Assembly (NCBI GenBank): GCA_030621515.1
Contig: JAUXHN010000016.1
Location: 1 to 37,580, forward strand
Direction of reading: 5' to 3'
Length of the DNA stretch: 37,580 bases
Source of the DNA: Deltaproteobacteria bacterium
Lineage (GTDB): Bacteria > Myxococcota_A > Polyangia > JAAYKL01
A program made the position numbers and the translations under genes. The notes below the pieces were generated by a model. That model was given only the letters and a program-made list of their open reading frames with translations. It ran no database searches and had not been told where the DNA came from. The first letter of the stretch is position 1. The number at the start of each line of letters is the position of its first letter. Of the stretch, positions 1 to 37,580 are shown in pieces.

Positions 1-312
1 TGGACGATGCCGATAAGAAATTGGCCCCGTGCACTGAATCAATTCTCGGTGTACTTTGAAGGGAGGCTGCCCGTTTGATAAACCGGGAAGTCAGTTACAC
101 AGATTTCGCTACAGGCCCCAACGACGGCCAGTCTGCCTCTTGGTTTCAATGAAACTACAGGTCGAGCATTTTCTTTCATGTAGCCCCCATTTCTTCGGTG
201 CCCGTTCGAAGGTTCACCATCTTTGCCCCCTTTTCCATTTTGATAGTATATCGCCAATGGCGTCCGAGTGGGGGGTTTATTTGTCTGCCACAGTGCCACC
301 CTTCGGCATGTG
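1..312. other. Stretch without a supported gene
   Basis: No gene is convincing here. The stretch looks lower in GC than the genes that follow. It contains two compact hairpins: CCCGTTT/AAACCGGG near 70-87 and GTTTC/GAAAC near 142-154. Neither has a run of T after it. An 86-codon open frame on the minus strand (39-299) lacks a clear ribosome binding site and a recognisable domain. Being downstream of the minus-strand gene that ends at 313, the stretch may be its 3' flank or the edge of a repeat element. Confidence 0.4.
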
Positions 313-1947
313 TCATCCGTTCTCTTCCCACCAATCCGGCCGATACCTCGGATTGACGAGCTCCCAGCGCACGTCGGGAGATTCCTTCAGCAGAAAAACC
401 CATACGCCCTTGTGCCGTATCCGCCGATAGCGCTTCCTGAAATACTTGGACATGTTGTGCCTGCCCCAGCGGAACACCTGCACGTAGGTGGGCTTCAACT
501 TGATCATGGAGTATCGCAGGTCGTACTTGTCGTGCCCCGGGAGGGTCTTCATGCCGAACATCCTGAGCTTTCCCGAATGATCCGGTTGGAGACTGGCAAT
601 GTACCGGTCGTTCTTGCCGAGAAAGTCGATGGCCGGCAGGCCGGAGTAGTACGGGATGCTTCCGGCCCAGGTCACGCCGACGGTGGCGTTGGGATGTAGC
701 AACGACTCGAGCGCCAGCCCGGTGTCGGTGTTGATCTTGCTGTACTTGAGGTACAGGGGCGGCTTGTCGAAGGTTATGTTTTCAACGAAACGATCGTTCG
801 CCTCGAAGTAGGCGTACGACCACACGCAAAGAGCTGCCGCCGCAACTATTGCCCCCGCCGGCTGGAACCGCCATCCTCGCGCTACCCCGAGCACCCTGTC
901 GAGCCATCCGCGGATCGCGAACATCTTCACAACGCCGATGACAACGAGCACCATGAGGTAAGGAACCATGGTGGACATCAGCCTCCAGCAGGTCCACGCG
1001 CCGCCCCCCACGTAAACCTGGTATCCCACCGACGAAAGAAACAGTCCCAGGAGGAGGGCCGCGTGCCGATTGCGAACCAGCGCCACGGCGCCGATGCCCA
1101 ACGCCAACGGCAGCGCCATGACCTCGAGGAACGGCTTGACGAAAATGATCCCGTTGTCGACCCGAAACCCGAGGGTGGACCCGGTGAGCCTGAGCGTGAA
1201 GGTATTGGGAACCATCCTCCCGTAGTACGCCAGGCGAAAAACAGTCACTGCCCCGACGATAGCGGCTAGCAGCAACGCCTCGGACGCGATCAGCTTGATC
1301 CCGCCCTTCTTCCTGACAACCCCTGTGAGCCTGTGGAGCATTATCAACACCGCGAATATCGCCGTGTCCGGGCGGGTCATGAACGCCAGACCGAGCAAGA
1401 CGGGAAGCGCCGGATGAAACCTCACCTCCCCGCTCATGGCTATTGCCCGCCACACTGCGGCGAAGACAAGCACACACAAAAGACCGTTCTCCATACCCAT
1501 GAGGGTCCAGTAGTCCAGCGGGTAGTAGAGAAGCGCGCTGGAGAAGAAGAGAACGGAGAGCACGGGTCCGCCCTTCACCCCACTCTTGTCGAGCACAGCT
1601 TCACCGGTTCGCATGGTGACGTATCCCGCCGCCAACAGGAAGGCCACCCCGGAAATCTGGACGGCGAGGACGGCCAGATGCTTGTCGAGAGCAAGGGTCC
1701 ACACGGACATGTAGAGCGTCATCAGGAGATTGGTGATCCCCTCCACACGCTCTGCGACGTTCCACACCAGGCCGTATCCGTGGGACAGGTTCCAGGCGTA
1801 CCGCATGGATATCATTGCATCGTCGAAGAGGCAGTACCGGCGAACGCCGTCAAACGATATGAACGACGTCTTGTAAATGAACGCGCCCGCCCAGGCTGCG
1901 AAACCGACAGCCGTGAGACCCGCAAGGACCCACCTCACGATGCTCAT
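313..1947 (-). CDS. GT-C type membrane glycosyltransferase (putative)
   Basis: A 544-residue multi-pass membrane protein that probably moves a sugar from a polyprenyl-phosphate donor to an envelope acceptor on the periplasmic face. The first membrane segment is at residues 4-24. It is followed by an acidic first loop with the pair D42-D43 in FDDAMISMRYAWNLSHG and then GLVWN. That pattern is typical of GT-C enzymes related to ArnT and the mycobacterial arabinosyltransferase AftB. About ten more hydrophobic segments follow, then a soluble C-terminal part of about 130 residues. The ATG at 1947 was chosen because the frame upstream of it overlaps the preceding gene and reads as an Arg-rich shadow. 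The gene starts 14 bases after the stop of the methyltransferase-GT2 gene, so the two are probably cotranscribed and act in one pathway. Donor and acceptor cannot be told from sequence. Confidence 0.8.
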   Translation of the reverse strand: MSIVRWVLAGLTAVGFAAWAGAFIYKTSFISFDGVRRYCLFDDAMISMRYAWNLSHGYGLVWNVAERVEGITNLLMTLYMSVWTLALDKHLAVLAVQISGVAFLLAAGYVTMRTGEAVLDKSGVKGGPVLSVLFFSSALLYYPLDYWTLMGMENGLLCVLVFAAVWRAIAMSGEVRFHPALPVLLGLAFMTRPDTAIFAVLIMLHRLTGVVRKKGGIKLIASEALLLAAIVGAVTVFRLAYYGRMVPNTFTLRLTGSTLGFRVDNGIIFVKPFLEVMALPLALGIGAVALVRNRHAALLLGLFLSSVGYQVYVGGGAWTCWRLMSTMVPYLMVLVVIGVVKMFAIRGWLDRVLGVARGWRFQPAGAIVAAAALCVWSYAYFEANDRFVENITFDKPPLYLKYSKINTDTGLALESLLHPNATVGVTWAGSIPYYSGLPAIDFLGKNDRYIASLQPDHSGKLRMFGMKTLPGHDKYDLRYSMIKLKPTYVQVFRWGRHNMSKYFRKRYRRIRHKGVWVFLLKESPDVRWELVNPRYRPDWWEENG

Positions 1948-1961
1948 CGAGCGCGACCGAC

Positions 1962-3425
1962 TCAATCCAATCCCCGGTGCAACTTGAATCTCCTGAACGC
2001 CAGGGCCGACATCTTGAGGAGCAGCAGGCCGTGGCGGAACCTGTCGATCTTGATATCGCCGTACTCGCGGTTGCGGTAGCGAATGGGAACCTCGCAGATC
2101 TTGAGATTCTGCTTGGCGGCCCCGAACAGCAGGTCGAAATCTCCGAACGGATCGAACTCCCCGAAAAACGAACGACCCCGCTCGATGGCCTCGTAGTCCC
2201 GCTTGAATAGAACCTTGGTGCCGCACAGGGTGTCCGTGAGTCGCTGGTCCAGAAGCCAGCTGAACACCCACCCGAAGAAGTGATTGCCGAGCATGTTGAG
2301 AAAGCGCATCGCCTGATCGTCCATGGGATAGACCAGGCGCGAACCATTGATGAACTCCCCTGTGCCCTCCACCAGGGCCTTGTAGAATTTGGGCAGGTCT
2401 TCGGGCCGAACGGTGATGTCCGCGTCCAGGATCATGAACACATCGCCAACGGCCTCATCGAAGCCCATCCGAACCGCGTCGCCCTTTCCCACGCCCGGCT
2501 GGACGAACACCCGCACGTTATCGAGATCGGGGTTGAGCTCGCCCCTTGACTTCATGCAGCGCTCGATCTCCTCCACCGTGCCATCCTGCGAGTTACCGTC
2601 CACAAAGATTATCTCCGTACCGAGTCCCATCTTGGGAACGGCCCTGAACAACTCCTCGATGTTGCCCCGTTCATCCTTGCATGCCACGATCACCGAGACC
2701 GTGTAGTCCTTGCGTGGGGTATCCGGCGATTTTCTGGCCACGACCAGCTCGTTTATCGACAACCGGCTCAACCCCGGAACAGTGCCGACAAAGTCGTTGA
2801 TGAGATCGGAGATGACCGGAATCTTCACCGGGCAGACCATGTCGCGGCCGCGCTTGACCGGTTCGATTCCCTCGAGGGCGAGCAGGTTCTCCAGATCGGC
2901 GAGCTCCAGCCAGTTCTGGTCCCGCTGACGCGGCTTGATGCCCATGAGCTCGGCAACCTTTACCAGCGGACCCCACAGGTAGTTGAAGTCGACGACTATT
3001 ATGCGGGTACGCTCGTGACACAGGCGTTTGATACCGGCAATCATTCGCTGCACATCCACGACATCGCCGACCACGTTTGAAAGTAAAACAAAATCGAAAC
3101 GCTCGTCGATATCGAGGTGCTGGATGTCAGCCGCCATGAACTCGAGATCGGGATGACGCTCCTTCGCGAGGTCGATCATCTCCGTGCTGAAGTCGATACC
3201 GAGCCCGCGTTTCGGCTGGAGGAAGGCCAGCAGATCTCCCACACCGCAACCGAGTTCCACCACCGACGAGCCCTTCGGAACGTTGAAACCCACCAGCTTG
3301 CGCAGCCTCTCGTAGTAGTAGCTCTTGAATGGCCCCGGTGTAAGGTAATTACTGGCCACTCCATCAAAAAATTCTCGCTTTGCATCGGTGAGCCGATGAT
3401 CGCTCTTGGGAACCCGAGACGTCAT
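1962..3425 (-). CDS. Fused SAM methyltransferase and GT2 glycosyltransferase
   Basis: A 487-residue two-domain protein. Residues 20-235 form a class I SAM-dependent methyltransferase, with motif I VVELGCGVGD at 55-64 and the acidic residue of GIDFS at about 78. Residues 240-480 form a GT-A fold family 2 glycosyltransferase, beginning YTVSVIVACKDERGN, with the D334-A-D336 metal/nucleotide motif and VGKGDAVRMG before it. This part resembles DPM1/ArnC-type polyprenyl-phosphate glycosyltransferases, but no C-terminal membrane helices are obvious. The ATG at 3425 has an excellent ribosome binding site (GGAGG 7 bases upstream). The open frame continues upstream, but only as antisense of the next gene. 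The GT-C gene follows directly. A reasonable inference is that this protein makes a lipid-linked or methylated sugar that the GT-C enzyme uses. The two domains are more often found as separate proteins. Confidence 0.85.
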   Translation of the reverse strand: MTSRVPKSDHRLTDAKREFFDGVASNYLTPGPFKSYYYERLRKLVGFNVPKGSSVVELGCGVGDLLAFLQPKRGLGIDFSTEMIDLAKERHPDLEFMAADIQHLDIDERFDFVLLSNVVGDVVDVQRMIAGIKRLCHERTRIIVVDFNYLWGPLVKVAELMGIKPRQRDQNWLELADLENLLALEGIEPVKRGRDMVCPVKIPVISDLINDFVGTVPGLSRLSINELVVARKSPDTPRKDYTVSVIVACKDERGNIEELFRAVPKMGLGTEIIFVDGNSQDGTVEEIERCMKSRGELNPDLDNVRVFVQPGVGKGDAVRMGFDEAVGDVFMILDADITVRPEDLPKFYKALVEGTGEFINGSRLVYPMDDQAMRFLNMLGNHFFGWVFSWLLDQRLTDTLCGTKVLFKRDYEAIERGRSFFGEFDPFGDFDLLFGAAKQNLKICEVPIRYRNREYGDIKIDRFRHGLLLLKMSALAFRRFKLHRGLD

Positions 3426-3557
3426 ATTTTCCTCCGAAACAACAATTGGAATTTGAACAGAATATCGGAAAACAGAAAAAAATTCACGGTTTTGAAACTG
3501 GACGGACCTCTCAGTGTGGTTATAGTGCTTCCTGGTCTTGAGAGGGTAGTAAATGAC

Positions 3558-6500
3558 ATGAGAGCAATTGGAATTGATATCGGGGCCGAGACAGTAAAAG
3601 TCGTGGAGCTTGCCCTCGGCAAGAACGGCGAACCTGTCTGGACAAAAAGAGCGCTGCGCGAGCACCACAAGGAGCCCGGCGTGGTGCTGCTCGATCTGCT
3701 GAAAAGCTGGGGATGGGACGGCATCGACGGCGCGGCGATCACGGGGCGGCTGAGCCGAAACATCAGGCTCGAGAGAATCCCCGTCAAGCAGGCCCAGCTC
3801 TCCGGGTTCCGGTTCCTCTTCGGGGACGAGCCCGCCACTGTGGTTTCCATCGGGAGCCACGGCTTCTCCGTGCTCGAGCTTCGGTCGTCTCAACTGGAGA
3901 TGTTCCGCGAAAATCACCGATGCTCCCAGGGTACGGGCAACTTCCTGCGGCAGCTCGTTGAACGATTTGACATGAGCATCGAGGATGCCTCCGATCTCTG
4001 CAAGGGCATCGCGGATCCGGCCCCACTTTCCGGCCGCTGTCCGGTGATCCTCAAGACCGACATGACCCACCTCGCGAACAAGGGAGAGCCGAAGGAGCGG
4101 ATCCTGGCGGGGCTGTACGACGCGGTCTGCGAGAACGTTCAGGTACTCATCAAACCGCGACTCAGCCCGAAGAAGATGACCCTGATAGGCGGGGTCGCCA
4201 GAGCCGACCGGATAAAGAACAACTTTGCGCAATTCGCGAAGCGGCACGACATGGAGTTGGTTCTACCTGCGGGCGACGACGGGCTGTTTTTCGAGGCCCT
4301 CGGTTGCGCCGTAATCGCAGCGAAGAACCCGGGGCCGGTGGCACCCATGGATGATCTTATCGGGCCGCCCGAGGAGCACGAACTGGACAGACTCCCGCCG
4401 CTCGCTGAATTTCTTTCGCAGGTCAAGCGGCTGAAACCCAGGAAAAAGCCGGCAAGGAAAAACACCTCATCACTCATACTGGGCTTCGACATCGGTTCCA
4501 CGGGATCCAAGCTCATCGCCCTCGACACGAAGACAAGAAAAGAGGTGTGGGACACCTATGTCGCCACCAACGGCGCGCCGGTCAGGGCAGCCCAGGCGCT
4601 CATGCGGAAGTTCGCGGACAGCGACCACGCAAAGACCACGGTCATGGCGGTGGGAGCCACTGGAAGCGGCCGGGAGATCGTCGGATCGCTCATGTCAACC
4701 TGTTACGGCGCCGATTCCGTCTTCGTGCTCAACGAGATCGCCGCCCACGCGGAAGGGGCGCTCCATTTCGATCCCAGCGTCGATACGATATTTGAAATTG
4801 GAGGCCAGGACGCCAAGTATATCAGGCTCTCCGGCGGACGCGTGATCGACGCGGCGATGAACGAGGCCTGCAGCGCAGGCACGGGCTCTTTCATCGAGGA
4901 GCAGGGGCGCAAGTTCTCCGGCATCAAGAGCGTCGTACAGCTCGGAGAAGAGGCGCAGGAGGCAAAGAGCGGCGTCTCTCTCGGACAGCACTGCAGCGTC
5001 TTCATGGCGGAGATCATCGACGAGGCGGTTGCCGCCGACATACCGCGACGGGCGATCATCGCCGGCATATACGACTCGATTATCCAGAACTATCTCAACA
5101 GGGTGAAGGGAAGTCGATCCGTGGGGCAGGTGATCTTTTGCCAGGGAATGCCCTTCTCATCAAACGCGCTCGCCGCAGCGGTGGCGAGGCAGACCGGATC
5201 CCAGGTGATCGTTCCACCCAACCCGGGGACCGTGGGCGCGCTGGGGATCGCCCTGCTTACACTCAAGGAACTGAATCTGAAGAAAAAGAAGGGCCTGGGC
5301 ATCGACCGTTTTCTCGAGGCCGTCGTCGAAAAGAAAGATGTTTTCATATGCAAGTCCACCAAGGGTTGCGGCGGTTCGGGCAACCACTGTCGGATTGATC
5401 GGATCACCACCCTCGTCGCCGGCGTGCGCAGGAAGTTCACATGGGGCGGATCGTGCTCCCTGTACGACAAGGGAACCGGAAAAACGAAACTGCCCGACCT
5501 CGCGCCGGACCCATTTCGGGAGCGCGAGGATCTGGTGGCCGCCATCCGAGACAGGCTTCAGGTGCCTCGGGGCAACAAGACAATCGCCATCACCGACGAG
5601 GTGGTGCTCAAGGGCTTGTTCCCGTTCTTCGCCACCTTCCTGCACGGAATCGGTCTTGATCCAGTGTTCCACTCCAATGCGGACCAGGCCACTCTCAAGC
5701 GCGGCATCGAGGACGCCAACGTGCCATTCTGCGCGCCCATGCAACAGTATCATGGGCTGGCCAGCATCATGGCCGAGGGGAAGCCGGACTACCTCTTCTT
5801 TCCGATGTTGCGCGGCATACCGCGGCTCGAAAACGAACCGTGGGCCCGCCTGTGCCCGATCATCCAGGGCAGCGCGGACATTCTGATAGCGGACCTGAAG
5901 GGAACGCACAGCGTGATCGTTTCACCTGTCATCAACATCGGCAGGGATAATTTCCGCTCCAGGCTGTTCATAGACAGCATCACCGCCCTCGCGGACGAGC
6001 TGAATGTCGAGGAGGAGATCTGGCGGCCCGCCTACGAGGACGCTGTCGGAGTGCAGGAAAAGTTCGACGCCGAATGTCTCGTCATCGGCCGGCGCGCCCT
6101 CGATTATTGCAACGAGAACGATATCACGCCGGTGGTGGTGCTCGGCAGGACCTATACGATTTACAACACCGTGTTGAATTCCAATGTGCCGACGCTCCTG
6201 CGGGAACAAGGCACAATCGCTGTCCCGGTGGATTGTTACCCTGTCTCGGACGAAATCCCGATCTACGATCGGGCATACTGGGGATACGGGCACCGTAACA
6301 TCAGGGCGGCACACCAGATCCGACGCACACCCGGAATATACAGCCTCTACGCAAGCAACTACGCATGCGGACCGGACAGCTTCAACGTGCACTTTTACGC
6401 ATATGTGATGGAAGGCAAGCCCTTCGCCATCATCGAGACCGACGGACACTCCGGGGACGCGGGTACCAAGACGCGAATCGAGGCGTTCCTGTACTGCGTC

Positions 6501-7883
6501 CACGAGGACAAGAGCATGGAGGACTCGGTGCGCAACGACGCGAGGGACCTGCTCAAACTACAGAACCGAACTGACAGCGTGGCAGAGATCCAGTCACGCA
6601 ACGCCACCGTCCTCATCCCACGCATGGGCGCCGGGGCGGATCCCCTTGTGGGTTGTTTGAAGGGCATCGACCTGGACGCCGAGGCTCTGCCCGAACCCGA
6701 TCAGGAGGCCCTCTCCCTGGGCCGTCGGTACACGTCGGGCAAGGAGTGCTTCCCCATGGTGATCACCCTTGGAAGCCTCTTGCAACGCCTCGAACACGAG
6801 AAGGATCCGGACAGGAAGTTCTCCTTCTTCATGCCCACCGCCAACGGACCTTGCCGCTTCGGCGCCTACGTCACCCTGGACCGGATAGTCCTCGAACGGC
6901 TCGGCTGGAAGGACCGGGTTTCCATATGGGCGCCGGTGGACGCGGACTACTTCGAGACCGTCCCGGACGGTTTCGCGGCACTGGTGTACGCCGTGCTGAC
7001 CGCCTCTGATCTACTGCTCGAAGGTCTCTACCACTCCCGCCCGACAGAGACCCGGCCCGGCGCCGCTCATGAGATCTGGAGCTACTACATGAAGGAGCTC
7101 GTCGATCTATCTGAGCGCTCGGCTCGGGGGAATCTATCCGCGGGGGCTGTTGTGGCACAGGTCATGGGAGGCCATGTATTCGGCGTGGCGGATCTGCTCA
7201 AGCGCGCCGGCGTGGCGTACCAGGACATCACGGAGGAAAGGGACATACCGGAGGTGCTCGTGGTCGGAGAGATCTATGTGCGCTGCGATCCGTTCTCCAA
7301 CAACTTCGTCGTGGACAAGCTGGAGAAGCGCGGTATCCGCTGCCGGTTCGCCCCGTTCAACGAGTGGCTCGAGTACACCGACTACCAGGACACCCGAAAG
7401 AGCAACATCCCGGAGTACGTGACCGGCTACCTGCAGGCCTCCATACAGCATCAGCTGTACTTCGCGATGGCCAGGATCATGGGCTGGCACAAAAGGACCA
7501 CGGTGCAGGATTCCCTGCTGGCGGCGAAACCGTATATCAGGGAGCAGCTCTCCGGCGAGGCGGTGCTCACATTGGGCGGACCTCTTCACGAATGGAGGGA
7601 AGGCATCATCGACGGCGTTGTCAGCGTGGGTCCGTTGGAGTGCATGCCCAACAAGATCGCGGAATCCCAGTTCTTCCACGTGGCCGAAAAGGAGGGGTTG
7701 CGCTCGCTCACTCTCCACCTCAACGGCGATCCCGTGGATCCGGAGGTTCTGGACAACTTCGCCTACGAGATACACGCCCAGTACGCCCGCAAAAAAGCCG
7801 GCCTCAGCGTTCCTCCCCCTCCCATCCGACCCAGGGCGCCCATCTGGAAGACCCAGAGCAAGATCAACCCGATGGACAACTAG
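3558..7883 (+). CDS. Giant double-domain acyl-CoA dehydratase activase-related protein
   Basis: A 1441-residue cytoplasmic protein of the BadF/BadG/BcrA/BcrD ATPase family. Two ASKHA ATPase modules are visible. Module one (1-260) opens MRAIGIDIGAETVK. Module two (305-575) opens LGFDIGSTGSKL, with the second phosphate motif FEIGGQDAKYI near 412-422. Each module keeps the pair of cysteines that holds the bridging [4Fe-4S] cluster in HgdC-type activators: C122 and C161 in the first, C438 and C479 in the second. The remaining ~860 residues match the DUF2229/2-hydroxyglutaryl-CoA dehydratase-like part seen in long members of the family, with cysteines at 1064 (GKECFPM) and 1099 (NGPCRFG). True activators of about 270 residues drive ATP-dependent electron transfer to 2-hydroxyacyl-CoA dehydratases; the substrate of the ~1400-residue forms is unknown to me. 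The ATG at 3558 begins exactly at the first ATPase motif, behind a GAGAGGG sequence. An intrinsic terminator spans the stop codon. Confidence 0.88.
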   Translation: MRAIGIDIGAETVKVVELALGKNGEPVWTKRALREHHKEPGVVLLDLLKSWGWDGIDGAAITGRLSRNIRLERIPVKQAQLSGFRFLFGDEPATVVSIGSHGFSVLELRSSQLEMFRENHRCSQGTGNFLRQLVERFDMSIEDASDLCKGIADPAPLSGRCPVILKTDMTHLANKGEPKERILAGLYDAVCENVQVLIKPRLSPKKMTLIGGVARADRIKNNFAQFAKRHDMELVLPAGDDGLFFEALGCAVIAAKNPGPVAPMDDLIGPPEEHELDRLPPLAEFLSQVKRLKPRKKPARKNTSSLILGFDIGSTGSKLIALDTKTRKEVWDTYVATNGAPVRAAQALMRKFADSDHAKTTVMAVGATGSGREIVGSLMSTCYGADSVFVLNEIAAHAEGALHFDPSVDTIFEIGGQDAKYIRLSGGRVIDAAMNEACSAGTGSFIEEQGRKFSGIKSVVQLGEEAQEAKSGVSLGQHCSVFMAEIIDEAVAADIPRRAIIAGIYDSIIQNYLNRVKGSRSVGQVIFCQGMPFSSNALAAAVARQTGSQVIVPPNPGTVGALGIALLTLKELNLKKKKGLGIDRFLEAVVEKKDVFICKSTKGCGGSGNHCRIDRITTLVAGVRRKFTWGGSCSLYDKGTGKTKLPDLAPDPFREREDLVAAIRDRLQVPRGNKTIAITDEVVLKGLFPFFATFLHGIGLDPVFHSNADQATLKRGIEDANVPFCAPMQQYHGLASIMAEGKPDYLFFPMLRGIPRLENEPWARLCPIIQGSADILIADLKGTHSVIVSPVINIGRDNFRSRLFIDSITALADELNVEEEIWRPAYEDAVGVQEKFDAECLVIGRRALDYCNENDITPVVVLGRTYTIYNTVLNSNVPTLLREQGTIAVPVDCYPVSDEIPIYDRAYWGYGHRNIRAAHQIRRTPGIYSLYASNYACGPDSFNVHFYAYVMEGKPFAIIETDGHSGDAGTKTRIEAFLYCVHEDKSMEDSVRNDARDLLKLQNRTDSVAEIQSRNATVLIPRMGAGADPLVGCLKGIDLDAEALPEPDQEALSLGRRYTSGKECFPMVITLGSLLQRLEHEKDPDRKFSFFMPTANGPCRFGAYVTLDRIVLERLGWKDRVSIWAPVDADYFETVPDGFAALVYAVLTASDLLLEGLYHSRPTETRPGAAHEIWSYYMKELVDLSERSARGNLSAGAVVAQVMGGHVFGVADLLKRAGVAYQDITEERDIPEVLVVGEIYVRCDPFSNNFVVDKLEKRGIRCRFAPFNEWLEYTDYQDTRKSNIPEYVTGYLQASIQHQLYFAMARIMGWHKRTTVQDSLLAAKPYIREQLSGEAVLTLGGPLHEWREGIIDGVVSVGPLECMPNKIAESQFFHVAEKEGLRSLTLHLNGDPVDPEVLDNFAYEIHAQYARKKAGLSVPPPPIRPRAPIWKTQSKINPMDN

Positions 7884-7898
7884 TCCGGTGGGTTTTTT
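7868..7898 (+). terminator. Intrinsic terminator of the activase gene
   Basis: A 10-base stem (CCCGATGGAC with GTCCGGTGGG: seven Watson-Crick pairs, two G-U pairs, one mismatch) with a 5-base loop is followed directly by six T. The stop codon TAG lies in the loop and at the start of the right arm, so the hairpin is built partly from coding sequence. Confidence 0.7.
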
Positions 7899-7944
7899 CC
7901 GCGCCGGGTCGCGGCCTCTGGTATCCCCCGCATGGGTGCCGGTC

Positions 7945-7966
7945 ACTTTCATCCGACTTTCATCCG
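7945..7966. repeat. Tandem 11-base repeat upstream of abiE
   Basis: ACTTTCATCCG occurs twice, exactly adjacent (7945-7955 and 7956-7966). A weaker partial copy follows at about 7970-7980. The repeat sits 34 bases upstream of the palindrome that covers the abiE promoter and may be a second protein-binding site. That role is inferred only from position. Confidence 0.5.
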
Positions 7967-7999
7967 ACGCCATTTTCATCTACTTTTTCCACCATTCTG

Positions 8000-8034
8000 A
8001 CATAGTAACCCTTGTTTTTCTGGGTATACTATGT
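8000..8034 (+). promoter_or_regulatory. abiE promoter -10 box inside an inverted-repeat operator
   Basis: ACATAGTAACCC (8000-8011) is mirrored by GGGTATACTATGT (8022-8034) across a 10-base spacer; the arms differ by one inserted base. The right arm contains TATACT (8025-8030), a good -10 box. Transcription would start near 8037, leaving only about 10 bases before the ATG at 8047. AbiEi antitoxins are known to repress their own operon by binding inverted repeats at the promoter, so this is the expected operator. No convincing -35 hexamer is present at 17 bases. Confidence 0.65.
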
Positions 8035-8046
8035 TCAAATGGTGGC

Positions 8047-8688
8047 ATGGATGTCCGGCTTCGCAGACACATCGGCAGAGAAGAGTTCGACTACCCGGCG
8101 CTCATGGCGGCGCTTGGGGGGTATGCGAACGCGAGTGTAAAGGTCACGTCGCTCCTGCGAAAGGGCGTCATCGTTCGCGTGAAAAAGGGCATTTACGTAT
8201 TCGGTGAGGATTACCGACTCCGCCCCTATTCCCGAGAACTCCTGGCCAACCTGGTCTACGGCCCCTCTTTCCTCTCCCTGGATTACGCCCTCTCCTACCA
8301 TGGCCTCATCCCCGAACGCGTTGAGCAGGTGACTTCGGTGACTACTGGACGCGCCAGGGAGTTCAAGACCCCGGTGGGCACCTTCGTATACCGCCGCGCG
8401 CCCCGGGGCTCCTTCCATCTCGGCATGAACCGGGTCGAACAGGGGGAGGTTTCCTTCCTTATTGCGTCTTCAGAGAGGGCTCTCGCTGACAAGGTGAGGG
8501 AGGACAGGTCGGCAAGCGTGCGCTCCCTGGCTGACGCCGAGAACTACCTTTTCGACGATCTCCGCGTGGACGAATCGACTTTTCTGGAACTTGACCCCGG
8601 ATTCCTTCATCAACTCGCCGATGCGCTCGGCTCCCGCAAGGTCGCCTTCTGCGCGAAGCTCTTGCACAAGATCAGGGGGAGACAATGA
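8047..8688 (+). CDS. abiEi: AbiEi-type antitoxin / autorepressor (type IV TA)
   Basis: A 213-residue protein. The N-terminal part (residues 1-60) is a winged-helix-like DNA-binding region with the sequence VTSLLRKGVIVRVKKGIYVF, usual for AbiEi antitoxins. It is followed by the LSLDYALSYHGLIPE region and the C-terminal domain that counteracts the toxin. Family knowledge: AbiEi represses the operon and antagonises AbiEii without stable toxin binding (type IV), and such pairs can give abortive infection against phage. The chosen ATG has almost no ribosome binding site and lies about 10 bases after the predicted transcription start. The open frame upstream overlaps the activase gene and is not coding. 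The stop overlaps the toxin start by 4 bases (ATGA). The palindrome over the promoter supports autoregulation. Confidence 0.82.
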   Translation: MDVRLRRHIGREEFDYPALMAALGGYANASVKVTSLLRKGVIVRVKKGIYVFGEDYRLRPYSRELLANLVYGPSFLSLDYALSYHGLIPERVEQVTSVTTGRAREFKTPVGTFVYRRAPRGSFHLGMNRVEQGEVSFLIASSERALADKVREDRSASVRSLADAENYLFDDLRVDESTFLELDPGFLHQLADALGSRKVAFCAKLLHKIRGRQ

Positions 8689-9548
8689 ACCCGGCACTTG
8701 CGGATATGCTTGCAAAGTACCCTCGAAGAAGCGCAGATGAGAACATCAACGCCCTTCGTGAAGTTCTTCAGGAGATAGCCCTGCTCGGCCTCTGGCGCGG
8801 GAAGTTCTTCGAAAATGCAGCCTTCTACGGCGGCACGGCGCTTCGCATCCTCTATGGGCTGGACCGCTTCAGCGAGGACATGGACTTCTCCACGCTCTCC
8901 CCAGACGACTCCTTCAACCTTGAGCGATACCACCCCTACGTGGAAAAGGAGCTCTCCTCCTGGGGTTTCACGGTCAAGATAGAAACAAAAAAAAAGTCTA
9001 CCCGAAGCGCCATCGAGTCCGCGTTCTTGAAAGCGAATACGAGAGAGCAGCTTCTGATCATAGAGGCCGGCGATCAGGTCGCCGCCGGCGTCCCTCCCAA
9101 TCAGGTGCTCAAGATCAAGTTTGAAGTCGATACGGACCCGCCACCAGATTTCGACACCGAGACCAGATTCTGCCTACAACCTATCCCCTTCTCGGTGCGC
9201 GCTTACACACCTCCCTGCCTCTTTGCCGGGAAGATGCACGCGCTTCTCTGCCGTAGCTGGAAAAGCAGGGTCAAGGGCAGGGACTGGTACGACTTCGTGT
9301 GGCACGTCGGGCGCGGTACGGAACTCGATTTGCACCACCTCGAGACCCGCATGCGCCGCAGTGGCCACTACTCCGAGGAGGAGACCCTCAGGAAAGACAG
9401 GTTCGAAGAGATCTTGATGGAGAAAATAGCCTCGCTGAACGTGGACAGGGCCAGGGCTGACGTTGCGAGGTTTCTCCCCGACACGTCCCTGGTAGAGATC
9501 TGGTCGCGGGACTTCTTCATGGCCGTGGCAAAGAAGGTGAAGGTTTAG
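8685..9548 (+). CDS. abiEii: AbiEii-type nucleotidyltransferase toxin
   Basis: A 287-residue protein of the AbiEii/MenT (DUF1814) nucleotidyltransferase family. The core motif is complete: GGTALR at 49-54, then RFSEDMDFS at 61-69, giving catalytic acidic residues D65 and D67. Later conserved blocks are also present: KIKFEVDTDPP, LFAGKMHALLCR with its lysine, and KGRDWYDFVWH near the end. Family knowledge: these toxins transfer nucleotides to targets, in some members to tRNA acceptor ends. A strong AGGGGGA site precedes the ATG, which overlaps the antitoxin stop by 4 bases; toxin synthesis is therefore probably coupled to antitoxin translation. All catalytic motifs look intact, so the toxin should be active. 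A hairpin lies about 50 bases after the stop, without a T run. Confidence 0.88.
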   Translation: MNPALADMLAKYPRRSADENINALREVLQEIALLGLWRGKFFENAAFYGGTALRILYGLDRFSEDMDFSTLSPDDSFNLERYHPYVEKELSSWGFTVKIETKKKSTRSAIESAFLKANTREQLLIIEAGDQVAAGVPPNQVLKIKFEVDTDPPPDFDTETRFCLQPIPFSVRAYTPPCLFAGKMHALLCRSWKSRVKGRDWYDFVWHVGRGTELDLHHLETRMRRSGHYSEEETLRKDRFEEILMEKIASLNVDRARADVARFLPDTSLVEIWSRDFFMAVAKKVKV

Positions 9549-9595
9549 AAAATGAGTTGCTGTATAGACATCAAAACAATATCGTCATCGGGCTA

Positions 9596-9631
9596 TCCTG
9601 CGTAGCTCGGCGGCAACCGAGCAGAGCAGGA
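9596..9631 (+). other. Strong two-part stem-loop upstream of mutL
   Basis: TCCTGC (9596-9601) pairs with GCAGGA (9626-9631), and GCTCGG (9605-9610) pairs with CCGAGC (9617-9622). The two 6-base helices are separated by a symmetric GTA/AGA internal loop and closed by a 6-base CGGCAA loop. No T run follows. It could be a leader element of mutL (a weak TTGCTG-17-TATCGT promoter would start transcripts near 9592), a 3' stabilising hairpin of the abiE mRNA, or an uncharacterised structured RNA. Confidence 0.55.
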
Positions 9632-9676
9632 CAAACGAAAAATAATAAACAACGAATTTCGAGGTCGAGGAAAAGC

Positions 9677-11446
9677 ATGACCGAAGTGAAAATCAGAGTC
9701 CTCGACCGCATCGTCGCCGATCAAATAGCCGCCGGGGAGGTGGTGGAACGCCCCGCGTCGGTCGTCAAGGAGCTACTCGAAAACAGCATCGACGCCGGCT
9801 CCACCCGCATCCAGGTGGAGGTGGACGGTGGCGGATCGATCCGCATCCGTGTCCTGGACAATGGGTTCGGGCTCACCTCTGACGAGCTCGAGCTGGCGTT
9901 CACAAGGCACGCCACCAGCAAGATATCCTCCATCGACGATCTCGAAAAGGTGGTCACCTTCGGATTTAGGGGCGAGGCTCTCCCGTCCATCGCTTCCGTC
10001 TCGCAAGTAACGGTTCAGACGCGAATAGCCGACGCGGTGGAGGGACACCGGCTGGTCATGAAGGGAGGCGAGGTGATCGAGCGCAGGGAGGTGGGATGTC
10101 CGCAGGGCACCGACTTCGAGGTAGCCAATCTCTTCTTCAACACACCCGCGCGGCTCAAGTTTCTCAAGAGGGAGAGCACCGAGACGGGACACTGCGCCGA
10201 AGCGCTGGTCAGACTGGCCCTGGTCAGACCGGAGGTCTCGTTCACCATGATCTCCAACGGCCGCAAGACCAGGGAGTTGGTCCGCGTGGAGAACCCACAG
10301 GAGCGGGTCGCCGCCCTTTTTCCGGACGAAGCACTCGCGGTGGCTCAGGGCTCGCACGGCGGGGTCGACGTCAAGGCGATCCTCGGTCCTCCCGAGCGCG
10401 CAAGGGCGGGAGCCGGCTCACTGTATACCTACGTCAACGGTCGCTTTATCCGCGACAGGACCCTCCTCAAGGCCGTAACCGGAGCATTCGCGGGCACACT
10501 GGATCCGGGCCGGTACCCGGTGGGATTCATCGCCCTTACCGTGCCGCCGCAGGCCTTCGACGTAAATGTTCATCCACAGAAGATCGAGGTTCGATTCGCC
10601 GATCGAAACGCGGTGTTTCGCGCCGTAACGCGAATAGTGGGGGAGATGGCCGCACGATCGGTGTGGGCGCTCGGCGAGGCGCCTGTTCACGAAAAACCCG
10701 GGAGCGGCCCAAATAAAATCTCCGAGAGCAAGGAGGACACATACGGGGAGATCCCGGCCGGAAGGTTCGTACCGCCGCCATCCCACCGGCCCGTCGGAGG
10801 TCCAGTGCCGACAACTCCAGCACAGACGCAGATGACGCCCGTCGCCCAGGATCCCGGCGCCGGTCGTTTTTCGTCCATGAGGTACATCGGCCAGGCCCGA
10901 GGCATGTTTCTCCTGCTGGAGGACGATCGAGATCTCGTCGTGATCGATCAACACGCCGCTCACGAACGCGTCACCTACGAACGCCTGAAGAGCCAGCTGG
11001 AGTCCGGTCGGATCTCGTCTCAACGCCTCCTGGCCCCGCATATGATCGACCTTGGTCCCTCACAGGCCGAGCGGATCGCCGGTTACGAGGAGAGGCTCAA
11101 GGATCTCGGACTCGAGGTGTCCCGCGCCGGTCCGGACAGGATCGCCATTCGCGCGGTCCCCGCCGAGATCTCCGGAACGTCGCCTGACAGACTCTTGGCT
11201 GATCTTGTCATCGCCCTCGAGGAAGGACGGAACGACTCGCGGGGAACCACGCAGGAGCTTGTTCTGGCGACGATGGCCTGTCACGGCTCCATCCGGGCTG
11301 GAAGGATCATCCAGGACGACGAGGTGACGGCTCTCCTTCGGGAAATGGACCGAGTCGATTTTGCCGGTCATTGTCCACACGGCCGACCTGTCCTGACACG
11401 CCTCAAATGGTCGGATCTCGAGCGTAGGGTCGGGCGGGATCGGTGA
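9677..11446 (+). CDS. mutL: DNA mismatch repair endonuclease MutL
   Basis: A 589-residue MutL. It couples mismatch recognition by MutS to strand incision. The N-terminal GHKL ATPase is complete: KELLENSIDAG with base E32, LDNGFG, TRHATSKI and GFRGEALPSIASV. A variable linker covers about residues 335-405, and the C-terminal dimerisation/endonuclease domain follows. The metal motif D424-Q-H-A, as DQHAAHERVTYE, fits the DQHA(X)2E(X)4E signature of nicking MutL proteins. ACHGSIRAG and GHCPHGRP near the end are the other active-site blocks. This form is expected in organisms without MutH. Translation starts at the ATG at 9677 after GAGG; the upstream open frame has no homology. The stop overlaps the GTG start of miaA, an arrangement (mutL-miaA) also seen in many proteobacteria. 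Confidence 0.96.
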   Translation: MTEVKIRVLDRIVADQIAAGEVVERPASVVKELLENSIDAGSTRIQVEVDGGGSIRIRVLDNGFGLTSDELELAFTRHATSKISSIDDLEKVVTFGFRGEALPSIASVSQVTVQTRIADAVEGHRLVMKGGEVIERREVGCPQGTDFEVANLFFNTPARLKFLKRESTETGHCAEALVRLALVRPEVSFTMISNGRKTRELVRVENPQERVAALFPDEALAVAQGSHGGVDVKAILGPPERARAGAGSLYTYVNGRFIRDRTLLKAVTGAFAGTLDPGRYPVGFIALTVPPQAFDVNVHPQKIEVRFADRNAVFRAVTRIVGEMAARSVWALGEAPVHEKPGSGPNKISESKEDTYGEIPAGRFVPPPSHRPVGGPVPTTPAQTQMTPVAQDPGAGRFSSMRYIGQARGMFLLLEDDRDLVVIDQHAAHERVTYERLKSQLESGRISSQRLLAPHMIDLGPSQAERIAGYEERLKDLGLEVSRAGPDRIAIRAVPAEISGTSPDRLLADLVIALEEGRNDSRGTTQELVLATMACHGSIRAGRIIQDDEVTALLREMDRVDFAGHCPHGRPVLTRLKWSDLERRVGRDR

Positions 11447-12390
11447 CCGACGAACACCCAAATGCCCCCACACCGATCTTCGTGATCGCCGGGCCCACCG
11501 CCACGGGCAAGACCGATCTTGCCGTCGCGGCGGCGCAAGCTCTCGACGCGGAGATCGTGGGCGCAGACTCCATGCAGGTCTACCGGCGTATGAACATCGG
11601 CACGGCAACGCCGACTCTGGACGAACTGCGGGGTACCCCCCACCACATGATCGATGTCGTGAACCCGGATGAAACCTACGACGTCGCCACATACATTGCA
11701 CAGGCGGACAAGGTTATTGCCCGGATCGCGGCAGGGGGCAGGCGCGTTCTTCTCGTCGGTGGAACGGGACTGTATATCAGGGTACTGCTGCATGGGCTGC
11801 AGGCGGGTCCACCACCCGATCCGGATCTTCGCGACGAGATCACAGCGAAGGCAAACGAGCTGGGATGGCCCTCGCTGCACATGGAGCTCGCCGACCTGGA
11901 TCCGAGGACGGCCCGGAGGCTTCACCCCAACGACGGGGTGAGGATCCTGAGAGCCCTCGAGGTGGTCCGGCAAAGCGGCGTGCCAATCTCCAAGTGGCAG
12001 GATGATCACGCATTCGAAGAGGACCGCTACCCGACCGCTATCGTGGGTCTCGACCAACCGAAGGAGTTGCTCCACTCCAGGATCGACAGCCGGGTGGACG
12101 GGATGATTCGAGACGGCTTTGCCTCGGAGGTCGAGAGCCTTATCGATGCCGGTTATCCACCAACTCTCAAACCCATGCAAGCGCTCGGATACAAGCGGAT
12201 GTGCGAATATATTGCAGGGGATCTGTCCATGGGCGAAGCCATAGAAAAGACAAAAACCGATACTCGACGCCTGGCGCGGCGGCAACGAAAATGGTTCAAT
12301 CGCGAGCCCGGTCTCGAGTGGATCGATCCAACAGCAATCAAGATCATCGAGGCCGCTGCTGATTTCTTCGACAAGGCGGAGGCGAAATGA
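11443..12390 (+). CDS. miaA: tRNA dimethylallyltransferase
   Basis: A 315-residue MiaA, which transfers a dimethylallyl group to N6 of adenosine 37 in tRNAs that read codons starting with U. The P-loop GPTATGKT is at residues 17-24. It is followed by the DSMQVYRRMNIGTATP substrate block, the GGTGLYIRVLLHG motif and the C-terminal RRLARRQRKWF tRNA-contact region. The length is normal for the family. The start is GTG at 11443, overlapping the mutL stop (GTGA), with a purine-rich GGGCGGGA just upstream; no in-frame ATG near the N-terminus would preserve the P-loop. The stop overlaps the start of the next gene by 4 bases, so translation of the three genes is probably coupled. Confidence 0.96.
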   Translation: MTDEHPNAPTPIFVIAGPTATGKTDLAVAAAQALDAEIVGADSMQVYRRMNIGTATPTLDELRGTPHHMIDVVNPDETYDVATYIAQADKVIARIAAGGRRVLLVGGTGLYIRVLLHGLQAGPPPDPDLRDEITAKANELGWPSLHMELADLDPRTARRLHPNDGVRILRALEVVRQSGVPISKWQDDHAFEEDRYPTAIVGLDQPKELLHSRIDSRVDGMIRDGFASEVESLIDAGYPPTLKPMQALGYKRMCEYIAGDLSMGEAIEKTKTDTRRLARRQRKWFNREPGLEWIDPTAIKIIEAAADFFDKAEAK

Positions 12391-14339
12391 AGATCGATTC
12401 ATCAGGCGCACGGTCTCTGATCGTCGCCGGGCTCATGGCGCTACTCGCCGCCTGCGGCTCAGAAAAGGAACCGTCGAAATCATCCACCATGGAGGAGGGT
12501 CCGGATCCGAAGCGATATGCTGTGGACGCTCCGATCGACGCGCCCTCCATCGGTCCACCGGACGCCGAGGTGACCGTGGTCTGTTTCTCGGATTTTCAGG
12601 CAACAAAAGGAGCCAGGAACGCCCGTTCCTTAAGAAAGATCGCGAAGAAGTTCGGGGACGCGGTGAGGATAGTCTACCGGGCGAACCCTCTTCCAAAGCA
12701 TCCGGACACCCACAGAGCTGAGGCTGCGGCCCGTGCCGCCCATCGTCAAGGCAAATTCTGGGGGTTTCACGACGCCCTGTTCGAGCGCCCGGAGATCCGG
12801 GAGATCGATCTTCTCGCGGCCGCCAAAAAGGCGGGTTGCGATATAGACAGGCTCTTGAAGGACATGGACGATCCACGGCTGATGGAGCAAGCGGCAGCGG
12901 ATCGGCAGGCGGCCCTGGAGATCGGAATCGACAACGCCCCGTTCAATTTCGTCAACGGTAGACCGCTTGGTCCCGTACGCTTCCCCGAAGATGCCTACTC
13001 CCTTGTAAATGACGAAATACGCCGGGCGAAATCGCTGGTAGCCGGTGGCAAGGCGAAGAAAGACGTTTACGAAACGCTCATCGCCGGCGCGAAGAAGCAT
13101 CTTCCCAGAACTCGAAACCCGAGACACAAGTTGCTCGATCCGAACACCCGATACCGGATCCCGATCTCGCCGGACGACCCGGTCATCGGACCTTCCGATG
13201 CGCCACTGACGGTGGCCGTCTTCATTGATTTCGAAAGCCCTTTTTGCGCGCGCAACTACCGCGCCATAGCAAGGTTGCCCGGGGAGTTGGCTCCGGATGT
13301 GCGCGTGGTAATCAAGCATTTCCCCCAACCTTCCCATCCGAGCGCGGATATTGCGGCGCAGGCGTCACTGGAGGCACAGGCGCAGGGTCTCTTCTGGGAG
13401 TATTGCAAGGCGGTCTTCGAAAACTGGGATGGGCTCGACAGGGAAAAGGTTCTGGAAGCCGCAAGGATCGCCGGTATGGACATGAACGCCCTGCAGGCTG
13501 CTCTCTCGGATGGACGTCACTCCGTGCGCGTCGAACGCGACAGGAAGCTGGCCGCCTCACTGGATCTCAAGGGAACACCGTACTTCTTTTTCAATGGAAT
13601 CATGCGAAGGGGTTCCCGCTCTTTTGACCAGCTTGTTGCCCTGTCCCTGCCCCGGATCCGGCACGCTTCGCAACTGCTTCCTCTGGACGGCGGTCCCGGT
13701 GATCTCTACGCCAGGATCATCGAGAATGGCGCCACCGAGCCTGTTTATCAGGAACCCGGATCCACCCCTTACGATCCGGAGATCGTGAGCGACGGGAAGC
13801 ACCGAGTGTACCACCTCGATCTACCGGACGACACACCCATGCTCGGATCCTCGGATGCTCCGGTCACCGTAGTGGAGTTCGGTGACTATCAATGCGGCGC
13901 TTGCGCCCGGGCCTCAGCCCTGCTCGAGAGGATTCGTAAAAGCTACCGGAACCGTGTAAGGATCGCCTACATCCACTACCCGTTACCGGGCCATGAACAC
14001 GCCTTCGTTGCTGCACAGGCAGCAGTCGAGGCGGCCGAACAGGGACGTTTCTGGGATTTTCACGAGGTTCTGATGGACAACCAGGGAAACCTGTCGCATG
14101 AGAACCTGATCGCCCTGGCCGGTAACAATGGACTTGATGCCGACAAGATGAGGATCGCGCTCGATCAGGAACTGCATGCGAATAGCGTAAGGAAACACCG
14201 GAAGCTCGCTCGCTCGCTGAAGCTCACCGGAACACCCTCGTTATTCGTGAACGGAAGAAAAGTCGGTGCTTCCCGCACGGAAACGGAACTGATTGCCCTG
14301 GTGGAAGAAATGCTCGCATTGCACGGCGATAAAAAGTGA
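12387..14339 (+). CDS. Lipoprotein with three tandem DsbA-like thioredoxin folds
   Basis: A 650-residue predicted lipoprotein (signal peptide ending LLAAC, lipidated C23) with three thioredoxin/DsbA-like units at about 55-205, 265-425 and 485-645. Each keeps the family fold landmarks, including the cis-proline loop (NAPFNFVNG with P185, GTPYFFFNG with P398, GTPSLFVNG with P617) and the helical insert. Only the third unit has a CXXC active site (C503-G-A-C506, FGDYQCGACARA). The second has SPFC with the single cysteine C287. The first has QATK with no cysteine. Unit three is therefore the likely redox-active oxidoreductase or isomerase in the periplasm, and the others may bind substrate or act as scaffolds. 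The ATG overlaps the miaA stop (ATGA). Its role in this operon is not known. The function of unit three is well supported by motif; the role of the triplication is inference. Confidence 0.85.
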   Translation: MKIDSSGARSLIVAGLMALLAACGSEKEPSKSSTMEEGPDPKRYAVDAPIDAPSIGPPDAEVTVVCFSDFQATKGARNARSLRKIAKKFGDAVRIVYRANPLPKHPDTHRAEAAARAAHRQGKFWGFHDALFERPEIREIDLLAAAKKAGCDIDRLLKDMDDPRLMEQAAADRQAALEIGIDNAPFNFVNGRPLGPVRFPEDAYSLVNDEIRRAKSLVAGGKAKKDVYETLIAGAKKHLPRTRNPRHKLLDPNTRYRIPISPDDPVIGPSDAPLTVAVFIDFESPFCARNYRAIARLPGELAPDVRVVIKHFPQPSHPSADIAAQASLEAQAQGLFWEYCKAVFENWDGLDREKVLEAARIAGMDMNALQAALSDGRHSVRVERDRKLAASLDLKGTPYFFFNGIMRRGSRSFDQLVALSLPRIRHASQLLPLDGGPGDLYARIIENGATEPVYQEPGSTPYDPEIVSDGKHRVYHLDLPDDTPMLGSSDAPVTVVEFGDYQCGACARASALLERIRKSYRNRVRIAYIHYPLPGHEHAFVAAQAAVEAAEQGRFWDFHEVLMDNQGNLSHENLIALAGNNGLDADKMRIALDQELHANSVRKHRKLARSLKLTGTPSLFVNGRKVGASRTETELIALVEEMLALHGDKK

Positions 14340-14342
14340 CTT

Positions 14343-14386
14343 TCCAGGAGGATTTTGCCACGGGCGTTGAATCAAAATTTCCTGGA
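14343..14386 (+). other. Inverted repeat between the triple-DsbA and AblB-like genes
   Basis: TCCAGGA-GG-ATTTT (14343-14356) is mirrored by AAAAT-T-TCCTGGA (14374-14386) around a 17-base loop. No T run follows, so it is not a classic terminator. It may protect mRNA or separate expression of the two neighbours. Confidence 0.5.
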
Positions 14387-14409
14387 TGGTAGTATGCCGC
14401 CCTTTCGAA

Positions 14410-14422
14410 CTCCTCAAAGGAG
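14410..14422 (+). promoter_or_regulatory. Small hairpin covering a ribosome binding site
   Basis: CTCCT (14410-14414) can pair with AGGAG (14418-14422) over a 3-base loop. AGGAG is part of the AAGGAGGG ribosome binding site of the gene starting at 14434. The CTCCT arm could also pair with AGGAGG at 14346-14351 in the upstream inverted repeat, giving two exclusive states. Regulation is only a possibility. Confidence 0.35.
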
Positions 14423-14433
14423 GGTTTTCATCG

Positions 14434-15387
14434 ATGGCCGAACGAAAAAAGAACAATATCAACCAGCTTTCAACGCGAATGGTTCGCAACAACGACATAT
14501 TCTGTTGCCTGTTGATCAACCAGGGTAACAAGTCGATCAGAGTGATTGATTTTCGCGGTGGCAATTTCCAGCTGAAGCACAATTACCTGGAGCGAATCCT
14601 TCTGGCCGACGGAATGCGCAAGATCTTCACCCTTATCGAACGCGACGATATGAGCGGCTGGAGCCGCGTCGGTTACCACAGGGAAGGAACCATTCCAGGC
14701 TACTACAAGAGGTCCGACGCCTACATAATGGCCCGGATCTATGACGATGATTGGGAGGGAATTCGCGATATCGAGGACCAACCGGAAAGAAAGAACATCC
14801 TCAACGAGGCAAAGATTCTGGGCAATGATCTCACCAATCTCAAGGCCTCCGGGCTCAAGGCCGAGCACGTGGCAGCAGAGGAGATCTCCGGTCTCCTCAA
14901 GAACGAGTTTGCGCGCCTGACAAAAAAGGCTTCAAGGGCCAAGAAGACCAAGAGCGCAAAGACAACGGGCAGCAAGGAAGCCAAGAAAACGTCTTTCAGC
15001 CAGGTCATCGAAGATCCGGTATTCCCCCAGTTCAGCAGGGAAACGGACAACCATTTCTTCATCTGCAGCAACCGTCGCACAAAACAGATCAACCTCTTCG
15101 GCGCCGAGTATCAGGGGTGCTTCGGAAACGCGAAGATGGACCTCTTTTTCAAGCCCAAATCAAGGACCGATCTCGCCATCGCCCGACACGGCCTCAATTC
15201 GTTCATCGACTGGCTCGAGGTCATCGGCGCCGTTGCGATCTTCTCACTCGTCCGAGCGGACGATCTTGAGACCAACGCCCTTTTCTTCAGCGCCGGCTTT
15301 CGCAACAGCGGCTGGATGCACCGCCAGCTGATTACCAGAGAGGGGCCGGTAGATCAGATCCTCTGGACCAAGAAGCTCACTGTATGA
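14434..15387 (+). CDS. AblB-like GNAT-fold protein (beta-lysine acetyltransferase relative)
   Basis: A 317-residue protein whose two ends resemble AblB, the acetyltransferase that makes the osmolyte N-epsilon-acetyl-beta-lysine. Residues 50-95 include RVGYHREGTIPGYYKRSDAY, which fits the AblB N-terminal block GY..E..IP..Y....D.Y. Residues 270-317 include LVRADDLETNALFFSAGF, fitting the final GNAT strand and helix. Between them is a Lys/Ala/Thr-rich linker (about 170-200). The acetyl-CoA loop, usually R-G-x-G-x-A, reads SRTDLA here, so catalysis is doubtful. No lysine 2,3-aminomutase (ablA) is nearby. The ATG at 14434 was chosen for the strong AAGGAGGG site; a longer frame from 14386 has none. 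The stop overlaps the next gene (ATGA). The alternative is a non-catalytic or different GNAT protein. Confidence 0.55.
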   Translation: MAERKKNNINQLSTRMVRNNDIFCCLLINQGNKSIRVIDFRGGNFQLKHNYLERILLADGMRKIFTLIERDDMSGWSRVGYHREGTIPGYYKRSDAYIMARIYDDDWEGIRDIEDQPERKNILNEAKILGNDLTNLKASGLKAEHVAAEEISGLLKNEFARLTKKASRAKKTKSAKTTGSKEAKKTSFSQVIEDPVFPQFSRETDNHFFICSNRRTKQINLFGAEYQGCFGNAKMDLFFKPKSRTDLAIARHGLNSFIDWLEVIGAVAIFSLVRADDLETNALFFSAGFRNSGWMHRQLITREGPVDQILWTKKLTV

Positions 15388-16340
15388 CCGATCCGGCCAC
15401 CCTGACGGCCAACCTCCTTTCCAACGCGCTACAAAATGTGCATTCCAGTTGCACCGAGGAGCAGCGCGTCGCTCGGCAACTCCTTCGTGGAGTCGACCCC
15501 TTTGAGCGTTTCGTTCCGGCCAGGCTCCTCCTGGAAGCTCTCAAGACCCACCTGGATCAACACCGACTGCCCGAAAAACCTGTGGTCCTCTTCATGGACA
15601 GGCTCGGCGGGGGCGATGGCGCTCACGCGGCTGCGCCGATCATCGACACCCTCGGAAAGCGTTTCAGGGGGGCGTCCTTCATCCACGTTTCCTTCGCCAC
15701 ACCTTCCCGCGGGTTGGGTTCCCTGCTGCGAGGCAATCTCACCAGATCGGGAGCCGAACACGGTGTTCTGGTCGATGTGGTATCCTACAATCGCCCGGCC
15801 GAGGGTCTCGATCTGGATTCCCGGCAAATCGAGGCGATACACAACGAGTGCGATCTGTTGATCACATACTCTCCGGGCGGAGCCGGTGGGTTATTGCCCT
15901 ACCCGGCTCATCCGAAGGGCGATCCACTGCTCGCCCTGTCCCACGTGTGCGTCCTCTCCTTTCCCGATCCCGAGTCATCAGTGGCCGATCTCCCCGGATA
16001 CCGCACGGTAATCGAAGCGGAACCGGGGCTGTGCTCTCTACTTCTCAGGATGCAGGTCATGAACGATAGCGGACAACTGGAGGAACTGGCCAGATGTACC
16101 CTCGGCCCCGACGGCGACGCGGAGGATCGACTGTGGGTTCTTCTCGATAACGCCAGGAGACGCCGATACTGCCTTTTCATCGAGCCCATGTCCGGTGGAC
16201 GTCCGGCCGGTGCGCCTGTCCACTGCCCGTGCCGCACACTCTTGAATCGCGGGCTGATCAATGATGTTTCCGTCAATCGTATCGTTCCCGCAGGAAATCG
16301 CCTGTTGACTGTAGCGGTGGGAAAGGAAACCCTCACATGA
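15384..16340 (+). CDS. Hypothetical protein, operon partner of the AblB-like gene
   Basis: A 318-residue protein that I do not recognise. It has no signal peptide or membrane segment, so it is probably cytoplasmic. Residues 65-190 look like an alpha/beta fold with a Gly-rich loop (MDRLGGGDGAHAAAP), LLITYSPGGAGG and a hydrophobic LSHVCVLSFPDP strand. Near the C-terminus there is a Cys pair in HCPCRTLLNRG. It is translationally coupled to the preceding gene by an ATGA overlap, which suggests a shared job with the AblB-like protein. Its stop also overlaps an ATG at 16337, but the following gene more likely starts at 16406. Confidence 0.75.
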   Translation: MTDPATLTANLLSNALQNVHSSCTEEQRVARQLLRGVDPFERFVPARLLLEALKTHLDQHRLPEKPVVLFMDRLGGGDGAHAAAPIIDTLGKRFRGASFIHVSFATPSRGLGSLLRGNLTRSGAEHGVLVDVVSYNRPAEGLDLDSRQIEAIHNECDLLITYSPGGAGGLLPYPAHPKGDPLLALSHVCVLSFPDPESSVADLPGYRTVIEAEPGLCSLLLRMQVMNDSGQLEELARCTLGPDGDAEDRLWVLLDNARRRRYCLFIEPMSGGRPAGAPVHCPCRTLLNRGLINDVSVNRIVPAGNRLLTVAVGKETLT

Positions 16341-16405
16341 ACGTCCGCTCTGGACGACATCAATACTCCTGGGTTACAAGTAGCCAAACTTCAAGGAGGT
16401 TCCCC

Positions 16406-17779
16406 ATGGTCAAAAGACTACCTTACCTTGTGTTCCTGTCCTTCACTTTTCTCCTCGCCGCCTGCGGCGACGACGATGCGACCCCACCAACAGATGCCAC
16501 CGGAGCACCTGCTCAGAAGGGCAAATCCACTCTTGCCGAGAAGGCCGCGAATCTCATACAAAAAGCGGATTCCATGGCGACCCTGGCAGCCGGACCGAAC
16601 GAAGATCCGGAAAAAGAATGCAGGATCCTCGCGTATTGCGAAAAACGATGTGTCAGCGAGTGCATCAACGAGGAGCGCGGCCGGGCCGCCTATTTCAAGG
16701 CCAAGGAGCAAAAGATCGCCGGCTCTCCGTTCGAGATCAAGATCATTCGCTCATATCTGGACGGATCGTGCGCCCGGGGCGACGATCCTGGAAAGCGCCG
16801 GAGCGCCTCGGGAATACGCGCGGTCATAGAGGGAACCATGACCTACACGGGGCAGGACATGCTCTACGCAGCCAAGCTCGAAGGCGAGATGTACCTTCGC
16901 TTCGGAGCGGATCGTTTCGCCGAAGCGCACGTAAAAGAAGTGAGTTACGGCGGCTACTACGGACGGTCGAAGCCGGTGTCGCGCTTCGAGCGGGAGATAA
17001 GGGGCGCCGATCCCTGGGTCAAAGGTGAGGCACGCAAGTTCCACTGGGAGTCCCGCCCCCTGAGCGAGGCGTTCTGCGAGGTCATGCCGGACGAGGCGAA
17101 GGCATACGTGGAGCTGGCAACCTGGGGAATCAACAAGGGACGCAGTGACCATCCGATCGTGTTCGTTACCCTGCACTGGGAAGAAGTGATCGGGATGGCG
17201 CTGCGCCAGCAAATCAACGTTCTCAAGAAGCAGAAAAAGGAGATCGTCGAGGAGCCCGCCGACGCGCTGTACAGCCAGCTGAGCAAGGTCCTCGTCACCC
17301 GCCTGACAGGCAAGACCGAGTGGCTCAAGCGCTCGTCCACGTCGCAAACCGGAAATATCGCCAAGGGGCCGTCTGCGGCGTTCCCGGTGAAGGCCTCTTC
17401 CGAGAAGTGGAAGGTGGAGGTAGTCGGAATCTCCCATGCCGTGGAGTTCGGCGGATACGCGCACAAGGGCGAGGACCAGTTTCTGGCCATCGTGGATATC
17501 TCTGTCGCCTTTTTGGGAGAAGGAGAGGGATCTCTCAAGGGATTCGCGGCGCGGATGGAAACCTCTCCTGGCAAGTGGCAAAAACCGATTACCAAGGCAC
17601 TGGGACAGATCGACACATCGGAATCCATTGCCTCCGGCTCGAGCGTCTCGGGAAAGATGGTCTTCTCGAGACAGCGTTTCGAGCGCCCGTTTCGGCTGGA
17701 AGTCAAAACCCCCGACAAGAACACCTTCTACCTCGATGTGTTCGACTACAAGATGGGTCCCGAGCGAGCACCCAAATAG
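16406..17779 (+). CDS. Lipoprotein of unknown function
   Basis: A 457-residue predicted lipoprotein: signal peptide MVKRLPYLVFLSFTFLLAAC, lipidated C20, then an Asp- and Thr-rich spacer. The middle part (65-330) has a cysteine cluster near 74-87 (ECRILAYCEKRCVSEC) and is otherwise unfamiliar. The last ~120 residues (WKVEVVGISHAV, EDQFLAIVDISVAF) look like a DUF4352-type immunoglobulin-like beta sandwich; this is a weak match by eye. An in-frame ATG at 16337 overlaps the previous stop, but the ATG at 16406 follows a perfect AAGGAGGT site and opens directly into the signal peptide, so it was chosen. Its function in the operon is unknown; a location on the periplasmic or outer-membrane surface is likely. 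Confidence 0.75.
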   Translation: MVKRLPYLVFLSFTFLLAACGDDDATPPTDATGAPAQKGKSTLAEKAANLIQKADSMATLAAGPNEDPEKECRILAYCEKRCVSECINEERGRAAYFKAKEQKIAGSPFEIKIIRSYLDGSCARGDDPGKRRSASGIRAVIEGTMTYTGQDMLYAAKLEGEMYLRFGADRFAEAHVKEVSYGGYYGRSKPVSRFEREIRGADPWVKGEARKFHWESRPLSEAFCEVMPDEAKAYVELATWGINKGRSDHPIVFVTLHWEEVIGMALRQQINVLKKQKKEIVEEPADALYSQLSKVLVTRLTGKTEWLKRSSTSQTGNIAKGPSAAFPVKASSEKWKVEVVGISHAVEFGGYAHKGEDQFLAIVDISVAFLGEGEGSLKGFAARMETSPGKWQKPITKALGQIDTSESIASGSSVSGKMVFSRQRFERPFRLEVKTPDKNTFYLDVFDYKMGPERAPK

Positions 17780-17794
17780 GAAAGGTAGTCTGCT

Positions 17795-18946
17795 GTGTTG
17801 AGCTTTGAACTGACCGATGAACAGAAGATCTTGAGAGACACGGTCCGCGATTTTGCGCAAAACGAGATCGCTCCCGTTGCGCAGGAGCTCGATGAAAAGG
17901 AGCAGTTCTCCGTAGAGCTGACCAGGAAGATGGGCGAGCTGGGGCTCTTCGGCATGTTCGTCTCCGAAGAGTACGGCGGAACCGAGATGGGGTACATCGC
18001 CTATGTCATCGCGGTGGAGGAGATCGCCAGGGTAGACGGATCCCACGCGGCCACGATCGCCGCGGGCAACTCACTGGGAATAGGGCCCATCTACTACTTC
18101 GGGAGCGAAGATCAGAAGAAAAAATACCTGCCCGATCTCTGCGAGGGCGAAACTCTGGCGGGCTTCGGCCTCACCGAGCCGGACGCCGGTTCGGACGCCG
18201 GAGGCTCCAAGACCACCGCGGTGAGGGACGGTGATGACTGGATCATCAACGGCTCCAAGATTTTCATCACCAACGCAGCAAATCCCCTCACCTCGGTCAC
18301 CGTCGTGCAGACGGTCACCGGAAAGAACGACAAGGGGCGCAAGGAATACTCCTGCTTCCTGGTACCCGCCGATACTCCCGGCCTTACCGCCAACGAGATG
18401 CACGGCAAGCTGATGTGGCGCTCCTCAAACACCGCCGAGCTGTTCTTCGACGACATGAGGGTTCCGGGAAACGCTCTGCTGGGCAAACAGGGGGAGGGCT
18501 TCCATCAGATGCTCGAAACCCTCGACGGCGGAAGACTCTCCATCGCCGCGATGGGTCTCGGCGGAGCGCAGGGAGCCTACGAGAAAGCCCTGGCTTACTC
18601 CCAGGAGCGCAAGCAATTCGGCAAGCCCATCTGCAAGAACCAGGCGATCGCGTTCAAGCTGGCCAACATGGCCACACAGATCGAGGCGGCGCGAAACATG
18701 CTCTACAAGGCCTGCTGGCAACGCGAGCAGAAACAGCCGTTCCAGAAACTGGCGGCGATGTCCAAGCTGTTCTGTTCGGAGATCTTCAGGTACGTGGCCT
18801 CCGAGGCGGTCCAGATCCACGGCGGCTACGGCCTCATGAAGGAATACGACGTGGAGCGGTTCTTCCGCGACCAGAAGCTGCTCGAGATCGGCGAGGGCAC
18901 CTCCGAGATTCAACGCATGGTAATCTCCCGCTACATCGGCTGCTGA
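17795..18946 (+). CDS. Acyl-CoA dehydrogenase, short-chain type
   Basis: A 383-residue flavoprotein that oxidises acyl-CoA to 2-enoyl-CoA and passes electrons to ETF. The FAD/substrate blocks are clear: GFGLTEPDAGSDAG near 125-140, the WIINGSKIFITNA block, RKQFGKPICKNQA, and QIHGGYGLMKEYDVER. The catalytic base is E367 in IGEGTSEIQ, the position used by short-chain (butyryl-CoA) and glutaryl-CoA dehydrogenases. The exact substrate cannot be set by eye; butyryl-CoA is my first guess and glutaryl-CoA the second. The start is GTG at 17795 (TTG at 17798 is possible), with AGGAAAGG just upstream. It lies 15 bases after the lipoprotein gene. It fits with the glutaconyl-CoA decarboxylase subunit encoded at 23591-25324. 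Confidence 0.92.
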   Translation: MLSFELTDEQKILRDTVRDFAQNEIAPVAQELDEKEQFSVELTRKMGELGLFGMFVSEEYGGTEMGYIAYVIAVEEIARVDGSHAATIAAGNSLGIGPIYYFGSEDQKKKYLPDLCEGETLAGFGLTEPDAGSDAGGSKTTAVRDGDDWIINGSKIFITNAANPLTSVTVVQTVTGKNDKGRKEYSCFLVPADTPGLTANEMHGKLMWRSSNTAELFFDDMRVPGNALLGKQGEGFHQMLETLDGGRLSIAAMGLGGAQGAYEKALAYSQERKQFGKPICKNQAIAFKLANMATQIEAARNMLYKACWQREQKQPFQKLAAMSKLFCSEIFRYVASEAVQIHGGYGLMKEYDVERFFRDQKLLEIGEGTSEIQRMVISRYIGC

Positions 18947-18967
18947 AAAGCCTCTTTAAAAAAGGCT
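18946..18967 (-). terminator. Hairpin shared by two convergent gene ends
   Basis: AGCCT (18949-18953) pairs with AGGCT (18963-18967). The stem can be lengthened by A-T pairs. On the minus strand it is followed by TTTT. It overlaps the stop codon of the minus-strand lipoprotein gene (18966-18968) and sits directly after the TGA of the dehydrogenase gene. On the plus strand there is no T run. Confidence 0.5.
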
Positions 18968-20057
18968 AGGGACAGTTGTCGGGAACCGGCGTGCATGAAT
19001 CGTCGAGGTTATCGTGAACATCTTTTGCGATGTAGCCACTCGTGAACTGGTCCAGAAGATCGCACACTTCACAGTCGGGAAGAGAGGCGTTGTAATCGAT
19101 ACGAAAAGCAGCGCCCTCAGAATCCCCTATCGCAGTGAGGGCGCCCAAGCCGTTCAAGCTTGAGAGGGCACCATTGTCGTTGATACTCATGTCCCTACCC
19201 ACCGTCGTGAGGGCGCCCAAGCCGTTCAAGCTTGTGAGGGCACCATTGTTGTTGATACTCATGTCCCTACCCACTGTGGTGAGCGCGCCAAGGCCGTCAA
19301 GGCTTGTGAGGATACTATTAGCAATCCGCAAATCCCCCCCCACTGAGGCCATCCCGCTCAGGCCGTCCACGTTGGTGAGGGCATCGTTGTCTTCAACCAC
19401 CAGGCTCCCATCTACTGAGGTTATCCCGCTCAGACCGTCCAGGCTGGTGAGCGCTCCGTTCCTGGAGATCGACACGTACTCTCCTGCCGAGGTTATGCCG
19501 CTCAGACCGTCCAGGTTGGTGAGCGCGGCGTTGTCCGCAATGTACAGGCACCAGCCCACCGAGGTGAGAGCGCTCAAATCGTCCAGGTTGGTGAGCTCGG
19601 CGTTTTTCTGTATTTCCAGGCCACCCACCGAGGTGAGGGCGCTCAACCCGTCCAGGTTGGTGAGCGCGTCATTTCCTCCGAACACCAGGCTCCCGATTTG
19701 CAAGCTCCCACCCACCGAGGTGAGGGAACCCAAACCGTCCAAACTGGCGAGGGTGGCGTTGCCTCTGAAAACCAGGGCCCCGTCCACCGAGGCGAGGCAA
19801 ATCAACTCGCTCAGGTCGGTGCATGACGGACAGTTGATTGTAAGGTTTCCCGTGATCGAGGTGTATCCCGCGAGGGTTGCGACATCCGTTTGTGTGCCTA
19901 TCGTGAAATCGCCGGTGTACTCTCCCAGATTGCACTCGACCTGACCGGTATCCGAGTCCGTGTCCGTGTCAGCCCCACCGTCTCCGATGGACGAAACGTG
20001 CGAGCACCCACCGCAAAGCAGCACGATCGCCAGCCCGACAAGAATCACGTACCTCAT
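18966..20057 (-). CDS. Lipoprotein with tandem 23-24-residue L-domain-like repeats
   Basis: A 363-residue predicted surface lipoprotein: signal peptide ending LLCGGC (C18), a short acidic spacer TDTDSDT, then about ten repeats with the consensus LDGLSALTSVGG-L-I--N-AL-N. These resemble receptor L-domain/leucine-rich solenoids found in secreted bacterial proteins. The C-terminus holds four cysteines in a short cap (LPDCEVCDLLDQF and DDSCTP). Two adjacent repeats are nearly identical in DNA (72-base period at 19135-19278), a sign of recent duplication. The ATG at 20057 with GAGAGG upstream begins the signal peptide; the longer frame from 20168 does not fit. A ligand-binding or adhesion role is possible but unproven. 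Confidence 0.8.
   Translation of the reverse strand: MRYVILVGLAIVLLCGGCSHVSSIGDGGADTDTDSDTGQVECNLGEYTGDFTIGTQTDVATLAGYTSITGNLTINCPSCTDLSELICLASVDGALVFRGNATLASLDGLGSLTSVGGSLQIGSLVFGGNDALTNLDGLSALTSVGGLEIQKNAELTNLDDLSALTSVGWCLYIADNAALTNLDGLSGITSAGEYVSISRNGALTSLDGLSGITSVDGSLVVEDNDALTNVDGLSGMASVGGDLRIANSILTSLDGLGALTTVGRDMSINNNGALTSLNGLGALTTVGRDMSINDNGALSSLNGLGALTAIGDSEGAAFRIDYNASLPDCEVCDLLDQFTSGYIAKDVHDNLDDSCTPVPDNCP
19135..19278 (-). repeat. Two 72-base tandem repeats inside the L-domain lipoprotein gene
   Basis: Positions 19135-19206 and 19207-19278 match at 68 of 72 bases and encode two copies of a 24-residue unit. The other repeats in the gene are much more diverged. Confidence 0.85.
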
Positions 20058-20125
20058 GCCCCGCCTCTCATCTCGCACATTGGAATATTCTACCAATGTT
20101 CGCGAAAAGGCACCTGGAAAAAAAT

Positions 20126-20162
20126 GTGTCTGGCACCCTTGGGGAAAAAGTGTCTGGCACCC
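20126..20162 (+). repeat. Twin 13-base GTGTCTGGCACCC repeats
   Basis: GTGTCTGGCACCC occurs at 20126-20138 and 20150-20162 in the same direction, 24 bases apart, each after a run of A. The copies lie between two divergent lipoprotein genes and outside any reading frame that I support. Similar short repeats are scattered in many proteobacterial genomes, sometimes near REP-associated transposases (from memory). Confidence 0.75.
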
Positions 20163-20191
20163 CGGCATTGGGTCGCCACTCCAATCAATTA

Positions 20192-20220
20192 TTCACGAAA
20201 CCTTCGTAAGCCCGTATAAT
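20192..20220 (+). promoter_or_regulatory. Sigma70-like promoter of the EGF lipoprotein gene, leaderless
   Basis: TTCACG (20192-20197) and a perfect TATAAT (20215-20220) are separated by 17 bases. The ATG begins at 20227, six bases after the -10 box, and no ribosome binding site is present. The transcript would therefore start at or next to the start codon. Confidence 0.65.
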
Positions 20221-20226
20221 TGAATA

Positions 20227-21348
20227 ATGAAAACCAAAAACACTTTCCGGATAATTGCAATCTCACTTCTCCTGATCTGGCTCGCACAACTCGGCAGTTG
20301 CGCGAACACCACCATCGTCCCGGGCGTTCCCGATTCCGATTCTGATTCCGATGGGGATTCGGATTCGGACGGCGACACGGACTCCGACACCGACTCGGAC
20401 TCCGACACCGACACGGACTCCGACACCGACTCGGATTCGGACACCTCCGTGGACGAATGCGAAGAGGAACTCGATGATTGCGACGATAACGCCACCTGCA
20501 CCGATCTGCCGGATGGCTTCGAGTGCGAATGCAACAGCGGATACGATGGGGACGGCCTGATCTGTGACGACATCGACGAATGCCTCACTACTCCGTGCGC
20601 CACCAACGCCGAGTGCACCAACACGGACGGCGACTACGATTGCGCTTGCCTGACCGGCTACGACGGCGATCCCTACAGTACCATTTGCGACGACATCGAT
20701 GAATGCTCGTTGGGAACCGACCTGTGCGACGTCAACGCCACTTGCACCAACACAGACGGCGACTACTACTGCACCTGCAACTCGGGCTACTCGGGGGACG
20801 GCTTCACTTGCGTTGTGTCGTCCCTGCTGGAGGATTTCGAAACCGGGACATGGCCATGGTCACCATGGGTAACGGTAGACACCGGCGGCACGGTCAGTTC
20901 ATCTTACGCCCACGATGGGTCGAGGGGCATCTTCAACCCGGGCTGGCACTACCGGACTGATGTCACATTCGGAACGACAACCGGGCAGACATTATCTGTG
21001 TGGGCAAGACCGGACAGCGGCACCAGCGGCCGGTTCTACTTCGGTTTCAGCGCGAGCAGCTCCGGCTGCCGGTCGATAATCCTGGCGCCCAACACGACGC
21101 AATTCTTTTTCCAGACCAATACGAGTTGGGGCTACACGGCACAAACAAGTGTTTCACAGAGCTACACCGGCGGAACCTGGTACTACATCGAGCTTGAATA
21201 CATGGGCGGCGGTCAGTACCAGGGCAGGCTCTATAGTTCCACAATGACTCTCCTCAACACCGTGACCCACAATTTCGGGACTGCCAGCCCGGGCGGAATA
21301 GCCATCCGCGCCTTCAACGGTGTCTCCATCGACAGCATTTCGATGTAG
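20227..21348 (+). CDS. EGF-domain lipoprotein with Asp-repeat spacer
   Basis: A 373-residue predicted surface lipoprotein. The signal peptide ends at LGSC (C25). Residues 36-72 are an almost pure Asp spacer alternating with Ser, Thr or Gly. Three EGF-like domains follow at about 76-113, 115-154 and 156-195, each with six cysteines. The second and third begin with the DIDEC calcium-binding signature and have the CTNTDGDY core. The last ~170 residues (EDFETGTWPWSPW, WYYIELEYMGGGQYQG) look like a jelly-roll/laminin-G-like binding domain. The role is probably adhesion or ligand binding; the ligand is unknown. The gene has a clear promoter but no leader or ribosome binding site. A GC-rich hairpin terminator follows the stop. 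Confidence 0.85.
   Translation: MKTKNTFRIIAISLLLIWLAQLGSCANTTIVPGVPDSDSDSDGDSDSDGDTDSDTDSDSDTDTDSDTDSDSDTSVDECEEELDDCDDNATCTDLPDGFECECNSGYDGDGLICDDIDECLTTPCATNAECTNTDGDYDCACLTGYDGDPYSTICDDIDECSLGTDLCDVNATCTNTDGDYYCTCNSGYSGDGFTCVVSSLLEDFETGTWPWSPWVTVDTGGTVSSSYAHDGSRGIFNPGWHYRTDVTFGTTTGQTLSVWARPDSGTSGRFYFGFSASSSGCRSIILAPNTTQFFFQTNTSWGYTAQTSVSQSYTGGTWYYIELEYMGGGQYQGRLYSSTMTLLNTVTHNFGTASPGGIAIRAFNGVSIDSISM
20332..20442 (+). repeat. Asp-codon minisatellite in the EGF lipoprotein gene
   Basis: A 111-base low-complexity stretch made of GAY codons alternating with TCN, ACN or GGN codons (6-base period). Slippage at such repeats could change the spacer length between strains. Confidence 0.8.
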
Positions 21349-21355
21349 CGACAGG

Positions 21356-21377
21356 GCGGGCTTTCCCGCTTCTTTTC
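21356..21377 (+). terminator. Intrinsic terminator after the EGF lipoprotein gene
   Basis: GCGGG (21356-21360), loop CTTT, CCCGC (21365-21369), then TTCTTTTC. The hairpin lies 8 bases after the stop and fits a plus-strand intrinsic terminator. The minus-strand gene that ends at 21376 begins in its T-rich tail. Confidence 0.65.
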
Positions 21378-22365
21378 ACAGTGTCGGCACCGAACCCGGT
21401 GTCGGCGGATCTAGGGGATCCAACCCCCAGGCCCATTCGTCATCATCAGGTAACTCGGCGGATATTCTGGCCGCCGACTTGCCCTCCTTGGGGTTTCCCA
21501 CCTGGCCGAGATACTCGCTCACCAACAAACCGGCAGCGTCCCACAACTGAACGGTCTCTGCGGAACTGTTCTTCAAACCACTGGTGCCGATAGACGAATC
21601 CAGATAGATGATCGTTGCCGATGACGCGGGCGCCGGGTCATCCCCGGCCGACGGATCGAAATCCGGGGACACGATGATCCCTGTTGAACCGGCGCCCAGG
21701 GTGGTCCCGGCCGGGAGTAGATCCCCGTCATGATCCCCGTTGTCATCTATCATCCATCCGGATAGATCCACGGCCGTTGCACCGAAGTTGTGAACCTCGA
21801 CAAACTCCTGATCGGGCTCCGGCCCGTTTGGATCGGCCAGGATCTCCGTGACCGCCACCGGATACCCACCCGTAGCCGTCACATCGAGGACCACCTGATC
21901 CGCGTTTCCGTTGACGTCCTCGAACGAGAGAGTGACCGAACTCACAACACCCTCATCCAGAAGAACCACCGCCGCGTGATGTTCGACCGCCCATTGCGCG
22001 GTTAGCACGCTCGCCGAACCGCTCAATGAACTCGAAACGGTGATGATCGCCGGCTCGTGTGTCTCGAAACGAAACGAAGCCGATGCCGTTCCGGCGGCAA
22101 CGCAAACTCCCTCCGACATGGACTCGAAGGTTCCGCACGCGCCGGTGATCAACATTGGCGGAATCGAATCGTCGGCATCGGTGGCGGGAGGGCCGTCCGT
22201 GTCTCCATCCGTGTCACCGTCCATGTCACCATCGGAGTCACCGGATCCTGAGACGTTTTCCTCTTCGCCTGCGTCGAACAGATCCATCTCGCTCAAGAGT
22301 TGCAGGTTCATGCAACCGCTCGCGGCGACCATCGCCAATATTCCGAGGAGGTTCTTGCATTTCAT
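21376..22365 (-). CDS. Lamin-tail-domain lipoprotein
   Basis: A 329-residue predicted lipoprotein: signal peptide ending AASGC (C18) and an Asp/Gly-rich spacer at about 43-66 (SDGDMDGDTDGDTDG). Residues 70-165 are a beta-rich region without a name. Residues 168-320 form a lamin-tail (LTD) domain, seen in ITEILADPNG, EFVEVHNFG, VDLSGWMIDD and the closing P-T-P-G-S. LTD domains occur in secreted bacterial proteins, often with nucleases or sugar-binding parts; no catalytic domain is present here. The AGGAGGT site touches the ATG with no spacer, which is unusual, but no other start would keep the signal peptide. The function is unknown. Confidence 0.85.
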   Translation of the reverse strand: MKCKNLLGILAMVAASGCMNLQLLSEMDLFDAGEEENVSGSGDSDGDMDGDTDGDTDGPPATDADDSIPPMLITGACGTFESMSEGVCVAAGTASASFRFETHEPAIITVSSSLSGSASVLTAQWAVEHHAAVVLLDEGVVSSVTLSFEDVNGNADQVVLDVTATGGYPVAVTEILADPNGPEPDQEFVEVHNFGATAVDLSGWMIDDNGDHDGDLLPAGTTLGAGSTGIIVSPDFDPSAGDDPAPASSATIIYLDSSIGTSGLKNSSAETVQLWDAAGLLVSEYLGQVGNPKEGKSAARISAELPDDDEWAWGLDPLDPPTPGSVPTL

Positions 22366-22409
22366 ACCTCCTACATCGGACGTTCGGACGAAAAGTTGCC
22401 AAAAAAGTG

Positions 22410-22438
22410 AAAAAAGGAGTTCCGGTTACGGATTCTCC
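22410..22438 (-). terminator. Intrinsic terminator of larE, overlapping its stop codon
   Basis: Read on the minus strand: GGAG-AA-TCCG-TAAC-CGGA-A-CTCC, then six T. The larE stop codon TAA is in the loop. Two 4-base helices with a small internal loop and a clean T run make this a convincing terminator. Confidence 0.72.
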
Positions 22439-23271
22439 ACTCCGCGCAGCGCCGCGTTTAGCTCCTCTTGGGAGAGATCTTCGTCCATCGATCCGCTCCG
22501 GTAGCCTTCCGGATCCACTACCACATTCACAAAACCCAACTCAGTGAGACCATCACGGATCTTGCGCATGGTCTCCGGCTCCGTCAGGGTGGCCACCTGC
22601 GGCTTCCCTACTTCGACGCTCGCATCGTAACCTTTTGCGCGAACACGGACCTGTCCGTCGACGAATCCGCGAATCACCTCCTCCGCGTCTCCCACCCTGG
22701 TCAGCCATTCCTCTGTGAGTTCCACTCCGTAGGGAAACCGCGTGGCCAGGCAAGTTCCCGATGGACGTTGGGCGGTGACCAATCCCATGATGGACGACAG
22801 TTCCCTGACGTCCGATTTGGTGAACCCCGCCTCGATCAACGGGCTGAGGATCTCCAGATGGGCAAGCGCTCGACGCCCGGGTCTGAACTCGTCGAGATCG
22901 TCCACGATGCTGCCCTCCATCACGGTCTCGAGGCCCTCTCTTTTCGCGAGATCGAGCATTCCCTGAAAGATGGTGTGCTTGCATAGATAGCAACGATTCG
23001 GTGGGTTCATCCTGAACGCGGGGTTCTCCATGACGGGCACGTTGAGGCGCTTAAGCTCCGCGCCCATCTGTTCCGCAATGCCGGTCGCATGCCTGGCTTC
23101 CTTGTGAAGAGGTGAGATTGCGGTGGCGGCGACAACCCTTCCCTGAACGTTCTCCATGCACATCTTCAACAACAACGTCGAATCAGTGCCGCCCGAAAAC
23201 GCCACAAGCGCGGAACCCAAAGTGGAGAGGGATCCTGCAAGTCTCTTGGTCTTGTCTTCCAGGTTCATCAT
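22426..23271 (-). CDS. larE: LarE-like ATP-dependent sacrificial sulfur transferase
   Basis: A 281-residue PP-loop protein of the LarE family, which adenylates and sulfurates the pyridinium precursor of the nickel-pincer cofactor used by lactate racemase and related enzymes. The PP-loop is SGGTDS at 26-31. NRCYLCK at 92-98 is a conserved family block. PSGTCLATRFPYG carries C174, at the place of the sulfur-donor cysteine of LarE. The length is normal. larA, larB and larC are not in the window. The double ATG at 23271/23268 starts just before the conserved region, with only a weak GAGACC site; the longer frame from 23313 lacks support. A terminator overlaps the stop. A small zinc-finger gene is transcribed divergently from the same intergenic stretch. 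Confidence 0.85.
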   Translation of the reverse strand: MMNLEDKTKRLAGSLSTLGSALVAFSGGTDSTLLLKMCMENVQGRVVAATAISPLHKEARHATGIAEQMGAELKRLNVPVMENPAFRMNPPNRCYLCKHTIFQGMLDLAKREGLETVMEGSIVDDLDEFRPGRRALAHLEILSPLIEAGFTKSDVRELSSIMGLVTAQRPSGTCLATRFPYGVELTEEWLTRVGDAEEVIRGFVDGQVRVRAKGYDASVEVGKPQVATLTEPETMRKIRDGLTELGFVNVVVDPEGYRSGSMDEDLSQEELNAALRGVENP

Positions 23272-23349
23272 GGTCTCATTTTGATACCATGGAATCACTT
23301 CATGTGCAGGCAAACCTGTTCATGTTAAACTGGTGGCAGAGGCCGACTC

Positions 23350-23589
23350 ATGACCGATGATTCGAAAGACAAGCTCTGCGTGCAATGCGGTGACCCGATC
23401 CCGGCAAAGCGCCTGGAAGCGGTCCCCGGCACCACAACCTGCGTCAAGTGTGCCACCGTGTCACGCAGGACTCGCGCCGATCTCCCCGGACGGCACTTCG
23501 TTCAGCACACCGGCGGCCTGCACGAGAAATATCTCCATGAGGAAGACGCCGAAATGGATCAGAAACACGGCGATCTCAAGCGCGGCTAA
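23350..23589 (+). CDS. Small DksA/TraR-type zinc-finger protein
   Basis: A 79-residue soluble protein with a four-cysteine zinc finger, C10-x2-C13-x17-C31-x2-C34 (CVQCGDPIPAKRLEAVP then CVKC). This is the DksA/TraR C4 finger without the long coiled coil, and the C-terminal tail is acidic and His-rich. Real DksA binds RNA polymerase; this short form may be a truncated regulator or simply a small metal-binding protein. The ATG at 23350 is preceded by a loose GCAGAGG. The stop lies one base from the end of the convergent gcdA gene. Confidence 0.75.
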   Translation: MTDDSKDKLCVQCGDPIPAKRLEAVPGTTTCVKCATVSRRTRADLPGRHFVQHTGGLHEKYLHEEDAEMDQKHGDLKRG

Positions 23590-23590
23590 C

Positions 23591-25324
23591 CTATCCTTTG
23601 ATGAGACGCGGCAAGATCATCTGGTGATGAGGGCAGATGGATTTGGGGTTGGAGTGGCAACCTGCGGCGAAGGCGACAACGTACTTTCTCATGTCCGCAA
23701 ACTTTATGACCTCGTCCACGAATCCTCGCTTTGCGCAATACTCCGGACGTGACTTGTCGTGGTAGTTCGCGGCGAGCGCGTTCATGTTGTCTATGACCGG
23801 CTGCAGATCGTTGCCCGCGGCGTCCTCCTTGACCAGTCGGCGGGCGTAAGACGCCACCGCAGCGGTCTCACCGTGCATGACGTATATCTCCGTAGTGGGC
23901 GTGCCCAGAGTGAACGCGTTGTTGTCGTTGGCCTGCGGTCCGCCCAGAACGTAGTGCGCCGCAGCGGTTCCCTTGCGCAGCACAATGGCCATCATCGGGT
24001 TGTCCGTGTTCTGGATGGAGTAGATCAGGGATTGCCCCAGACCGAGCAGCTCAGCCTTTTCCGCGATATCTCCGACATCGATACCGGACGTGTCTTGCAA
24101 CCAGATGATCGGCACCCGATCACGCCCGCACAAAGTTACAAACTCGTTCATTTTGGCCAGGCCCTGGCGATAGAGCTTGCCCCCGATACCGGGGTAATCC
24201 GCATACTCGGGATAGCCCGCACCCAGGAAGCCCTGGCGGTTGGCGATGATGCCCATGAGGAATCCGTCGATCTTGACGAGGCCGGTGTACATTTCCGGGC
24301 CGTAGTCCGGCCTGAACTCCATGTGCTCCGAGTTGTCCACTAAACGGGCGATGACCTGCTCGACCTTGTAGGTCTGCTTTTGATCGAACGGGATGATGTT
24401 GGCGATCGAAGAAGACGACCACTTGGGCTCTTTGGGCTCGGCAACACGGAAGAATCCAGGATGGTAGTCGGGCATCCGCGCCATGTACTCCTTGATTCCG
24501 TCCAGGGTCGCCTCTTCGGTTTCGTATACATGGCGGAAGAACCCCGTCTCGTCGTGGTGGATCTCGCAGCGCCCCGGAGGCTTGCCCTTGAGAGCCTTCT
24601 GCGCGTCGATGATCTGCCGGGCTCCTTCCAGGTCGAAACCTCCCTTGGGAGCCATGCCGCCCACGATGCCCGAGCCGCCGACCGCGATGTTGCAATCCTT
24701 GTGCGCAAAAAGGACGGTCGGAGATATTCCGTGATAGCCGCCCCCAGCCGGGTTTGTGCCGAAGATGGCCACGAGCACCGGAAGACCCATCTGCTCCAAT
24801 TCCGTGTGACGGTAAAACGGCGTGCCGTTGCCTCGCCGATCCGGATAGACCTCCTCCTGTTGAGGGAGCTTGACGCCGGAGCAGTTGAGCACCCACACCA
24901 GGGGAAGGTGCATACGCTTGGCCAGGTCGGTCACGCGCAGGATGTTTTCGGACTGTCCCGGGATCCACGCGCCGGCCATCACCTTATTGTTGGACGCTAT
25001 AATGACGGCCCACTTGCCCGCGATCTTGCCGAGACCGTCGATAACACCGGTCGTGCCCTCTTCGTTGGCCTTGGGATCGTAAATGGTGTGCAGGGGACAC
25101 CAGGTTCCCTCGTCCACCAGATATTCGAGCCGCTCCCACCCGGACATCTGTCCTCGCTTCTTGAGCTTTTCCGCCGGAATGCCCGCAGCCTTCACGCGAT
25201 CTACTTCCTTGTCGAAGATCGCCTCCACCTCGCGGATGCTCTTCGCGCTTGCCGCCGTGCGCTCGAGAGCCTTGGGCTTGAGCTCCTTGCCGATATCCTC
25301 CATTTTTTCGAAATACTGCCTCAT
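23591..25324 (-). CDS. gcdA: Glutaconyl-CoA decarboxylase, alpha (carboxyltransferase) subunit
   Basis: A 577-residue carboxyltransferase that moves the carboxyl group of glutaconyl-CoA to biotin, yielding crotonyl-CoA. In known systems it is part of a sodium-pumping membrane complex with GcdB, GcdC and GcdD. The match to the Acidaminococcus enzyme, recalled from memory, runs end to end and the length is close: VLNCSGVKLPQQEEVYP, GTNPAGGGYHGISPTV, GGSGIVGGMAPKGG, GIGGKLYRQGLAKMNEFVTL, RKGTAAAHYVLGGPQ and ICPHHQMILPR. Two crotonase-like halves are visible (about 50-310 and 320-570). The biotin carrier and the pump subunits are not in the window. GGAGG lies 8 bases before the ATG. The gene is 70 bases downstream of the sulfatase-like gene on the same strand. 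A related acyl-CoA carboxylase beta subunit is less likely. Confidence 0.9.
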   Translation of the reverse strand: MRQYFEKMEDIGKELKPKALERTAASAKSIREVEAIFDKEVDRVKAAGIPAEKLKKRGQMSGWERLEYLVDEGTWCPLHTIYDPKANEEGTTGVIDGLGKIAGKWAVIIASNNKVMAGAWIPGQSENILRVTDLAKRMHLPLVWVLNCSGVKLPQQEEVYPDRRGNGTPFYRHTELEQMGLPVLVAIFGTNPAGGGYHGISPTVLFAHKDCNIAVGGSGIVGGMAPKGGFDLEGARQIIDAQKALKGKPPGRCEIHHDETGFFRHVYETEEATLDGIKEYMARMPDYHPGFFRVAEPKEPKWSSSSIANIIPFDQKQTYKVEQVIARLVDNSEHMEFRPDYGPEMYTGLVKIDGFLMGIIANRQGFLGAGYPEYADYPGIGGKLYRQGLAKMNEFVTLCGRDRVPIIWLQDTSGIDVGDIAEKAELLGLGQSLIYSIQNTDNPMMAIVLRKGTAAAHYVLGGPQANDNNAFTLGTPTTEIYVMHGETAAVASYARRLVKEDAAGNDLQPVIDNMNALAANYHDKSRPEYCAKRGFVDEVIKFADMRKYVVAFAAGCHSNPKSICPHHQMILPRLIKG

Positions 25325-25394
25325 GGGTGGGCCTCCGTTTTTGAACTCTCGTGCAAACTGTCTGCCGCCAGCTATATCACGGTCACAAATGGGT

Positions 25395-27830
25395 TCAAGG
25401 GATTCCGCCTATCCTCGACAAGGCGCGCTCGTATCGAGGGGCGTTGCTCTCGTCCGGATCGTCCGGACGCAGTCTTGACAGGGGATCTACGGCCCGCGCG
25501 TCGCCGATCTGTCCAAGGGCCTCAATGGCCGCCCAGCGTGACTGCTTGACGTCAAGGAGCGCTATCAGGCCGGTCACCGCCTTCGAATTCCCCAGTATAC
25601 CCAGCGATAGCGCCGATTCCGCTCTGATCGCCGGATCGTCCGACTTCAGGCCGGCGAGGAGGGGGCTCAGGGCCCCGGGATCCTTCAATCTTCCAAGCGC
25701 AATTGCGCTCCAGCGACCGAGGTCGTCTCTCTTTCCCGAGAAAGCGTCCACAAGCCCGACGGGACACGTCTCTTCGAGCAGCGTTGAGCCGACACAGGCC
25801 CAGGCCGCAACCTCCGGAATCGAAGAGCCTTGCAGATCTTCGAGGTCGTTTTCCAGATCCGCATCTCGGAGCATCGCCAGGAGGCGGGCGGCCTCCGGCG
25901 CTCTGTTCGACGTGTTTGAACGCGCCGTTTTCAACAGATCGTCCGCCGCGTCCTGTCTCCCGAGTCTTCCCAGAGCAATGGCCCTCGGTACCGTCGATGA
26001 CACCCGCTTCATCACCCCCGAATCCCAGCGTTCCAGCCGGGCGAGCAGCCCCGCCACCTCCATGGGCTTTCTGCCCGCGAGGTTTCGGATCTCCATGGGA
26101 TCGCGCTCCAGATTGTAGAGTGCGCACGGGCCCTTCGGCCAGTCGTTGCAGATGAGTTTTCGCTTCCCAATGATGATCGCCCGCTTGTCGCGAATCGACG
26201 TAAACACGGGTCCTCCTGCAAGCTTGCCGGACATCAGGCCGCGTCCTAGCGCCCTTGTCCGCCCGAGCACCAGATCCTCGAGGGTCTCGCCAAGATCCAC
26301 GTTGGAGACCGGCGCCGTGATTCGCTTCGACTCACCGCCCGGAATCTTGACGATCATGGGTACTCTTGTCTGCTCCTCGAAGAGGTCCGCCGAGTGGTAC
26401 AACCGCCCGTGCTCCCCGAACGCCTCTCCGTGATCGGCTGTCAACGCTATCACCGGATCGTCGAGGCGCTCCTTCAGGAAAGGAAGCAGCTCTCCCAGAA
26501 CTTTGTCGACGTGGGCGATCTCCGCGTCGTAACAATCTACCGGATCGTTCCCGAACGGCTCGCTGTGGCAATCGTACGGCAGATGGGGATCGTAGAAATG
26601 AACCCAGAGAAAAACCGGTCTACCGTCACTTTCCTTGAGAGATCTACGCACCACGGCTGCGTCGGCGCGCGCCTCCATCGTCAGAATCTCCACCTCCTGA
26701 AAACCGAACCTGCTTTCCTCCACCCGGCCCATCAGGTCGGGCCCGGCCGAGAAGACCTTGGGGGGATACAGTCCGATTGTTCTGTATCCGGCCGCTCCCA
26801 ACCTGTCCACCACCGTCGACGGCAAGTGCGCTCCCGTGCGCAGGATCGCCTCCATGGGCTCTCCCGCCAAAATGGCCGGGATAGAAAAAGAGCTCGCCGG
26901 GGAAGACGAGTACGCCCGCTCGAACACGATCGCCCCGGCCGCAAAGGCGTCAATGTTGGGTGAGACCACCCTCTTGTACCCGGCAAAACCCAGATGATCG
27001 GCCCGCAACGCATCGATGGAGATCAGCACAACAGAGCGACCGGTGACGTCCGGCAGATCCAACCCGACAACGCCGCCGTCGACTCCACCGTCGGCATCGC
27101 CGTCGGCATCGAAAGACTCCACGGACAACCGGGGAACTGTCTCCACGCGCCCCGCGCGTGACAGGTATGGCGCGATCAGCCCGCGATCCGCCGCGCAGAA
27201 TGAATCCTCGATGCCGACAGGGAAAATGAAAGCGGCGACGGAACAGCAAATAGCCGCCGCCACGATCGATCTGGCCGGCCCGAGACGAACGCGGCCGGCG
27301 ATGGGGAAGAAGGTCAGCGTGAGCGCCGTCCATGAAAAGAAGGAGACCCACAGGGCCAGGGGCATATGAAGATCGCAAAGAGCGCGGCCGAGATAGAACA
27401 GAAGTCCGGTCACGGAAATCGCGGCGATCGGCACAATCCAGGAGTGGCGGGATCTCGCCAGCCGAAATAGGAGCAACATGGCTGACGAGAACACCGCAAC
27501 CATGATCGCGGCGCCGATACCGATGATCAGAGGCTCGGGAAGCCGGCCCCTCAGGGTTGCCGTGCCCGAAAGGTGGAATCCTGCCCAGACGGCCCCGGGA
27601 AGCGCAAGAAAGACTGACAGTAACAGGCTGAAGAAACGGCTTCGCAAATACAGGCGTTCCCATGCCCACAGGATGACGCCGAGCAGTACTCCGACACCCA
27701 TGCCACGTCCCGCGAGCAGAACACATCCCACGGGCCCGCACCCGCATGCGATCCCATCCGCAGCCGAGATGAAACCGGCCGCCATCCCCCCCGCGACAGG
27801 GAGGGTCAATAGATGATCCTGTTTGTTCAT
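25395..27830 (-). CDS. Membrane-anchored sulfatase-like hydrolase with HEAT repeats
   Basis: An 811-residue protein. Residues 10-205 contain about six hydrophobic segments. An Asp/Gly linker follows (240-258). Residues 265-600 are an alkaline-phosphatase-superfamily (sulfatase) domain with metal residues D273 and D278 (LISIDALRADH), H411 (HFYDPHLPY) and D466-H467 (LTADHGEAFGEHG). At the nucleophile site the sequence is S316-I-P-A-I: Ser rather than a Cys, and the usual Arg after C/S-x-P-x is absent. Residues 610-795 are HEAT-like repeats (RWSAIALGRLKDPGAL, AIRAESALSLGILGN). The catalytic domain is probably periplasmic. It may be a phospho- or sulfo-transferase/hydrolase acting on envelope material, but without the normal sulfatase signature the reaction is uncertain. 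The ribosome binding site is weak. Confidence 0.82.
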   Translation of the reverse strand: MNKQDHLLTLPVAGGMAAGFISAADGIACGCGPVGCVLLAGRGMGVGVLLGVILWAWERLYLRSRFFSLLLSVFLALPGAVWAGFHLSGTATLRGRLPEPLIIGIGAAIMVAVFSSAMLLLFRLARSRHSWIVPIAAISVTGLLFYLGRALCDLHMPLALWVSFFSWTALTLTFFPIAGRVRLGPARSIVAAAICCSVAAFIFPVGIEDSFCAADRGLIAPYLSRAGRVETVPRLSVESFDADGDADGGVDGGVVGLDLPDVTGRSVVLISIDALRADHLGFAGYKRVVSPNIDAFAAGAIVFERAYSSSPASSFSIPAILAGEPMEAILRTGAHLPSTVVDRLGAAGYRTIGLYPPKVFSAGPDLMGRVEESRFGFQEVEILTMEARADAAVVRRSLKESDGRPVFLWVHFYDPHLPYDCHSEPFGNDPVDCYDAEIAHVDKVLGELLPFLKERLDDPVIALTADHGEAFGEHGRLYHSADLFEEQTRVPMIVKIPGGESKRITAPVSNVDLGETLEDLVLGRTRALGRGLMSGKLAGGPVFTSIRDKRAIIIGKRKLICNDWPKGPCALYNLERDPMEIRNLAGRKPMEVAGLLARLERWDSGVMKRVSSTVPRAIALGRLGRQDAADDLLKTARSNTSNRAPEAARLLAMLRDADLENDLEDLQGSSIPEVAAWACVGSTLLEETCPVGLVDAFSGKRDDLGRWSAIALGRLKDPGALSPLLAGLKSDDPAIRAESALSLGILGNSKAVTGLIALLDVKQSRWAAIEALGQIGDARAVDPLSRLRPDDPDESNAPRYERALSRIGGIP

Positions 27831-27941
27831 TATGTGACTGACCCTTTCCGATGGAAGTATCGGATATGGAGCCGTGACTCAAGGCACACTGACGTGCTAA
27901 TTTATTTTTGTGACGACTGCGCGGTTTGACGGAGCAATGAC

Positions 27942-28766
27942 ATGAACGATCGAAAACTGAACAAAAAATGGCTGAACAAGGAGCGCTTCCCCAGAACGTC
28001 CAGGTACGACCTTGAATGGATCCTCGCCAATGAGATGGGACCCAACGCCCTGTGGCTTCTGGAGGATCTGACCTCGAAAATGAGCCTCGACTCGGGCATG
28101 AAAGTGCTGGACATGGGCTGTGGCCGAGCACTCACCAGCGTGTTTCTGGCGCGGGAGTGCGGGGTAAAGGTTTGGGCCAACGACCTGTGGGTGTCCGCCG
28201 ACGACAACTGGACCAGGGTGGTGGAAGCGGGCTCGGGTGAGCAGGTATGCCCCATCCAGGCGGAGGCGCGGAATCTGCCCTACGCCGCCGGCTTCTTCGA
28301 CGCGGTGGTGAGCATCGACTCATACCAGTACTTCGGCACCGACGACCTGTATCTGGGATACATAACCCGGTTCCTGAGAAACGGCGGCCTGCTGGGTCTG
28401 GTGATGCCGGCGATGAAACAAGAGTTCACCCAACCCCCCGAACATCTCGCGAAAGTTCGGGAGAGCGGCACCGCCTTCTGGGACCCGTCCGAGTGCTGGT
28501 GTCTACACACCCTCGAGTGGTGGAAGCGGCACCTGGAGCGTTCAGGTCTGGTGGACATCGAACTCGCCTCATACGTGGAAGACGGCTGGAAGCTCTGGCG
28601 AGACTGGGAACTCATCCGGGACGGAGGAGGCTTCACCGGCTTCCCCAGCGACGCCGAGACCCTCGAAGAAGACGGCGGACGGTACATTGGGTTCGTCATG
28701 CTGGTCTTGAAGAAGCGACCGCGTGATCCCAGCTCCTTCGACCACTCAATCAAGATCAGATTGTAG
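27942..28766 (+). CDS. SAM-dependent methyltransferase
   Basis: A 274-residue class I methyltransferase. Motif I is VLDMGCGRALTSVFLA (about 55-70), with VWANDLW as the acidic strand-2 region, AEARNLPYAAGFFDAVVSID as the motif II/III area and LRNGGLLGLVMP as the post-III strand. The sequence resembles methyltransferase type 11/cyclopropane-synthase-like proteins of small-molecule metabolism, so a small-molecule or lipid substrate is more likely than DNA. GGAGCAATGAC precedes the ATG. It is transcribed divergently from the sulfatase-like gene, with 111 bases between them. The substrate is unknown. Confidence 0.82.
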   Translation: MNDRKLNKKWLNKERFPRTSRYDLEWILANEMGPNALWLLEDLTSKMSLDSGMKVLDMGCGRALTSVFLARECGVKVWANDLWVSADDNWTRVVEAGSGEQVCPIQAEARNLPYAAGFFDAVVSIDSYQYFGTDDLYLGYITRFLRNGGLLGLVMPAMKQEFTQPPEHLAKVRESGTAFWDPSECWCLHTLEWWKRHLERSGLVDIELASYVEDGWKLWRDWELIRDGGGFTGFPSDAETLEEDGGRYIGFVMLVLKKRPRDPSSFDHSIKIRL

Positions 28767-28814
28767 CCAGATCGCTCCCAATGAACATGATTGACCTCGT
28801 CCCAGGCGGTTGAA

Positions 28815-30023
28815 CTACGGTCCGCCACGCACGCAACGCACATAGTTGTCGTTCACTTTGCCCAACATGGTCACGTTGCCGCCTTCGAAATCGACTTGCC
28901 ATGCATTGAACGTGTTTTCGAAGTAGGACGACGACGACCAGAACACCTCGGTCGGTATGTCCGGAAAGCCGGACGCTGGATTGCATACCTCGATGTCCAC
29001 CAGACCGCGCAGCTCGTTAATGTTGGGCAGGCGCCAGTCGTCGAGCACACCGTAGTCGAGCCCTTCGCAGTACAAGAGCGCTTCCTCCCACGTCCTACCG
29101 GTATCGTGTTCTTTCTGCCACTCCAGCCCGGTTGCCTGGTCCAGCACGATCTCCTGACCCGCAACCCCCGACACCTGGAAGCGAACCGATGAAGTACCAT
29201 GGTACGGCACACCACGCACGCAGCGCACGTTGCCGCTTAACGACGTGCCATATGAAGTGACATGGCCGTGGTTGAAATCGACGTCCCATGCGCTGCCTGG
29301 GTTGCCTACGTCGAACGACGACGACCAGAACCAAGCCAACAGCGTTCCCGGAAACGGAACGGTGTCAATTGTCGGCTCGGTGGCACCGTAGTGCACTATC
29401 CCGGCCAGCGCATGGTACGAGGGCAAGCGCCAGTCGGTGTGGCCACCCCAGTCGAGCGCGGCGCATTCGTCACTCGCCTCCTGCCAGGTCTTTCCGATCA
29501 TCCCAATCCGCTGCCACTCGAGCCCTGTGAGCGAGTCGACCACAGTCTCGTCCGTGTTGGCCGCTCCGGAGCACGGATCCTGGAGCGCGCCGGAACCGTC
29601 GTAGCAGGTGAACGTGCGCGTATTGTCCGCGTACTGCGCGTCCTGGCCGCAGAAAGAGGGCGTGCCGTCCGCGTAGCACGGAAATGCCGTGCAACCCATC
29701 AGTACCGAGTTGTTGTAACATTGCATCTGGTTCGTCGGCTCGGTGAGCCAGCAATCGAATACGTCGCAGTAATCGGTATCCGTATCCGTGTCGGTGTCCG
29801 TATCCGTGTCGGTATCCGTATCCGTGTCGGTGTCGGTGTCTGTATCCGTGTCGGTGTCAGTATCGACATCAGTGTCACTATCCGTATCCGTGTCGCCGCC
29901 TGCGTCGGGCGGCGTTGCGATCGTCTGTTCGTGGCTGCACGAGGACATGAAGAGGAAGACCAGAACAATACAGGCGGCAATCGGCGCATGCCGTGCGCCC
30001 CTAAGAATGGATTCTATTTTCAT
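28815..30023 (-). CDS. DUF1566 (Lcl-type) lipoprotein with Asp-Thr spacer
   Basis: A 402-residue predicted surface lipoprotein. The signal peptide ends FMSSC (C29). Residues 44-84 are an almost perfect Asp-Thr repeat. A Cys-rich segment (85-150) follows, then two DUF1566/Lcl C-terminal modules at about 160-270 and 285-400. Each has TGLEWQ, a W-R-L-P (DWRLP) block, a WSSS strand and a final VRCVRG, as in collagen-like-protein Lcl adhesion domains. It starts two bases after the stop of the TPR/PEGA gene, with GAGG 10 bases upstream of the ATG inside that gene's end, so the two genes are cotranscribed. Adhesion or carbohydrate binding is likely by family. Confidence 0.87.
   Translation of the reverse strand: MKIESILRGARHAPIAACIVLVFLFMSSCSHEQTIATPPDAGGDTDTDSDTDVDTDTDTDTDTDTDTDTDTDTDTDTDTDTDTDYCDVFDCWLTEPTNQMQCYNNSVLMGCTAFPCYADGTPSFCGQDAQYADNTRTFTCYDGSGALQDPCSGAANTDETVVDSLTGLEWQRIGMIGKTWQEASDECAALDWGGHTDWRLPSYHALAGIVHYGATEPTIDTVPFPGTLLAWFWSSSFDVGNPGSAWDVDFNHGHVTSYGTSLSGNVRCVRGVPYHGTSSVRFQVSGVAGQEIVLDQATGLEWQKEHDTGRTWEEALLYCEGLDYGVLDDWRLPNINELRGLVDIEVCNPASGFPDIPTEVFWSSSSYFENTFNAWQVDFEGGNVTMLGKVNDNYVRCVRGGP
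29772..29895 (-). repeat. Asp-Thr codon minisatellite in the DUF1566 lipoprotein gene
   Basis: About 120 bases of GAC/GAT-ACN codon pairs (6-base period; the minus strand codes). The codons alternate synonymously, so the peptide repeat is purer than the DNA repeat, which suggests selection at protein level. Confidence 0.8.
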
Positions 30024-30025
30024 TT

Positions 30026-30991
30026 CTAAAACCTCACTGCTATTTGGCCGGGCAAAACCGCGACATCTGGATCTTCGTCGTCTTTTTTCGCCAGGTGGAC
30101 AATGAGCATCACCACCGCGGTGGCTGCGAACACTCCAGCTGTTACCAGCATCCCGGTCGCCATGCGGTCGTAGCGCTCCGTGTCGTCTTTGGCCTCCAGC
30201 AGCTTGACGTCGTCCGCGGGTATTTCGCCGTTCCCCACCATGGTGTTGCGCTCCTGGAACTCGTCGTCTCTTTTTCCGGCGGCCACTAAGAAGCCCGCGC
30301 CCATTCCGCCCGCGACAACCGCCAGCCCGGCGCTTATACCGACCAGTACCGGCAGAACCCTGGACTCGGGTTCCTTTTCAACTGGCGATTCTTTAATTGC
30401 CTCCAACTCGGGTTCTTTTTCAACGAGCAATTCTTGAGTCGTCTCTACCTCAATGACGATGCTTTCACCTCCGCCGACCCGCACGGTGCGGTCCAGCAAC
30501 ACGTCATCGCCCTTCTTGATCACAACCGTGTGGTTCACTCCCGCCACAAGCCTTAACCTGCCGGGCAAAGGAGCGTGGCCACGCTCCTCTCCATCGACGA
30601 TCACCACTGCCCCTGAGGGCGCCTTCACCTCCAAGTTGCCCACCATCTCCCTGAGGCGCCGCAGCTCGCTCAAGACCTCGTCTCGCCTGGCATTGGGCAC
30701 GTCGTCGCCGCCCTCGGCCAGGTATTGCTCGAAAGCCTCGATGGCCCTGCCGTAATGCTTCAGAACGGCCCGGCATTGCCCGATGTTGTAGTAAATCTTC
30801 CAGGTCGGACGCAGCCGGTCCACCTCCTCGAACGCCTCGAGCGCCTTCTCGTGCCGCCCGGCCTCGTAGTGCTCCACCCCCTGCTTGAACGCTACCCGCG
30901 CCTTCTCAATATCCGGGCTCCCCGCCCAGGCCACAGAACTGATGATCACGAAGAAACCCGCCGTTACGATGAAGCGCCAGAAGGTCAGCAT
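30026..30991 (-). CDS. TPR and PEGA domain envelope protein
   Basis: A 321-residue secreted or inner-membrane protein. A signal peptide covers 1-23 (ISSVAWA then G). Residues 25-100 hold TPR-type helices (ARVAFKQGVEHYEAGRHEKALEAF begins the first). Residues 115-185 are a PEGA-like beta domain (GAVVIVDGEERGHAPLPGRL). A Glu-rich linker is followed by two hydrophobic segments at about 214-236 and 278-300. This layout is common in Myxococcota-type genomes, where such proteins are thought to be envelope scaffolds. GGAGGGG precedes the ATG. A TATACT at 31030-31025 on the minus strand could be its -10 box. The gene is followed by the DUF1566 lipoprotein gene in the same operon. Confidence 0.82.
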   Translation of the reverse strand: MLTFWRFIVTAGFFVIISSVAWAGSPDIEKARVAFKQGVEHYEAGRHEKALEAFEEVDRLRPTWKIYYNIGQCRAVLKHYGRAIEAFEQYLAEGGDDVPNARRDEVLSELRRLREMVGNLEVKAPSGAVVIVDGEERGHAPLPGRLRLVAGVNHTVVIKKGDDVLLDRTVRVGGGESIVIEVETTQELLVEKEPELEAIKESPVEKEPESRVLPVLVGISAGLAVVAGGMGAGFLVAAGKRDDEFQERNTMVGNGEIPADDVKLLEAKDDTERYDRMATGMLVTAGVFAATAVVMLIVHLAKKDDEDPDVAVLPGQIAVRF

Positions 30992-31099
30992 GATTCCCCT
31001 CCAATGGTATTGCCAAGCATTGTGAGTATACAGGATTTATCATCGGGCACACGTTCATTTTGGGATGGACGAATGGACACCCTGGTATAGCGGTGACGG

Positions 31100-32170
31100 C
31101 TACAGCGGCCCTCTTTTTGACAACACCTTGCAACCGTCGTGGGTGATGAGGATATCGTCCTCCAGGCGGATCCCGAATTCCCCGGGCAGATAGATCCCCG
31201 GCTCCGCAGTGAGGACCATGCCCGGCTCCAGCGGATCGGTGTTGCCCGCGACGCAGATCGGAAGCTCGTGAAAATCGAGGCCCAGCCCGTGTCCGCCTCT
31301 GTGGGAAAAGAAGTCTCCGTATCCGGCCTTCTCGATAACCCGACGGGCGGCCAGATCGATGACCTCGGCCGGGGCTCCGGGCCCGGCGGCGTCGATGGCG
31401 GCCTGCTCGGCCTCCTCGACCACCCGGTAAACCTCCCGCATCCTGTCGCAGGGCTCCCCGAAGAAGAACGTGCGGGTGAGATCGGAGCGATATCCATCCA
31501 CCCGGTCCCCCGCGTCGATGACGATACAATCGCCTTGCGCCAGCTGCCGCAAACCCGCCGTCTCATTGGGCATCGATGTAGAGAGACCGAACTGGATCAT
31601 GGCGCTCGGCCCGTAGAGCCTTGCGAGATCCAGCTCGGTCATTCCCTCTCCGAGCCGTTCTGGCACCTGTTCCATACGCGAAAGGGTTCTGGCGCACGCC
31701 TCGAAAAGACAGGCTATCTCGGCCTCGCTCTTGATAGCCCGCAGGCGATCGGTGCAGGGAACAGGATCCACGAACTGCGCCCTCGGCATTGCTTCTCGAA
31801 GGGCCTTGTAATGATAGTAATTGGTGGTCAACTCGACAGCTATCTTCGGCGTGGATCCGCACGCGCCGCCGATCCAATCGGCCAGACGTGAATAGTGGTT
31901 CTCCTCGTCGGTCCATGTGCACACGTCGACTTGTCCGGGGCCCGAGCGCATCTTCGCTTCCTCGAACACCGTTCCCATGATGGCCAGCCTGCCCTTCGCG
32001 GTGAGCACGGCCACGAGCAGTCTGTACCGCTCCCGCACGAACTTGAGGCCGGTGAAGTACTGGAAGTTGCTCCCCGGCAGCATGAGCAGGCAATCAACGC
32101 CCGTCGAGTTCATCGCCTCAACGCAGCGTTTTTGTCTTGTCACAAACTCGGTTCGTGGAATCTTGATCAT
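31100..32170 (-). CDS. M24 family metallopeptidase (Xaa-Pro aminopeptidase-like)
   Basis: A 356-residue two-domain peptidase. The N-terminal creatinase-like domain covers about 1-140; the C-terminal pita-bread catalytic domain follows. All five metal ligands are present: D219 (VIDAGD), D230 (SDLTRTF), H294 (GGHGLGLDFHE), E323 (LTAEPGIY) and E337 (GIRLEDD). It should be an active di-metal aminopeptidase acting on Xaa-Pro peptides in the cytoplasm, or a dipeptidase of the same group. The start codon follows the stop of the GT-C gene without a gap (TAAATG), so the two are cotranscribed although their functions appear unrelated. Confidence 0.92.
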   Translation of the reverse strand: MIKIPRTEFVTRQKRCVEAMNSTGVDCLLMLPGSNFQYFTGLKFVRERYRLLVAVLTAKGRLAIMGTVFEEAKMRSGPGQVDVCTWTDEENHYSRLADWIGGACGSTPKIAVELTTNYYHYKALREAMPRAQFVDPVPCTDRLRAIKSEAEIACLFEACARTLSRMEQVPERLGEGMTELDLARLYGPSAMIQFGLSTSMPNETAGLRQLAQGDCIVIDAGDRVDGYRSDLTRTFFFGEPCDRMREVYRVVEEAEQAAIDAAGPGAPAEVIDLAARRVIEKAGYGDFFSHRGGHGLGLDFHELPICVAGNTDPLEPGMVLTAEPGIYLPGEFGIRLEDDILITHDGCKVLSKRGPL

Positions 32171-34078
32171 TTAGCGCAACTCCAGCCAGTCAAACATCAC
32201 CGCGAGTTTCCTGAAATCAACGGACATACCCAACTCCTTGGGTGAGACCGCATAGGCGAACTCGAAGCTTAAAACACTCTTCTCTCGCGCCTGCGACGCC
32301 GGTACTTCAAACATGTACACGCGGGATTCGGGATCCAACTCGATTCGAGCCAGGCGGACACCGTTGACCCGGACGGTGATGGTCTGCGGCAGCGCGTTAC
32401 CGGGGATGGTCATCGGAGCAGCCCTGAACCTCACAAGGTTATCGCGCCCGGGTTTGAAACCAGGTGAGATTTCCGCGCGTTTTCCGATTGCCCAGACCCA
32501 GGTCGAGTCACCCTCCCCCTCGTTATCACCCCATCCCGAAACAAGATGCTCTCGCGCCAACGGCGTTCCGAAATCCATCGTCGCCATTTTCCGGCGGTAC
32601 CTGGAAAGATCGATACCCAGGTATTGCGGCCCAATTCGGTAGAGGCGCAGGGGACATCTCGATAGCCGGGCAACTTCCTTGGTTCGATAATTCGACATGA
32701 TCACGCGCAGGGCGGCGTCCCCTTCGAGATCCCGGGGGTTGACTATCATGAACACCTGTCTCTCATTCCAGATCCCGTGATTGATCAGCTCCGCCGCAGC
32801 TGGATGACGCCACGAAAAAGACTCGATACCGCCGTACAATCTCAACGGGCCGGTGAAGTCGAGGGCGCCCACCAGACTATTCCCAGGTAGTCTCTTGCTC
32901 ATCTCCAGGGTATCCAGGTAGTAGCTCTCGTCGAAATTGGCGCGGTAGACACCCTCGTTGTGTGAGAACCGAGCCATGCAACACACGGTGACTATAAACG
33001 CGACCGCCGCAATCACATACATGGAGCGTATGCCCCGTGGCCACTTCGCAAGCGCCCTCCTGCCGGCGAGCCCGATGCCGTCTCCCGCGAGCAAGAAGAT
33101 CGCCGGGTATGCGGGCAACAGGAATCGCACCTCCCACCAGGCCTCGATCGAAGGCTCCCAGGTAGACAAGAACAAGACAAACGCAAAGAGCCAGAGGAGC
33201 AGCGGGACATTCCTGCGAAACCCAACGACCGCCGCACAGGCTGCGGGTATCAGGAGCGGCCAGAGCATCGCCAAAGTGGTGCGGCCGAAAAAGGAGAGCT
33301 TGGCCGTCAGAGCGCCGGGACCAATCTCGTGGATGTTGATCCCGTACGGGACGGCCGATGGCCCGCCGAACTGAACGTAGATGTATACGGCCAGGCAAGA
33401 TGCCGCCGCCGCAAACCACAAGATGAGCGAACGCAGCTTGCCACGCTCGCGAGCCGACCACATCAGCGCGGGAAGAAAAAGCACGTTGGTGGGTCTCACG
33501 AGGAGGGAGAGCCCGAGTAGAACTCCCGAGAGTCTCTCCCTTCCCCTGGATAGCAATACATAGGACAGCAAGATGAAAACGGTCGCAGGCATGTCGCTCA
33601 TCACCTGGATCGAACCCCAGGTTACGATGGGAGTCGCGGCCCATAGAATCGAGATTGCCAGGGCGCAAGTGCGACCGCCGGAGCCGGGGGTCAGGGCGAG
33701 GTACATCAATACAACGCTCGCCGCGCCGAGCACCGGCGTGCAATAGAACTCCAACCCAACTGTGCCGAACAGGGCCATGACCGCAGAAAAACCCGGCGGA
33801 AAAATGGAAACCACTTCGCCATCAACCAGCGCATGACACAGGGGCACCAGCGCCGGGTAATCCACAGGGCTCAACCCCAACTCGAGACCCGAATCCAGGC
33901 CGAGGAAGGCGCGGGCACAGGACAGGTAGGCAAAGGGATCGCAGCCTCCGACGTACCTGGATCTGAAGTGGGCCCAGAGAAGAAGCGACAGGAAGGCCAC
34001 GCCGAGGGCGCATGTGTTCTGCCAGACTTTCAACCACCGAATGGCGGCTTCGAGAGTTTGTCCGGTCCACTTCTTCAT
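32171..34078 (-). CDS. GT-C type membrane glycosyltransferase with C-terminal beta domain
   Basis: A 635-residue protein with about ten membrane segments from 20 to 400, followed by a soluble part of about 230 residues. The first periplasmic loop carries an acidic motif (GCDPFAYLSCARAF, SPVDYPALVP), as in GT39/GT83-like enzymes that use polyprenyl-phosphate sugars. The last ~120 residues (TITVRVNGVRLARIELDP, VLSFEFAYAVSP) look like a beta sandwich, possibly a sugar-binding domain. The ATG at 34078 has GAGGG upstream. It is the first gene of a unit with the M24 peptidase. The intergenic stretch before it carries one copy of the GTGTCTGTAAACCTT repeat. It is a second, non-adjacent GT-C enzyme in the window; its acceptor is unknown. 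Confidence 0.8.
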   Translation of the reverse strand: MKKWTGQTLEAAIRWLKVWQNTCALGVAFLSLLLWAHFRSRYVGGCDPFAYLSCARAFLGLDSGLELGLSPVDYPALVPLCHALVDGEVVSIFPPGFSAVMALFGTVGLEFYCTPVLGAASVVLMYLALTPGSGGRTCALAISILWAATPIVTWGSIQVMSDMPATVFILLSYVLLSRGRERLSGVLLGLSLLVRPTNVLFLPALMWSARERGKLRSLILWFAAAASCLAVYIYVQFGGPSAVPYGINIHEIGPGALTAKLSFFGRTTLAMLWPLLIPAACAAVVGFRRNVPLLLWLFAFVLFLSTWEPSIEAWWEVRFLLPAYPAIFLLAGDGIGLAGRRALAKWPRGIRSMYVIAAVAFIVTVCCMARFSHNEGVYRANFDESYYLDTLEMSKRLPGNSLVGALDFTGPLRLYGGIESFSWRHPAAAELINHGIWNERQVFMIVNPRDLEGDAALRVIMSNYRTKEVARLSRCPLRLYRIGPQYLGIDLSRYRRKMATMDFGTPLAREHLVSGWGDNEGEGDSTWVWAIGKRAEISPGFKPGRDNLVRFRAAPMTIPGNALPQTITVRVNGVRLARIELDPESRVYMFEVPASQAREKSVLSFEFAYAVSPKELGMSVDFRKLAVMFDWLELR

Positions 34079-34096
34079 GACGCCCGATTCCCTCTA

Positions 34097-34117
34097 CGTG
34101 AAGTGTCTGTAAACCTT
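34097..34117 (+). repeat. Left copy of a 21-base direct repeat
   Basis: The 21-base sequence with core GTGTCTGTAAACCTT (34103-34117) occurs again at 35847-35867 in the same direction with one mismatch. The two copies bracket the PNGase-like gene. The 5' bases are CGTGAA here and CGTGAG in the other copy. Confidence 0.85.
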
Positions 34118-34176
34118 ATTTACCCACACCACACAATTGCCGGTACTATAAACTTCAAATGAGGAGGATATGAAAA

Positions 34177-35832
34177 ATGATAATCTCTCTTGCAAGGTAT
34201 GCCCGATATCTGCTGACACTGGCGCTCGCAGCGAGCATCCACTTCGGAGCCGGTTGCAACTCCAAGAGCAACAACCAGCCCGACGGATCGGTCGACGGCG
34301 GCGCTGACGCAGGCATCGATACAACCTGCGAGGATGGGTTGCCCCCCACCCCCTTCGATAGCAGCGCAACGATAACTGCCTACGACCAGCCCGCGCCCGA
34401 CTTCACTGTGAACACCACCGACGGCGAATGGACCCTGTCGGAGCACTGGACCGGTTGCGACAACTACGTGTTCGTAATGTACAACTCGGGCTACGTGACC
34501 GGCGCTGACCAGCTCTGGGCGTCGAGCGTCGCCGAGATCATCGACGACAGCGCCTCCAATACCCACTACTTCTTCGTCACCCTGGAGACCGGGCTCGCCG
34601 CCGAGGATCGAGAGGCGCGGGTGCTCGAAGTTTGCGACAAGATTCAGGCCCACCTGGAAACCACCGATCAGGCCACCAGAGACCACTGGGCCGATCGGAT
34701 GCACTACGTCACCGACCCCGGACGCGACATCCCGATGGTGGACGGCGTGCTGGATGTCTACGCGGGCGAGGTGCACTTCACCATCGATCGCAAGCAGCTG
34801 GTACGAGAGGGCCACAACACTTCCTATTTCACCGGATCCTCCTGGGTGCCCCAGTTCGGTAACACGCGCTACTGGGCCCGCTACTACAACTCCCAGTACT
34901 TGCTCGACAAGCAGCTCGAGGACCAGGAGGCGGGTGAAGACATGCTGGTGCACCGGGTGGCCGACAGGGAAGACATCGCGGGCAGCGAACCCTTCAACTG
35001 GACCCTCCCGGACGCCGCCACCATCGCCGGGTACGAGAAGCTCGAGATCGACATGCACGTGGACTGCCCCGGGGCGGGGCACCCCTACGGCTCAACCTGC
35101 GGCGAGTGGGACACAGTGGGTAGCCTGTGGCTTTGCGCCGACGATGATTGCACCGCCGAGACCCGGCGCAGGATAGTGAAGTGGATAACCCCATACAGCT
35201 CACCGGGGCGCTGGGTAATCGACATCACGCCGGAGCTGGTGCATCTGGCCGCAGGCGGAGAGCTGCGCTTCATGGCGCAACACGGAGACAACACCGTCGG
35301 CCCGTACACCTACAAATACACGGTCGACTTCCGCTTCCTCAAGGCGGAAGACGGCCTCAGACCCTTCGCCATCGAGCCCATGATTCCCATGGCCAATTAC
35401 CCGTTCGCCGACATGGCCGACGCCTTCGATCCATTCGTCATCACGCCCCCCTCGGGGGCCCAGAAGGTAGAGCTGTATGCCCGGATCTCCGGTCACGGAG
35501 CCGTGCCCCCCAGCGGCTGCGCCGAGTTCTGCACTTTCGAGCACACCTTCGACGTCAACGGCACCGACTACCAGCACGTCTACCTGAAGGAGAACGAAAA
35601 CCGTTGCGCAGAGTGGGTGGAGCTGGGCGTAACCCCTAACCAGGGAGGCACCTGGCACTTTGACCGCTCCTCGTGGTGCCCCGGATGGACCATTGAGGAA
35701 TGGCGGGAGGATCTCACGGAGAGCTTCGATCTCGGCGGCGCCAACACAATCAATCACATCCCCACGTACCTGTCGGGGGACCCGCCGGGCGGCAATATGG
35801 ACGCCCGCGTGGAGCTCGTCTTCTATCAGTAA
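34177..35832 (+). CDS. PNGase F-related lipoprotein with thioredoxin-like N-domain
   Basis: A 551-residue predicted lipoprotein: signal peptide ending FGAGC (C27), then an Asp/Gly spacer. Residues 68-215 resemble a redoxin/thioredoxin-like fold (APDFTVNTTDGEWTLSEHW) with no catalytic cysteine pair. Residues 270-550 match peptide:N-glycosidase F, which releases N-glycans from glycoproteins: TCGEWDTVG, WITPYSSPGRWVIDIT, YTVDFRF, GCAEFC, GGTWHFDRSSWCPG. By comparison with Elizabethkingia PNGase F, D60 is D312 and E206 is E450, both kept; E118 is replaced by Q368. The enzyme may thus have low or altered activity. GGAGGATATG lies before the ATG, and TATAAA at 34147-34152 may be a -10 box. Direct repeats flank the gene. 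Confidence 0.85.
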   Translation: MIISLARYARYLLTLALAASIHFGAGCNSKSNNQPDGSVDGGADAGIDTTCEDGLPPTPFDSSATITAYDQPAPDFTVNTTDGEWTLSEHWTGCDNYVFVMYNSGYVTGADQLWASSVAEIIDDSASNTHYFFVTLETGLAAEDREARVLEVCDKIQAHLETTDQATRDHWADRMHYVTDPGRDIPMVDGVLDVYAGEVHFTIDRKQLVREGHNTSYFTGSSWVPQFGNTRYWARYYNSQYLLDKQLEDQEAGEDMLVHRVADREDIAGSEPFNWTLPDAATIAGYEKLEIDMHVDCPGAGHPYGSTCGEWDTVGSLWLCADDDCTAETRRRIVKWITPYSSPGRWVIDITPELVHLAAGGELRFMAQHGDNTVGPYTYKYTVDFRFLKAEDGLRPFAIEPMIPMANYPFADMADAFDPFVITPPSGAQKVELYARISGHGAVPPSGCAEFCTFEHTFDVNGTDYQHVYLKENENRCAEWVELGVTPNQGGTWHFDRSSWCPGWTIEEWREDLTESFDLGGANTINHIPTYLSGDPPGGNMDARVELVFYQ

Positions 35833-35846
35833 CACCGCCTTCCTTG

Positions 35847-35867
35847 CGTGAGGTGTCTGTAAACCTT
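35847..35867 (+). repeat. Right copy of the 21-base direct repeat
   Basis: Matches 34097-34117 at 20 of 21 bases. It starts 14 bases after the PNGase-like gene and ends at the -35 region of the vapBC promoter. Confidence 0.85.
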
Positions 35868-35907
35868 TCGCATAAGCGCATAAGCATGCTATTATGCCCT
35901 CATGCGC
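35867..35907 (+). promoter_or_regulatory. vapBC promoter and operator
   Basis: TTCGCA (35867-35872) and TATTAT (35890-35895) have 17-base spacing. GCATAA (35878-35883) is mirrored by TTATGC (35892-35897), and GCGCAT (35876-35881) by ATGCGC (35902-35907), so the -10 box lies inside nested inverted repeats. GCATAAGC is also repeated in tandem at 35870-35885. VapB-type antitoxins repress their own operons by binding such sites. Confidence 0.65.
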
Positions 35908-35920
35908 AAAGGAGCAGAAC

Positions 35921-36172
35921 ATGCGAGTTACGATTGAGCTGCCTGACAATCTTCGAGCCAGGGTCATGGCCCTTTCCGCCCAGAGAGGATATCGAGGCTA
36001 CGGTCGGGTTATCGTAGAGGCTGTCGAGTGTTACCTCGACGGGCTCGAATCGAAGCAGGACATCCTCGAAAAGGTTCTTGGAATGGCGGGTTCGTGGACC
36101 CGGGGCGAGACCGAGGATGCCCGCTCGGGTGTGGCCGAGGTACGCGCAAGCTACCGAAAGATGAAGACATGA
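35921..36172 (+). CDS. vapB: VapB-type antitoxin (ribbon-helix-helix-like)
   Basis: An 83-residue protein beginning MRVTIELPDNLRARVMAL, the beta strand and helix of a ribbon-helix-helix or CopG-like DNA-binding domain. The C-terminal tail (WTRGETEDARSGVAEVRASYRKM) is charged and probably wraps the toxin. A near-ideal AAAGGAG site lies 7 bases before the ATG at 35921. The frame upstream is not supported. It overlaps the toxin gene by 4 bases and has an operator-like promoter, as expected for an autoregulated antitoxin. Confidence 0.85.
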   Translation: MRVTIELPDNLRARVMALSAQRGYRGYGRVIVEAVECYLDGLESKQDILEKVLGMAGSWTRGETEDARSGVAEVRASYRKMKT

Positions 36173-36564
36173 TTCTCGTGGATTCGGACGTGATTATCGA
36201 TTTCTTTGCCGGCACACAACCAAGCGCCGACTTGCTGGCACGCTTGCTGGTGAAACACGAGGCGCTGATCTCCTCCGTATCGGTTTTTGAGATCCTCGCC
36301 GGTGTCACGGGCAAGAAAAGGCTGCGTCAGATCGAGGAGCTGCTTTCCATCGTACCTGTGATCGATTTCAACCGACTTGCGGCCGAAAAGGCCGCTGAAA
36401 TCTACACAAAACTGAAAAAGAAGGGCTCGCTGGTGGGTAATCAGGACATCTTTCTCGCCGCCACCGCAAGCTGTGCCGGTATTCCCGTCCTGACCCGCAA
36501 TGTCCAACATTTCAAGCGCATCTCCGGAGTCGATGTCTTGAGGCCGAAGGATTTTGAGCAATAA
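36169..36564 (+). CDS. vapC: VapC-type PIN-domain toxin ribonuclease
   Basis: A 131-residue PIN-domain protein, expected to be a magnesium-dependent RNase held inactive by the antitoxin encoded just upstream. The conserved acidic residues are D5 (MILVDSDVIIDFF), E41 (VSVFEILAG) and D93 (NQDIFLAATA); N111 sits in the LTRNVQHF block. All are present, so the toxin looks active. Its ATG overlaps the antitoxin stop (ATGA). A short hairpin (GAGCA, loop ATAA, TGCTC) covers its stop codon, without a T run. Confidence 0.9.
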   Translation: MILVDSDVIIDFFAGTQPSADLLARLLVKHEALISSVSVFEILAGVTGKKRLRQIEELLSIVPVIDFNRLAAEKAAEIYTKLKKKGSLVGNQDIFLAATASCAGIPVLTRNVQHFKRISGVDVLRPKDFEQ

Positions 36565-36593
36565 TGCTCTCGCCATGAGCAGGCACCGCAGAT

Positions 36594-36633
36594 ATCACTT
36601 TTCAAAAAAGCATGCATTATTCCCTGAAGTGAT
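36594..36633. promoter_or_regulatory. Inverted repeat in the leader of the EF-G gene
   Basis: ATCACTT (36594-36600) is mirrored by AAGTGAT (36627-36633) across 26 bases that contain AT-rich promoter-like sequence (CATTAT). It could be a regulator site or a leader hairpin before the elongation factor gene. Evidence is limited to symmetry. Confidence 0.3.
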
Positions 36634-36669
36634 GTAGGGGGAAGCGGAATTTTTAGGGGCTGAGGTGTT

Positions 36670-37580
36670 ATGAACATAGATCCGACAAAGGTAAGAAACA
36701 TCGGCATCAGTGCACACATTGATGCCGGCAAGACCACGCTTACCGAAAGAATTCTTTTTTATACCCAGCGAATTCACGCCATCCACGATGTGAAGGGCAA
36801 GGACGGCGTCGGGGCCACCATGGATTTCATGGAACTCGAAAAAGAGCGGGGAATAACAATCACGTCCGCCGCTACCTACTGCGAATGGAATGCCCATGAG
36901 ATAAACATTATTGACACCCCGGGACACGTAGACTTCACCATCGAAGTCGAACGGGCCCTTCGGGTGCTGGACGGCGCCGTGCTGGTCCTTTGCTCTGTCG
37001 GCGGTGTACAGTCTCAGTCAATTACAGTTGACAGGCAGATGTCCAGATACAAGGTCCCGTGCATTGCCTTTATCAACAAGTGCGATCGCAGCGGGGCCAA
37101 CCCGCTCCGCGTCATAGATCAACTCCGGGAAAAACTGAACCACAACGCCGTTGCAATGCAGCTGCCCATAGGCCTTGAATCGGACTTTGAGGGAGTTGTG
37201 GACCTCGTCTCCATGAAGGCCCTGTACTTCGATGGCCGCAGCGGCGAGCATATACGTCTGGAAGAAATACCTCAGGAACTCCAGGCAGAGGCGCAAACCC
37301 GAAGAGATATCCTTGTCGAAGCTGCTTCAATGTTCTGCGACGAACTCATGGAAGCCGCGCTCAATGAAGAGGTCACAGCAGACCTCCTGGTCCAAGCAAT
37401 CAAGAGCGGGACTCTTGCCCGCGGACTCACACCTGTATTTGTTGGATCGGCTTACAAGAACAAGGGGGTCCAGCCCCTCCTTGATGCGGTAACTCAGTAC
37501 CTGCCGCAACCCATGGATGTTGAAAACTTCGCCCTGGACATGGAAAACGAGGAAGTTGAACAAAAACTCGAAACAGATTC
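36670..37580 (+). CDS. fusA: Elongation factor G (5' part, cut by window end)
   Basis: The first 303 codons of a translation factor GTPase that drives ribosomal translocation or recycling. The G motifs are clear: AHIDAGKTT (15-23), switch [19 protein letters not shown], and NKCD at the guanine-recognition site. Blocks such as [14 protein letters not shown] resemble the spirochaete/delta-type and mitochondrial EF-G1 group. GAGGTG lies 4 bases before the ATG. The stretch appears lower in GC than upstream genes. The rest of the gene is outside the window, so whether it is the main EF-G or a paralogue cannot be decided here. Confidence 0.93.

Follow-up and report, generated by a model that had tools for sequence, protein, structure and literature searches.

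A lipoprotein with three DsbA-type units and a single CxxC site, and its possible PDI-like division of labour

The window, a stretch of 37,580 nucleotides, was found to encode a lipoprotein of 650 amino acids (12387-14339, + strand) in which three DsbA-type units follow one another in a single chain and only the last carries a CxxC active site. The reading preferred here is that of an envelope-tethered, PDI-like disulfide enzyme with one redox unit and two substrate-binding units, to which a probability of about 0.5 is given. A chain that joins catalytic with non-catalytic thioredoxin units is a design best known from eukaryotic PDIs.

The whole protein was matched in Pfam by Thioredoxin_4 (7e-50) and DSBA (1.4e-46), each over three stretches, and when the thirds were scanned singly all of them exceeded the Pfam gathering score, with 42 bits for unit 1, 54-60 bits for unit 2 and 74-82 bits for unit 3. 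The AlphaFold2 model, for which 32 three-unit arrays formed the input alignment, had a mean pLDDT of 87.7 and showed three complete units of the order beta-alpha-beta / helical insertion / beta-beta-alpha; as the pTM was 0.45, the model speaks for the folds of the units and not for their relative placement. The top solved-structure matches obtained with Foldseek were single-domain DsbA proteins (BdbD, target TM 0.84). By both the Pfam cut-offs and the model, the DsbA-type thioredoxin fold of the DsbA / BdbD-type oxidoreductases (PF01323, PF13462) is present in all three units, as had been proposed in an earlier, sequence-only reading of this DNA, and unit 3 shares with these enzymes the CxxC motif and the cis-proline. 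The protein differs from them in being a single lipoprotein chain with three units, two of which are without the N-terminal active-site cysteine.

Unit 1 spans residues 42-207 (12510..13007, + strand), unit 2 residues 254-417 (13146..13637, + strand) and unit 3 residues 473-643 (13803..14315, + strand). The first linker (AKSLVAGGKAKKDVYETLIAGAKK; 13008..13145, + strand) is helical in the model and gave an HMM match of 33 bits to the linkers of arrays with intact active sites, while the second (YARIIENGATEP; 13638..13802, + strand) scored 25.0 bits against linker 2 of the intact arrays and 10.7 bits against their linker 1.

In the register of the HMM the active sites are ATKG at residues 72-75, SPFC at 284-287 and CGAC at 503-506. 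The sequence-only reading had given them as QATK, SPFC and CGAC; the last two stand, whereas the first was shifted by one residue, as the glutamine precedes the first cysteine position, just as it does in the Q-CGAC of unit 3. A CxxC motif is therefore found in unit 3 and is absent from units 1 and 2, in agreement with the earlier claim that only the last unit could be a dithiol site. The cis-proline loop before beta 3 was also correctly recognized in all three units, reading AP, TP and TP in the window protein, TP, PP and TP in the second genome of the genus (G001) and AP, TP and TP in the third (G002). Seven cysteines are common to the three genomes, namely C23, C66, C151, C287, C340, C503 and C506. 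CGAC was seen in no other unit among the arrays whose sites were listed, so unit 3 may likewise be an atypical DsbA. The possibility that selenocysteine occupies the decayed sites, or any others, was rejected because the fetched loci have no in-frame TGA in their active-site columns.

The chain begins with a signal peptide (12387..12455, + strand) that ends in the lipobox LAAC, with C23 as the lipid-accepting cysteine and glycine at position +2, and these features are kept in both other genomes of the genus. The lipobox named in the earlier reading is thereby confirmed. From the +2 glycine, read by the Escherichia coli Lol rule, the protein is predicted to be an outer-membrane lipoprotein on the periplasmic face. 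The reported overlap with miaA (IPP transferase; 11443..12390, + strand) is also real, the miaA stop codon and the ATG of the array sharing the four bases ATGA, and the identical overlap occurs in G001 and G002.

This form of the array was found in three genomes of a single genus, which are all those sampled for it, and the active sites of the other two read ATKG / SPFC / CGAC (G001) and AAKG / SPFC / CGAC (G002). In unit 1 pairwise dN/dS (Nei-Gojobori) was 0.13-0.19, similar to the 0.14-0.22 of unit 3, and in unit 2 it was 0.23-0.35, these being ranges from three related pairs compared without a significance test. Since the values for units 1 and 2 are low, the dead units are not drifting freely or decaying passively, and the purifying selection that keeps them fits binding or scaffold roles. 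The dN/dS values reveal that units 1 and 2 are constrained; they do not reveal the purpose of the constraint. The earlier proposal of two scaffold or substrate-binding units beside one redox domain is thus upheld as regards two non-catalytic units under purifying selection, with which the proposed role would be compatible.

In the preferred reading the lipoprotein would display three DsbA modules on helical linkers at the predicted periplasmic face of the outer membrane. Dithiol chemistry would be possible only at the CGAC of the C-terminal module, the probable redox unit. Units 1 and 2, which appear to have lost the nucleophilic cysteine and kept the fold and the cis-proline loop, would most likely hold unfolded or thiol-containing substrates for unit 3, by analogy with the b and b' domains of PDI. 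Binding by non-catalytic thioredoxin domains is established for the PDIs (PMC7687155). PDI, ERp57 and PDIR likewise mix catalytic and non-catalytic thioredoxin-fold units in one chain; the window protein differs in being bacterial and in having DsbA-type units with a helical insertion, and it did not qualify as a member of the PDI family itself. The genome contains one VKOR match, which shares a frame of 404 amino acids (C177) with a DsbA match and lies 5' of it, and two DsbD_TM genes, so that electron donors and acceptors exist for a periplasmic redox unit; DsbB gave no match in the genome.

The array has relatives across the class. A search of 59 related genomes, together with loci fetched from it and from a neighbouring-gene search, yielded 85 proteins that carry 2-4 DsbA units in tandem; they belong to 19 families, among them that of the window (f1). 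Outside the genus CxxC is kept in 223 of 226 scored units, usually as CPFC, and in 80 of 82 proteins every site is intact, although these are not random frequencies as the sample followed best matches and loci of the neighbouring GNAT-like gene. Partial loss of sites was seen elsewhere in CPFS/CPFS/CPHC (G040, an independent loss in another family; L129:9199-11469), CPFC/CPFS (G050), CPFT/CPFC/CPFC (L040) and SEVC/CPYC (L042). Because the sites are intact in nearly all arrays outside the genus, the local oddity is the loss of active sites, which is rare in the class, and not the tandem design, which is common there. The orthologue survey suggested by the sequence-only reading, in which intact CxxC motifs in all units were to count against it, found such proteins among the related arrays of other families and none inside the genus; with these intact relatives the array as such is no longer odd, and loss from an intact ancestor is supported. 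No paper on tandem DsbA proteins was found in a full-text literature search that misses most subscription journals. At three loci (L198, L218 and L201) two or three genes for tandem DsbA proteins, in membrane-anchored and lipoprotein forms, follow one another in an operon-like arrangement 5' of the GNAT-like gene.

That gene (14386-15387, + strand) follows the array in the window, and in several families it likewise comes immediately after a tandem DsbA array. Its product matched no Pfam family, the nearest NCBIfam model was beta-lysine N-acetyltransferase (47 bits against a cut-off of 205), and its predicted structure (pLDDT 84.5) resembles GNAT acetyltransferases. The gene is present in 128 of 241 genomes of the class at about one copy per genome. 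At 26 of the 47 loci examined a tandem DsbA protein was encoded on the same strand no more than 2.5 kb upstream, and the 23 of these that lie outside the genus span families f14, f22, f25, f27, f29 and f30. With several DsbA units, helical linkers and a gene that precedes the GNAT-like gene in the same orientation, the window protein fits the class-wide pattern. What the sequence-only reading had called an unexpected place for an envelope thiol enzyme is partly accounted for, as arrays precede the same gene in six other families and the window's family has that gene in its mutL-miaA operon. The recurrent pairing of the GNAT-like gene with DsbA arrays is an unexplained lead. It may be proposed, tentatively and with considerable doubt, that the class possesses a PDI-like system of its own, in which single chains of 2-4 DsbA units in the periplasm are coupled to the Pfam-less GNAT-like family, and that one genus has specialized its array so that one unit is catalytic and two bind clients. 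Intact arrays in most families, set against an array in one genus that is two-thirds dead and yet constrained, provide a natural series for probing what non-catalytic units do.

Transitional decay was weighed as an alternative, in which this family is losing an array of three active units, the first two being relics that head for deletion and stay folded only as a stable neighbour for unit 3. The other sampled genera of the family keep the GNAT-like gene and no DsbA array was found beside it in them, one such locus (G009) ending at a contig end; in G011 and G004 the GNAT-like gene comes immediately after miaA, and in G005 the two are separated by the gene of a transpeptidase-domain protein. 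These array-less loci and the very long stem of the genus on the array tree (2.75 changes per column) speak for decay, but the constraint on unit 1 is as strong as that on unit 3, the cis-proline loops and linkers are conserved, and the GNAT tree nests the genus within array-less genera, so that the route would need several separate losses. Decay is accordingly considered unlikely. The nesting requires either several losses or one regain; because a single regain within the genus is also compatible with the tree, the array-less genera were not accepted as simple losses.

Shared ancestry with the intact arrays is likely, the preference of linker 2 for its counterpart favouring a junction that is common to both. 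The unit-specific HMMs did not assign unit 3 of the window to the unit 3 profile. In the domain trees the stems were long, the three units of the genus were not placed, and a single clade of its nine units was not rejected (p-AU 0.92), for which reasons these trees were set aside for dating a triplication. The earlier account of triplication followed by stepwise loss therefore survives in part: loss from an intact ancestor is supported, whereas a stepwise order is not, all three members of the genus being in the same state with no intermediate found, and a local triplication is unproven given the class-wide arrays, the unplaced units and the match of linker 2.

Beside the PDI-like reading, it is also conceivable, if improbable, that the catalytic pairs gave way to putative disulfides with a structural or regulatory role, C66-C151 for unit 1 and C287-C340 for unit 2, which would make the array a redox-gated scaffold. 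Both dead units contain precisely two cysteines, which the three genomes share, the columns of C66, C151 and C340 are mostly E, L and H respectively in 29 other arrays, and membrane-anchored intact arrays are mostly without cysteine beyond their CxxC sites. Against this, three extra cysteines in 650 residues are not improbable, and C287 is merely the former second active-site cysteine.

There is little to recommend the idea that the protein is a single-chain counterpart of the trimeric ScsC-type isomerases, with three DsbA units acting as a disulfide isomerase for which one site suffices in this genus. In its favour, PmScsC, whose isomerase activity requires trimerisation (PMC5524982), was among the structural matches, and ScsC likewise has three DsbA catalytic domains per molecule; there, however, the three come from trimerised one-domain chains, and with one active unit in the window protein the logic of several cooperating sites is lost. 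A UGGT-like folding sensor, in which tandem DsbA folds (as in UGGT TRXL1-4, not used for redox chemistry) detect misfolded proteins, is very improbable, for although Foldseek matches to UGGT cover >500 columns (E 4e-9) and the whole protein exceeds the cut-off of the UGGT domain PF18403 (28.6 against 27.4 bits), the structures superpose poorly (rmsd about 26 Å), that cut-off is not reached by the intact array L163, PF18403 is not among the matches of 4-unit arrays, unit 3 keeps its CxxC, and the UGGT domains, unlike those of the window protein, are discontinuous with an altered topology (PMC7687155). UGGT homology was rejected, the likeness being at the level of the fold only.

The best NCBIfam match of the window protein was NF041057, the Rcas_1661 family thioredoxin-like (seleno)lipoprotein, a model of 247 positions that matched over three stretches with 142.5 bits, under its cut-off of 190, while the intact arrays L163 and L158 are above it. 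Several other genes of the window were noted. An AbiEii nucleotidyl transferase of a type IV toxin-antitoxin family (8685-9548) lies directly upstream of mutL and is found in G002 too. The gene at 20227-21348 encodes three EGF-like domains together with a weak laminin G match; its product is a possible disulfide-rich client, and the presence of such cargo near the array speaks for the PDI-like reading. The product of 34177-35832 has a match to the PNGase F C-terminal domain (PF09113).

Follow-up and report, generated by a model that had tools for sequence, protein, structure and literature searches.

Gene organization

The window, as the term is used here, is the whole 37,580-nucleotide stretch of deltaproteobacterial DNA that was analyzed. 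At positions 34177 to 35832 of its plus strand, which also carries the features of the gene given below, lies an open reading frame of 551 amino acids plus stop. The encoded lipoprotein-like protein joins a thioredoxin-like (Tx-like) domain to a peptide:N-glycanase (PNGase) domain. A Shine-Dalgarno-like AGGAGG (34162 to 34167) lies 9 bases 5ʹ of the ATG, and the first 27 codons (34177 to 34257) specify a signal peptide ending in the lipobox-like FGAG-C27. C27 is present in at least 90% of a set of 45 sequences (A2), a figure that is partly built in, as the start codons of the relatives were picked by a script favoring a lipobox. The protein is probably a lipoprotein, as had been proposed in a preliminary description of this DNA, and its location is probably the cell surface. 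An Asp/Gly/Ser-rich linker (residues 28-65; 34258 to 34371) leads to the Tx-like domain (residues ~66-246; 34372 to 34914), which is followed by the PNGase domain (residues ~254-551; 34936 to 35829). In the structural model of the window protein, residues 1-49 have pLDDT <50.

Several other features of the window were observed. The 15-mer GTGTCTGTAAACCTT occurs at 34103 to 34117 and at 35853 to 35867, so that one copy precedes the PNGase start by ~60 bases and the other precedes the next small ORF by ~54. The genome contains exactly these two copies; allowing up to 2 mismatches, 0.03 would be expected by chance in the window. The locus L001, from the same genus, has the upstream copy only. The 15-mer may mark a regulatory site common to both genes or be left over from recombination. 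The small ORF (35921 to 36172, by eye) overlaps a PIN-domain gene that starts at 36169 (PF01850, E=2e-13), and the two (35921 to 36564) resemble a toxin-antitoxin pair. The ~760-base stretch carrying this pair is absent from L001, where the EF-G leader lies almost directly after the PNGase stop. Further away, the ORF at 3117 to 7883 (1588 amino acids), judged by eye, presumably resembles a fused 2-hydroxyacyl-CoA dehydratase activator-type protein, and the ORFs at 20227 to 21348, 21376 to 22365 and 28815 to 30023 appear by eye to be lipoprotein-like with Ser-Asp or Asp-Thr repeat linkers, the last of them containing two Lcl_C stretches.

Sequences compared

Conservation is reported for 58 Tx-type sequences, including the window protein, which belongs to a clade of six among them. 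Left out of the count were L006 and L001, which share their contigs with L002 and L005, respectively; L004, which is the window and is represented by the entry WIN; L060 (the L003 ORF); L019 (which runs off its contig); and L033 (a weak, short match). L075 to L078 re-cover known places. The relatives come mostly from the top of E-value lists, and conservation figures may favor close relatives. For 14 loci, the ORF was selected by a C-x-E-x-C plus W-D/N pattern, a filter that favors E450; all 14 passed with one ORF each, and no locus was lost.

A Tx-like domain with no catalytic cysteine

The N-terminal third of the protein matches peroxiredoxins in Foldseek (E=1.1e-4 to 4.3e-4) and aligns to 3drn_A in VIA-align with a Z of 10.7 over 144 residues, at model positions 67-243. 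No cysteine lies at residues 96-125 in any of the 58 Tx-type sequences, the window protein included, and no CXXC occurs in residues 60-254 of any of the 45 sequences of the smaller set; a redox function of this domain was rejected on these grounds. The preliminary description had called the domain Cys-less, with the look of a redoxin fold lacking catalytic cysteines. The peroxiredoxin-like fold and the missing catalytic cysteine hold; C94 and C153, however, both fall within the domain. C94 (codon 34456 to 34458), kept in 49 of 58 sequences, precedes the modeled strand 96-102 and, on our reading of the fold, appears to occupy neither the CXXC nor the peroxidatic position. C51 and C94 are both present in 49 of the 58 sequences and both absent in 4, with C51 alone in 5, although the alignment of the leader is uncertain; this co-occurrence fits, but does not prove, a possible structural disulfide between the two. 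The Tx-like domain of Ngly2, the acid PNGase of zebrafish, likewise has no CXXC and takes part in dimerization (PMC12753239).

Placement in the PNGase F superfamily

The preliminary description had recognized a PNGase F–like C-terminal domain, and Pfam bears this out with a match to PF09113 (N-glycanase_C; E=7.2e-17, 61.9 bits against a cut-off of 25). This C-terminal domain is the only part of PNGase F that Pfam detects in the window protein. PF09112 (N-glycanase_N) matches neither the window protein nor anything in its genome, where no control was detected either, and reaches 5 of the 45 A2 members at E up to 0.1; in a model alignment, the fold of the N-terminal PNGase half matches PNGase F. 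An NCBIfam scan returned one sub-threshold match only.

The closest solved structure is not PNGase F but zebrafish Ngly2 (PDB 9lwg), with a phmmer E of 1.3e-35 against 5.2e-7 to 7.6e-7 for PNGase F; with a 45-sequence profile, the values are 9.1e-93 and ~1e-30. The whole-protein model, which was built from four sequences and has a mean pLDDT of 60.6 with active-site loops <50 in places, aligns to 9lwg over residues 63-551 in Foldseek (E=1.8e-25 over 647 columns) and in VIA-align (Z 23.2 over 427 residues, versus 15.3 for PNGase F). A separate model of the PNGase half (residues 251-551; mean pLDDT 65.0, again with active-site loops <50 in places) gives Z 18.8 to 9lwg and 15.5 to 1pnf, the first non-PNGase row following at Z 9.0. 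The match of this modest model to 1pnf covers two adjacent jelly rolls (rmsd 4.6, 261 residues), so that structural alignment with the Elizabethkingia enzyme, which the preliminary description had suggested as a check, confirms the PNGase fold. No other families appeared in the VIA-align lists, although this does not prove them absent.

In a tree of the PNGase domain (70 rows), a branch with support 96/99 separates the 58 Tx rows, Ngly2 and a Deinococcus protein from PNGase F and nine short paralogues. The tree contains one fish and one Deinococcus sequence only, both attached within the Tx group at forks that it does not resolve, and PNGase F sits on a long end branch (1.78). The window gene is placed on the Ngly2 side of the superfamily, as a variant without the protease-associated (PA) domain rather than as Ngly2 itself.

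Like the window protein, Ngly2 has a Tx-like domain lacking CXXC followed by a PNGase domain, but a PA domain (residues 186-318) is inserted in the former. In the window protein, which unlike Ngly2 is bacterial and lipoprotein-like, Pfam finds no PA match at E up to 10, and ~125 fewer residues precede the PNGase domain than in 9lwg (63-250 in the window protein versus 51-363). PA matches are likewise missing from all 56 of the 58 Tx sequences that were scanned: 45 and 10 were searched at E up to 0.1, and L059 at E up to 1. The positive control, the D. radiodurans homologue, was detected at 1.8e-12. The possibility that the larger relatives L059 to L072 conceal a PA domain was considered and rejected, as no PA match was found in the 12 of these 14 loci that were covered (all except L068 and L072), 11 of them scanned directly and L060 scanned with A2 as the same ORF as L003. 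Judged by eye, the larger relatives owe their extra length to insertions within the PNGase half. In L059, L069 and L070, a long one precedes the region of the catalytic Glu; L061 to L066, L068, L071 and L072 have one with cysteine in the N-terminal jelly roll, and in L067 the insertion there is Asp/Ala-rich.

The Deinococcus radiodurans protein WP_010889584.1, an accession named in PMC12753239, is probably the PNGaseDr of PMC12381499, to judge from the species. It falls on the Ngly2 side of the tree, retains the catalytic Asp and Glu and the equivalents of W346 and H440, and by eye has a lipoprotein-like start; it differs from the window protein in its PA domain, a Tyr after the Trp-Asp and a shorter loop. 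Elizabethkingia PNGase F (1pnf, 1pgs, 1png, 3pms) shares the two jelly rolls at 15-18% identity in structural alignments but has no N-terminal Tx-like domain, and its E118 loop and R61 differ. PNGase F-II and the B. massiliensis PNGase (4r4x, 7zgn) also share the fold (Z 13.2 and 12.3), whereas their N-terminal domain is bowl-like rather than Tx-like. The nine short PNGases (L020-L024, L029-L032), which come from the window's class, family or genus, belong to the superfamily and keep the catalytic Asp and Glu; these short proteins have no visible Tx-like domain, cluster with PNGase F and carry WDR, and an Asp opposite E118, in 9 of 9.

The catalytic core

D312 and E450 stand opposite the catalytic D60 and E206 of PNGase F in 16 of 16 MAFFT alignments, the positions already given to them in the preliminary description. 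Both are invariant in the 58 Tx-type sequences and in the nine short paralogues, and their equivalents are found in Ngly2 (D421 and E555), the Deinococcus protein and PNGase F. In Ngly2, D421A and E555A each abolish activity (PMC12753239). D312 lies in the triplet W311-D312-T313 (35107 to 35115), in which W311 corresponds to Ngly2 W420 and the catalytic Asp is followed by an unusual Thr, and E450 is encoded at 35524 to 35526. W311, R497 and W500 are also kept in 58 of 58, and H440 (35494 to 35496), which corresponds to Ngly2 H546 and PNGase F W191, in 57 of 58. Of the histidines proposed for the acid activity of Ngly2, H546 is therefore matched by H440, whereas H422 is replaced by T313. The window protein retains cysteines C297, C308, C448, C452, C477 and C501. 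Mutation of Ngly2 Trp480 leaves feeble activity (PMC12753239). The identification of W346 with this residue was ruled out, as W346 maps to Ngly2 W455 and W480 maps to T373.

Residue 368 and the E118 loop

The preliminary description had aligned Q368 with E118 of PNGase F and read the Glu-to-Gln difference as a possible sign of weakened or lost activity. Its statement that E118Q cripples PNGase F is correct, with <0.10% of wild-type activity quoted second-hand in PMC9102325. The alignment itself is found in a phmmer pair alignment and in 6 of 16 MAFFT set-ups (4/4 pairwise, 2/4 clade-only). By contrast, all 8 family-wide MAFFT set-ups and hhalign place Q368 opposite Y116 and G370 opposite E118, and in 2 of 4 clade-only set-ups and two full-length alignments E118 faces a gap. 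On our reading, the family-wide register preserves the alternating hydrophobic pattern of the strand, and the profile alignment agrees with it. Residues 370-377 have pLDDT <50 in the whole-protein model, and fixing the register of the E118 loop would take a confident structure. In neither register does a Glu come to lie opposite E118.

Whichever register is chosen, Gln is not fixed: the residue at column 368 is Tyr in 16 of the 58 sequences, Asp in 12, Asn in 6, Gln in 5, and Glu and Gly in 4 each, with others making up the rest. Within the clade of six, Gln occurs in three proteins (the window protein and those of L005 and L002) and Ala in the other three. Q368 thus belongs to a variable column and is not a mutated conserved residue, and a Glu-to-Gln knock-out was rejected given this variability and the offset of the family-wide alignments.

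E118 is itself unconserved in the superfamily. Its place is taken by Asp in Bacteroides group 1 and by Gly in type II enzymes, such as PNGase F-II and the B. massiliensis PNGase, in which its function probably passes to another Glu (PMC9522356). Neither Ngly2 nor the D. radiodurans protein has a Glu or Asp in the loop, and Ngly2 is reported to be active (PMC12753239), as are six recombinant PNGases, from D. radiodurans, an oyster and a myxobacterium among others (PMC12381499). Since Ngly2 and others are active although the Glu is absent, the missing Glu does not predict lost activity. E118 in PNGase F blocks core alpha-1,3-fucose (PMC9522356), and in models of the six PNGases the surroundings of C3 of the core GlcNAc are open, a feature that was tied to action on core alpha-1,3-fucosylated substrates (PMC12381499). 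The preliminary description was right in several of its parts; its conclusion from one residue was wrong.

Two features set the window's clade apart. The remodeled loop Q368-Y379 (35278 to 35313) contains the stretch GDNxVGxYTY, which, like Thr313, is shared by all six clade members and absent from the 52 other Tx proteins. The residue after the catalytic Trp-Asp is Tyr in 42 of the 58 sequences, Arg in 9, Thr in 6 and Val in 1. An "aromatic-Asp-positive/aromatic" motif has been described at the catalytic Asp (PMC12381499); Thr313 lies outside this pattern and therefore makes the clade an exception to it. The clade is joined by a long stem branch (0.69, support 100/99), and by eye the window protein departs from the family's GG-F-YN stretch, which follows the first jelly roll. 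To judge from the alignments, Thr313, the GDNxVGxYTY loop and T373 in place of Trp480 are better candidates for altered specificity than is Q368.

Genome context and distribution

The preliminary description had taken GT-C enzymes in the window to make surface glycoproteins plausible substrates, a suggestion that now looks weak. The adjacent GT-C-like gene (32171 to 34078) has a sub-threshold PMT_2 match only. It adjoins the PNGase gene in the same-genus locus L001, which shares the gene order around the window gene, and is not seen in L002, L003, L007, L008 or L034, where flanks extend ~1.5 kb a side or less in L007, L008 and L034 and ~0.3 kb on one side in L002. In tblastx, these five loci give convincing matches to the PNGase gene only. 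The neighbor was accordingly rejected as a functional partner. In L003, tblastx pieces at 844-2517 (locus coordinates) hint at another PNGase-like gene, lying a few kb upstream of the one compared here.

No match to the oligosaccharyltransferase STT3/PglB was found in the genome, although the controls that were detected were all archaeal and the power of this search on bacterial PglB is uncertain. GH92, GH20 and GH38 also gave no match, with their controls detected, and one GH18 was found; the genome is 95.9% complete, and single absences are no proof. A second Tx-PNGase is encoded on contig C93 (L026 / L073). It is 33% identical to the window protein and falls into another subclade; its motif is WDY and its loop is short.

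Counting the window's own genome and the short paralogues, a protein match was found in 21 of 59 relatives and in 157 of 377 sampled genomes of the phylum. Among viral contigs, 29 stretches included none that was related, and a plasmid collection contributed two records, from Deinococcus and Hymenobacter. Ngly2 orthologues are reported to exist in some bacteria, and their pH profiles have been called interesting (PMC12753239). Nothing on Tx-PNGases in Myxococcota was found in the literature, as judged at the level of listings and with subscription papers mostly outside the scope. The word "thioredoxin" occurs 0 times in the PNGaseL paper, and the Labilithrix enzyme PNGaseLl is described as a catalytic module plus linker.

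Proposed function

The layout of domains, the intact catalytic pair, the failure to find a PA domain and the clade-specific loop are results of computation; activity, dimerization, surface location, substrate and pH range are inferred. With this division in mind, the gene quite likely encodes a working peptide:N-glycanase of the Ngly2 branch, carried by a probable surface lipoprotein, whose likely substrates would be foreign eukaryotic N-glycoproteins. In this proposal, D312 and E450 sit in the cleft between the jelly rolls and would hydrolyze the GlcNAc-Asn amide bond, releasing the glycan and leaving Asp in place of the glycoprotein Asn. The peroxiredoxin-like domain would be structural, probably serving, by analogy with Ngly2, as a module for dimerization and orientation, and the cleft, unlike that of Ngly2, would have no PA lid. 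The rebuilt E118 loop would be more likely to shift the tolerance for core sugars, such as core alpha-1,3-fucose, than to decide between an active and an inactive enzyme.

Removal of foreign N-glycans is favored because no oligosaccharyltransferase match was found in the genome. Given that STT3, GH92, GH20 and GH38 all gave no match, the protein would serve neither the cell's own N-glycoproteins nor a standard pathway for feeding on N-glycans, and the absence of matches to the three glycoside hydrolase families suggests that the released glycan may not be used. Deglycosylated foreign proteins would be opened to proteases, as has been proposed for Ngly2 (PMC12753239), and exposure of proteins in this way would be the most economical reading. 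Against a working PNGase count T373 at the place of Ngly2 Trp480, the break that T313 makes in the motif of PMC12381499, the "not much activity" ascribed in the same source to the oyster PNGaseCg, and the modest quality of the two models.

That the protein binds glycans but has lost catalysis, as the Glu-to-Gln reading implied, is very improbable. The pairwise alignments and the near inactivity of E118Q PNGase F speak for it, but they are outweighed by the variability of residue 368, by family-wide alignments that place G370 or a gap at E118, by the activity of Ngly2 with no acidic residue in the loop and by the full conservation of D312, E450, W311, R497 and W500; the activity of type II PNGases with Gly at this place points the same way, though there another Glu is said to compensate. 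A redox enzyme in the Tx-like domain, or a one-Cys peroxidase acting through C94, is scarcely credible: the peroxiredoxin fold and the retention of C94 in 49 sequences would fit, but C94 precedes its strand and is missing from 9 of the 58, residues 96-125 are free of cysteine throughout, and the Ngly2 counterpart, also lacking CXXC, serves dimerization.

The alternative that keeps an active amidase but has the clade moved to a different Asn-linked sugar or glycopeptide, away from ordinary eukaryotic N-glycans, is unlikely, even though several of the clade's peculiarities speak for it. Thr313 and the loop are exclusive to six of 58 proteins, the stem branch is long, the GG-F-YN stretch is altered in the window protein, and the C93 paralogue from another subclade may leave the window copy free to specialize. 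The catalytic pair and the six cysteines from C297 to C501 are nevertheless kept, and a candidate substrate is lacking. A broader version of this idea, itself rather doubtful, is that the PA-less Tx-PNGase lipoproteins centered on Myxococcota are a counterpart of the acid PNGase of fish eggs and that the window's clade, with Thr313, its loop and perhaps D371 standing in for E118, acts on a different Asn-linked glycan beside the paralogue.

The preferred reading remains that of a working PNGase, with an ordinary catalytic core set in an unusual and little-studied layout. Its analysis corrects a trap, in that a residue needed by PNGase F is unconserved in the branch on the side of Ngly2. Moreover, the window opens the way to a group of such proteins that is common in one bacterial phylum. 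These Tx-type sequences look like natural PA-less variants and can be used to test whether the PA lid sets the demand of Ngly2 for flexible peptides, as well as which residues set acid activity.
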